NCBI RefSeq assembly: GCF_000003815.2
Contig: NC_049980.1
Span: 17,038,295 to 17,102,294 of the forward strand
Reading direction: 5' to 3'
Length of the DNA: 64,000 nt
From: Branchiostoma floridae
Lineage: Eukaryota > Chordata > Leptocardii > Amphioxiformes > Branchiostomatidae
Position numbers and translations under genes: made by a program. Position 1 is the first letter of the stretch. Every line of letters starts with the position of its first letter. Below, piece after piece: positions 1 to 64,000 of the stretch. The notes under the pieces were generated by a model that saw only the letters and a program-made list of their open reading frames with translations, did not search any database and had not been told where the DNA came from.

Positions 1-2868
1 CTGGGACTTTGGGCCCGGACAAAGTCTGCGGTCCCATGGCCCAAACAGCAAGTCTCCAAGTACACACTGTCGTATATCCATCAAGATCTAGATTATGGAC
101 ATCCCTAGAAAAGTTTAACAGCTTTCCCAAAGAATTGGATTGTCGCTAGCCGAAGAGATTACAAATCAATTACACTAAAACCTGGTTTTGATAGAACCTT
201 TTACTTTAAATGCAGTACGGATACTCGTCTTACTTCTCTGGCTGGGTCATAATCGCGGCGATTCCAGCCACAGGTCCATCTACTAGCACATGTAGGACGG
301 ATAAAGCCTGCCATGCCTTACTGTCCACCTGTCTGTTTGTGTTATGTCAGACTTGTCGACAATCTGACATAGCCACATAATGGCGATGCGATATTATTTC
401 AAGTCCAGAAATTTATCATGTGAAGTCCAGAGTATGATTAATGAAAGTCTATGATGTGGTACATGGTAGATGTGATACACCCTGCAGTTGCTATGTTAGG
501 AGGGTCATTCTTTGCCAATGGAGAGCCATTTAACATGCAGATCTTTGTCATAATTCCATATGGGATGTTGAGAACCTTGGTAACCCTTAGAGTGGATGAA
601 TGGCTCACAGGTGAAAGGAAATCAAAAGGGAATGAAAGGGCAGCGAAAGTGGCTGGCCTAATGGCCCACGGGAGTTTAAGCCTTGGATTTAGGCACTCGG
701 ACAAAACAACTCACCGGTACTACCCAAGAATGTTGATTTGATAGGTTTATTTCTTTATTTTTTTATTTCTTGGTGTGTTCAGGAATGAATGTTCCATCAA
801 TAATACGTCTTTGATACCCAAGAAACAATTGCTTTTATCGCTGAAAAATGTTCGTGCTGTCCATGGTACTGAACAGTTTGTAACCGAAATGAAACCATGC
901 TTAGTTTTGCGCAGGCGCGCTGGCAGCAAACAGCGTTGACATTGAAAGCAGTGCCTAATGGATAAACAGACTTCGTGATATGGTATCGTTTGTTTTAGAT
1001 CACGGCCAGCTAAAGTAACTATCCTCTTTGCGGGGGCGAACGCTGTCGAGATCAAAGCTGATGACATTATGGCACCGAGCAAACCGTCCATTATTTGACG
1101 TGGAGTTGGGGCGACATCAGCGCATAAGAACAAAACGTATCCACAGCAGCAGTTTCTACTCTCTGATAAACCCCGGGTGTTGTGTTCGATGATGCTAGGA
1201 TTCGTTTAATCTATATGCTAATACGTGCCCCGTTATGTAAGCCGTGTGTGAGGAGAGATACCTTGCTCGGGGCAAGTTTGACTTTTCGGTGCTGAAAATG
1301 GTAACCTCTCAAATCCCTTCAACCCAACTCGTGCACCCTAATATAGTCTTGACATTTTCCTCTATGTTATATACAAATATTGGAAATGGATGGTTTCCTC
1401 TCAATAGGCATCACAAAGCGCTTTATGGATATCCGGGATAGAACTTGACATTTGCTTTGAAAAAAGTCCCCAAACCTCTGTTAACGCACGCACACCCACT
1501 GACGCCCTTGCTTACCGATCTGAGAAATAGTGCATTGGAAATTAGCGATCGGAATTTACTTCTTACGATTGCTTTTTTATTTGCTGACCATATGGAATAA
1601 CTTGTTGTTGACTGTTCTTACAGAGGCCGAAAGAAGGTTGACTTCTAACACGCAAAGTTACATCCTGTTGTACATTCAAATATATGCTACTGTGACCTTT
1701 GACGCATCTGGCGTCATATGCACCTTTGTTTGGCCGTAGAATGTTCTATTTCTAGTATCCTCCTACGGAAAAGATCATGTTACTTGGAGTTGTAATCGTT
1801 ACAAGTTACGGTATTATAATTAAGCACGGGCGATCCACAGGGCTTATAAATTAGGGCGTCTTCGTGTAACGGAGGAGCATGCACAATTAACGGAAAACAG
1901 CTTAAAATCATTTCATATTTACATATGCTACAATCGGAGAACGCAATTGCTCCCGGTCCAGGTGTCACATTCAAAAGCTAGGAGTGAGCAATCACATGTT
2001 GTATTTAATTACTCCGTGAAGGAGGGGCACATCCTGACGGAGTATTGTACTTAGCTGTGTAATGCTGTACCTCTCCACTGCATACGTCATCATGCAATTT
2101 GGCATACATGTATATGTCGTCTGCCGGCATACCCGTATGCTCAATGGGATACACGTTGCTTTCTTTTAAGACCATATCTCTTTTCATAAGTCATGTAATA
2201 TTTCAAAAATCACCTCTATCTCCATAGAATTGTAAAATAGTCGTTGACTTCCGTGGGTTTAAGTCGATTGAGTTTTCTACAAGAAGACGTTGGGTTTGTT
2301 TGGGTAATTGGCACAACGCAATTAACAGCTGTTGTCAGACGAGACGAAACAGATATCTAAATACTAGGCTTAGCTTCGACTTCCTACACTGCATTTGTTA
2401 CGGCCTAGTGTTATGATGATCAACATGGAAATAAATAGAAATAGCAATTAGATACAAATCACAATCAGCAATGAATAGAAATGAAATTCAGGAGCTAGTT
2501 TGCAAAATTATCGAGGAAATTTTATAAACCATCTACATTCAATAATAACACTCTCAAACATGTGGCATGTGTAAGTGAAATAGAGAGGAATATCGATAGA
2601 TACTGACTATGCAAATGTTGACTCAATGACTCAATTTGCATATTTGATAAGAAAATGATATTATTCCGTAGTGGTAAGTGTTAGTGGTATTCTGACATTT
2701 GTCATTGGTATTTAACACCTTAGGCTTAGCCACATCGCCAACATCATAATTACTTCACAGAGGATTGTGACTTATGGATTCTTGTTTTCTTTGTCATTTC
2801 ATCAGATTATTTCTTGTCAACTTCCATTCACATATAATTGAGTGTGTTTCACAGCTAGTGCCAAAGCG
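1..2868. other. No gene recognised
   Basis: AT-rich non-coding sequence. Open frames are short, overlap on both strands and lack splice context or recognisable motifs. No repeats of note are seen. Confidence 0.5.
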
Positions 2869-3036
2869 TTAATCCACAGATCTGCTGGGTTTGGTGTAAT
2901 ACTGATCCTGGTCGGGCTGGGGCAGGACAGGGACGGTGCGAGTGTCGTGGGGCGGGGCTGGCGGGAGGATGACCTGGTAGCCGGGCCTGCTGCCGCCAGG
3001 GGGCGTCATGCCGCTGCACCGAGCCGTGTCCTGTTC
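2869..3036 (-). CDS. Possible terminal exon of an unidentified gene
   Basis: This is a GC-rich island in AT-rich sequence. On the minus strand it gives 55 codons and a stop after the acceptor AAACTACAG: EQDTARCSGMTPPGGSRPGY, then QVILPPAPPHDTRTVPVLPQ, then PDQDQYYTKPSRSVD. The Pro/Gln/Tyr-rich composition suggests a cytoplasmic tail or disordered C-terminus. No family is recognised. The plus strand and one other minus frame are also open, so the call rests on composition and the splice acceptor only. Confidence 0.35.
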   Translation of the reverse strand, partial: EQDTARCSGMTPPGGSRPGYQVILPPAPPHDTRTVPVLPQPDQDQYYTKPSRSVD

Positions 3037-3900
3037 CTGTAGTTTCTGATGACTACTTCTGACACAGATGAAAAGAGTGAATTCGATGTCAAAACTTTAA
3101 TCACGGTATATGTTGAGTCTAATTTCATAACGAACAAAACAAGATGTCTTGCTGACGTCAGAATTCACCATTAAGGAAAAGAACAACGTATGACATGTTT
3201 CTCTAGCATAACGTTACAACTTTGGATTGTGGCTAGTAGATCTTCATCACATTGACGTACAAAAACAGCTGGTCTCAATTGGCGGGCAGTGATAGAAAAT
3301 GTACAATAGATAAACAAGATGCAACCGTTAATGTTCCATACATACATAACGTTACATACACGGCATAAGGAAATATCGCTGTTGATGAACAAGACAGCCT
3401 AACCTTTTGCGGAACATTTCAAGCACTGCACATGAGCAGCACCGGGGTTCTTCCTCTCGCATAGTCACGGTCGGGTGACTCTACTCTGGAACCTGTCCTA
3501 CTACACAGGTATACCCCGTCCCTGTAGCACAACAGGACAGGGATTGTGACGATAACAGGAGTAATACAAACGTCGATGCGCATTCCCAACAAGGCCAGGC
3601 AAACAGTTGCACGATAGATCTAGATATAATTCCAATATCTACTTTTGTTCAATAACAATGGATGGTGTGCATAACCATATACCCTCATCATCGGAGCTAA
3701 TAACTAGCAGTGTTTTACCGTTGTAGTCGGGTGTATCCTTACTAACGTTTCTGGTGCAACAGTACGTGCGAGTTGCTGATCTCAAGCTACGAAAAAGAGA
3801 GCTAATTTGATTTTACAGACGTGTGTAGATATGGACACTACTAGATAAGTATATTTGCTCGAACCCAGTATGTACAATAGTCGAATAAGAAGCAACAGTG

Positions 3901-4056
3901 AGACATACCGTTTACTGCAGAGTACTTGATCACGACGGAAACATTGTCTCCTCCAGCCTTGCTCCAACTCACAGTGTCAGTAACCGCAAAGTTGGAGGCT
4001 GCTTCCGTTTTATGAGATTGGGAAGCAACAGATGCGATGGTCGTTACTGTTCTCAC
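3901..4056 (-). CDS. Possible internal exon, unidentified
   Basis: The minus strand gives TEAASNFAVTDTVSWSKAGG then DNVSVVIKYSAVN before a GTATGT donor. The alternating hydrophobic pattern looks like beta strands of an extracellular domain. It could belong to the same gene as the exon at 2869-3036, with about 0.9 kb between them, but no connecting exon is clear. The upper boundary is approximate. Confidence 0.22.
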
Positions 4057-5832
4057 AAACCGGGACAGTATAATATCGGCGACGAGGCTGTGTCTGGGGA
4101 GTTAAGATCGCTTTACGGAGCAATGTTGACCCAGTTCTAGCAAGGCCTTGGTATTAGTATACTGTATAACGTTAATGATAAGAGTGTAAAACGGAACCAT
4201 TTGTCATGATTGTATTGCAAGAGATGAGCAAATAGATCTAGTACTTTTGAGATAGTTTTTGTTGTTCTGACGAAAACCTCATTTTTTCACACAGTCGACA
4301 TTTTGTTCACTACAATCATAGGTATTCAACATGAATATTGCAAAGACTATTGGAAAATGATGACACCTGTCTCAAAGTTTTATCTCAACGAGTGGCACAC
4401 TTGCTCTTAGCATGTGAATGCACGGGCTATTTCTTTAGTATCAGCCGAAACTGTCTCCACAAGAGCTCATAAACCCATTCAGGGCCCCAAAGTGCCTTGT
4501 ACAGACAACATGTTTACATAGAAAGTGGGTCACTACAGGACGTATGCAAATTAGTTAAGTAACATCATGCATACTTATCTAGAACGCCTATTCTGTATTC
4601 AACAAGTACCAATGACGACAGCTGATAAGTAGAACGGTCTTTATTGGGTGTTAAGGGAGTATTTGCATCATGAGTCTTTTAACTGACAAACGTCTTTCTT
4701 TACTTAAGATAAGAGTTATATTAGATATTGCTAAGACAAACAAAAGCACTTGACCTAAATCTGTCAAACAGAGAGTACGGCATGGGTGGTGCCTAGGTGG
4801 TGCCAGTGGAATGTTTGTAACCTTTGTCGAATTCTCACAGCCCCAAAACTCCTTCCTTTCCATGTCATCAAACTCTACGGGCTCATTCACAACGTCCTGC
4901 TATAGTCTCAAATACAACTGAGTATCATCTCTCATCCTCTACGAGTGCAAAATGCAAAGGTAGTCCAATAGCCTTTTTTAATCCATCGGGGCATTGGGAT
5001 GTTTTATGTATCTACTGTGTCTAATATCCACATTACAATACATTATAAGGTGAAAATTCCTAATGGCAATTTACTCGTAAATTGTATGACAACTTAAAAA
5101 TCTAGTTACATTAGCACAAAAGCACCAGACTGGACCCTTCTTTCCTACTATTTTCCGCCCCACTTCCTCCTTCCTGTCCCTGTCCTACATGTTAATGCTG
5201 ATGACCCCCAGGCTTCATCACAACTCTCCCATGTCAACCATAGCAGACATCAAGCCAACCAAAGCACTCCTGCTTTCAGACTAAAACATGCAGATTAGTA
5301 GGTAGCATGCAGCATACATACTGTACCTTAGGCTGTCTGGCAACTACATACAAGATTACACTGCATTCTGTTGTACCTTTTTTATGTAGCTTAAATTACA
5401 GACAGAACAAAGTAACCTTGCTTCAGAACATTATGCCTTTAATTTATTTCAAACTACCAACATTATAAAAAAAACTCATGAACCAAGCATTATACATATA
5501 TACAATAACAGTACTTTGCATCATTCAAGATAAAGACTTTTTTATTTGATACCATTACATTCACAAATATGGTACAAACATTAGGCCATCACAGTGCCCC
5601 CTGAAACGCAAATGCGTAAGCAAACATTATTTACAAACCTTTACAGCTCTGGCAACAAAATGGTTGCTCAATGGAAGAGTCCTTATTTGTAGAGCATTCA
5701 TAAACAACACAGCAAAAATCAGTGGGCACATACCAGTGTAAAGATTATCCCAGTTGCAATACGCTTATGATAAGTATAATCTAATCCTGTACATGTATTA
5801 TTAGATGTAATCAGCTGCTGTGTCATAAAAGT
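4057..5832. other. Intergenic sequence and 3' flank of the WDR93-like gene
   Basis: Nothing recognisable as coding. The stretch nearest 5833 is probably the 3' untranslated region of the WDR93-like gene. Confidence 0.5.
5541..5546 (-). promoter_or_regulatory. Candidate poly(A) signal for the WDR93-like gene
   Basis: AATAAA on the minus strand about 290 bases past the stop codon. The sequence is AT-rich, so a chance match is possible. Confidence 0.35.
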
Positions 5833-5998
5833 TCATGATCGTGATGCGAAGGCCACCTTCACCCTCTGCCTAGTCTGCCCTGCATCGCGGAACCTCTGCA
5901 CGACATCGATCTCTGCCCGCAGGTCGTTCCAGCGCTCCTGCATCCTCGCAATGCGGTCCTTCTGTCGGGATAAACGGTCTCGCAACAGGGCATCACAT
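5833..5998 (-). CDS. WDR93: WDR93-like exon 15 (C-terminus)
   Basis: Reads [20 protein letters not shown] then [20 protein letters not shown] and [14 protein letters not shown], with a TGA stop at 5835-5833. It is a charged, heptad-like helix typical of an extended C-terminal tail. The acceptor is TCCTCCAG. Confidence 0.78.
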
Positions 5999-8900
5999 CT
6001 GGAGGAAAGGGACAAGAAAATACTGAAGCTTGTCAAAAAAGACAACAAGGTCCTCTACATTATCACCAATAATGAAACACTTCAAAATGCTGCTAGCCAA
6101 GATATTACAAAATTGACAGTTTCTCCAGTATCAAAAACCATATCACTGTTGTCAGTGGCCTTGAGACAAACAAACCTACAGAATGATTTCATTATCGTCT
6201 AATGACTGAAATGCTGCATGTCATTCCTTAATAAGATGCACGTAACCTGCATGTACCTAGGAACAGGTAAGATACTAGCATTACCTTTTATTGACAGGGA
6301 CATGTGTGATGAAAGGGCGGGGCTCTGACTGTCTCCTCCAATAGCTGTCGAGCGTGGGGAAGGAGCGGAGCTGGTACACGAACATGGAGCTGCTGCCACT
6401 CCCAGGGACGTACTCCTCACCTGCATCCAGCAGGGAACCTGGCACAAACATGGACAGGAGAAATGAATATCAGTATCCTCTGGTCTAAAATGCTTTGTGA
6501 AATTTTCTTATTGGTCAATTAGATAACTCAGTCTCAACATTGTTGTAGCATTTTGTAAAAATATGTATGAGCGTGTCATCTATCTATAATCTCAAGAATG
6601 GCTTCAAATGGGAGGGATGTAAAAATTATTTTCATAAATTCATATATTCCCCAAACCCCACATATAATACACAATATATTAAGAATGGTAAAAATTCACT
6701 GCCAACCATAGGCTTGCTCTTCTATACAAGCAATTACATGCAGGACAGTGAGCTATTGCATGAAAATTTAAGTCCACAAGTCACCTTTGGCATAGAACAT
6801 CTGCCCGTCTGCCCCAAATGTACAGCATGGCTCCCAGGGGGAGGACAGGTAGTGGGTGGAAGGGAGGCCGATCTCACACAACACGTGGTTCTTCAGTACA
6901 TCGTACATCAGCATCTGCCCATTCCTACGAACACACAGCACCTACAGACAACACATGCGTTCCCAAGATTGTCTTAAGTTAATGCTTGAGAAAGAAATGG
7001 TGTCTCATAAAACAGGAACTGCAACTGTCAAGACTCAAGTAGTTTAATTCTTTCTCCATCTATAGCCCAGATTTTCTGTTCCTATCACAAAGACAGACAA
7101 GAGCAATTAATGGGGCTTTGATCAACCCTTTCTTTGTTCCATGCTATATAATTTGGATATAATCTGTATGTTACCAGCTATGAAACCTGAATGAATAATT
7201 CCTCACCACCTGTGGGATGGCAGGGATAACCTGTACTGTGGTGAACCTTTCCGTGTCAGTGCTGGAGCTGCAGGGGAACAGAACGAGAAGTCAACGTGTG
7301 GAATGACCACATTTTTAGTATCTGAGCAGTTAACAACTCATTGGCACCCTTTATGTGCTGAAGGTATAAAACTGACTATAGGACAAGTGTGCAGAATTTT
7401 CCCCACCTGTCTAGTATAGTGACAGGTTCCATGTCTTCCTCCCCATGCCCACACCTGACCACAAACAGCGCTCCATCACTGCAGCCTGCCATGACCGCTG
7501 CTGAGGTAGGTGTGTCGTAAGGAGGGTGGGAGGGGGGCTTGTTGGGCAGCACGGCTGGGTTCAGGAAGCTCAGGTAGGTCACGCTGGCCTGGGTCTTCAG
7601 TTTCTTCACACACCTCTGCAAACCTGTAGTCATATGTACAGTAATAAATACTCAGTTGTTAGGACAAAATCAGAGATGGCAGACTTCACACCCTGCAAAA
7701 ACACACACACAGTCAGGCACACAAACAAAGTTACATTCTTCACCCCAAGAGAGTGAAGGGCTGTTATGGGTGTGTCGGCATGTGTTTCTATAGGGAGCGA
7801 CATCTGCCATCTCTCATTTCATCTGGTTATTGATCCAGCTTCCATAGAAGACTGGCCTCTAAAATTATAGTCCACCCATTGCAATTTGGAACCCTGATTT
7901 GCACACACTTCCGATGGAAAGTTGTAACTGACACATTTATACTTATCATTTTTATAAATTCATATACAGTTGTAGTCAAAATTACTGACCTAGATATTTG
8001 TCCCAAACTGTGAGGGAGCCGTCCACCAGTCCCAAAGCCACCAGGGATGTGTCTGAGCTGACAGCACTGGCCGTGATGGTGCAGGTGTTGGGCCATACCA
8101 GGTCTGGCTTGTGCTCAATGTCTACAAATAACATCAACATGAGGTGTCTTTTAGGTCAAATGCCACTTGATAAAAATACGCATGCACAGTAATCATACAC
8201 ATGTAGGAGGAAATGTAAGATTTCATCAAAGTACTGTGTATAGTCCTTGGCAGTTCCCAAATCTTTACAGATTTTAGGCTAATGTTTATCATACTTAATA
8301 CTTGAGTCTCATGTGTTGGCTGCTTTTTATCTATATGCTTAACTTATGTGCAAAAATGTTCTGTGAGATCCAAGAGAATTTAAGGTTTGATATTAGAAAA
8401 ATTGTTTTGCTACTTGAGAATAGGCTAGGGTACAGAATATTCAATACAACCTGTGATTAAAAAAATCTGCCAAGCAACAACTATTGCAGTTATACACAGG
8501 TGCATGCACATGTGAGGACTACTGCACATAGTTGAAGCAGGTGATAAGGTGTTTTTTCCAGCTGTAGCTGATGCATAGGTGCATGTGCATGCACACAACT
8601 ACAGTACAACAACCAAACGCACATGATACTATCTTCTTGGTTTCCTCTCCCCCAACAAATGTGACCACTTTACCCTTTTGAGTCACCTGCTGCCTGTTTT
8701 CCCCTCCAGGGTCTGGAACTTTACATTTATCAATGTTATGTATATATTGTGCTATTAATCCACTTGCATTAAGGCATCGGAAAAAATGCTGTGTTCCTGA
8801 CTACCCAACCAATCCTAGCAAACACACCTGCCAACACTTACCCTTTTTGGGGAGGCTGGCGGGGGCATGTAAATATTCAATCTAATATCTGAGTGATGAA

Positions 8901-11900
8901 AATGATGTAGAATCATTTTGCAACATGATTTAATGTTTCTGTTGCATAAGAATGAGTGATACAAACACACCCATCAATCTAGGCATCTAGTTGACACCCT
9001 GTAATGTTAACCCCAATTTCTGCAGTACTGTAGTCAGAACACATCATTATTTTCCTAGATCCAATCAAACAATGTTTGGAGAACAGCATGTACAACAGGA
9101 GATAAATTAAAAATCAAAATAATTCCCTTTTAGATGAAAATGAGAAAAAGAAAGAAATCAAAAACAAGGTTGTACACAATGTTGTACACAGAACAAGAAT
9201 GATGACAAATCTCAGCTGGTACACTTTACCTTTGCCAGTCTTGAGGAGTGAGTAGAGAGCCAGGTTGTTGGAGCCGCTCCAGCGGACACACAGGGAGTTG
9301 ACCTGTCCAGCCTGAGCCAGGTTATCCAGGCCTGCAGGCAGCATCTGTCCTCCTAGCAGGAAGTGGAAGGTTGGAGTCCTGTGGGAACAATAATGCCATC
9401 AATCCAGTCTGTTTACAGTAGCCAATCATACGTGGATGTCACCTGCAAAATAAACATCATCCATGCCTTGGTGAAGGTGAGGTAAGAGGTTTTGTCTGTT
9501 GTGATGTTTATTTGGTATACTACATTATCAATGTATGGAGCCTTGTTTAGTGCTGATCTCAATCTTGGTTTTTGATAAGCTCCATACAGACATACGATGG
9601 AGCATCTGCTCACCTACTGACATCCTCCTCCTCCTGCGGCAAATGGCGCACCTGTTGTTCGTGCACGACGTTGAAGACGGTCTTCCTCTGGTTCAGATGT
9701 TCCGCCAGCAGCACGTGGTTACCTCCCGTACCGATCACGTCACCCATGTCCACAGCCTTGTACGCGTCGTACGCACTCTTAGCACTGCTGCCTGTGTTAT
9801 GTACATGTAACATCTTTAATACTCCTACACTCGCCATGCTTCCTTACTTTCATCAATTATTTGGTCCTTTATAAGGGCCTTAATCAACATCTTAATCCTC
9901 CAAAAGGTGTCTCCTAACGTTGCCTTTGGTTTTTAAAACACATAAGAGCATTGCAGTTATTTTACCATTCTCTGCTTTATTTAGTAATTATTACATACTG
10001 GTAATACTGGGGTTCATCTGAGTTAACAGTACACACCTGTCAGTTCAGGTGAGTTAACAGTACACACCTGTCAGTTCAGGTGAGTTAGCAGTACACACCA
10101 GTGTGTTCAGGTGAGTGAACCTGTGTGTTCAGGTGAGTTAACAGTACACACCTGTCAGTTCAGGTGAGTGACCAGTATCCACCAGTGAGTGCAGGTGAGT
10201 TAACAGTACACACCTGTGAGTTCAGGTGAGTTAACAGTACACACCTGTCAGTTCAGGTGAGTTAACAGTACACACCTGTGAGTTCAGGTGAGTTAACAGT
10301 ACACACCTGTCAGTTTGGGTGAGTTAACAGTACACACCTGTGAGTTCAGGTGAGTTAACAGTACACACCTGTCAGTTCGGTAGGTGGGCGTACTCTGAGA
10401 ACCATCTGGGTTGGAGAGAACTTGATGTCGGGCCCTGCCAGCATGCTGCCCTGCCCTACGGACGGGGTCTGCCTGGGTACCTCGGAGGTGGGGGTTCCTG
10501 CACCACTCTTCCTGCCCTCCTCCCCCTCGGTAACCTGCCCTTCAGATGTCTCAGGGGCTGCTTCTCCGTATGTGGACTGGTCCTGCAAGGGGAGAAACAT
10601 TGCAGCTAATGGTAAGTTTCAGGTATAACACATACAATGTATTAAGTGTGGAAAATGAGGGAAGAAATATCCTATTTTGGCCTGAACAATGAAATAAATG
10701 TTTCTCCAGAAACCATTTGGCTGAGAAGAAACAAACCCAAAGGCTATACAGTGCAAGTGATCATCTCTATATAAGGATCACCTGACCAAGGTGACCAACA
10801 TTTTGTGGTCCCTTGAATAGTTTTTCCTATTGACATCAAGAATCCTATCAAGAATCCTGTCTATAGTGAATACTTATCCACATAAATCCGGTATAAATGG
10901 TCCCCTGGGTGGCCTTCTTGGGCAGTTTTGACTGTGCACTAGTAAGAGACTGAGGAGTTGTGATTACCAGAGAAGCAGCATAAGCAGCCTTGAGTGCCTG
11001 TGCCTGAGCCTGCTCCAACTCTCTCAGCCAGCTGTCCCTCGGCAGACGGTGAACCTCCAACCACACATCTTTCTCCTTGTCTGGAAAACACAGGACAACT
11101 TTTACATGTCTGCATTATTTGAAATGCATTTTCTTCTACAGTAGTTCTACTATGTGATGAGGAGAGGGGGGGGGGCTGGTGTCTAAAGTTCACTGTTGAA
11201 ACAAAGGTATGGTCCAATTACAAAACACAATTTCAGTGTTATCATTTCACAGTAAGAGTTCATGGGGAAATGTTATCAGTATCAGTGCTCATCTAACATC
11301 CATACAAAAAACTCACTCTCAAGGGCAACTCCCACGTAGTCTCCTTCAGTTGACAGCTCACTCTTCACTGTAATAGTGCCCTCCTACAGGAAACAGAACA
11401 ACAAGGTTCAGACTACATGGACTATAGCTGTGTGTTTATTAATACAGTCTAACTTGGTTGGGCAATCTTTCACAGGCAACCACCTCCAGTCACAAGCCAC
11501 ATTAGGCCCATCTATTTTTACAGTAACATAGTTAACCCACCCTGTCATGAACAACCACCTGTCTTCAGCAACCATTTTTCCTCAGTTTCTTTGACTGGCT
11601 GTTGAATTCAGGTTTGACTGCAAATGACTAGATGCAAATTGCAAATATGTAACTGTCTACAATACCATGCCTTTACCAAACCTCAAAAAGAGATAAAACA
11701 GGGACAAACCTGCTCGTTGAGCTGCTTGATGAAGTAGAACCTCTCGTTAGAGAACAGCAGCAGACGGGAGGCACCTGTGAGTTGGTAAAACAAGTATTAG
11801 TAGCACATAGTGTATGGCACACTGTTGTAAAAAACATAATATATAATGCTCTGCAGAACAAAATGCTCATTATAAGTGAGGTACATGGATTCATTAATAG

Positions 11901-13991
11901 CTTAATCAGGTTGAAATGTCATTGTAAAATAAGGTTCTTAATTACACTAACTTTAAACAAGTTTAACTTGGTCAGCATTCTGTCACCTTGCAGCAAGGAT
12001 TAGCAGAGTTCCTTAGACCCTGAGAAAGGTGACTGTCAGTTATCATGGTGTTGGCCAGGTGAAAGTTAGTTGTGTAATAAATACCATATTTTCAAAGAAG
12101 GTTCTTGTGTTGGGTCATGTTGCATTGCGTTCTGTTGTATTAAATTGTTTTGTGTAGTTTAGAGTTTTGTTGTTTTGTGTTGCATTCTGCTGCATTCTGC
12201 TGCATTCTGCTGCATTGTGTTGGGGACCACATAGAAATCCACAAGTCTCTGATGCAGACAAGACATACTGTAAATGCAGAAACTTTTGCGGTGGTTTAAT
12301 GTTCACGGTTTTCGCGGTGGCTGCTTCACTGTGAACTTAGAACCACTGTGAACATTTTTCCATGGCAGTAAGAGAATACAGTGCATGGTGCTACCGCGAA
12401 CTTAAACCCACTGCGAAAAGTCTTTTTTCCCGCTACCGCAAAATTAAATCCCCGCAAACTTAAATGCATTTACAGTTCATTCATGTAGACTATCCTCATG
12501 ACCTCACAACTCACCCATGTCATCCACAGTGGACAGCAGGTACATCTGCACCCCTACCAGGCTGACCTTCAGACTGGTGACCTCTACAGTCTCCTCCCAC
12601 ACAGCCAGGGTCACCTGACTTACAGCATCGAAGGCTGCCAGGCCGGTCGGCAGGCCAACAAAGATGTACCGTCCATCCACACTGTGGGCCATGCAGTGGG
12701 TCTTACCGTGCTCCTTAGTGGGAAATATCACATGTGGTTAGATGTCTTACCTATAGTTCCATCAGCAACTGATCATCATTAGCAAGTTTAAAAGATTCCA
12801 TGAGTTACTTTGGCACCTGGAAAATGAGTCACTTTGATATCTAGAGTCATATATAAATTTGCATTTGAAGAGTGTGGTGAGACGTATGTGGGAGAAACGG
12901 AAAGATCGCTAGGGGAACGGACTACCAAACACCAAAAGTCCCTAGATCGCCTGGACGGCAAATCCGCGATTAGCCAACACCACCTCCAATCACGTCACTT
13001 GGTCACTACCAAGCCCATCTCGGACAACATAGACATTATTGACTTAGAAGCACGCAATGCACATAGAAAGATTAAGGAGGCCATCCATATTCAACTAGAG
13101 GCTGCGAAGTTGAACCGGACTGAGGGTTGGGAGCTGCCCAAGTGCTACCTACCCCTTCTCCGCAAGGAGGCGGGGGGAGGGGGCAGATGATCCACGCAAG
13201 CCTGACCTAGTTTCGTGTTCTCTCGCGAGAACTGAGATTAGGTCATTCCCCTGACGACGATGTACTGATAGACATCGAAAATTTGGGAGGTATGTAATGT
13301 ACCTTTTCAAAAACAGTCATTGATTGATGAAAATTGCTGATCAGGACAGTCTGGCACCAGGTCCAGGAGGGTCAACCCTAACCCTGGACTATGAACCATA
13401 TCATACCTGCATCTGGACAGGACACTCGTACAGCGGAGGTCGAACCCTGCTGCCGTCCTGCATGCGTGCCTCCTCACGCTCACTGACGATGTCCCACACA
13501 TCCTCCAGTAGTTGGAACAGCACCTTGTGAGGCAGGAGAGGGGTGTGTGTGAGTGTGAGTGTTTATCTATATGTTCGACTTTTTGATGGGCTTTGGGAAC
13601 AGGGTGTTTTTTTTTCCCGCTCAGCAAATCAGTTCTATTGCAACTGGCTTTTTGTGGTTGCACCTTGAATGTAGACTTGTTCTCTTTGAAATGTGCCAAA
13701 TGCTGTTGCCAGCCTTTACGACTTGATATGGAGCCAATACCACTGCTTTTCCACTTTTTCACATTGGTCGGATTTCAGTGAGAACGCCCTTGTACGGAAA
13801 AATTACCAACGCTCTGTACCATAAGCTATCAAATGAAAAACAAGTGAACCTTGTCTATCATGCGGAAGGGCTGCGGTAACGGGTCGTACAACTGCTCGGG
13901 GTCCGTCAGGAACTCTTCTTCATCACTGTCCCTGGAGCTGAGGGAGGGAGGGGGGATATCCAACCCGCCCTTCCGTATAAAAACCGGCATT
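5833..13991 (-). CDS. WDR93: WDR93/CFAP297-like axonemal WD-repeat protein, 15 exons
   Basis: The joined exons are 13850-13991, 13407-13523, 12515-12713, 11710-11774, 11317-11383, 10968-11080, 10369-10582, 9614-9791, 9230-9378, 7990-8121, 7407-7623, 7207-7267, 6785-6941, 6285-6438 and 5833-5998. Every junction is AG/GT and every phase agrees. The product is about 710 residues, close to the roughly 690 of vertebrate WDR93. Visible features are an acidic N-terminus followed by the block [14 protein letters not shown]-type strands such as [13 protein letters not shown] and [11 protein letters not shown], an Ala/Gln helix ([14 protein letters not shown]), and a basic helical C-terminus ([18 protein letters not shown]). 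WDR93 orthologues (FAP297 in algae) belong to the C1d projection of the ciliary central pair; that is family knowledge. The identification rests on the PLPQPFRMI block, the exon-by-exon resemblance and the length, recalled without a search. The apparent ATG is one base out of frame (see findings). Introns hold a minisatellite, a MITE and a Penelope fragment. Confidence 0.75.
6285..6438 (-). CDS. WDR93: WDR93-like exon 14
   Basis: Reads [20 protein letters not shown] then [20 protein letters not shown] and [10 protein letters not shown]. The acceptor is GTGCCAG and the donor is GTAATG. It ends with two bases of a split arginine codon. Confidence 0.78.
6785..6941 (-). CDS. WDR93: WDR93-like exon 13
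   Basis: Reads [20 protein letters not shown] then [20 protein letters not shown] and [12 protein letters not shown]. The strands [11 protein letters not shown] and GADGQMFYA resemble propeller blades. The acceptor is CTGTAG and the donor is GTGACT. Confidence 0.8.
7207..7267 (-). CDS. WDR93: WDR93-like exon 12
   Basis: A short exon reading [20 protein letters not shown]. Two overlapping in-phase donors are possible, GTGGTG at 7209 or GTGAGG at 7206, differing by one valine. I chose the GTGAGG site. Confidence 0.65.
7407..7623 (-). CDS. WDR93: WDR93-like exon 11
   Basis: Reads [20 protein letters not shown] through a Pro-rich loop ([15 protein letters not shown]) to [20 protein letters not shown] and EPVTILD. 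The acceptor is CTACAG and the donor is GTGGGG. The [11 protein letters not shown] strand fits a propeller blade. Confidence 0.8.
7990..8121 (-). CDS. WDR93: WDR93-like exon 10 (WD blade)
   Basis: Reads [20 protein letters not shown] then [20 protein letters not shown] and DKYL. The run ending LTVWDKY is the clearest WD dipeptide-type ending in this gene. The acceptor is TTTGTAG and the donor is GTCAGT. Confidence 0.82.
   Translation of the reverse strand, partial: TLSTSQTWYGPTPAPSRPVLSAQTHPWWLWDWWTAPSQFGTNI
9230..9378 (-). CDS. WDR93: WDR93-like exon 9
   Basis: Reads [20 protein letters not shown] then [20 protein letters not shown] and LYSLLKTGK. The [16 protein letters not shown] segment is a WD-type blade. 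The acceptor is TCCCACAG and the donor is GTAAAG. Confidence 0.8.
9614..9791 (-). CDS. WDR93: WDR93-like exon 8
   Basis: Reads [20 protein letters not shown], then [20 protein letters not shown] and [18 protein letters not shown], with the final codon split. The acceptor is AACACAG and the donor is GTGAGC. Confidence 0.78.
10019..10380. repeat. 31-bp minisatellite repeating the exon 7 splice donor
   Basis: About eleven to twelve units of roughly 31 bp with the plus-strand core GTACACACCTGTCAGTTCAG. The array begins at the 3' edge of WDR93-like exon 7. Read on the gene's strand, each unit carries CTGACAG|GTGTGTAC, the same sequence as the real exon-intron junction. Two units near 10100-10180 are degenerate. 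Each spacer also carries an in-frame TAA, so use of a downstream copy would truncate the protein. Confidence 0.9.
10369..10582 (-). CDS. WDR93: WDR93-like exon 7 (disordered, Glu/Gly/Pro-rich)
   Basis: Reads [20 protein letters not shown] through a low-complexity linker to [20 protein letters not shown]. The acceptor is CTTGCAG. The donor GACAG|GTGTGTAC coincides with the last unit of the 31-bp minisatellite that fills the start of the next intron. Confidence 0.78.
10968..11080 (-). CDS. WDR93: WDR93-like exon 6 (Ala/Gln helix)
   Basis: Reads [20 protein letters not shown] and then an amphipathic helix [18 protein letters not shown]. The acceptor is TTTTCCAG and the donor is GTAATC. It ends on a whole codon. 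Confidence 0.78.
11317..11383 (-). CDS. WDR93: WDR93-like exon 5
   Basis: A 67-bp exon reading [20 protein letters not shown] then LE. The acceptor is CCTGTAG and the donor is GTGAGT. It ends in phase 1, matching exon 6. Confidence 0.75.
11710..11774 (-). CDS. WDR93: WDR93-like exon 4
   Basis: A 65-bp exon reading [20 protein letters not shown] then EQ. The acceptor is CTCACAG and the donor is GTTTGT. It completes the split glycine codon of exon 3. Confidence 0.75.
12180..12221. repeat. 10-bp tandem repeat
   Basis: About four copies of TGCATTCTGC in an intron, next to the MITE. Confidence 0.85.
12267..12476. mobile_element. 210-bp MITE with ACTGTAAATGCA ends
   Basis: It starts ACTGTAAATGCAGAAAC and ends TTAAATGCATTTACAGT, so the ends are inverted copies. 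The interior is built from repeated GCGGT/ACCGC and CACTGTGAAC motifs and has no coding capacity. Sequences closely similar to its left and right halves flank the large nest at 52041 and 62187. No clear target-site duplication is visible here. Confidence 0.75.
12515..12713 (-). CDS. WDR93: WDR93-like exon 3 (first beta-propeller strands)
   Basis: Reads [20 protein letters not shown] through LLSTVDDM and ends in phase 1 at a GTGAGT donor. The pattern [20 protein letters not shown] is typical of a WD blade. A MITE lies just downstream in the following intron. Confidence 0.8.
12834..13190 (+). mobile_element. Penelope-like retroelement 3' fragment (GIY-YIG endonuclease)
   Basis: An open frame of about 118 residues reads [20 protein letters not shown], then a conserved helix ([13 protein letters not shown]), [32 protein letters not shown], and [20 protein letters not shown]. 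This is the C-terminal GIY-YIG nuclease domain of Penelope-like elements, with YVG in place of YIG and the typical KIKEAIHI...[10 protein letters not shown] tail. The reverse transcriptase part is absent, so it is a 5'-truncated relic. It lies on the plus strand, antisense to WDR93, in the intron between exons 3 and 2. It stops at TGA 13188-13190. Confidence 0.85.
13241..13303 (+). ncRNA. Possible degenerate hammerhead ribozyme of the Penelope-like element
   Basis: CTGACGA at 13251 matches the hammerhead core CUGANGA. It is followed by a stem-loop (GATGT, loop, ACATC), then GAAA, a weak stem III (ATTT/AGGT) and GTA at a position suited to cleavage. An outer stem could form between GGTCATT and AATGTACC. 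Penelope-like elements are known to carry hammerheads just downstream of the endonuclease frame. Several pairs are G-T or mismatched, so activity is doubtful. Confidence 0.4.
13407..13523 (-). CDS. WDR93: WDR93-like exon 2
   Basis: Contains 39 whole codons, beginning [20 protein letters not shown] and ending CPVQMQ. The acceptor is CTCACAAG and the donor is GTATGA. The helical [13 protein letters not shown] segment directly follows the PFRMIDK block, as in the WDR93 family. Confidence 0.75.
13850..13991 (-). CDS. WDR93: WDR93-like exon 1 (N-terminus)
   Basis: Encodes the acidic stretch [20 protein letters not shown] and then PFRMIDK, ending at a GTTCAC donor. The ATG at 13991-13989 would start MPVF, but a six-A run (13979-13984) puts it one base out of frame with the conserved reading. 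In the conserved frame there is no ATG before an upstream TAA near 14060. The start is therefore uncertain. Confidence 0.65.
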
Positions 13992-16900
13992 TTCTCAGCA
14001 AAATTTCAGAAAACAGCCCCAAATTTAATTTGTGTTGAAAGCCCGTATGTTAAAAGATACCAGGCTCCAAAATCTTGAACGTCAGCTGCTAGGAGAAGCT
14101 TTGAGTGCGAACTGAAAATAAACCACTCTTCGGGACATGAATTATTTCGGATAATCCGCCATCTTTGCAACCAAGGCGACAGTATACAGTGCAAGTCACG
14201 TGAGTAAAAATCATTGACCCTTTCTTTTGGATTTATCAACACTAAAAAAAGTTATAATTATGCATGTGAGCATTTTTTTTGTGCTTTGAATGGAAAGGAT
14301 GCTGTGTGAATACTTGAAAAGACGTAAATTATGACTTGTAGGCCATCACCATGACATTTCTCGCGAGATTTAAAACGTGAGCAGCTGCTGATAAGATGCA
14401 TGTCAGTATTACTGCAATGCAAGCTTGAATCGCTAGGAAGCGTTAATGAGCGGCTAGTTACATGGCTAACAACTAAAAGCTAAAGTGGCAGTTTGCCGTT
14501 TAACATTTGAAAATCATTCACTTTGTTAAAACGTTCTCTAGTCTTATTTCAGATTATCGATATCGTATTTTGAGCATTCTCAGTTTGCCTAATAAAACTC
14601 CCAGTTTATAATTTCCCTATTATAAAGTGAATTGACCTCGCATTATAAAGTAGGTTTACGGACTAGTCTGACTTTATATCCGATATCCTCTACAGCTATC
14701 AAACCATCTGTCGTCATAGCATTGCATAATGATTTACATCACACCGGTGACAGCGTTTCTGTATCAAACTATTGCTTGACTCGCATTTTGCCTAATCTCC
14801 AGGAAGATTTACCAGTGACATAAGATAGTATCAAGGCTGACCAAAGAGTAAAGCGGCCGAAGGGAATCAGTCGGCCTCTTGCCGGAGATTATATTTGCCC
14901 CCCTCGGCCTTCCTTATTTGATTCTCGCTGGATACATTAGTTAAGTCTGATTGGACCAATAACATGTCTTAGCAAAGACAATTGGTTTATGTGAGAGTGC
15001 GTCACGGTACGGGTAAAGGTTGACTGAAGAGTTTCACGATCGAGCACGCTGTAGGTACAATAAACATCGTGTGTTTCAAATCAAGGCTGGCGATAACGTT
15101 ATGACGTAATTAAGACCGGTAATACAAGAAGGCGTTTCAGAATGATCATGTTTGTTTCAGTGTCATCATTTCCAGGAATACATTGGGAAAATTTGGCCCT
15201 TTATCAACAGATCCCTGTCAACTTGGCCCAACACCCTATTCACTATTCACTTTCAGATATCGGCGACGCCCTAGCTGGTCAACTCAGCCAGGCAGGGCTG
15301 AGGTTAGGGTAAGGCAGTTAGGGTTTAGGGTGTTGGAACAAGTTGGTTGTGATTAGCCATGGGCTGATGAGTTGGTAAACGGCTGAAGCGTCCGACACTG
15401 TCCAGAAGAGAATGTAACCGACCCTTACAACTTGACAGCCTCAGCTCCTTACCGCAGTACAGTGCGTGCGTATAATGTACTGTGGAAAAGCCACCCTGAA
15501 GTTGTGACGACTACATGTAGCACTTACAATCGTTAATGTAAATCCTTGATAGTGCGGAACGAGTGGAGTGCTTTTAATGCATCGATCGCACAGAGACCTC
15601 GTTTCTTGGAAAGAGTCCCCAAATCCGCTCTAAAGGTTTAGGGAACGAGACAATGTTAATAGTATAGAAAACCTCTTTTAATGAATGAATGAAGACCTTT
15701 ATTGTACAATTTTGCCCAACCGGGCTAAGTAATACTTAACACTAGATATATATCAATTGTTCGCTGCTGAATGACAACTGGAAATCAGTTTAGGGGCTAA
15801 AGTCAGAAAGCAATTTGCCAAGGACCAGAAGCATTGCTTCTGGCAGCGTGTGTGCTGCAAGCAACAGCTTTATGAGGTAAATATGTCTAGTCAAGGCATT
15901 GCGTTTCGTAGAACTACTTAGAACTAGCTGTGGGAGTAACATATTGCCACGGTTGGTTGACTGCCAAAAACTAGGAATGAGTTTAACAATGAGTATGCTT
16001 CGATAAGACAAGGCCAGTCCTTAGAGGGAGATTTCATCTTTAACAACACTGACAACATAAGTTCCAATGGCCCATGGCATATTGAAGGCTATTGAACCCG
16101 TGGCCCATAGCATATGAAAGAAACCTTTGAAATCGGGATTGATATTCCACCCCCACCAAAAAGCGCTATCGCTCTTTGCAGCACGACGGCGAGCGTCTGC
16201 AAAGGGTGGAATATAAAAGGGTATAACGAGTATAACGTTATGTGCACAAAATTGAAGAAAAAACTTCGAGGCCAGGACCTTGCCTTGCCACCTAAGTGCT
16301 CCAGAGCCAGATACTCTGCCAGAAAAAAATCTGTTGGGGCGAAGTCAATGACGGTCCATGATCCCCTTTTAAGTCTGCGCACCATCCTTTGTAGTTGCCA
16401 CTGGCTCTTCTATTTCGATTGCTTACCTCGAAATGACAGTCAGCGGTAACAACGGAAGATAGTATCCAGTCTAGAGCCGTTTACCATGTCGTTTGGAATT
16501 ATGGGCGCCCCTCTAAAATTAACAGGAAGTACAAAAACATACACATCAGAATGATCAGATGAAACGAGCCACCACCTACTGCTGTTCCCCTTCAGGGTGA
16601 TTTTGACCTTTCGTTGTTTTTCCTTCGAATTTTGGTTCATCTAAGGACAACGCTGGAAATCCTTCTCATGGGCGTCATTAGTACGTGTTCAGACCATTTC
16701 ATCCCACGGTTCCTAAGTACGTAGATATTTGTGAATCCTACGCAGCTATTCTGAAGGCTATCAAGTTAAAGTAAAAACAACGCCTGTGGATAGAAAGGTC
16801 GAAATAGACTTAATGGTGTGTCAAGAAGATATTCGCAACCACCGTTTCCTCTCACCTAGCCTTGCTTAAATATGAAATTGTTTTCAGGGCTCTCTGACCT

Positions 16901-18392
16901 TTACTTTTGAGCCCGGTGGAAGTTTAAGGACCTGGTGCCTTAACATACACGCAAAGGAATAATAAGAAACGCCCACGTGCAGACGTCTGGCGCTGTCAAC
17001 GTCGTAAGATATGCAAGTCACGTTTCTTACGTCTTAAGATGGAGGAAAGAGGATGTGCTGCTTGGCAGGGGGGATCTACTTATATGATAAGTCTGTCGAA
17101 GTACATATCTCCTAAACTGATTATATAATATCACAGCCTAGTTAACAGGCTGTTGTTGGTTGAAGCCAGGTGAATCTCTAAACAGATGTACACGTTGAAA
17201 GGCAAAATCGTCTAGCATTGGGCCTTCGGATCTATACTTTCTTAGTTCATGGATACTGTCCATGACTGCTAAAAGAATGAAAAAAATGACGCAATGTCTC
17301 CAAGACCGAAGAACAAGAGACAAGAAAAGTTACAACACCATCTATTCCTATGGAGAGACATATCAGTACTGGTGTACATGAGATATTGGTTCAGCACCAA
17401 GGACAGGACAGGACGTTATGTTACGCGGTGATATACGGTCTGCTTACCACAGGACTGGGCTGTAGTGTAACAATGCAAGAAACGAGTCGACAAACCCTTG
17501 GTACGCCTTCTATATATTATTAATTTGATTATACCAAAAGGTGGGAAGTCTTAGGTACCTTTAAGATTTGGTTTTAGCCTCGATCTGAAACAGTTCCCAG
17601 GAAAGGCGAGATATAGATTATGGGGGATGGAGTGATATCGCTGAAAGTTGTTGTCGTTTCTTGTTCTATTCTCACTACCTACGCTAACTAACTAGTGGGC
17701 TGAATCTTGGTTACAGGTGACTTTCCCATTGTTCGTGTCAAGCGGGCAAACCCTCACTTCCCCGTGCTGCCTGTTTCGTCAGAAAGTGCCCACCTTTGTG
17801 TCCCAGTGGATAGCCACTCTGACGACAGAAACGGAGCTGAAGCGGCGACTGAAGCGGCGGCACCGCGGAGCTACTAATTGCTTTTCCCATTGACGTCAGA
17901 GACTTGAAAACTTGAGAAGACATCCATTATGTTTAAGAACGCCGAAGATCTTGGCCAAGGCAGAGGCCAAAGTAAGCAACATTTCAGCTGCGAAACCGGC
18001 TTTCTATTGTGAGCCAAGCACGAGTCGTAAAGTGTCGCTGGTACCATGAAATCTTAAATGACAAATTTACTCCTACGTGGTTGAGTAGGACCCAACATAT
18101 GGATGTGATCACCACTGACATCCTGGCTTCGTCTGGAGGAGGAACATGGAAAGAAATGGAGAAATCTAGTTAGATAAACACCTTGTATGTTCATACTATA
18201 GTTCTTGTATGTATGGAAACTATCGATTTTGCCTCATTGAACATGTTTTCTTGCTGCATCCATGATCTGTGTGGGTGTGTACAGAAGAAGGTCGGGAAGT
18301 GTAGAATGCCGGGACATCGCATATTCACAAGCAAGGTGAGAATGTTCCACTTCGCTCCTCCGTTGACGTCATCCTGTTCAATTTGGCGCCCG

Positions 18393-18539
18393 GATGTTGG
18401 TGACCCGAGGAGCACTGACGACACCTCAGAACCTTCAAGACGTGCGCAAGGAGACAGCCAAGGAGGTGCGACACAGGATCAAACAGATGGAAGAAAAAAA
18501 AGCCTTGCGATTCTTTTTTTTCGTCTTGGAAGAACTTTG
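18393..18539 (+). CDS. Weak small coding candidate (charged helix)
   Basis: From ATG at about 18393 the frame reads MLVTRGALTTPQNLQDVRKE then TAKEVRHRIKQMEEKKALRF and ends in FFFFVLEEL and TGA. The amphipathic QDVRKETAKEVRHRIKQMEE segment has coding-like composition. The A8 and T8 runs that follow look like the tail of a frameshifted copy or of an exon read past its donor. No family is recognised. Confidence 0.2.
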
Positions 18540-20639
18540 ATGAGTCTGTAATGCAAAACACAACATTAGTAACATACGTTTACAACAGAGGGTTGTAACA
18601 CACCCGGTTTAAGATATGCGCATTTTGTATGGAACTAAAACATTATAATCATAACGGTTTTGGAATGACTTGGGCCAAAACGTCGATAAATGTTTTTTTT
18701 TTTTAAATAATGAGGATGTTCTAGAAAGTAATGAGGAGAGCTGCTATTCCTATTAAAGATTGAGAAGTCGGTTACCAAGATCGAATTTAAGACAAACAAA
18801 ACTTGACTTTGATAAAACGCCCATGGCCTTCCCCTCGACAGCCTTCCATTTGCTGGGTTATTACTTGATAAATTAGTAGGCGCCCATTCGGCGCACGGCC
18901 GGCGGAGTGAGGGCCGCCCCCGCACGGAGCCCGTGTGAGCCTGCATGCCGTGCCAGCAGTTCCCATCGACCCTAGCGGTCAGATCTAACGAACCACGGGG
19001 CTCAGCGGTGATGAACTTGCCGATTGACCGTATTGATTTTACAGGAACACAAAACTCATCAAGAGATAAGACATTGTTGAGGCGGTACGACTAGAGTGAA
19101 AAGTCGACGTAAGTCCAGGGAGTTAAATGCAGTGAACGCAAAAAAAGAGAGGTCAGTCACCGTTGCTGGTGATAGAACATATGTAGAATACGCCCGAGGC
19201 GTGGGACACAATATGTCTTTTCTGAAATGATATAGACCGTAACCTGCGAATGTAGTCATCTTGTAAGACTTGTAACGTAACGATAAGGCCTCGGTGTCGT
19301 CTTGCTCCCAGCAGAATGCAGTGACGTAATCTTGTTCAAAGAAAGCCTGTCACTTGGCCTGAAGCAAGATTCCCCCAGCTAGCATTTAATTGGTCCATGT
19401 GCTTGTTAGCATCTTAACCACCCAGTCAGACTATCGTCCAATAAAGTGATAACATCTGAATAAAGAGACGTCTTTCACACGAATTGTCACAGGTATAGGC
19501 TTGCGCTTTGAATGACGTCATGCTTTAGTTTATTGTACAAGTCAAATATGGTGGACAGAGCTATTTCACGATCTCAAATAAAAGCTATCAGTTGTCTATA
19601 TGGCAGTTCTATGGAATCTGAAATGAAAGGTACGTGTAAAAAATGCGATGGCATAGTTATTCTTTTTATATGATGGTCCAGGACCAACATATGTGTTGTA
19701 AATTGTGCAACATTCACTGTTCTCATCGCAAACCGTCATGCATTACCAGGTGACGTATTCACAAAAATGTTCAATTCAATGCTCGAAGACCGAATATTAT
19801 CTAGCATTAGTGTTAACTCCCTTTTCGAACCTGCCCTAATGAGCCTAGAAAGCAACAAAAACGTTAAGTAGCCCATAAAACGTACACGCCCACCTACCTA
19901 CAATGTCATCTCCAAATGACATTATATATGGCCGACACATTCGTCGATACTTGGGAAGTGGCAACGGCAAGAGGCCTTCGCCGCCCACATGCAGGCTTTT
20001 TCTTCTTACATTAGCCCGTACTTATTCTTTTCGTCCGCTCAAGGCCATGGTCAATGGGACTGTAATAGTGTCCATAAGGCACCTGTTGTACAACTCCTAC
20101 GGGTTCTAATGAGGCTCTAGATCCTTCGTTAATAACAAGCTGGTTTTCAGAGAGGAACTTGTGGAGTGGTGTGCTGTGTTTCCTTTCTGTGCTTTTTTTT
20201 CTTTAGGACATTAATATTCTTGGTCAGGTTGAGACCCGGAATATGCCAATGGAATGACATCAGTAAGCCAGATGTGCATGTTCTCTGTCGTTAATGATTA
20301 CCGTGTGACGAGAATTGCACCCTAAAGTCATCTAGGGAATTGTACAAGAAAGGCCGATTGCAAAGTCTTTAAAATCTGGTACAATACCTTGTAGTGCAAT
20401 ATATGAAGAAATATATTTTAATGTCTGTGTCTATATTGGTGTCTAGGCAATTTTACCCAGTGTTGCAATCCACGGATACTGCAAAGTTACCATGGCCGCA
20501 ACTGCATGAATCAAGCAGCGTGTTGCTCAGGCCAAATAACAAGCAACAAGTCTGTTGCGTTGCATGCCCGGTAAATCGTCAAACCAGGTGTGAGTTTAAG
20601 TTTATTTTGATCCACAATTAGCCTCATCAGAGGCTATTC

Positions 20640-20720
20640 TTCCTGTGGTCATACAGGAAGAATAGGTAGGTTTGTACAAGTTACATGAAGTTTTGTTAGG
20701 TTTGTACAAGTTACATGATT
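20640..20720. repeat. Short tandem and inverted repeats
   Basis: Two near-identical copies of GGTTTGTACAAGTTACATGA lie in tandem. Just before them is a small hairpin formed by TATTCTTCCTGT and ACAGGAAGAATA. Confidence 0.8.
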
Positions 20721-21005
20721 TGCTTGCTCCACTCATAGCGGGATGAACCCCAACTCTTGGTTCTGAGGCCTGAGGCGTGGCTATACCCCCCCCCCCCCAC
20801 ACACACACACACACAACCCTCTTTCCCCCTGCCCAAACACATGACCTCACTTGAACGTTCTATTCGACGGACGTCCCTATAGCTGGCTGAACTAGGTACG
20901 CATTCATATCGGACTCGATTGAGGAAATTATTATGTACTCTTTCCCAAGGGTACAATATCAGGGCCTGCCGGCGATTCAACCTCAGTACCTCCATGTTCC
21001 AAAAT
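20720..21005 (-). mobile_element. Decayed tRNA-derived SINE
   Basis: On the minus strand it reads TGTACCCTTGGGAAAGAGTA, then GCGTACCTAGTTCAGCCAGC, then GGGACGTCCGTCGAATAGAA. These segments match in order those of the copies at 31858, 48836 and 53815. The poly-C/CA tract lies inside its 3' part. Confidence 0.6.
20788..20817. repeat. Poly-C then CA microsatellite
   Basis: A run of about fourteen C is followed directly by about nine CA units. Confidence 0.9.
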
Positions 21006-21713
21006 CCCTAACCACAAGGGTGCTGTGCTACCTGTAGATTATCTACAGAAAGACACCGTGATTTGCCAACTTACAGGAACTAGAACGGCATCAGATTACC
21101 TGCTGGATCGGAGAATCATAAAGAACTTTCCTTTGAAGGTTATACGAGGCCACTGTAAACCCCTTATTTTATTATCAATGGTACGCCCCGCCACCCACGA
21201 CATGCTGTATGTATATATATGGCCCCGCCCAGCAACCAAAGTCCAGTGGAAAGTGCCAACAGCGGTCCCCGTTAGCTCCGACCAGCTCCATTGGGTAGAG
21301 TCGTGGGATTGGAACCCGGATCCTCTAGCTGGTTTACGTCACTGTTCCTCAAACCCGGATACAGCCATTTGCTCCGCTTGCTTACATTCACTTTTTCACC
21401 AACCACCGGCCGGCGTTTTCAATCCCGAGAGCGCCGCTCAGCCGTAGCGTCTGGTGACGGGAGGTTGGTGGAAGGTGTCTGCCGCGGCTTCGCTTGACAA
21501 GTGAACTCTGAACTGTCCGAATCCTGGTCCTCTAGTCAGTGGTAGCGCTCAGACGTCTGGTGTGTTTGAGCTCGGAGCTCGTTAGAAACAAAGTGCACGA
21601 TGGCATCACACCTGACATAGCAGGACACTGGAGTACTCTCCTCCGGCGTGTTGCAGCGTGGACAGATCTGTCACTCCCAACTCTCATCTGCAGACTTTCA
21701 CCCATCTCCAAAG

Positions 21714-21798
21714 ATGAGCTCTTTCTTGAAGAAACCCGTGCAGGAGTTTGAGAGGGACACCACCCTGGCTTCCATGGGAGGCACTGATAATCTCAGTG
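21714..21798 (+). CDS. Synaptotagmin-like exon 1 (N-terminus)
   Basis: ATG with context CAAAGATGA reads MSSFLKKPVQEFERDTTLAS then MGGTDNLS, ending in one base before a GTAAGG donor. The phase-1 end joins exactly to exon 2, which needs two bases to finish its first alanine codon. No other good first exon was seen in the 16.4 kb before exon 2. Confidence 0.6.
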
Positions 21799-24700
21799 GT
21801 AAGGGATTGTTTTTTCTTTACAATTTGCGCGTGGGTATTCAAAACCATCTTGTCTTTCTTGTGTGTGAAACTGCAACACCGTCACACCAAAACGGGGTCA
21901 GAATATCTGACAATGACCAGCCAGAGCCTGAAGCATAGTTTCACAATGCTGAAGAAAACAGAAAATTAGGGTAAACAAAGTGACCTGTTATGACTTGTCA
22001 CTTCTTCATTTATTTGTATTTTCGTTTCAGTTGTTGTTTTCTTGTTGGTTGTACAGGAGAATTGTCCCACCCTTTGTTTTCCCTTTGCTACAGACATTGC
22101 AGCAGTGACAGCCGCAACAAGTAGCTTTTAAACTGTTTGTTTCTGCCATAGATTTCTCGTCCCTATTGGTTCTGTGGCGATGCGGTCCTCTCGTGCCTGA
22201 GTTCTCATAGCTACCGTCAACTGTCAATCAATCAATATGTTTGTCTAGAGACTCAGATAAGCCCGAACCACGTCAATTTGGTCGCACTCTTTGTTCATTT
22301 ATCTCTTCCGCCATATCCTGCATTTTGTGAACTATATCTAGCATAAGGCAGCTCCTGGCAACAGCAGGTGCCACTATCGCTAGACAGAGGTATCTGTAAC
22401 GAGCTCCTGTGTTGAAAGCGCGTGAACTCCATGAGCTGTCTAATTTTACTGGTAGCGTCTGTTGTTTTATGTTCTCTTGAACGATAAAAGTGATTGTTGT
22501 AGCACCGGCTGTATGTGTGTATGTGTGTGTGTGTGTAAACGTTGTTTGACATAGTGCAGTTGTCTGTGAAGAATTTGTGCAGGGAATTGGATTGACGTTA
22601 TCAATGTTTGTACCACAGTCGATAAGTGTTTCCTTGACATACTAATTCAGGAACAACGCCGTTTCTCCGCGAGAATTCAGTGGCAGTCAATAAACTCATT
22701 CACGTTTCCAGACTCGCTTACAATTGGTTAAAGTCTTGGTTACTGGAGTCAATCACCTGACGACAAAAGCCTGAAGTATCTTTCCTTCATTTTATCACAT
22801 CCCATGAAACCACTTCATGCATCGCCTGTCAGCAAATCATGCAGCCGACTTTAGTTTAAAGGGGTAGGTTTCTCATTGTTTGGTATTGTGTAACAAATAT
22901 AGCCGCCAGGGTGCACCGCTTGAACAAATATCGTTTCAGCTTTGCATCAGTATGTGCCGCCATAGCCCCGTACTAGTCCTCTCCCGAGTATCATTCGCCG
23001 CTCTCCGTGCTTCTTCCCCCTGACCAAGGTAATCAAAGTATTTGAGCGTGTGGCGCTTTCAGGCTGTAATGCCGCAGTCCAGTCATGCCCTGGCTAATCC
23101 TTCGCTACGTATGCACCCCCAGACCCACTGAGGGCCTTCACGAGCAAGCTGATATCTCTGCTGTGCGTCATCAAGTCCTGCAGGCCGCCAAGTCAAGACC
23201 CCGATTGAGAAACGCCAACATTTATCGATCTGAGCTACTCAAGGGTCTTTCCCCCCAACACACAATAAAGGGAAAGCTCTAGAAAGCCGCTGTTTTACCC
23301 TTGGGTCAGATTCCTCGGCGAAAAATGTGCCTGGCTTTTCAGATGCTGCCGTGCCGTGAGTGATATTTATAAAACCGGCCTGCATAACGTTGTTATATAG
23401 ACCGTAGCAATCTGAACCACTCTCACAGCCCATTGCAGTCCTAACGCTTACCTGTGGCTGCCGAATGGAAGATCAGGTGTACTTGCTTCAATCTATAAAC
23501 TGAAAAATGCGCTTTCTCCATGTATCAATCACGATGCCACTGGGTACGAAGTAAAAGGGACATGCTAAAAGTAATTCATTTCACAAGTTTGAGTAACAAC
23601 GTCCCCTCCAGCGATTCAGGCCTGTTAGCTTTATTGACGCTGTTCCTAATTCTTCTGACAAGAGCAAATACTTTGTACACTTACATCCCTCTGTATCCAG
23701 TATTTCTCGAGACAGATTGTGGAAAACTAGCTAAGACGTCGTGCTCTAACCAAGCTTTCAGTCATCAATTGAAAAGTCTATTTCAGTTCAGAGAACATCA
23801 AAGCAGAGAACATGCGGGCTGTTAGAAGCTGTAGAAGATGTCGGGCACTTCTGTGTTAGAAAACTAGGGTAGACGTAATCCTTATAGGGATCGGCACTGC
23901 CACAATAAGCGCTCAATCTATGGTACTGATATAACTATTGCGCCATGAGGCCTTGTCAAACGTTATGTATCAGCTCTAACCCTACCATACAAGACCGACG
24001 TGTGGCGCACTCAAATAAGGTGATCCGTCCACAAATTGCATAAATCTTAAGCTACCATTTGCCCTTATCCTTCATTTTGAGACCATTGTGTGCACTCGTT
24101 GGTGATTCGCTTTGAGGTCATAGCTTTGTAATGAGGCCTTGCATAACATCCGCAGGTTTTCTTCCTAGAGGACATGTATTTTGTAGCCTGAAGTCGTTTT
24201 TTCTTGCATGCCGAAGTGATGGCAGGTATAAAACGTAATGCACGTCCTTCTGAGAACACGCACTCGGTATAGTTAAGCAAACATAACTTATTGCGTCTCG
24301 CTCCCCATCCAATAGCAGTGATTTCTCGAGGGAAAATTATATTAATATCTTTACGTATGAGCCTAAGAACGTCCAGCCAGTTTTCACAGCATGTCGTCAT
24401 TAGGGACATAACTTATCTATCAGTATCGACACGATGAGCCGCGGGCTACAAAGCACCAGGGACCAATTAACTATTCTCTCGCTGCCAATTAGACGCTCAC
24501 AAACAAATGTAACACTTTTTCCTCAAGTTTCAATTTGTCTTATGCCCTGTGATCATACAGGACATAACGGCCTACGTGTTTTCTGCGCAGTATGAGATGA
24601 CTGGTATTCGTGTAATATTGTACATGTGCGCCGTTATATGTTTTAAACAATCAAAGGAAGAAAAGAATGGAAAATGGGAAAAGGAGGGATAGTATAAGAA

Positions 24701-27700
24701 AACCAAGGATAGGAGTAAAGTTGACGTCCCGCACTCCGAATATCAAAATCGAGAGATAGCCGGCCTTGCTTACTGGGCGTGGGTAAAACACATGCAAACC
24801 TTTAGATTGTGCCATCCAAACATCAATCTTTATAAAGACGAAAGTGCCCCAGTAGAATAGAGCATAAGCTGAAAGGTTTTGCGTAAAAGCCTTATGTGCT
24901 TGTGCAGTGAATAGCTATGACGTTTATGAGACAGCCCGCCTGCGTCATTCAGGTAGAGAGATCGAGCCACATTAGCTCACTTCTCCGTATCATCTGTTTG
25001 ATGGTGAAGAGTGGCGTAAGATTGGAAAATTCAATTTCAACGCAAAGTTCTCCTGGGCTTTAGCATTTAGAGCTGAGCGTTATGCTTTCTTGGCTTTGTG
25101 ATATGGCAGTCAAGTACAGGGAGCTGTAATTCTCTGCCTTGTGGGAACAGCAACAGAATCGGGGCTTTGGAGACCTGTTCGTTCCGGCTGACTAGGCAGA
25201 CGTGAAAGTACTGCGAAGAAGAGACTCAAGAGAGTGATATAAACCATGCCTGTAGCGGCGCTGCTGTGTACTACAGATTGTAGATCTGAATAGATAGGTA
25301 ACGCCAATTCTTAACTGATGAAAATGAATGTAAATTGTTTTGTCTGTACTGCTTGATGGGAGATATGACATGCCCATCACTATTCAGTGAGTAACTAAAG
25401 TAAACAGAGAGGTAATTTCAAATAGCTTCATCAATCACCAACTTATTCCGGTACAAAAATTATGAACTTATTTCTATCAAATGCGACAGGAGTCTTTTAG
25501 TATGCTTGATGTGTAAGTGTGAGGATGTTGCAAATCATCCGCTGTATACATGTAATTACCTCCACCCGAACCCCCTCGAAACTGTGTGTAACGTCGAGTT
25601 AAGGGCTATAGAACCAGATGATTTACACAGATACAGGTTCAGGAAATCTATCCAGCAAGGCCATTGTTACGTTGGGTTTAAATTGTTTGACGTAGGCGCA
25701 GATCCTGCCATTAAACTGCTGAATGGCCCATAGATCGTGGGCGGTTCATTGCTGTCATTGAGCTAAAAGGAACATAAACTACCTGATGATTCCTGGGACG
25801 GCTTCCTGGGACGATTTCATGTGGATTTTCCTTTGATGATCGCGGAAGGAGGAATTCAGTATCCTGGCACTCCATTACACCACACTTTCATTCAGAAAAA
25901 TATGTCCTACCGGTCTTCAAAGCTCCTGCCTCTAGCGTATTTGTTCAAGGGATAACCCTTACTCCATGTGACTTCCAGGTACGTATCGGAATGAAGGTGA
26001 AACAAAAACACACAAAAATAATAGTCATATCATGAGAAGGATTGTCGTGGCAAAAAAACGCACATCGTGAATCTTCATTTGCTCAATAGCTAGATATACA
26101 TAGATCGTTTGGTTTTCCCGGCATGGCTGCCACATGGTCACAGGACAAAGTGGGACAAGCCGTAACACTTGCATTGTTTATCTACGAACAGCTGTTTCAT
26201 TTCAATAAACACTATAAACAGATATAGAGCATGTGAAGTAGCCGCCTACTTCCCTCAAAGATAGAGCGAACATGTACACGATACGTTGTACTTATGCCAA
26301 AGAAGCCGTCTTCAGTGCCGGAGGCCTTATTCAAAGTCTGCGTGTCTTTGTGAATATCATCCAGATAAGAAAGACCAAGAAAGTGGGATTTGAAGTTGAA
26401 AGATTAATGAAGATATATAGGACTCTCCTTACTGTATCGCAGACATCAATTTGGGTGGAGGTTCCGATTGACTTAAACGCACGTGTGATCTTCTGTAGAA
26501 GAAAGATACAATTTATGATGTTCTGACCGCTTTCTTTCTTAAGATATGCCTGTTCCTTTCTTGACGGTTATCAGACGATCGACCTCCTGACATCACTTCC
26601 AGACTACACCAATTAACCTAGATAGGGATGCCGAGATAGGACTAGTTGTCTGGCGGGAGGCCGTCCCGTGTGCTTTCAACGTTCTGGCTGATTACTTACG
26701 GTGGTCTGACGTTTATGATGATCTAAAGGCGTCTGAAAAACTTCTCTCTCTAATTACATCACTTTCTTGGCTCTAGGTCCAAGATTATGAACTGTGCTCT
26801 TCTGTTGTATTGCCTCAAGGACATCTAGAAATTATATAGTATGGCAACGATCCCTTATCTCTATTCAAATTTCAATTTAATTTTTACTTTACTTTGAATT
26901 ACAAAGTACGTATTTACAATGCGCGTGGTTTCTCAAGAGAATAGGCCGAAGTCACTAGCATAAGTGATTTTGTAAGATATTCTAAGAGTTAGTAGATTAT
27001 GCATCCTCTGGGATTCCTTGGCTTGGAATTGAGATGACAAGAAATTAGATAAGGCAAATTATTGCCTTCCGTGTTCCGGATCGCTTCCTTTGTGAGAGGC
27101 ATCCCATGCAGTCACCTTGCAGCTGAATGTGGGTCATTTGGGGGAGTGGTTACACTGGTGAGGGGCGACGGGGTTTATTGGAGGTTTAAAGCGCGCCATG
27201 ATGTGAATCCTGGCGGCTCTGTGTCTGGGGAGTCAGATGCAGACAGATGGAATGTTGCCTGAGGAAGGGTCGCCTGCGGTGTATGTGAGCACCTGAAGGG
27301 ATATGATGGTATCTTCCTGCTGTCGTCTACAGACCGGTAGGTAGGCTGCCTCCTGACTAGAGGGTTTAAAAGTTTGGAGCTTTGTGTGATCACCGTGCAT
27401 GCCACTATTTAGGCTGGGCACCCTGGCACGTGCCTCGCTCTGTGTGTCCTCAGCTTCATCCCGGATATCGTACATGCATTCATGCTGTGATTTCCTCATT
27501 CTTCGCTCAGTAACTAATGTCTAGATAGATTAGCTGACAACTCAACTACTGTGTGGGTACGGCAAACAGGCTACAATAACACTTTATATTACCGTCTTCT
27601 GACAAGTGGCAAGAAATTACACTACTGTATTACCCTTGTACATTTCTGCTTATGTGTATTTGTATGTACGTTTTCCGACTGCTGTTTGAAGGGTACTGTC

Positions 27701-30700
27701 CGCATTGTTGGGGACACTGTTGGATAGCACTGTAGAATGCTTATGGTAAATGTGAACTTTGTCATATCCACCGTCTCAGTCTATTTTACGACCAATCTGT
27801 CAGCTGACATTTTCGTCAATATTCACCGTAACTGCCTAGGGCTCAGAGCTGTGGAAAGCTTTGATTCAGCCCCAAGATGTACCATTCCGGCAGACGGTGA
27901 TTTTGCTGCGACTACACCGCGACCTGAAATAGATTTGTGCACTACTACTAGTAACCCTTTACCTCATAGCTGGAATATCATGCAAAATGTAGAAGTATAT
28001 CTGAAAAGGCAACAAAACAAGCCAAGCGTAAAAAGATTCATTTTTTGAAATCTTTGAAATTCATTGAGCGCCAAGTCAGATCTTAAGTCGCAGCAAGGTC
28101 GCTGCCCTAGTGCAGTGGGAGTATAGATAAGACACCATGTCCCTCTACGGTTCTGTGAAGTTAACGTTTCTAAAAACGAGGGGAACAAAGTATGAGAGAG
28201 GCTGGTTTGTGGGGCAGTTGCACTTTCTATTTTTTCTCCCCGTGTTTCATCATACGGCTTTGAAGCAGGCCAGGGCAGACTCACACGATACCCGTAATGC
28301 ACGACGTCCTTGGCAATATCTCTCTGCCCTTACTCGTCAGAACTCTGCCCAGAACTCTGTCTATGCCCTTTTAATATCATATGAAAGGACGTCCTCTGAG
28401 CCTCACTACTCACATCGCCCTCGCTTAATCCCCAAATTTATCGATTGTTCAACTATACAGGCCATTATACTTTATCAAATCATATAGCAAACAATGCGCA
28501 CCGTTCATCTACATTCAAGAGACGTAAGCTGGACGGCTAAAATTGATTTGATAGTTGCCAGAGAATGACCTTCCAAACGTTTTTCCGTCGCGTTATAGAG
28601 TGGAAAATTACGTGTCTGTTTTACTTCTCGTGAGACGTCGCCTTACGCCCTTGGTTGCTCAGTCTTGCTTGACCGTGTCACGAATGGACGCGTGCAGAAG
28701 AGCATCAGCGTCGCACACGTAGTCTCTCACCCTTATAGAACCTAACCGTCCGGTAACTACGTAATTGTCGTACCTTTTTTCACCCCATCACACAGGGATT
28801 TCCGTCTTCTCAACTTCGCGTGTCTTGAGCCGCTGGCTTTAGATGACTTCTAGGTCACATTGGTTTATTTGGGCCATATTACATTTGGAGATGGACGTTT
28901 ACGTGTGCGTGACACAAATACCAGCCGGTGGAGCTCGATATAAATCAAAGTCCATCCTGTTCGTAGGGCACTTCCCACATCCAAAGACATGTATGAGGCT
29001 TACGCTAGGGGCACAACCCGCCGTACGTGCAAATACGTGCTGTCTACGTGCCAAAATGTGGGCAATATTTTGGGATCCGTAAGTGGTAAGTACCGCCTCC
29101 GTACGAATGCGGCGCGCCTGCCCTGTGCAGCCTGAACGTTTTCAGAAATGCGTGGCGGACGTGGCCTCCCAAAAAACGTAAGGACAAATTGCACGTACAG
29201 CGGGTTGTGCAATTTCTTAGCTTTATAGATGTAGAATAGATGGGGATAGGTGATGGAAATAACACAATCAAGCATGCACATCACAATGTAACAACCTGTC
29301 ACGTTTTTAGATCCTAGCTGTTAAGATTTTAAACCATGGATTATCCATGTGGTCGGTAACTCTATAGCAACACTGAAACATTCTGAACGTTAAACCAGGT
29401 GATTTATTCTGGATTATTGCATTACATCCCCTTTGACAACATCGCGCTTTCTCAAGTCTGCTTACGAGCCCCTTGGGGTTGGACAGGGAAACAGTAGTCT
29501 CCATCAGACTCCTTAGGATTGCTGTAACTGCTGATAGTGTAAGGGACATAGTGATGATGTGGATGGTAATAGGGTCTATCCCTTAGAATCTGCCATAAAC
29601 ACTGTGGAGTGTGGAGAGATGGCTTGACCTGTCGTGTTACATTAACATCGTTTGTCGTAGATTCACATGAAATATCAACATTTACCATGCGGTTGGCATA
29701 AAAAATGTGTTGATATATAAAAACTTATCCATGTTTTATATCGTGAAAGTTGAGACCCAAACCGTCAGTGTTCTGAGAAAGCGAGAAAGATTTTTAGCCA
29801 AAACGAATGTAATCGGTTGCCGCATAGACTACCAAGTCATCATTACAATCTGTTCAGAACATCTGAGAGACAAATTTGTACAGAAACAAATGTAAGAAAG
29901 TTGCGACTATGTCACACGGCATCCACAGTGTCTGCCGTACCCCATGAACCAGAAAATTGAACATTTTTTCCGCGTCAGCGCCTGAAATAAATGAAAGACA
30001 GCAGCTGTAATCAGATCCCATCCATCGATCTTAAAATTAAGCCAAAGGTAATCCCTCGTCAACAGATCTTTGAATAAATGCCCAATTGCATGTGCAATAT
30101 TTCCAAGCATTTGTAATATGTACTAAAAATCAATAAACATATTTCAAAGTACCTCAGAGGCGCAAAAGCCTTGAAACGAGGATCATGTCAGTGCCTCATG
30201 CTATTACACACGACATACCGGCAAGAGAACACCTGCACGGATTAGCTTCGCATCCAGCAAAAGCTTTTAATACTCAGTCTCAGGAGAAACATGTCATCGT
30301 AATCATTAGCATCCGTGCCTTCACTCCACTTGAAGCAACATAGGTTCTGACTCCAAACTTCTGTCTGTATGTATTTGTTAGACATTAAAGGAATGTATTT
30401 TATGCCTTAGAGGGTTTTTAATTATTTTCTAGATTCGCATACGTACATCGACGCTGATGTAATTTCCCAATCATTCAGCGTATCCCACTTGAAGTGGCGT
30501 ATTCCCCCTTGCATTACTTCGTTGTTAATGGAGGAAACAGTAACCTTCGACAACGCGCACAACATATTGATGCGTGTGTTACGGAAGGTAGGTTATCAAA
30601 CGGGGCATCTTGACTTGGGTGCCGACAGGAAACAGTTGTAAACGTTTATCACAACGCGTGTTTGTTATCGGTAAGTAGGGTTGGACATGTGGCTCTGTTC

Positions 30701-33700
30701 TCATGCCGCACGCTTTGTTGGGCCAACATTTCGTGTAGCTCATCATCAAAGTCAGCTGCAGGACGGTCTATTCTGATTAATATTCCGTACCTTCGAAATC
30801 ACACATGTATTTCCAGCATTAAATCTATATCTGAATGGGAGAGAAGGGCATGTATGGAATGTGTTGGTCAGCTTCGTTTATGGCTTTCTTTCCACCGAAA
30901 ACTCACCGACACTGTCCTGGATACCTAATAATATTCTAAAAGATTGCGAAGTGCCCCAAACATGAGGTAGATCAAACAGCACCCGTCTACCTGTCTTATG
31001 ATTTATTTTTTATCGTTCAACTTGGATAATGATGGTACGAACATGACAAAAGTAAATCAAGTGCGTTTGGGTTATTTCTTAAAAAATGAATTATAAGAAT
31101 ATGTTTATAATTCAGACAAGGCTATTGGGACGAGGATTTGCGAATACCAGCTGGCCAGTACATGGGCGTTGATAATTAGACCAAGGACCTTGATCAGATA
31201 ATGTCTTCATTCGATAAATGACCAAATTTGTTTATTCAGTCCCAGACCTGTCAGGGTGACTAGCAATACATGTAGCACAGAGGCATAATTTACAACACAC
31301 CATACAACTGTACCCGTTATGATGGATAAGTATTAAATGACATCTTACCATGTAATCGGTCAACGTGTATCAAATTGGTTTATATCACATAAGATTGGAT
31401 TAGATTAGATTGGGTAACACAAGGATGTTCTATTTCACGCTTGATTAATTTTGCACGGGGTTGAAACTTCATATAATTCAGGACAGTTGAATTTATCATG
31501 GGAATTGTAGGGCGTAACTCAACAGTAACTAATCTGTAACTGTGAACCGTTGGCGCCATACATAGGTAGGACTATATGTCCCCGCCGTGTCATTACGAAA
31601 GGGCAGCAAAGATGTGAAGTGAAGATGCAGTCAACGGAGGGGCGTTGATATTTTTCTTGAAATTCAAAACATTCATAAGATGTATATGTTATAACTCAAG
31701 TATGCTAAGTCAAATGTGTTGAGTCTTTGATACTGAAATCATTTTTGTACAAGATATGTACTTCCAACTTTCTAAATGCCAAAGTAAGAAAGAATAGAAG
31801 TTATAACATCTAAGGTAATTCGCATTCATGTTCCACTTTCAAACATCGATCATGATCCAAAGGTCCTCGGTTCGAGTCTACTGCTCCGAGGTTGCGCCCT
31901 TGGGGAAGGTACTGTATTTGTATTACATTGAAGGTAGTATTTGACTTAAGTGAAAATGAGTACGTAGCTTCGAATTCGGTTACGGATGTCCCTCGGATAG
32001 CTTCGATTAGGGATGTCCCTCGGATAGCTTCGGTTAGGGATGTCCCTCGGATAGCTTCGATTAGGGATGTCCCTCGGATAGCTTCGGTTAGGGATGTCCC
32101 TCGGATAGCTTCGGTTAGGGATGTCCCTCGGATAGCTTCGATTAGGGATGTCCCTCGGATAGGACATTTGAAGAGGGCCACTCATCGAGCATGTTAAAGA
32201 AGCCACCACATTTTTCGAAAAGTGTTAGGGTTCAACCCGGTGTGAGTGCACGTACAGCAACTATGAGTCCGTTTACCGGGATTGCAGTGCCAACAAACAA
32301 ACAAACAAAACAAAAGTACGTCAAATCACGCATCTTGTATTTTTGGGGAAAATGCGGCCAGAAAATTGATTAAGTGAAAAAGAAGGATGAGAATAGCCGA
32401 GTAAACTTTTAAAAGTGTATTTCATTTACTGAAGAAATACCCCTTACCTTCCGTACCCTAAGGAGTACTCTACAGCTAGCTCACGTTTCTGCCGCTCACG
32501 TGTGTGCTTTCCTTAAATTACAGACCGTAGAGAACAATTTCTTCTATCGAAATCACTGCTGCGAAGCCACATGAAATGCCAAAGAGCTGCGAAGGTCTTC
32601 CTGAAGTGCCATCTTCATCACCAACCCGTACTGTGATCCATTCATTACCGTCTATAACACCCACGCCATTCTGTCAGTTTCCTTCAGTGGTGCTATTACA
32701 ACGATGGATAACGGTCCATCAACGCCGCATGTTACAAGACAGTTGGGGAATTACTCAGATCCTTACATGTACCTTCGTCATAAATATCGTCTTTTGACAT
32801 GATTGCTACTGTACTTTTGAAACGTTTAAGGTGAGAAAGTCGTAGTTCGTCTTCTCATGAAATCACATAACAAATGGCGTTTCTTACTCACTTTCCAGTA
32901 ATAACGACGTATATTCTGATTACACGAAGTGAAGGTCAAAAGTGGTGATAAAAGCCAAAAACTGAAAAGTACCGGAATAGTAAAACAAGCTCCAAGCTGA
33001 CAATATTTTTCAAACTCAGTTTGGTACCAGAAAGATGTGTCGATGTAATCAATGCACATAAACACTCCTTGGGTAAGCGAGAGCGAATGATATTCGTTCT
33101 TTGGTAGGTGAGTACTTCGAGAAGTCATTTGCTATCGTTTTACACTGGGAAAGAGAATGGGGAAGTTTGTTTCTACATTGACATAAACATAGCCACGTCA
33201 ACCTCATACAAATCCTAACAAATGATGTAAGTCATCCGTTAAAGTATTCAGTAATCTAACGGCGTTTGAGCGGTTGGTTCTCTAAAGTACATTCTTTATA
33301 TGGTCACATGTACCAGTTCAAAACTTCAAGGCTGACGTCTCTGCAAGTATATGATGGACGCTGAGAAAAGACAAGCTTTATACAGTTTTGAAACTACGTC
33401 CTGTTGAGGAATTGAATGCGCAATTGCACAAAGGTTAATGATCACCGTTAGACTTCAGAAGTTCTGAACAACGACTGAGGAAATGACATGAAGGCGAAGG
33501 TAAACTGTAGAAGTAAACATTCGCATTGGTTGAGGGTTGCACTTCACACTTGACATCAAACAAACCGAGCAGCAGTGAGATGAAAACTGATAAGAGTAGA
33601 CCCGAAAAAACAACGAGAAGTGAGTGAACTTGCGTTGTATACATGTAGTATTATGATTTTTTTTCGATAAGCGCGAGTCTTTTTGTTTTCACTTTTCAGA

Positions 33701-36700
33701 AATGTGGACTTACATTTCTATATGCTATGTCTGTTGAGCGTGCTCATACCTTTGGTGCAACTGCCTTTGTGTGTTTTCACAACCCACCCGAAAGTACTTA
33801 CCGGTTTGTCCCTCTAAGTCAATATCCGCCATGAAGTCCCTGTTATAAGTCTATCCGGATGCACTTCTACACGTAATCCTATTCAGCTCTTGGCATTCCT
33901 CCTATGTAAGAAATCAATGTCTTAAGAACAGGACTTCTTTTGTTCCAGGATACCCAGTCACTGCACATACCTTGCATTACAGGTATTCATTTTTAGGATT
34001 ACCCAATGTAGGGTTCCTTTTTATCCCTCTGGGTATACTTTTGTCTTGGATAATGAGGGTTGAAGAAGTGCGATAATTGCCTCAGCGACGGAATTCATCA
34101 TCAAACAAGAGTCCTCATACCTTCATAAAATATTCAGATTACTTATATGACTTTTACATACAAATGTATACATAATATTAACTTGCTTACGTACACCTTT
34201 AACTAACTTACACAGGTCACAGTGTAGATAGTCTCTATTGGCATGCTTTTGGCACATCTCTATTGGCATACTTTTGGCACATCCTTGTGTACATCTCTGC
34301 CTAAGCTACCAGCATTTCCTGGAAATCAGTCGCGCCTGTACTTCCAAAACTTCTTCCTTACATCACAGGCTACCTACCGCCAAAAATCAAGACCATAACA
34401 TGTCCAGGTCAAAAGATATTTAAAAAAAACTTTTCCTGTAGTAGCAAAGTCACATACCAGGGGAGCCCAACCTTCATCTCATACTGAAAGCATAATGGCG
34501 AGTACCTCTGGAATGACATCGTGCATGCAGTTATTACTGCAATTCCAACACCCCATTCGTCTTTCCAGCTTATTGGCATTTCTGTGGCCATCCATTGGGA
34601 TACCTTCCATTGAACCAAATATCCTTTACATGACTTTGCAGCTGTGCCATATCAACATTTTTGTACACATTTACTTTGCTCTTAACAATGGTGGCAAGTG
34701 TTATTGCTTTTTTTTCAACAGGGCTATTTCTTGGAGTCATACTGAATTTGAGTTTGGTATCACGGCGACTGATGAACGTGCCGTTAGGTGACATAGCAAC
34801 AAAGGGTTCTTAAGAAAATGTCATACACGGTAACTGTGAATGTAATGGCATGCAGGAAATGGAATAAATTGAGTGGAATGTGATCAAAAGGACCAATTGT
34901 GAAGCAAAACTTCCCTTCAAATTGTGACATTTCCATTGAAATGGCAGAACTAATAAATAACCATGTGATGGTGTAAAGCACGTACGAGAATATATAGTCG
35001 TGAATGTTTCAAAGGAGATTTGAATTTACAGTTACCGACGGCCTAGAACTGCCTACTTTCATTGTCCGTCTGGCTCAACACTGTTGTATTTAATGACAAA
35101 CACATTTTACAACCACTTCGTCCAAAGACAAGGATGGGGTTTTACAACAACCTCATAAACCTGACGCTTTGACTGCAGATTGCTAAGCGTTGTTTGAGAG
35201 GTAGACAGGGATTGTAAATTTGTCGTGGAACCTGTATAGTTGCCATCAAAGCTCCTTACTTCTATCAGACAGGCGATCTCATATGTCCACAACTTATTCC
35301 AACTAACCAATTATGGAGACAAATGAAGTCTTTTGTTGGGTGACAGAACTCTGCTGATAGTTTTCTGTGACCATTACGTCGAGCCAATTTGATCTAATCA
35401 CTTGTGTAAACGTTATGGCATCTTGTTATTTCAAAGTGTTAGCACTAAAACGTTCCGAGCAGATGCTTACTCGAAAGGTCGAGTTTTGACCAATCAGAAA
35501 GTTCCTTCTGGCGACCGTTGCCAGGGGAGTAAATTGCTGTGGTGATAACGTTGCACATTTGTCGTCTGATTTACAAGGCGGGTCCAAAGGCCGTCGGGAA
35601 ACGGAGGAACGTGAAGGCGTCGCCCAGAGTAACCTTCATTTAATACATTAACAAGTACATGCATGGCTATTCATGGTACGACATTTTCGTCAGCAAACAA
35701 AATTTTGTCTATCGTCGATATCTGTTGCAGTACTAGTCTACGTGCCTTGTCAGGAATATGCACAGCCGGTGTAGGACACTGCCAGGTTGCTGCCGATGGA
35801 ATGAATTCCTAATGTTTCGTATGATACATGGAAGGATGTAAACTTTTACGGTATTGCAACTGAATAATAAGCAATACGACGGAGATGTGATTTTTCAGTT
35901 TGTTTAGATAAACACAACTCAATGAAAAATATAATCCATGTTAACTACTCTTGGTTTAGAAATACATTTATAGATGATATAAGATAAAAGACCCGTTAAC
36001 CATCTAGCTAATATTAATAGATACTGTTTGTCGTCTGCTCCTTAGTTATGTACGATCCCTATGTTTATACTACATCACCTCACGTTTCCTTGCCATCGGC
36101 TCGGTCTTCTTTGTCCACCAAAGAAAAACAACGGTAAACATCCCACGACAGTTAGTTCGTGTTTTCAAAATTCTTAACGACAGACATGGTATGGGATACA
36201 GCTTCCTAGACCCGGAACGATGAGGGGCATCTTGCCTGGTAAGTAGCGTTCAAGAGGGAGACATAATTAAGAATTAAGAAATGCACTTTTAATGTAGTAT
36301 ATATTTGCTTCATAACTCAGGTTTAGTAAGTGGCTATGTACACTAGATTGCTATGCTTCCCGGTTGCTATTTAAGTACGCAGTGCCAATTGTATAAGACT
36401 TGTGAAGGCTGCGTAATGACTCATTCTCGAATCAAGTACAACAGATTTCAAGACACTCGATACTACAAACAGATTTATATATATCTTTAGATGTCAGAAC
36501 TCCCATAATGCAAAAATAGGCAAATATATCAAGGACTGCTCTGCTATTAGAAAGAATACCGAAACTAATTATTAGCCTACTCCATTGCAATAATATATCT
36601 AAGAATTATGTTAGCCCTTATTTTTACGTTAACTAGGTTGTTAAACTTTATCCTATACCTCTATTTTGTACTTTTGATGTAATGCTTGTTGCCATACATT

Positions 36701-39700
36701 ATATCATGTACAATTGTCGTGCAATCAAGTTTTTCTTCTTCTTCTATAAAAGCAGGAAACAAGTTCTAAACGGTCCATAATCAATATGTGGGCCTCAAAA
36801 GATGACAATATGATACTTTTGAAGAGAATCGTTAGTCGGTACACAAACTTAAACATTTATACACAAGGTTGTCCCTAGAAACACAATGTATAAACATCTG
36901 TAGCTTCACAGCATACATGTAACTCAATTTTGTCTGAAGTTTCCACGTGGCATGGCGCCCGATCTCAAAGAGTGACTCAGCTCTGAGCGTGTTAGGGTAC
37001 AGAACATGTTCATAATTGCGATAAAGAGCTGTCGAGAAGCGAGGATGACGTATTTGTGATCTCATTTTCTGGACAATGAGTACCATTCAAATGTTAAAGT
37101 TGAAAACTTCATAACAAAATGGAGATCAACGTGCATTTTTCCAGCTTTCTCCGCTTGGGAAGTGCAGGCTGTACGAAGACGAAAGTGTCTGTAGTGTCCG
37201 TGGAGTGTTTTCGTAGTAGAAATGTCCTCGCCACGCGGCAAGGTGCGTGCATCTCAAAAACTTACTCCACGTTTGGAGCGTGTGGGGAGGATCCATCTAC
37301 AAAGTAGCTGCTAGCACTTACCAGCGACTCACAACACACAGAGGGTCCGTACTTCACACAGCTTACGTTTTAAACAGTGAGTAAGAGACTATCTAAAGCG
37401 CCAGATGAAACACAGGCAGTCAAACACTTGGTTAGAGTACGACAAGAGTATGAACACTTAGGCCTGTTAGGACTTCGTTAGTTACGTTTCTTTGCTATAT
37501 AGAGATAGCGAGGTAACTATGGTGGTATGATTAGGATATGTCACTAAATTTTGCCCTCCTCGATAGGATGTTAAAGTCAACCTTTAAAAGTTTACAAACA
37601 TTCCAATGAATGACATACATGCTCCTCCAATAGTAATTGTTTACTCGTACCTGCCACGCCATGGGATGTGTAAACTGCTAACAGCCTCGACCTTCCAATG
37701 AAGGGAGAAAGTACTTCGATATATAACGTTATGTCTACCTGTTTCAATGTCATATGTAGTCCTGTTACATATGTAGTATTCCACTCATATTTAACTCGCT
37801 TATTCACAACGTCATGTTTGGCCACTTGAACTAAAACGCTTTTGGCGTAGGGACTGTGCATAATGTGACATTTTCAACAACCCAAAGTCCGTCGCAAGTT
37901 AATAATTAGAGGCGGTCATGGGGTCTGTGTATTAGTAGTAAGTTAAAAATTGAAAATTTGTCATACTATGTTTTGGGAAGTCGACTAAAAGTCTCCCTGT
38001 ACAACAGACAGTGTCACGATGCTTCTTTTCCAGTGTAAGTGACATTGTATATGGATAAAGAAACCATATTACTGACTTAGTTAGTAAACGTACAGAAGTA
38101 GTTGAGATAACGTTGCGTATCCTTGTTGATTTAAACATTGTCACTTAGTAATTCCAAGTTTTCTCCCCCAGCCTATGCCCAGACGTTGATCGCAGTGGGC
38201 GCCGCGGTGTTGTGCTTCCTACTTCTCCTGGGCTGCACTATCTGCTGGCGGCTGCGAGCATGGAACCGGCGGGCCAAGGCGCGACAACCCTCCGAGCGCC
38301 TGTCCGTCTCCTTCCAAGGCACTCCCTTCGGCCCGACATCCTCCTCCAGCATCAAGTACACCCTGGACCCGGCAGACCTACGGACCGGCCCCACCTTCTC
38401 CTCCGTGACGTCTTCTCCCTTCCTCCCGCCATCCACGCCTGACCCCAACGAAGCGCGGGTCAAGCGATTCTCCTGCCCGGACCCTCCGTCCGCCGAACTG
38501 CTCGGGAGAAGGGACAATCTCCGGCGTAGTAAGACGCTGGAGTCGGTAGAGGATGGTCCGATAGAAGAGTCGTCCTCGGTTGAGATAGACCCGCCCCGAG
38601 GTCCCCTACCCACGGTGTCCGGTGGCAAGACTACGCTTCACTTCAGCCTGTTCCACTCGGCGTTTGACCACACCCTGACCGTGAACATTCTCGGCGTCAG
38701 TAACCTGCCGCGGACATTTAGTATGGAGAGCGCCGCCTTCGTCAAGGTCTGGCTGCTGCCCTCCCACCAGGAGGCTGTCCAGACAACCATCCGCAGGAAG
38801 TCATTCAACCCGCAATTCAACGAAAGTTTCAAGTTCAAGTCGATGGAGAGGGAGGACATTGATAACGTACATCTCAGGTAACTGCAGAGTTGCTTATTGA
38901 ATTCCTCTTTTCACACGTACAAATCAGTAAGCTATACTGAGTAATACTAACGTTATTCTTGAAAAACGTACATTTTGTGTTAGCTGTGGGTCATACGTTC
39001 CATGGCGAATACGACAGTGATGAGTGGAGTATCTAAGTTTGTGCTCTGACCCTGTGTGCAGATTTGCTGTGTACGTGAAGCAGCTGTGGGACAAGAAGGA
39101 CGGGTTTGTGGGGGAGGTGCTGTTCCCGGGGGCTGAGTGGGACCGGAGGGACGTGCCTACAACATTCAGCAGGGAACTCAAGTCATCCAAGACCAAGGGA
39201 GAAAAACTCAGGAAGGTCAGTGCACACCTGTTTATATAATATTGTCAATTTCTTCAACAGTTTCTTCGAGCTTAATCTTCATTTTCTGTGCCTAAAGCAG
39301 CAAACTGTCCGAAATGGTGCCCTTTACCCATAGCCAAAGACTGCCTCAAAATAATCCCCTAGGGAATGCATTCAGGCAATTTTCTGAATAGCTTCAAATC
39401 GATAGTTATACTATAAAAAGTGCACCCACCCTTAAAGTGTCGCCAAAAAATGGAACGAAGTTATACAAGGGAAATGATCCGGAGATGTGTATTCTAGTCA
39501 GCAACTGGTCTGAAGGACACTGGATATATTCAGAATTGCCCCGAAGGAGACTGGCTCTTTTTTATTTTTTATTTTCAAACACCTGGGTAGCCTATTCAGT
39601 GCTAATACACTGGTTTTCAATAGGGCCCAGTTTCACATATACATACAAGGAAATAAAAAGAAAAACTTACAGAGAGAAAAGTAGACATACACGTCGGAAC

Positions 39701-41172
39701 ATATATATACAACTGAAACATGAAAGACACAGATAAATCAAAATCATAATCCGATCCAAGGTCAACAGTTTGGGAGGTCAGAGGTCACTACTCAGTACTG
39801 AGACTATGTTAGGTCTTTCAAAGCTGACTTAAATGAATTTAGGCTTGGAACTTGCTTAATGTAGGCTGGTAGTGAATTAAAGTGTTTAGCACCTCTGTAG
39901 GCAAATGTACGCTGTCCTGTTGTGGTCTTGAAAAAGGGTTTGTATAGAGTGATGTCTGTCTGGTTTGGTAATTGTGTAAGTTGTGGTTGTGAGAGAAGGT
40001 GGATGATAGGTATGTTGGTGCTAGCCCATTGATACACTTGTAAACCATAACACACACATGATCCCGCCTTCTCCCTGCGAGGTACTGCCAGCTGAGCTTC
40101 TCATGAAGGTCGAGGACACTGCTGGACTGTAGGTTGAGTTGCAGAACTACCCTGGCAGCCCGGTTCTGTAGCACTTGGAGTTGCTCTACGAAATGTTCAT
40201 ACGGCTTTCTTACAACCATTACAAATCACATTAAATCGCCTTCATTTGCCGTTTTGCTTTTTGTAGATCTCCTCTTCAATTGACCTGGAAGAACTTGACG
40301 AAAAAGCCAAGTCTTGTGAGCTGTTCGTACTACTGCAGTACCAGGCCATGTCCAACAGGATGAAGGTCCTGATCAGAAAAGCGGAAAACCTCACCAAGAA
40401 GAAGATGTCGCTCCCCGTTCCAGGAACAGCAGGTAAGAGTTTTGTCTTGTAACCGGTACACGCATCCCATTCAAATAATATCCCAAAGGGCAATGTTATG
40501 AATTGTATAAATGCTTATAGAGTAACACGTTACTTGTCATGCAGATCACTACATCATAGTCCGTCTCCTCCATCGTGGAAACGTCAAGGAGACGAAGGAA
40601 ACCAAGTCAGCGAGTGGTTCCAGTCCGGTCTGGAACCAACCCTTCCTGTTCGACATTCCTTCAGATCAGGTCAGGAACCACGTCTGTTACTTACCCACTA
40701 GACTGGCTCAAAGTTAAAGTGGATAATGTCGTACTTTATTTTGGATATGGGCGTGGTTACTGCTAGGATGTTTCGGAGAGTATCATTTTGCACTCAAACC
40801 GATACGATCTTTTTACTCTCCTTGGTGCTGAAACGACTTCCGATGTCATCGTTCTTTACAACACCGTTCAAACGTTGAGGTTTCATGTTCCTGCCATGTT
40901 CCGTCTCCTGTCTATAGGTTGAGGATTACTCCCTGGAGTTTGTAGTGATGCGCGGCAGGATCTACACACGAGACGGCGTCATCGGCAGCGTGCTGATCGG
41001 CCCCGCCGCTCCGCCGTCCGGCGTGTCTCACTGGAACGAGACGCTGCAGCCCCGGGCCCGGGAGAGCGCCCGATGGCACACCATCCAGCCAGCCTCCGGG
41101 AAATTCAGCCCCAAGAGGAAACTGTCAAAAGAATCCTACACAAAAGCAGAATTTAATTTCAGCTCAAATTAG
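21714..41172 (+). CDS. Synaptotagmin-15-like tandem C2 membrane protein, six exons
   Basis: The joined exons are 21714-21798, 38172-38877, 39062-39215, 40267-40432, 40545-40669 and 40918-41172, giving 496 residues. A short N-terminus is followed by one membrane segment (about residues 34-55, AVGAAVLCFLLLLGCTICW), a basic stop-transfer (RLRAWNRRAKAR), a Ser/Pro-rich linker, C2A (about 195-320) and C2B (about 330-470). C2B closes with the synaptotagmin signature SHWNETLQPRARESARWHTI. C2A resembles SYT15 in FVKVWLLP, RRKSFNPQFNESFKF and FAVYVKQLWDKKDGFVGEVL. Most calcium-ligand aspartates are missing in both domains, as in SYT15, so calcium-independent membrane or trafficking roles are likely. 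Linking exon 1 to exon 2 across 16.4 kb is inference from matching phase 1. A poly(A) signal follows at 41374. Confidence 0.78.
22508..22540. repeat. TG/TATG microsatellite
   Basis: GTATGTGTGTATGTGTGTGTGTGTG-type simple repeat. Confidence 0.85.
29005..29216. mobile_element. About 210-bp MITE with inverted ends
   Basis: GCACAACCCGCCGTACGTGC at 29011 is mirrored by GCACGTACAGCGGGTTGTGC at 29191. The interior repeats ACGTG motifs and has no coding capacity. Boundaries are approximate because no target duplication is clear. Confidence 0.65.
31858..32310 (+). mobile_element. tRNA-derived SINE with internal expansion
   Basis: It begins with a pol III box B-like GGTTCGAGTC, followed by GTTGCGCCCTTGGGGAAGGT, GTGAAAATGAGTACGTAGCT and an expanded segment. 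The tail includes TTAAAGAAGCCACCACATTT and ends CCCGGTGTGAGTG. The same segments occur in order at 48836 and, inverted, at 53815 and 20720. Box A is not evident here, so the 5' part is probably truncated. Confidence 0.7.
31973..32161 (+). repeat. 27-bp minisatellite inside the SINE
   Basis: One longer first copy is followed by six exact-length units at 32000-32161, each GCTTCG(A/G)TTAGGGATG then TCCCTCGGATA. As 27 is divisible by three, frames stay open on both strands; this gives repeats such as DVPRIASIR, but there is no sign that it is coding. Confidence 0.92.
34230..34285. repeat. Two-copy tandem repeat
   Basis: TCTATTGGCATGCTTTTGGC and a near copy are separated by five bases in the synaptotagmin-like intron 1. 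Confidence 0.7.
38172..38877 (+). CDS. Synaptotagmin-like exon 2 (membrane segment, linker, most of C2A)
   Basis: It opens after TTTTCTCCCCCAG with AYAQTLIAVGAAVLCFLLLL and a basic flank. A proline/serine linker follows, then the first strands of C2A (TLHFSLFHSAFDHTLTVNIL). Codon use is strongly GC-biased against the AT-rich surroundings, a clear coding signal. It ends at CAG|GTAACT. Confidence 0.88.
39062..39215 (+). CDS. Synaptotagmin-like exon 3 (end of C2A)
   Basis: Reads FAVYVKQLWDKKDGFVGEVL then FPGAEWDRRDVPTTFSRELK and SSKTKGEKLRK. The acceptor is GTGTGCAG and the donor is GTCAGT. It contains the last C2A strands. Confidence 0.88.
39804..40219 (-). mobile_element. CR1/Jockey-like LINE 3' fragment
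   Basis: The minus strand carries the C-terminal region of a non-LTR reverse transcriptase. One frame has LQVLQNRAARVVLQLNLQSS, LSWQYLAGRRRDHVCVMVYK and CINGLAPTYLSSTFS. An adjacent frame, reached by a frameshift near 39900-40040, has GQRTFAYRGAKHFNSLPAYI and KQVPSLNSFKSALKDLT with a stop. The order matches the C-terminus of CR1-like ORF2. It is 5'-truncated and lies antisense in the intron between exons 3 and 4 of the synaptotagmin-like gene. Confidence 0.8.
40267..40432 (+). CDS. Synaptotagmin-like exon 4 (start of C2B)
   Basis: Reads ISSSIDLEELDEKAKSCELF then VLLQYQAMSNRMKVLIRKAE and NLTKKKMSLPVPGTA. The segment LFVLLQYQAMSNRMKVLIRKAENL matches the first C2B strands. The acceptor is TTTTTGTAG and the donor is GTAAGA. 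Confidence 0.88.
40545..40669 (+). CDS. Synaptotagmin-like exon 5 (C2B core)
   Basis: Reads DHYIIVRLLHRGNVKETKET then KSASGSSPVWNQPFLFDIPS and DQ. SPVWNQPFLFDIP corresponds to the conserved NPxYNExFxFxVP strand of C2 domains. The acceptor is CATGCAG and the donor is GTCAGG. Confidence 0.88.
40918..41172 (+). CDS. Synaptotagmin-like exon 6 (end of C2B)
   Basis: Reads VEDYSLEFVVMRGRIYTRDG then VIGSVLIGPAAPPSGVSHWN and ETLQPRARESARWHTIQP. The HWNE...WHTI ending is the synaptotagmin C2B C-terminal helix region. A basic/polar tail ends ...AEFNFSSN with a TAG stop at 41170-41172. Confidence 0.9.
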   Translation, partial: VEDYSLEFVVMRGRIYTRDGVIGSVLIGPAAPPSGVSHWNETLQPRARESARWHTIQPASGKFSPKRKLSKESYTKAEFNFSSN

Positions 41173-41373
41173 GTCAAGTATTTGAGAAAATGTCTCCGGG
41201 AGACATGTCAACACCTTTTGTAGGCATTTGCCGGAAACTCGCGTGATTGCCTGTCACCTGATGTGATAATGGTACCATTCCTGCCTGTGAACGTGCCTGT
41301 GAAAGTGTGAGTTGTCAAATTGTTGCTGCCGATATCCCACGCACAGTGAAATCAAATAAGAGAGGATTTTGTG

Positions 41374-41384
41374 AATAAAATAAA
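41374..41384 (+). promoter_or_regulatory. Poly(A) signals of the synaptotagmin-like gene
   Basis: Two overlapping AATAAA hexamers about 200 bases after the stop codon. Confidence 0.6.
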
Positions 41385-41973
41385 ATATCTTACGTTTGTG
41401 CTCATAGGAGCTAGTTAGAAATACAAAGAACGACACAATATCATATAAACAGATCTGAGAAGAAATATTAATCTGTGTTCTTCTATTGTTGAAGGACTAG
41501 TGTGGAGAAATTTCAAGTTCAAATGATCACCTTTCCTAATGAAGACCGGAGTACGTACTTTCCACAACTCGAGCAAATTCTGTAATTTCTCATCTGTCTC
41601 ACAGACCACCAAGGGACGGTCTGTGGAAATATCGTACAATACAAACTGCTCCACAATGAAAACGATGCGGATGGGAAAACTTGTTTAACTTTGAAGGCCC
41701 CATCAAACGAAACGAGAATTTTTAGTCTCTTGAAACAGCCCATGAGCATACGTAACAAGAAAAAAATAAAATAGACTTACTACCTAACTATATGTTTTTG
41801 TTTGAATGCGTTCATTTGGAGATTTCCACCTTTGACACACATTCAGACGTTCTGACCAGAATAAAATAAATTTATTTTTAGCTCGTCATCACAACATCTG
41901 CAAATTATATATTTTGTATCACTTGAGTGTAACATCTGTAAATTTCATTTACCAATGAAGTGTAATTGACTGA

Positions 41974-42073
41974 NNNNNNNNNNNNNNNNNNNNNNNNNNN
42001 NNNNNNNNNNNNNNNNNNNNNNNNNNNNNNNNNNNNNNNNNNNNNNNNNNNNNNNNNNNNNNNNNNNNNNNNN
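41974..42073. other. Assembly gap
   Basis: Exactly 100 N, the conventional placeholder for a gap of unknown size. Confidence 0.98.
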
Positions 42074-45020
42074 TAATAAATAGATTATGAAGACGCCTAT
42101 GGGGATCAAAAGATGTTCTGTTAAAATCTGTGCAATCTGTATTACTTGTACGTGCATTTCCTGGCTAATTGGTGTCATCGATATGATAATACATGTGTCT
42201 AAATATTTTAATTGGGCATAAGTAAATGAATGATAGGCCATCGTGCCATTTGTTCTAGATGTTCCTGAATTTGGCAGGTAAGAGCACTTGTACTTGTTGT
42301 ATATCTGCGTAAGACTTGTTGAGTTGTATGTACATTGGTGCAATGTATCCAACTGTGGAAACAATCTAGACTGGATCATCAGAATGTTTTTTGTCAGAAT
42401 GTTATCAGGTAACATTCTTAGAAGTTGTGTGTTGCAATAATGTGAAAATCTGATAAAATCTACATCACAAAGATGTTCCTGCCACTCAAAATAAATGCTC
42501 AGTTGCCCACTGTGTGAAATAGTATTTGATACAATGTGTTTAAAAGAAGCCCGGACAGATCCTACTTTTATACGGACTATATGTATCTATATATTCCTGA
42601 GGATTTCTATGACATATTTGTGGACAGGTGTGTATTAATATATTATGGGCATATTGGTCAATGATGCATTTGTTTCACAAATGTCTTGCCATACAAGTCA
42701 CCATATACATGTGTGTGTGCATAAAAGGTCAAAGTACTACTTCACTGTTTATTAGAGTTCATAAGTATTCCCATCAATGCTACATTTGTTCATGCAAGCA
42801 AGTGTAAATGTTGTAATAATGTAAGGCATTAAGCTAATTTAGATGCCTGTCTTGGTGTGAAATTTGACATTCATAAAGCTGCAGAAGGCTGCTTTAGAAA
42901 CCTGCAATCATAGCCTGATGTAGAGGCCAGTGTACATGTCATGTGGTCTTGTGTGGTTATTCACAATATGACTCATGTGGAGTGGAATAAGCAGTGCCCA
43001 GAGGAAGCAAAGTCATTGGTTGTTTTCTAGCTTCAGAACTGAAATGGAAATAAAACATTATTGAGGTATGCACAATGTCAGCTCTTTTATTTCTCTCTCT
43101 GTAGCTTTAGGCATCTGTCAATGAGTCATTTTGATCAGGATGCAACAAACTAAACTACTTTTGAGAAGTCTGTATACACACATATTTTGTACAGATGGAT
43201 TTGGCATGGGTAATATATTTATGAGCTGCTGGAAAGCAGAGCAGAAATCTATGGAGGTATGTAAGAACTAGAAAGGCCGACATTTGCTTGGGTGCAAATA
43301 CAGCATATTTCAGCCATACCCATTCCCACGCAACATTGGACTGTTCCAAGTCACTCCTGCGCAAAAATGCAATAGTTTAACTGTAAGTTATCTCCAAAAG
43401 AGAACTAATATTGTGAATTGACTGCAGGTCAAAACAGAGCTTGCCCAATATGCCCCGGGCCCATATGGAAGAATATAATCTTCCACAGGAGCGTCTATGC
43501 ATAACTGATTGGTTCTTAGAATTGCGGCAGCTCCTATTTTTCCGAGAGTGAAAAAAACGCTTCTTCCATTAAGAAGATTTTCATCATGAGATTACATGAC
43601 GCCATTCAACAATTTCCATTTCGATAACTAGGTCCAAGTACCGTCATAATCTCCTTGTGATGTGGGTACATTTATTATTGCAGTGAACTTTTTTAAGCAA
43701 GTAGGGCATACGTTTTAATAATTGTCAAGCAGGTGCAGGTACTGTGTAGTAGGAGTGTTTTTTTTTAACTAAAAACTTCAATCTTCTTCTTGTTTTGTAT
43801 GAGCCATTGCATAAACGGAGACGTCTCGAATTTTTACAAGAATTTTACCACGCTTCATTTCTGTTCTGAAAAATCCCAGGACCAACAAGTTAATATGATT
43901 TGGCTTTATCTATATATTTCATTTTCCTTCGAATTCTTTGTTAAGTATATGCCCCTGCATACCACTGTTAAATTGTTTTACTTTGTATGCAATCCGCTGA
44001 GCCATCGGACGTAATCTTGTCTGAGTGTTATAATTTCCTGCTCGTAGCGTGCGAGACCTGGAGGATAGGTGTTTCTACCTTGTTCGGGGGTTTCTTTTCG
44101 GAGGTCAGTTGTGATACTCTGGTACTGAGAGTGTTTTATTGGGCTCAAACTCTGGCAGTTTAAAGTTACTTACAATTTGAATATTCTTGTACAAAGTTTA
44201 CGTCAAAAAAGAACAACAACAATACTAGAAGTACCTACATTTGTTCGGGAAAAATACATCCATTCTCGCCACTGTCAAACTTACGTATCAAAACTAAACG
44301 CAAACTGTCCAATTTTCCCTGTCCAAATCTGCCGAAAATGATTGATAGTGCCGTGCGGAATGTTGGTAAAGTCATCGACACTAACGTTCAATGCACACGT
44401 ACCGTCCGCTACCGCTCAAATGACCCTGTCTGAACTCCAAATCCTCGCAAACTACAATTTCAAACCGGGCACAGGGTACCATATGGCCACTGTAAGGCTG
44501 TAATATGCATCTGTTTGTGTATATACGGGATTGCAAGGCCCCGCTTATGAATATTAACTAGCATTCGCCTTTCTCGTCGCTGATTGGCTGGCGTCCATGA
44601 AGTAATTAACTCTCGCTCTCCCCAGACCGCTGGCACCTGGCACGTGTGGGCTCTGGGGTCACTGGAGTTCACGGGAGAAGACCGAAAGAAAACCAATTTT
44701 CCCTCAGAAAAGTACAAAAATTAATAATTTGAAATTGGTTTATGCCAAAAAATTTACTTGGATCATTTTAACAACTATCTAATGCCTATCTACACCAATT
44801 TTAAGGTCATTCCATTGTAATTCAAGGGAACAGGGTGCCACAATATACCGTTTTGGTAAAAACATGATCTTTAAACTTCAATAAAATCATTTTAGAGGCA
44901 GATATGAAAAAAATATGAAAAACACACCTCGGTATTGACCCACTCTACCCTTGTGCCAAATTTCAGGTCATTAGGTCACGGAACGACGGAGATGAATCGC
45001 TTTGAAGATTTGACAGGAGA

Positions 45021-45038
45021 AAGAAAGAAAGAAAGAAA
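45021..45038. repeat. GAAA microsatellite
   Basis: Four GAAA units just upstream of the palindrome at 45052. Confidence 0.85.
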
Positions 45039-45051
45039 CATTACGAATACA

Positions 45052-45091
45052 ATATATTTCACCATACCATATATGGTATGGCTGAAATATA
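45052..45091. repeat. Near-perfect palindrome
   Basis: CCATACCATATATGGTATGG is fully self-complementary, and its flanks ATATATTTCA and CTGAAATATA extend the match with one mismatch. It could form a cruciform or be a transposon end. Confidence 0.75.
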
Positions 45092-45900
45092 AAAAAAACA
45101 GCCAACAGAAAACTTTGCGATTTTCCCTTTCACCATTTGTTTGAGGATTACAACACGGTGGCATTTGAGCCAAGTGTACATTCATGCATTGCCATCTAGT
45201 GTCTATCATCAGTACTGCAGCTATGATTATTATTTTTTCCCTAGATGATGCCAATAAGAACTATGTTGGACAGTGAATGTTGGACTCTGTAATGAGTCAT
45301 TTTATTCTGACACACATAAAGGCACCATTAAGCACCCACAAATCCGAACCTGTTTAAATTTACTTTATATATAATAGTACTGCATTGAACAAGGATATTG
45401 ATATGCACAAATACATGTAGCTTTAAACATTCTCACACAGAAACCCTTGAACTTTATATCAAAAGGTTGTAAAATATCTGCTTTTTTACCTATCAAAGAT
45501 AGTGATGAGGAATTCAATCTTTTTAACAAAAGTCATGTTCATCTTAATTCAATGTACATTCAATTTCTACTACACTTGACTCAGTGGCAATTCAGTCTTC
45601 ACCAGTCTAACTCACTTCACCTCACCTATCCCTTGACCTCCAAATGGGTCGTTGGGCACCATGACTTGCTACGCTGGCTAAAGAATTGTAAAATTTAGTC
45701 ACAAAGTGAGAATAATTTATCCCAGGCCACAATGGGGTAACCTTTGCCTTCACAAAGAGGAAATATTACCCTCCTTGCAGACTGAGTCTCCTGGGCACTA
45801 TTAATTTCACCCTATTTTTGCTGAATTCTGCCATTCATATCCCTATAGGACGACCTGATGGAGACTGTGTGGAGATCGAGATTATAGAATCCACTGCTCC

Positions 45901-46047
45901 CTAGGGGTGCCTACATTCTATTATTTTCTTTAATTTCTCTATGGAAATGTTTGCTCCACAAGAAATGATTGCCACTGACTTCCCATGGTACTTCTGTGCT
46001 GTCTGTAAGAAGGCACCGATGGCCACCCCAGCTGCTCCTTCCACAAT
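45901..46047 (-). CDS. Ammonia-lyase exon 8 (C-terminus)
   Basis: Reads [20 protein letters not shown] then [20 protein letters not shown] and KIIECRHP with a TAG stop at 45903-45901. SCGAN is the pyridine-nitrogen contact loop. The acceptor is TTCCCCCAG. Confidence 0.92.
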   Translation of the reverse strand: MVEGAAGVAIGAFLQTAQKYHGKSVAIISCGANISIEKLKKIIECRHP

Positions 46048-49000
46048 CTGGGGGAAGACAAAGAGAATAGACAAAAATGTCAAAGACATTCACCTACTTG
46101 ACCTAGGCCACAACAAGTAAATTTTATGGATGACATCTTCTGCAGACTGAAAAAATTATGAAATATGATGAAAAAAACAAGATGGCTACAAAAAACAAGA
46201 AGGCTAAATTAAAAATAAAAAAAACACCATATAAAACGTTGTGACAAGAATTGAAGTGATACAAGGGGCGTTCAATAAGTAATAACTCTGACCCACTTTC
46301 AGTTGTCTGATCTAGATGAAATTTTGCATGTGTAATGATTCATATCTCTATAGTTTATGCTGCAAAAAAGAGCTCTGAACTATTTGTGGTTTCTGATTTA
46401 ATGGTGTTTGAACTGAGTTAGGTGTGAAATGGACCAGGTGTGAAATGGAGCCAGTTGAGTGTCGCGCAGTGATCCGGTTTTTGTATTTGAAAGGACGCAC
46501 ACCAAAGGAGACTTTTGATGAAATGAAAGAAACTTATGGTGATGATGCCCCATCATATGACCTTGTAAAACGCTGGCATCCTGAATTCAAACATGGCCGG
46601 AAGTCTGTGGAAACAGCTCCCAGACCTGGTCGTTCCTCTTCTGCCATTGATGAGGCATCTGTTGGAAGACCAACCTGGGGTGTCCTACAAAAACGGTGTC
46701 CAGAGCTGCATCAAACGATGGGAGAAATGCATAACTCTGGGTGGTTCCTATGAAGACTAATAACTGTGCCAAGTTTCATTAATCTCCTGCTATGGAAAAT
46801 GAGTCAGAGTTATTACTTATTGAACGCCCCTCGTAAAACAATTGGTAGCACAGACAACAAATTATCCTATCTTCAAGAAGTGAACTATAGTGTAGTATAA
46901 GTGACACTAGTGTGGTAGACTTGTAACACTTACCAAGTTGGCAACTAGTCTGATGACTTCTATAGTGGTGCCACTCTTGCAACTATCCGACTAGTTTCAC
47001 TTCTACAACTACAGTCATTGATACCTTGCTAGTATCACTTCTACAAGGACAATAATTAGGCTACAACACAATATATTTTCTAATTTTTGTACTCATCATG
47101 TTGACCATTTACGAAGAAGAAAACATTTTTCTTTCTGCGGCAGAAGTGCGGCAGCAGAAGTTATGTTGACGACAAATATCCGGAAACACACACTCACAGA
47201 CACACCCAAAACAATATCTCCATTTTTCATAGATAACATTATACCTCCATGAAAGCACCAACTTACCAGAGATGAAAGAGAATGTCTAAATGCAAACATA
47301 AGGACTCTTTATTGATAATCTACTAAATGCAAGTCATATGTTCAGCCCAAAAAAGATCAAGCCATGCCATAGGAAGGCAGTTGAATTACCCTGGGTAGGA
47401 AATGTCTAATTTACCTTGCACAAAGACCCAATGTAACGCATGCGCACTTAAAGAGAAGACAGCTTGAACTGCAGACAAAAACATAACAAATTACCCAATT
47501 GCAAATGACATTTAGTTAATCGAAGCTCCTGTTTCTGGAGAGTGTTATGTTATTTTGCTGAAAGATGTACCCTGACAACACTCATGTCAAACATAGTTCC
47601 GTCCATAGGCTGGCCTGGTGACGTCAGCGACCAATGGAAAAATGTTGGACACGGAATTAAACGTAGATAACCTGATATCCCGCCTTTTGGAAGGTAATTT
47701 TGTCCATTTTTACCTTTACTGGTCCAAGTACCTCGAACCATTATGTAAACGTTTTGTGATTCATTTTAGCACAGGGTTCAAATCCCGTAGAGCACTGTTT
47801 GGACAGGACAGAGACCAGCCTCCAGAGACACACGGCAGCACATTTAACCCTCATGAGATGGGGAACAACAGACAATATTAACCAGACAGTAATTGACGGC
47901 GAGTGAAGTAAATCACACACGATGTGTTAAGTTCAGTTCTCACCCTGTTGTAACTACATCAATTCAATCATCAATTCAAATGTTGATGATGTCATCGAAT
48001 ACACCTTTCCCTTTTCTATTAGCATACACAATGTTCTTACCTTGTGATGATCTGCCATCATGAAGTAGATAGCATCTGATATAACATCTTCCTCCACCAG
48101 CACCCAGTCATCCACACACTGTTGGCAGATGGGGAAGGTAATCTAAAAAATACCACAAAATGATACATAAATCTGCAGTAAAACTGAAATATCAAAGTAG
48201 CTAACAGTTCCAGATATACAACTTGAAACACTGATTAGGACTGCAACACAAAGGACAAATTATGTAATGTGACCACAATGTCCATAGTCAGTACAGACAC
48301 TGGTATGAATATGGCTCTGTACAGATCATTACAAACTTAAACAAAGTAAACGCTATTAAATTATCAATAACAAATTACTGTGATATGTCAAGTTAGCATC
48401 ATCAATGCATATGTCTATGATTTCATACAAGTCAAGACAGTAAAATCAAGAAGCATAACAGATATTAGTATCAAAATGAATCAAACAATCATCTTTGAAG
48501 AGAAATAGCAGATCTGGAACTCACAGATCCTTCCTCCACTCCCCCTGCTGTCCCATCAGACAGAGTGTCCAGACTGGGCAGGTCCAGGATGCGCCCTGCC
48601 TCCACAGACTTGGCCATGACTGCAGAATGGGCTGGCTGACAGCCGACAACCTGTATCACGAACATGTGCAATTCTAAAATATGTTTTAAAACAAGTTTGC
48701 TCAGTGCAAGGCTACATAGAGCACTTCAAGTACAAACATACTGTACAAACATCTTCCACCTTGTGGTGGAAATGACCTTGTGATTATAACTTGAAGGCTC
48801 TGACAGGCCTTACTGTTGTGTCATCTATTCCTCACTTGCTTCAAGTGAAAATGAGAACCTAGCTTCAATTGGGGATGTCTTCTTTAATAGAAGGGATGAA
48901 AAGCTGAAAGTCTGGTGCTTGAGAACAGCCACACCCCAAGCACAATAAAGAACCCAACACACTTATCCAAAAATGAGGAGGGGTCCATCACAGTGTGAGT

Positions 49001-52000
49001 GGCTTGGACCTCATAGTCTTGTTCTCTGGTAACACCTTGAAAAGGTGATAGTCACATGTTATGCCAATCCTTCCACAAAATTTGATAAATCTCAATGAAT
49101 AAATCAACTGAATATTTAATATCTATTCATTGTAACAGGCACATGATTTTTCAAAAGTGCTTACTATATAAGTGACAAATAATCATAGATGGGAACCTTC
49201 ACAGTGGGCTTTACTGCCTTGATATATGCAGCTATTCCAGCAATCAGACCTCCTCCCCCCACAGGGACAAACACAGCATCAACATCAGGGAGATCTTCCA
49301 CGATCTCTTTTCTGCATTAGGACAAAGTAGAAAAAATAACTAAATCCAGCACATAAATAGACTAGAATGGTGACATTTGCAAGCAAATATATAATGCTTA
49401 CCTTCACATGTTTAGTCTAACATTGACTACTGTTATGCATTATGATTAGGCAGACAACTTGCTGTAACATAATAGATAAAAATTGTGCTCTATCTGTCCA
49501 TTGTCTAATCACTGTAATTGCACTGAAGGCCACAGGGAAATATTTTTGCAGTGGTTTCAACTCCTTGACAGCCAGTTGGAAACTACACAGCGAGTCAGGT
49601 CCTCAAGACAGACATAGCAGTCGCTTTTGGCAGCGCAGTACTTTCTTGATCATTTATGTGTCACTTATTTTGCCATATCTACCCTCTGAATATGTAGTAC
49701 AATACATTGTACTTCACTACCATATTGTTGGCAGTCAAACCTGTCCCAGCATTTGACAGGACACTGGTCTGGACTGACCCATAGTCATTGAGATGTCATG
49801 GTGCACAGTACGCTGTAACATATACAGTATATGGTCAAACTGGGCAACTTCGCATTATTGCACATGCCGGATAATTCCAAGAAATATGCTGGCAAATTGG
49901 TTGTGCAATTAAACAGCTTCTACTGTACATCTATATCCTAGAAAGTTGACTGGCATACATACCCTACTGTCCCCTGTCCTGTCATGACCTCCATGTCATT
50001 GTATGGAGATATGAACGGAATCCCTTCTTCCTGTAATATACAGAAAATTAAATGTGACTTACTTGCAAGGACAGATATACATGTACATGCTATTTCTATA
50101 GAAAAGGCATTATACCATAACAATACACATTAGGGACAAGTTATCATGACAAGCAATGACTTATTGTGTATAAATGGAGTATAATTACCAATATTGATAG
50201 TATCAGCTCCTTCTATATTCATCTTAGGCCACACCAATTTAATTTCTTGGTTCACGGATTCGCTCGCTCCTCCTTTTTGGGAAAAGAAATAAAAATAAAA
50301 ATTACCACTCAGCAAATTTTCACCATTAATGAAACTATTCACCAACTTTCTGGTGTAGCAAATTGGCCTTTATATTATAAACTCGTTAAAGTGTGGGTAC
50401 AGGTGCTGTTATTGTACAATAATAGTGTTTTTGTCCTTTTTTCAAGCTGAAAACTTTTTTTCTTTATGTTTTGGATTAGCCGTTACCTTTACCCCAACCA
50501 TTTTACAATTTTTATTTTTATCTTTATTTCGCCCTCTAGCTCCATATTTCTTATGAAAAAATCCGTGAACCAAGAAATTAAATTGGTGTGGCCTTATGAA
50601 CCCTTCAAATAACTGTCAAATGGTTAAAAACAAAATTGTGCTTTTATAAAGACGTCACACAATTAAATTATACGTATATAAAAACACCTTATGGTGACCT
50701 ACCTGTGCTGTCTGCCTTGCTTTGGTTTCAGCCTCCACAGCATCTGTCCCATGATGCCTCAGGATGGCCCCCTGCCTGACAAGGGCCAACTCTTTTGTCT
50801 TGGACACATTCTCACTCAGGTATATTGTTCCCGTTAGACCAACTGTCTTCATTGCTAATGTCTAAGAATAAAACATTTCTAAATGACTTGTCTGAAGTTT
50901 CATCTACAAACAAATGCAAAGACAATGTAATAATACAAAATGCAATGACATTCCTTCACTTGTGTTGACAGTGTACTACGTATACTATGAGGGGAACTAT
51001 CTCAGTAAGTGTAAACCAGCAGTGGTGGTACCAGGGTTGGCAGAAACGGCTGCCCGGTCGGTCGGCGGAAACCGCTGCTGGTCCGGAGGTTAGTTTTGGG
51101 GGTTTCGAGTATTGCATACAGCAGTGTAAGTGAAGTAAACAAAATGCCTACTTAAATATTCCATAACGGTTGTTAGATGTTGCTACATGTTCAAAGGAAG
51201 CTGGCCAAATTACTTATCTTTTGAAAAAAAAATTAATTTGACATTTCTTGGTAAGATTGTCCCATCCCCAGCTGCTACTTAGAACGTCCCCCCCCCCCAA
51301 AGAACAAGTAATAATAAAGAACAAGTAATAATAAAGTTTACTACTGTCCCCTATTAGAAGCGCCTCACACATATCCACGTGGCCACACACACTGCGTATT
51401 TTGGGGTCAACGACCTAACGTTAATATGCGCCGCATGGAATGCCGGAAACTTCCGATGAATCAAATCAATCCAACCTACAGTTTTCCATTTCAGAGTATA
51501 TGAATATAAAATTAGTGTTGGGATTACATTTTTGAAAAAAAAAATCAAGGCGCTAATCATGAGTGCCAGGTGTACAGTTCTCAAACAGGACCTTCGTTTC
51601 TGCAACCTCGCTCTACTCAAATACCAAATAGCATTAAGTTCTTACAGTGAGGACACGGCGCGGCTCATTATCGACCTTATTAGCGTTAATGAGCTGGCAG
51701 CACCGAAATCTGGTGTTCACCAAAAACAAGCACAAGTTCAAATTACGCCGTGTTTGCGTTTTCGAATTTCCGTAATGACGGTAATGTTTACGATATTAGT
51801 ACCACTGAGTTGTAGGGTCAGCCTACACGAGAAATGCACTTAAATACCTGCTGCGATAGCAAGCCATCTTGTTTACATTTGGTATACTCGAAACCCCCAA
51901 AACCAACCTCCGGACCGGGCAGTGGTTTCCGCCGACCAACCGGGCAGCTGTTTCCGCCAACCCGTGGTACCGATAGTAGGAGCATCTGGCAGCTCAATGA

Positions 52001-55000
52001 AAATTTGAAAAAGCTGTGTGGTTTTTGTTTTGTTTGTACTACTGTAAATGCAGAAACGTTTGTGGTGGGTTATGCTTGCAGTTTGTGTGTTGGCTGCTTT
52101 ACTTAAAACCACTGCAAACATCTTCCCATTACAGGACTGCAGAATATGAAGCTACGGGTTCGCTTAAAAGGCTGGGCTGTCTACCAGGCCAGGCTACCTG
52201 GCCTGTCTACCTGGCCTGGCTATCACGTCAGGCTACTCAGATCCCCCCATTCATAGCCCCATCATATGGCACTCAGCCAAAATAGCTGATTGACAGGCAT
52301 AGTAATTGCTGATCTCCAACCCTGCTAGTGCCAGTGACCCAAGGTTGCCCTGTCCACCACTGGCTGGGCCCTTTGGGAATGTGTCTGGGAGGCCTTGCTT
52401 GCAGCATGTCAGGAACACAAGTACCAGCACTGTGTTTGTGTATGTTTGTGGGTGTGTAAATGTGTGTGTGTGTGTGTGTGTAAGAATGGGCTTGCCAGCA
52501 ACAGAAATTTGTTTCTTTATTGAATATCTATCTTCTAGAACAGAAACTTACCGTGGCCGACTGGGACAAAATGATTCTAACACTTCCGAGCCTAATTCCA
52601 AACGTCACGAGGCAGATTCCAACACTTCCGAGCCTAATTCCAAACGTCACGAGGCAGATTCCAACACTTCCGAGCCCAGTTCCAAACAGCGCGGCACATT
52701 CCAACACTTCCGAGCCCAGTTCCAATCGTGCCGCGGCAGGGTTTTCCAAGCGTGCCGCGGCAGGGTTTTCAAAGCGTGCCGCGGCAGATTCCAACACTTC
52801 CGAGCCCAGTTCCAATCGTGCCGCGGCAGATTCCAACACTTGCGAGCCCAGTTCCAATCGTGCCGAGGCAGGGTTTTCCAAGCGTGCCGTGGCAGATTCC
52901 AACACTTCTGAGCCCAGTTCCAAACGTGACGAGGCAGGGTTTTGCAACCGTGCCGCGGCAGATTCCAACACTTTCGAGCCCAGCTGTGGATATGCATCTG
53001 GGTTTCCCATCCATTGAAACAGATCACAGATTGCAGCACAATGTAGAGTTAGTCTGACACACTTTCATATGGTGATCGTATTGTGATATTGATATTTGCT
53101 TTTTTGTATACTTGATTTGATAAACAAAGTCAGTTTTTTGTACTATGAGAAAGGGTAGAAACATCGCTAATTCAATTTTTTCATATGATTTGATTTCAAT
53201 GTTAAAATTCAAGTCCACTAAGATACAAAGGAAGTCATTGTTTTTGTAAGCTTGGTGTATTATAAGTACAAATAAAAATTTGCAGAGAGGAAAGAAGGGA
53301 CTCAGGAGCTATCGTATGGCTGGGTACCAGGCTACTTTTAAAAAAAATCTTGTCCTGAAATTTGTGTACGTTAAATTGATAGAAAAAAAGGGTGCATTTG
53401 TATTTCTAGAGAGCTATGTTCTTCTTAGCATGTAGTGATAGATTGTCTTAATGAAAGCTTTGCTGAAACTTATCAGTGGTGCATGTGGCATAGAGACATA
53501 GTAATGACAGACACTGCAGCTTAATTTAAGTCTGCTTCATTTATTTAAATTTTTGACTGCACTAAAGAAATATCCTTTATGTAACCTTATCACTAAAATG
53601 TAACCTGGCACAAAGCATGTGGACAGAGCATCAGAGCAATGATTACAATACTTGAAGTTGGACTGTCAGTTGCTGTTGTTGTACATACAGAAGTATAAAT
53701 TTCCATACTTTTTACCAATGCGTTTTGTGAACTATTTTGACACACACTAAAGGTTAACTTTGTGATGCCTTGCCTGAGTTGCCTCGTGTTTTTATTACCC
53801 ATCATCATCATCATCATTGGTCGACGTGATCGCATAGCCGAAGCTAGGTACTCATTTTCACCTGAGTAAAGTCAGGAAAGCCGTCTAAAGTGCCTTTCCC
53901 AAGGGCACAAGATCGGTAACACAGCACGGTCCCACTGCGCTACGCGGTCCCACTGAACCCATCATAATGTGCTAAATTACAGCGGACAAGTATAACAGTA
54001 TAATTTATTCTGTTTATAATTTCAAATATCCAAGGAGGTTTTATCGACAGGATTGATAAAAACACCTTGAATTAACACAACACACAGGCTTTTAGACTAG
54101 TGGGTACAAAAAGAAATCGCCCCGGTACCGGTACAACTTGCAACTTCTTAGTACTGACGACAAAATAAAGCCGAGCTGTGACCCTTGACCCATAAGATAA
54201 GGGACCATCCACTATACAGTGAGCAGTGGTCTCGGGAGCCCAAAGCCCAGTTCACCCTGCCTCGTCACGTTTGGAACTGGGCTCGGAAGTGTTGGAATCT
54301 GCCGCGGCACGGTTGGAAAACCCTGCCTCGTCACGTTTGGAACTGGGCTCGGAACTGTTGGAATCTGCCGCGGCACGCTTGGAAAACCCTGCCGCGGCAC
54401 GATTGGAACTGGGCTCGGAACTGTTGGAATCTGCCGCGGCACGCTTGGAAAACCCTGCCGCGGCACGATTGGAACTGGGCTCGCAAGTGTTGGAATCTGC
54501 CGCGGCACGCTTGGAAAACCCTGCCGCGGCACGATTGGAACTGGGCTCGGAAGTGTTGGAATCTGCCGCGCTGTTTGGAACTGGGCTCGGAAGTGTTGGA
54601 ATCTGCCTCGTGACGTTTGGAATTAGGCTCGGAAGTGTTAGAATCATTTTGTCCCAGTCGGCCACGGTAGAAACTATCTCAGCTTGTGCAACAAGAAGGG
54701 AGAGCATAAATCACTTGCTCACTGTAAAGCTAAACTTGTATTGACCAAGGGGGGTACTGTATAATTACATGTACCTCCTTGTTCTCTATGCTAGTATGCC
54801 ATGTTGACATATACAATCTTTAATATATAGTAGTCACATAGCATTTTTGAGGCTGTGGATTGTTATCCACTGTACAATTTTTGTGTCCAGGACAGAGCCC
54901 AATCCTCTCCTTCCACTGACAATAATCTCTCCAACCCCCTTGTACAAGTTGGAGTGGGGTCTAGGTCTAACACCCTAAAGCATTTACCAAACACAGTACT

Positions 55001-58000
55001 GGTACAGTACTTGAATGTGTTCCTGACAGCTGCAAGGAAGGCCTCCCAGACACTTTCCCGAAGGGTCCAGCCAGTGGACACTGGCAGGGTTGAAAATTAG
55101 CAATTACTATGCCTGTCACAGTAGTGGCAAAATATTGGACATTCTGAAACATGGGGCATTTCAAAAACTTACAAATAAGCTTACAAACCAACGGGTTATC
55201 GATTTAAATACATCATTGTGTTTTCATAACAGTCTGCCTTCAGTGGCTACGAGTAAAATGTACACCAGGGGTTCATTCATGTCTCCCTTGGGAATTTCAG
55301 TACAGAGGAATAACAGGTTGCCCGGTGTCGTTCATGGCCCGTTGCTTGCCCGCTATCTCGAGCTGCGATGTTTTCGTCAACCCTTACGTTACGGAAGCCT
55401 GTCCGCTATCTCGAGCTGCGATTTTTTAGTCAACCCTTACGTTACGGAAGCCTGTCCGCTATCTCGAGCTGCGATTTTTTTAGTCAACCCTTACGTTACG
55501 GAAGCCTGTCCGCTATCTCGAGCTGCGATGTTTTTCGTCAACCCTTACGTTACGGAAGCCTGTCCGCTATCTCGAGCTGCGATTTTTTAGTCAACCCTTA
55601 CGTTACGGAAGCCTGTCCGCTATCTCGAGCTGCGATTTTTTTGTCAACCCTTACGTTACGGAAGCCAGTTCAAGCCAGTTGCGTGTCCGCTATCTCGAGC
55701 TGCGATCTTTTCGTCAAACGTTACGGAAGTGGTCCTGTGTGGCTACCACGGCGTTCCAAGCTGTATAAAGTGACGTCCCCTCTGGCGTTATCACGTCTGC
55801 GTTGCACCCAGTTTGGTGCTGTTTCGTGTGTGAGGTTGACGATTTTGAAAATGACCACCAAAATCGACTTCATTTGTTAGATAGTGATTTTTGGCCGAGA
55901 AGGAGAACTAATATTCCGACATTCAAAATGTTGTGCAGAACTTTGGGAGCTTACATGTCCAATTTTCCTCTAAAGAACGCTGTGAAGGGGAAGAAACGTG
56001 AGGCCGGCGAGCCCACAGCTGGAAAAATCCGGCTGTTGGGAGAATTTAGCAGTCATCAGTACACAAGCTGTCACCGAGCTTCTGTTAAGCTTAAGCAAAG
56101 TTCTCGTAAAAATATTACATATAGCATAATCTAAAACATTTCGAAAAAATGTTTCTCTGGTAAACTGTGTAGTATGACCTTCGAGTTTACACTTGGAAGC
56201 ACATTTGCTCAACACGTGCCAAGTCAGGCGTGCATGATGCTCAGTGGGGCATTCTCCAAAGATTCTGGTAAACATGATCTAAAAGAATCACACCGGGCTG
56301 TGTCTCCTTAAAAGATTATAGGACTGGTATTAAACGCTCCATTTTTTCATATTTTCGTGTCTTATATAGACTGTTTCGATATTCGTTGGGGCCCTGAGTG
56401 TTTGGATTTTGCGTATAATTGACCACTTCCGTCAACGGGCCACACAGGACCACTTCCGTAACGTTTGACGAAAAGATCGCAGCTCGAGATAGCGGACACG
56501 TAACTGGCTTGAACTGGTTTCCGTAACGTAAGGGTTGACTAAAAAATCGCAGCTCGAGATAGCGGACAGGCTTCCGTAACGTAAGGGTTGACTAAAAAAT
56601 CGCAGCTCCGTAACGTAAGGGTTGATTAAAAATTCGCAGCTCGAGATAGCGGACAGGCTTCCGTAACGTAAGGGTTGACTAAAAAATCGCAGCTCGAGAT
56701 AGCGGACAGGCTTCCGTAACGTAAGGGTTGACTAAAAAATCGCAGCTCGAGATAGCGGACAGGCTTCTGTAACGTAAGGGTTGACTAAAAAATCGCAGCT
56801 CGAGATAGCGGACAGGCTTCCGTAACGTAAGGGTTGACAAAAAAATCGCAGCTAGATACAGCGGACAGGCTTCCGTAACGTAAGGGTTGACTAAAAAATC
56901 GCAGCTCGAGATAGCGGACAGGCTTCCGTAACGTAAGGGTTGACGAAAACATCGCAGCTCGAGATAGCGGACAGGCTTCCGTAACGTAAGGGTTGACGAA
57001 AAAATCGCAGCTCGTAACGTAAGGTGGAAAAACTTGGTTGCGTGTGTCTTGTGTCTTGTTAAGAAGGACCACCCGTGCTAATGCCGTTATGTAAGGTTTG
57101 CTTGAAACTCGGTGTCCCTCTTGTGTCAGGATGGCGTGTGTCCCTTGTTAGGCTGTGGAGGGTTTTGGACGAAGGGTTGATGGAAAATGTGTATACTGTC
57201 CCAGCCCAGACAACATGGAATTCAAGTACCTGATTGGCATGTAAGGTGGATTGTGTTTCAAAAATCGGTGAATTCCCTTGGGTGCAATATCATTCTACGT
57301 TTAAGGGACTGTACGATATTTATCAGGGGGGGAGGGTTGGTGCGTTAGGGGGGGAGGGCCATGTTAATTTTTTTTGAGGTGGGGGGAGGGCCATGTTAAT
57401 TTTTTTTTAGATAGGGGGAGGGCCATGTTAATTTTTTTGAAAGAATTGTTTATACTATTTTTTGCATTTTGCCGCCTTAGCGGCAAAATGCTCTGAGACC
57501 AGAATAGTCGCCGTTGTGATGGAGTGATGGAGTGATGTTGAGATGAACGGACCTGTTCAAAATCTGCACTGCATTTGTATACAACTTAAAAGCTCTGTCG
57601 TGAGTCATTGTCTGTGGTCCGTAATGGGGCCTGATATTTGATTAGATTAAATGAATGAAGTATGATATTCCTAAGATTGATGCAGCATATAATCAAATTA
57701 TTGCTCTTACATTTTAACGTTGTATTACCAATTCATAAAGATGAAATGTTTTCCAAATAAATCGTGTATATATATATAACAGTTACATATAGCCTATCCC
57801 AGATTCCTTTGCGACTTAGTTAATATTCATTAGTAGGGTTTCCAGGCGGTGGTGTTTTCCGTGCGTGTAGCGATTTTCGATTGATCGCCGTGTAAAATTG
57901 AGAAAGGCCTAGAACTTCAAACTTACCAGAATTGTAGTATATAGTATGGAGGCCCTGGCAATGTAAAAATTTTAAGCAGGGGATAAAAGATTGTTGAGAT

Positions 58001-61000
58001 ATGGCCTTCGGGAAAATGCCTCGCGAGACGGGAAAGTCACTTCCGCGTTTACGTGTTCGAGCGCTCTGCGGGCATGGCGTTGCGTCAGCCTGATTTGCAT
58101 CTCAGCCTTATTTGGAAGCAACCCATATATGGTAGGATTGGATAGACAAGAAAACAAGCTACAATTTGGTACGTGAACTTTTTTGTACCGCAATTTTAAG
58201 GTGGTTTACCTCCAGTTTGCAAATTTAGATGGCATTTTTCACCATTGATGTCTTATTTTTTTCAAAAAGTTGCATCCATGTGTGTAACAAGCGGTTTCTA
58301 AGCTTTAAAATGATGTATAACATGTGTAGGTTTGTTGTGAGTTAGCGATGTGAATGTTCAACATGTGCGACTCGCTCCGTGTGGTGTGCCGAGTCCGGGC
58401 CGTGAGTTACGGCCGTAGGACCCTGCATATAAATTTAGTTTATAGGCCAGGGAGGTTAAAGAAACCTCCTTGGTTAGGCGGGTCCATAATTATCAAAATA
58501 TTCTCGTTTCCATGTAAATAATTAGCGTATTGATATTCATTAAATTGTATACAGATAGCCTTTATAAGTGTAGATACATTGTATGTTCGGACACGTTTGT
58601 TTCAGGTTTGAGACGCAAAACTTTTGTTTTCTTTGTCACCAACTTCATGAAAGGAAACATCATTTGTAAATGTGTCCAACGTGAGCATATTTACGTTGAG
58701 ATGATCACTGAAGTTCAATTTTTACCTTGTAAGATCCAAAAAATCAATAACATAGCAAGTTGTGTTTGTTGTTGAATGTGATATCAAGGGCATAGAGGTT
58801 TTTGCTGATATTTCCAATGTTAAAAGTTTTCAGATTTGCAAGATGCTGCATTGGGAATAGCACCTGGAACATCATAGAAGAAATTGAGATGGCACAGAGG
58901 GAGAATTACAATGTATCAACCATTCAAAGCTGTGCAGCTTAGAAGAGGAGCTACCAAGTCTTTTCAAACATATGTTGTAATGTCAAAGAATTATCAATTG
59001 TTCAATAAACTTGAATAAACCAGTTACAAAGTCAGGTGGTCATGGTTCATAGGTAATATCTTTATATACTTTTGGTCATCAGATGTCGTAAAAGTAGTAT
59101 TTCCTGGTGAAATGTGATAGTTTTGATGGCAAATTTAGAATTAGCATGTGCCAAAACCCTTTAGTAGTAAGGTATGCTGATATTCAATGCTTATGGTCAG
59201 ACTGTGAAAGGGAATAACTCAAGAAGGGGTTGACGGATCATCATGATTATTGGTATGTAGATAGATTAAGTGATGCTTCGTGTAATTAAATATTAATTAT
59301 GCAAATCAGAAGCTAATTTGCATAATTGATGTGGAAATTATCTAAACTATTTCTATTCTGTTATATTAAACATGTGATATTTGTCACTGAGATAGAGAAG
59401 AATGTTGATAGGTAATTTTTTATGTGGACTTATATAAGTGACAGGTGCCGATGACCTTTGACCTTTTGAGATATGTTACAAATTAGTATTTTTGATTACA
59501 CATAATCTCGTAACCATGTCTCTAGAATGTCTGCAATAAACTGTGTTAAGAGAATCTACTACATATTTCCAATATCTGAAATATCTTAGTTATAGGATGA
59601 ACAGTTAATTGATTATCGCTCTTCAAAAAGGGGTCATCTGGAAATAATTGGCCACTTTTCCAGCTGTGCCATGCTGAAAAAACTTAATTTTCAGCAGGTT
59701 GACCTCACCTGTAGTGAAAGAAAAAGGCAAATAAACACCTTATCTTTACTTGATTGCTACAAAATACTACTTGGACTGTGCAGAAAAGAACTTTTGAGTG
59801 GCACAATGTTTTTACTTTCTTAATTATTGCTAATTAGAAATGCGATTTTCACACCTGGCGCCACACCTGCGGACACCGCCCAGCAACTTTAAAGGGCCAT
59901 ATCTCTGGAACGGAAGGTCCGATTTTTGTTCTGTATATTCATAAATCAGCACCCTCTATTAGGGAACACAAATGTTCTGATTCCCCTGGGTAGAAAACAA
60001 TTTCGACTGGAAACCCTATCATTAGTAGGATTTCCAGTGCGAAAATGGAAATTGCCACGATTTTTCATTGATCGCCCTGTATTATCGAAAAAGAACTGGA
60101 CCTTCTAACTTACCAGATTTGTAGTATGTACTATGGAGACCGTGACAATGTAAAATGTTAAAGCAGGGGTAAACGATTGCTGAGATATCATTTTCTGAAA
60201 AGTGCGCTATGATGCAGAGAAGTGACTTCCGGGTTCAGGGGTCACTACACAAATACCTCTGACGTCAGCCTGATTTGCAGAGCTACGGTCCGGGATCGAT
60301 TCCAGGGGAGGGTGATTTTAAATTGTTCTTGTTTCCTTTTTACATCCATTTAATATAAACAATAGTTTCAGCACATTCCAATAACTAGAAAAAAACCGTG
60401 TACACACGCAAACCTTGGCAAAATGCCAGCTTTTTTAAAGCACTTGTTTGTTTTGATATCTTGACATGGCCCTAAAACTGATAAAATAATCCTTCTGAAT
60501 AGCCTAAAATGCAAGAGCTTCCGGGGGGCTTCGCCCCCCTAGGCCCCCCAAGGTGGCGCTGCCCTGGACCAGCGTTCCCGCCAGGCATACGTCATTCCGA
60601 CTACGGACTTATTTTTTTCTGGAAAGACGCACTCGGCTCGGCTGAGTTTCCCCAAATATTTAAGTTACAAAAGCGGTGCACGGTAAATATGTGAAGAATC
60701 CAAAACTATACACTTTATTTCTTATCTAAAACATTTCTTTTGTTTCAAAAGGACAAAACTTGCGGCAGAAAAGAGGCCGCAATATTGTTGTCAAGCGTTG
60801 ATCGAGTCGGCTGTGCACTGGCATTGGCGTCCGTAGCACATGGCGCGGCACGCCCCCCTCCCCAGACGGACTGTCGATCGCAGCGCCCAGCACGTCTTTT
60901 CTGGCTACTCCTTCAAGGCTACACCGGCACTGATCACTGCCAAAGACACAGCAGATCGCCCTCCTTCGTATAATATATAACGTTCTTGGTCTACTCTACT

Positions 61001-62633
61001 CTATGTAAAAAGAAATCCAGCGGTGAGCCAAAGATTTCACGCCGAAAACGGGGTTACCTGAGGTCGCACAAAACAAACGCACGCTCGTGGAAAATTACGG
61101 CGCGGCCTTGTAAAACACGACCGATTCGATAAATGATAAATTTGAGTAAAATCATCGGGTAAAATAGAAAAACACAAGGTGTGATGCCGCCGTTATTCTA
61201 TAATCCTCTGGAAAAACTACTAGCATTTGATGCGGGAGGGCGCAACATCGATCGCACGAGGTAAAGCTCTTTATTCAATGCCGGAAAAAATTGGCAGGAT
61301 TTTTCCATGGGCTGACGAACTCACTGGCTAGAGCCCTGTTTGGAAGCATCAAAAACCCAAAATTTTCATATAGATATGACTGGACAAATAATACCCGGGC
61401 CAGATCACGGACTGCTGATTCCCCGAGCTTATAGTTATAACGTATTTTTTGGGAGAGGGCGGACGTCGATTACTGAAAAACGGGAGTAAAAAAGGCAACC
61501 GGCATCCAATCTCAAGGGCATAATTTTCCTCTCAAATTGCAGGAAATTCTGTTTTAGAGGGTTTGAAAATCCAAATTTTCCCGGGGGAGCATGCCCCCGG
61601 ACCCCTGCCCCGACGCTGTGAAAAAATCCTGGCGANNNNNNNNNNNNNNNNNNNNNNNNNNNNNNNNNNNNNNNNNNNNNNNNNNNNNNNNNNNNNNNNN
61701 NNNNNNNNNNNNNNNNNNNNNNNNNNNNNNNNNNNTGGATATCTGGGTGGAGGGCCATGTTGATTTTTTTTAGGTGGAGGGGGAGGGTCAACGTTAATTT
61801 TTTTTGAGATGAGGGGGAGGGTCATCAAAAAATTTTTTGATCAGACTTCCAATGCACCAGCCCTCCCCCCCCGATAAATATCGTACGGTCCCTTAGGTCT
61901 TCTGTTAGGTTTGGAAATGCCCCATGTTTCACAATGTCCAATTTCTTGCCATGTATAGCCTGTCAATCAGCTATTTTGGCTGAGTGCCACATGATGAGGC
62001 TATGAATGGGGGGATCTGAATAGCCTGACGTGATAGCCAGGTCAGGTAGACAGGCCAGGTAGCCTGGCCTGGTAGACAGCCCAGCCTTTTAAGCGAACCC
62101 TGAAGCTACTGCAAACTCAAAACCACTCCATTTTCACATTACCGCAAAATAAAATCTGCGCATACACAACTTAAATGTATTAACAGTACTTCATGACAAA
62201 GAGTGCACACATACACAAGCCAAAGCATGGTTTCCTGAAGAAGCTGTAGTCACGTGGATACCAGGCTGTTCATTGCTCAGAACTAGGCACTTGTTGAAGG
62301 CTCCTCTGACTTTAAATGACCCAGTCCTCTGTTCACTCTCTGAAAGCGAAAACGTTTTAATTTACAGTAACTTGTATTGCTGAAATTATGAAGCCATATT
62401 CCATCGACTTGATATTCCTAAATACAATGTTTTTAAAAAACAGAGGATATAGGTTACCACGCGAATGAAGGTGAACTAGCATTAACGTTACCCATCTTGA
62501 TGAAAACATTTCCCTCATTTTTCTCGCTTAGTCCATGTGAGAACTCCAGGGGAGTGCGCCGCACGTACGGGGCTATCCTGTCCGCTGCTGCTTCTATACG
62601 AGCCTGCAGGTTCACCAGGTTTATTTCAACCAT
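45901..62633 (-). CDS. PLP-dependent threonine/serine ammonia-lyase (serine racemase fold), eight exons
   Basis: The joined exons are 62492-62633, 62215-62339, 50703-50861, 49963-50030, 49197-49311, 48525-48650, 48041-48142 and 45901-46047. They total 328 codons in one frame and give 327 residues, similar to serine racemase (about 340). Fold-type II PLP features are present: Schiff-base lysine K57 in [10 protein letters not shown], the asparagine loop SSGNH (81-85), the phosphate loop GGGG (183-186), and S308 in SCGAN, which would contact the pyridine nitrogen. The family removes ammonia from L-threonine or L-serine to give 2-oxo acids, in the cytosol; some members racemise serine. The serine racemase metal ligands (E, A, D after strand VYAAE) align to Q208, S212 and V214 here, so a dehydratase without that site is more likely. 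Intron 2 carries the 10-kb transposon nest. Confidence 0.88.
46262..46833 (+). mobile_element. Internally deleted mariner element, 572 bp
   Basis: Terminal inverted repeats of about 29 bp (AGGGGCGTTCAATAAGTAAT, then AACTCTGAC) are flanked by a TA duplication at 46260-46261 and 46834-46835. From ATG 46445 the frame reads [36 protein letters not shown] and [14 protein letters not shown], the paired DNA-binding N-terminus of mariner transposase. After about 46690, in another frame, [20 protein letters not shown] then ED and a stop is the transposase C-terminus. The catalytic core is gone. The element lies antisense in the last intron of the ammonia-lyase gene. Confidence 0.9.
46445..46760 (+). 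pseudogene. Mariner transposase remnant (N-terminus joined to C-terminus)
   Basis: About 80 N-terminal residues and about 22 C-terminal residues remain, in different frames. The D,D34D catalytic region is deleted, so it cannot act as a transposase. The N-terminal helix-turn-helix could still bind mariner ends if it were expressed. Confidence 0.85.
48041..48142 (-). CDS. Ammonia-lyase exon 7
   Basis: Reads [20 protein letters not shown] then [14 protein letters not shown], the ITF...DDWVLV...EEDVI strand-helix unit of the family. The acceptor is TTTTTTAG and the donor is GTAAGA. Confidence 0.9.
48525..48650 (-). CDS. Ammonia-lyase exon 6
   Basis: Reads [20 protein letters not shown] then [20 protein letters not shown] and [15 protein letters not shown] is the conserved dehydratase motif. 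The position of the serine racemase metal glutamate is a glutamine here. The acceptor is TGATACAG and the donor is GTGAGT. Confidence 0.9.
48836..49025 (+). mobile_element. SINE fragment (3' part)
   Basis: TTCAAGTGAAAATGAGAACC, TAGCTTCAATTGGGGATGTC, CAATAAAGAACCCAACACAC and CACAGTGTGAGTG correspond in order to the SINE at 31858, here with a single copy of the segment that is expanded there. Confidence 0.65.
49197..49311 (-). CDS. Ammonia-lyase exon 5 (PLP phosphate loop)
   Basis: Reads [20 protein letters not shown] then [18 protein letters not shown]. It holds the tetraglycine phosphate-binding loop. The acceptor is AATGCAG. The donor AAG|GTTCCC is weak; it is chosen because phase and sequence then join exon 6 exactly. 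Confidence 0.85.
49963..50030 (-). CDS. Ammonia-lyase exon 4
   Basis: Reads [20 protein letters not shown] then TV. ISPYND...GQGTVG is a strongly conserved family motif. The acceptor is ATTACAG and the donor is GTATGT. Confidence 0.9.
50703..50861 (-). CDS. Ammonia-lyase exon 3
   Basis: Reads [20 protein letters not shown] then [20 protein letters not shown] and [13 protein letters not shown]. This is the small-domain Rossmann-like segment of the family ([16 protein letters not shown]). The acceptor is ATTCTTAG and the donor is GTAGGT. Confidence 0.9.
51033..51963. mobile_element. Non-autonomous DNA element with about 80-bp inverted ends
   Basis: The left end GGGTTGGCAGAAACGGCTGC continues for about 80 bases and is mirrored by the right end ending GTTTCCGCCAACCC. 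GTGGTACC stands on both sides (51025-51032 and 51964-51971), an apparent 8-bp target duplication as in hAT-type elements. The 770-bp interior has no recognisable transposase. It lies in intron 2 of the ammonia-lyase gene. Confidence 0.8.
51290..51300. repeat. Poly-C tract and 17-bp duplication
   Basis: A run of ten C is followed by two tandem copies of AAAGAACAAGTAATAAT. Confidence 0.7.
52452..52482. repeat. TG microsatellite
   Basis: About ten TG units inside foldback element 1. Confidence 0.9.
52549..52990. repeat. Left tandem-repeat arm of foldback element 1
   Basis: Modules contain GATTCCAACACTTCCGAGCC, CAGTTCCAATCGTGCCGCGG and GGGTTTTCCAAGCGTGCCGC. Module lengths of 42 and 24 bp are multiples of three, which keeps several frames open and explains the long spurious open frames here. 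Confidence 0.9.
53815..53960 (-). mobile_element. tRNA-derived SINE, inverted
   Basis: On the minus strand a box A-like TAGCGCAGTGG is followed by TGTGCCCTTGGGAAAGGCAC and AAAATGAGTACCTAGCTTCG. It is the copy that best preserves the 5' tRNA-like part of the family, and it lies in the loop of foldback element 1. Confidence 0.7.
54245..54670. repeat. Right tandem-repeat arm of foldback element 1
   Basis: The inverted counterpart of the array at 52549-52990, made of the same modules in a slightly different number and order. Both arms end at the shared boundary CCGTGGCCGACTGGGACAAA or its complement. Confidence 0.9.
55361..57020. mobile_element. Foldback-type element 2 with 53-bp repeat arms
   Basis: The left arm (55361-55743) has about seven copies of a 53-bp unit containing CGCTATCTCGAGCTGCGATT, TAGTCAACCCTTACGTTACG and GAAGCCTGTC. 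The right arm (56440-57020) has about ten to eleven inverted copies. The inner ends of both arms share a variant unit (CCAGTTCAAGCCAGTT, then TTCGTCAAACGTTACGGAAG), showing true inverted ancestry. The 0.7-kb loop has no recognisable gene. Confidence 0.85.
57464..57491. repeat. Perfect 12-bp hairpin
   Basis: GCATTTTGCCGC, a four-base loop CTTA, then GCGGCAAAATGC. The stem is perfect. Confidence 0.9.
57830..58110 (+). repeat. Direct duplication, copy 1
   Basis: ATTAGTAGGGTTTCCAG, GATTGATCGCC, AACTTACCAGAATTGTAGTA and GTCAGCCTGATTTGCA occur here in order, and again in the same order at 60013-60285. Confidence 0.75.
60013..60285 (+). repeat. Direct duplication, copy 2
   Basis: ATTAGTAGGATTTCCAG, CATTGATCGCC, AACTTACCAGATTTGTAGTA and GTCAGCCTGATTTGCA parallel copy 1 across about 270 bp, at an estimated three quarters identity. 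The copies share orientation and are 2.2 kb apart. Confidence 0.75.
60519..60548. repeat. GC-rich hairpin
   Basis: CTTCCGGGGGGCTTCGCCCC forms GGGGGG/CCCCCC around a CTTCG-type loop. A similar CCGGGGGAGCATGCCCCCGG lies at 61580, just before the N gap. Such structures may have stalled sequencing. Confidence 0.75.
61636..61735. other. Assembly gap
   Basis: Exactly 100 N, inside the 4.6-kb inverted-end element in intron 2 of the ammonia-lyase gene. It does not remove coding sequence, since exons 1-8 are all found. Confidence 0.98.
62215..62339 (-). CDS. Ammonia-lyase exon 2 (catalytic lysine)
   Basis: Reads [20 protein letters not shown] then [20 protein letters not shown] and AC. It holds the PLP lysine (GSFK) and the SSGNH loop. 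The acceptor is GCTTTCAG and the donor is GTATGT. The end of the MITE-type sequence flanking the nest is only 27 bases past the donor. Confidence 0.88.
62492..62633 (-). CDS. Ammonia-lyase exon 1
   Basis: Reads [20 protein letters not shown] then [20 protein letters not shown] and GNVFIKM, ending in phase 1 before a GTAACG donor. [14 protein letters not shown] is the family's N-terminal substrate-domain motif. An in-frame ATG 13 codons upstream exists, but the shorter start fits the family length. Confidence 0.85.
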
Positions 62634-63101
62634 CACGTTATGCTGCGGATACTTTTGAAAGAAAGGATACACTCACATACAAATTATGTAACTTGCTCAA
62701 ACTAGGTCACTGGTTAGTTTTCCACATGTGCCATGTTGAACTTTAACCTGTTACCGCCCACTTGACGAGTCCACTTTAACTTGTGGGGGTCAAGGGGAGG
62801 GTGTGATGTGATATCGTTATCTGTTAAAATCTATGAAAAGGAAAGTAACATTTGGATATACTATAAATTCTTTGGGTATCTTTAAAAAAATATTTATTGT
62901 TTAAGTTTTTATCTTCGATAGGTATTCCAAAATGTATTTTCAGGTATCCCTCCAAATAGTTGACCAACCCAGTAGGGTCAATACGGGACATGAGAGCGTC
63001 ACATGAGGATTTCTGTGTGAGAAAGTTTTTATTTTCCCATTCAGATCCCACCTTGCCGGGTGATTGTGCGTTTTTTCCGAAGTGAAAATTCTCTACGTGG
63101 C

Positions 63102-63230
63102 ACAAAGAACGGGAAAGATTTGTTTTTCTACCTGAAACTTCAACAAGACTCATACCTGGCCGTAGAAATCTTCAAGGCCGGGAACGTGTCACCGGTGACA
63201 CTGCTGACAGTGCTGGCCCAGCCAGAGAAA
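63102..63230 (+). CDS. Possible exon, unidentified
   Basis: Reads NGKDLFFYLKLQQDSYLAVE then IFKAGNVSPVTLLTVLAQPE and K, before a good donor AAAG|GTATAC. The frame is open and its hydrophobic/charged spacing is protein-like. The upstream acceptor is either GTGGCACAAAG or TTTTTTCCGAAG at about 63080. No family is recognised. If real, it belongs to a plus-strand gene running past the window, divergent from the ammonia-lyase. Confidence 0.33.
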
Positions 63231-63858
63231 GGTATACTATAACTGCCCGACTTCAGGACTATTCGTATTCTACGTGTACTTAACACGTTAGATGCGGGGC
63301 CACTACCAATTACTAGTTGGTCAAGTTGTTCAAGCTTTCCTGGCCAGGTCAAAACGCTTGATACATTTTCAAATGATTTTGTACTCGTTGTTAATAGCGT
63401 GATTGCATCATCAAAACGTCGTCATACAAAAATTGTTGCCAGACTGTACTGGCCAGGTGTATATTGTACAACAGTTGCCTGGGGGCTTATACAAGTCCGT
63501 TCCCGGATATTGTATTTAGGCGATCCATTACAGTCCGACTAATACACCAGAATACTACTCCTGAGAAGCTGCTACTGAGAAGAAAGATTACTCACTGCTA
63601 GGGTCCTCTATGAGTGAGTGAGTGAGGGTCCTCTATCATCTATAATAGGGTCACATTTCTAAACCAGCACCCAGCCGAGCAGCTAAGCTTGCGGAAACAA
63701 ATAGTAGCTGAGAAGTAGAGTAGATCAGCGTGGAGTTCTTCAGTTGGGTAGGAATGTCATTCCAGTTGGAGCCACTCCTCTAAACCACTAAAAGTGCATG
63801 TAACACGTCAAAAAGATAGTCATGAGAATAATATAGCCTCCATAGCAGGCTCTCTGGG

Positions 63859-64000
63859 GGCTTTTTTTGGCTCATAATACACTTTTGGTGACCATTTCGA
63901 GTGGTACTGGGTGGTGAGTGATGCCTGAAAAAGTGAAGAATTCTCGGCGGGTCTAAATAGATTTGGCGAGCATAAGTGTATTATGAGCCAAAAAAAGCCC
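63859..64000. mobile_element. Small MITE with inverted ends
   Basis: The left end GGGCTTTTTTTGGCTCATAA TACACTTTTGGTG-type sequence is mirrored exactly over about 25 bases at the right end (AAGTGTATTATGAGCC, then AAAAAAAGCCC). The interior is about 90 bp and non-coding. Confidence 0.7.

Follow-up and report, generated by a model that had tools for sequence, protein, structure and literature searches.

How does one intron come to consist almost entirely of transposons, and in what order did they enter it? The locus lies in the window, by which we mean the whole 64,000-nucleotide stretch analysed (C2:17038295-17102294 of the 513,431,437-base Branchiostoma assembly that was searched for sister copies). 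The species is likely B. floridae; the SYT2 exon is 92% identical to a B. lanceolatum record. The host appears to be a minus-strand gene resembling PLP threonine dehydratase/serine racemase, with a predicted intron whose borders are given in Table 1. Its exon 62215-62361 has matches to threonine dehydratase (2gn0, at E 2e-6) and to serine racemase (5cvc, at E 4e-6), and because of these "ammonia-lyase", the name under which the initial annotation had placed a nest of transposons in an intron of this gene, is a fair label. When the elements described here are summed, transposons account for 11,075 of the 11,353 bp of the intron (98%).

The nest is made of five ordered levels and one side branch, and it is deeper than the initial annotation had it. 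The chain leads from a MITE through a Mutator-like element, foldback 2 and an inverted-end element (level 4) to a Helentron-like element (level 5); the sequence and uninterrupted sister copies together establish it, as for each junction of the nest an uninterrupted version is present elsewhere in the genome. Foldback 1, the side branch, is younger than the Mutator-like element and cannot be ordered relative to foldback 2, level 4 or level 5. The original proposal, that transposons of one intron can be ordered by which interrupts which, thus comes out stronger than it was made, with five levels in line; an ordering of all elements does not hold, foldback 1 and foldback 2 being the exception. 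The inverted pairs and the MITE halves on which that proposal was built are present in the window. The outer element, both foldbacks, the ends of the 4.6-kb element and its inner part each match a dispersed genome family (family end sequences GGGTTCGC, CAGTAGTGGC, TACCGTGGCC and AGGGACTGTACG), so the structures of the nest are not due to chance. A block that moves as a unit with constant contents, the outcome which the initial annotation had named as contrary to its reading, was not seen in the copies examined.

Table 1. Positions in the window of the host gene parts, the layers of the nest and neighbouring features.
Feature	Position	Strand	Size and description
Host intron (predicted)	50862-62214	minus	11,353 bp; donor GTATGT, acceptor ATTCTTAG; flanking frames in phase by eye
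Exon upstream of intron	62215-62361	minus	protein matches in text
Exon downstream of intron	50704-50861	minus	read by eye
Further neighbouring exon	62493-62637	minus	read by eye
Level 1, MITE (oldest)	halves 52040-52155 and 62101-62188		~220 bp; TA flanks; intact sister copy
Level 2, Mutator-like, non-autonomous	52156-62100		native ~1.03 kb = 52156-52548 + 54675-55118 + 61958-62100 (980 bp here)
Level 3a, foldback 1	52549-54668		2,120 bp; ends TACCGTGGCC...GGCCACGGTA; arms of 21/42/66-bp tandem repeats
Short high-copy repeat inside foldback 1	53835-53926		at least 17 places, 96-97%; query 852-943
Level 3b, foldback 2	55119-61957		native ~2.25 kb (2,247 bp own) = 55119-57302 + 61895-61957
Level 4, inverted-end element (AGGGACTGTACGATATTTATC)	57303-61892		native ~1.6 kb = 57303-57457 + 60450-61892; in foldback 2 at CTACGTTAGGTC; spans assembly gap
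Level 5, Helentron/HINE-like (youngest in chain)	57458-60449	plus	~2.99 kb; one end with T run and palindrome GCATTTTGCCGCCTTAGCGGCAAAATGC, opposite end with GGCAAAATGCC...CACTTGTTT
Assembly gap	61636-61735		exactly 100 N; inside level 4
Second assembly gap	41974-42073		exactly 100 N; elsewhere in window
Element separate from nest	51034-51963		ends GGGTTGGC; flanks GTGGTACCA/GTGGTACCG, 9 bp with one mismatch

An intact MITE sister at 12265-12486 aligns straight over the joined halves, which confirms that the MITE was split in two, and it carries a single TGGTGCTAC where the window has TGAAGCTAC on each side of the insert. In the window the MITE ends read TACTGTAAATGC.../...TTAACAGTA within TA flanks, and the right end of the sister reads ACAGTTC; these ends were compared with the TA target duplication and short inverted ends of a Tc1/mariner-type MITE, a candidate placement. 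Relatives of the sister were found near full length in the fetched loci L050 and L039 (83-85%) and partially, over 167 bp, in L093. Beyond these MITE relatives, the comparison of the nest layers with the flanks of the fetched loci gave nothing notable.

The element that entered the MITE is bounded by inverted ends at 52156-52298 and 61958-62100 (143 nt, 97% complementary) and by TGAAGCTAC, its 9-bp target duplication, at 52147-52155 and 62101-62109. With 52156-52289 as query, 752 candidates came up; 40 of them were scored, and 18 rows, one of them that of the window, were identical to the query across all 134 bases. Scored rows L001-L040, less L018 (the window itself) and with L002/L039 and L006/L040 counted as one place each, left 37 distinct copies. 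There are 27 that run end to end at 0.96-1.09 kb, with no break of more than 40 bp between aligned pieces; five carry a single extra insertion of 0.4-1.5 kb (L009, L013, L024, L032, L039), four are deleted or lack an end (L016, L030, L033, L034), and one contains a run of N and was left out of the insertion count (L007). In the sister copies 52156-52548 is joined to 54669-55118 and then to the right end. Hence the "9.9-kb element with 140-bp inverted ends" of the initial annotation keeps its ends and its 9-bp repeat and loses its size, the native length being that of the sister copies.

Both traits looked for in a Mutator-like element, a target duplication of 8-10 bp and long terminal inverted repeats, are present in level 2. 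Both ends are present in 32 rows, of which two represent the same place; in 19 of the rows (18 places) the target duplication was perfect at 9 bp. By eye, the letters agree in another 11 rows as well, displaced by one position, which is what a duplication of 10 bp would give; of the last two, L008 is displaced with a mismatch, and in L036 a mismatch falls within a run of A. Three side observations come from this set of copies. L006 (C10:20989174) and L007 (C10:20943159) are 46 kb apart and have left flank and target duplication in common, which looks like a local duplication. The insertion in L039 (555-2115) reads by eye like a reverse-transcriptase piece of a non-LTR retrotransposon. L024 has a different insertion at 225-1200, near the site of foldback 1, parts of which resemble level 4 (61518-61606) at about 79%.

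Foldback 1 is flanked by the 6-bp target duplication GAAACT (52543-52548 and 54669-54674). Its uninterrupted target, AGAACAGAAACT directly followed by ATCTCAGC, occurs in 33 of the 37 level-2 sister copies when up to 4 errors are allowed; the exceptions, in which it was not found, are L004, L013, L022 and L024. The element had initially been drawn at 52290-55122, and these borders are too wide, as 52290-52548 and 54669-55118 occur in uninterrupted level-2 copies and are native to level 2. Because the outer arms claimed for foldback 1 belong to the Mutator-like element, the left terminal repeat of the latter is not split by it, contrary to what had been proposed; the arm that is split is the right one, and it is split by foldback 2. 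The motif TGACAGGC at 52291-52298, considered as an end of foldback 1, was rejected, since it shows no target duplication by eye and sister copies carry the stretch natively. Three other copies of foldback 1 match at 98-99% over its inner 1270 bp, end to end (among 58 matches from 40 scored candidates). The copy on C3 has a 6-bp duplication, GTTAAG, the one on C10 has no matching duplication, and of the one on C11 only the left end is visible. The repeat of about 90 bp at 53835-53926, dispersed in the genome, may be a short retroelement fragment.

Foldback 2 has ends CAGTAGTGGCAA.../...TTGCCATGTATA and arms of 53-bp tandem repeats, long inverted arms of tandem repeats being present in both foldbacks. 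A search with its left end (query 55119-55336) gave 92 candidates, of which 40 were scored, and 42 matches. As 37 of these matches, counting that of the window, start at the first query base, the left end is fixed; a search with the inner 695 bp recovers the same family. Its target duplication is the 8-bp GCCTGTCA at 55111-55118 and 61958-61965. Perfect 8-bp duplications were also present at all ten other places with both ends in a single fetched locus (L059, L062, L063, L064, L065, L067, L069, L070, L071 and L074, where the flanks of L065 and L070 are identical). Target duplications of 8 bp are typical of the hAT or P superfamily. The duplication of foldback 2 would fit either of the two, and by itself does not decide between them. 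With regard to the pair just named, L065 (C2) and L070 (C3) have both the 8-bp duplication and the flank AGATCACAGT in common; this may reflect a segmental copy or two landings in the same repeat.

The uninterrupted target of foldback 2, GCAATTACTATGCCTGTCAATCAGC, lies in the right arm of level 2 and is found in 26 of the 37 sister copies (not found in 11), and from this we conclude that foldback 2 landed in the right inverted arm of the Mutator-like element. Among the copies that fail the site check for foldback 1 or for foldback 2 are some that lack sequence or have a different insertion. BLAST detected nothing of foldback 2 in the stretches fetched for the 37 other copies of the outer element, and of foldback 1 it detected just the dispersed repeat of about 90 bp, in L013 and L021; the stretches of six of these copies do not show both ends (L009, L013, L024, L030, L033, L034). 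The second foldback of the initial annotation was a true foldback with tandem-repeat arms, drawn at 55361-57020 instead of the borders in Table 1.

Level 4 has inverted ends at 57302-57346 and 61851-61895 (45 nt, 91%), as had been noticed; it does not follow foldback 2, as first described, but lies inside it and itself contains the 2.99-kb level 5. Its target stretch CTACGTTAGGTC is without an insert in all 13 distinct foldback-2 places where it was found (L059, L062-L072 and L074; L042 is the place of L063, L073 yielded no right end, and other left-end loci are too short). The family is large, with 1164 candidates, of which 40 were scored, and the nearest relative among those listed is 96% identical over 541 bases. 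The ends of level 4 are visible in L101-L106. The target flanks vary: the window has TA, or TTA with one extra T, the copy on C13 has TAGTT on both sides, and the copy on C14 has none matching.

At the top of the chain, the site of level 5 is uninterrupted in all four fetched level-4 copies, reading TTTATACTCTTTTTGTTTTGATATC or nearly so, with five extra bases in L102. No target duplication was seen at the borders of level 5. Its 15 fetched relatives begin at 57454-57459, and the 13 left flanks printed for the family are all different. Three of four right-end pieces terminate at CACTTGTTT with differing flanks; in the fourth (L094) this end was not found. The insertion site is T-rich, with Ts at the border, and palindromic subterminal inverted repeats can be read as GCATTTTGCCGC...GCGGCAAAATGC and GGCAAAATGCC. 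The T run, the palindromic ends and the lack of a target duplication are why level 5 fits the Helentron/HINE type; its 3' stem-loop is weak, by eye just a short palindrome of the AAGCACTT type. An inner element of 2.19 kb (57834-60018, with TCATTAG repeats) had also been considered as a separate insertion; all 15 fetched level-5 relatives align across 57834, and it is internal structure.

Most of the remainder of the intron is occupied by the separate element at 51034-51963, which is absent from the initial annotation. Its arms (51034-51105 and 51892-51963) are inverted over 72 nt at 78%, and by resemblance it might be Mutator-like. Just past the next exon there is a MITE-like stretch of about 370 bp (50226-50594) bounded by a perfect 35-nt inverted pair, and 46412-46753 encodes a Mos1-type HTH domain (Pfam HTH_48, E 9e-10), the remnant of a mariner-related gene.

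We read the course of events as follows. The MITE was inserted first, and a non-autonomous Mutator-like element of about 1.03 kb then entered it. Foldback 1 and foldback 2 each entered the Mutator-like element, in either order. The inverted-end element subsequently entered foldback 2, and the Helentron-like element the inverted-end element. Since none of the layers has a recognisable transposase gene, all of them would be mobilised in trans, and the enzyme behind each insertion step is likewise presumed. The whole nest is presumably spliced out with the intron, the donor site of which would lie about 26 bp from the end of the MITE.

How recent these events are may be judged from substitutions private to the window copy, which we counted in three layers (level 2, foldback 2 and level 5), against the best-matching copies only. 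There are 4 in 963 sites for level 2 (0.42%, 95% limits 0.11-1.06%), compared with 11 copies and holding for all 11 rows, 10 in 1249 for foldback 2 (0.80%, 0.38-1.47%) and 6 in 1858 for level 5 (0.32%, 0.12-0.70%). These values are upper bounds on the time since insertion, because a part of the changes may have been present already in the donor. With 0.8%, foldback 2 has a longer private branch than level 2, its host, with 0.4%; this runs counter to the order of insertion, but the limits overlap. In level 2 the right terminal repeat has 3 private changes in 143 sites and the left part 0 in 393, for which we have no explanation beyond chance.

PMC12500494 puts lancelet heterozygosity at 3.2-4.2%. 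As private divergences of 0.3-0.8% are below this range, we predict that some haplotypes may lack some of the layers; if rates are comparable, the nest may be younger than many haplotype splits and possibly polymorphic. The stronger claim, that levels 2-5 and foldback 1 all built up over a period shorter than the mean difference in age between two haplotypes of the lancelet, is one we hold tentatively, with the chances slightly against it. If it is true, living Branchiostoma populations should still have a series of alleles of this intron, beginning with the empty MITE and the MITE with the Mutator-like element, and one locus would hold a living stratigraphy of several active transposon families.

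We are highly confident that the nest records six separate transposition events. Against this reading speak the flanks of level 4, in which no clear target duplication is seen, its nearest listed relative at only 96%, the foldback-1 copy on C10 without a matching duplication, the private branch of foldback 2, the private changes in the right terminal repeat of level 2, the sister copies in which a foldback site was not found uninterrupted, and the 100-N gap in level 4. Some of these points bear on a different history with fewer events in the intron, in which foldback 2 jumped when it already carried levels 4 and 5. The order of interruption is silent on where an insertion took place, an older loaded donor would fit the private divergence of foldback 2 in excess of its host's, and the distance of level 4 from its nearest listed relative points the same way. 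Such a loaded donor has not come to light: level 4 is missing from all 13 other foldback-2 places in which its target stretch was found, and level 5 from all four fetched level-4 copies, although the copies examined are part of those in the genome. We consider this history unlikely. The original architecture, a 9.9-kb element with its left terminal repeat split by a foldback at 52290-55122, is almost certainly wrong. The outer inverted ends, at 52156 and 62100, do exist, and the stretches 52291-52455 and 54970-55118 are complementary at about 70%, hence the impression of foldback arms; the same arms occur in uninterrupted copies of about 1.03 kb that lack the rest, so the sister copies refute it.

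Besides the number of events, one may ask whether the intron attracted them. With about 98% of its length made of transposon, it could be taken for a preferred landing pad, and a tolerant landing pad is what the initial annotation saw in it. Among the 36 readable sister copies, a sample of best-matching and hence young level-2 copies, there are five insertions; by hand arithmetic, a Poisson process at this rate would put two or more direct hits into about 0.9% of copies, so that about 7 doubly hit ones are expected by chance among the 752 candidates. The nest is thus the expected tail of an ordinary process, for which a landing pad is not needed; we regard a preference for this intron as improbable, and the tolerance as unsupported. 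Still less credible is an artefact of assembly. Heterozygosity makes lancelet assemblies hard, and there is one 100-N gap in level 4. It touches none of the five junctions, and target duplications agree exactly over 9.9 kb in level 2 and over 6.8 kb in foldback 2.

Six separate insertions, the reading we prefer, yield an ordered and internally checked insertion sequence in which five transposon families of a lancelet take part; lancelets are chordates and an outgroup to the vertebrates. The locus is also an example of how a raw reading of the sequence alone misassigns nested borders, which sister copies correct.

The report on Tm1, a Mutator/foldback element of root-knot nematodes, describes target duplications of 8-10 bp, mostly 9, with no clear consensus (PMC3169594). 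Level 2 resembles it in its 8-10-bp duplications, long inverted ends and MITE-like copies, and nested insertion is reported for Tm1 as well; it differs from Mutator/MULE elements and Tm1 in that no transposase is linked to it here, and its terminal sequence, GGGTTCGC, is presumably its own. The foldbacks have the long, internally repetitive inverted arms described for Galileo and Tetris of Drosophila (PMC3573991, PMC4079207), a likeness by description and not by sequence; foldback 1 has a target duplication of 6 bp and foldback 2 one of 8 bp. Level 5 has in common with Helentrons and HINEs, as portrayed in PMC4067079, a variable T run at the border, T-rich insertion sites and palindromic subterminal inverted repeats. 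Its first palindrome is 28 bp long compared with 12-15 there, the distance of the second from the end is about 22 bp compared with 38-60 in the mite families, and the 3' stem-loop is weak here.

Among the papers listed in literature searches, no title dealt with transposon nests of lancelets in one set and the word foldback was absent from another, which is no proof of absence. Apart from the predicted allele series, the nest is ordinary genome biology, a clean example of an ordinary process and not of a new one. TinT stands for transpositions in transpositions. In its application to primate Alu elements, as outlined in PMC3014933, order is derived from nested insertions, as it is here; the difference is that we deal with a single locus, in which each junction has its uninterrupted sister copies.
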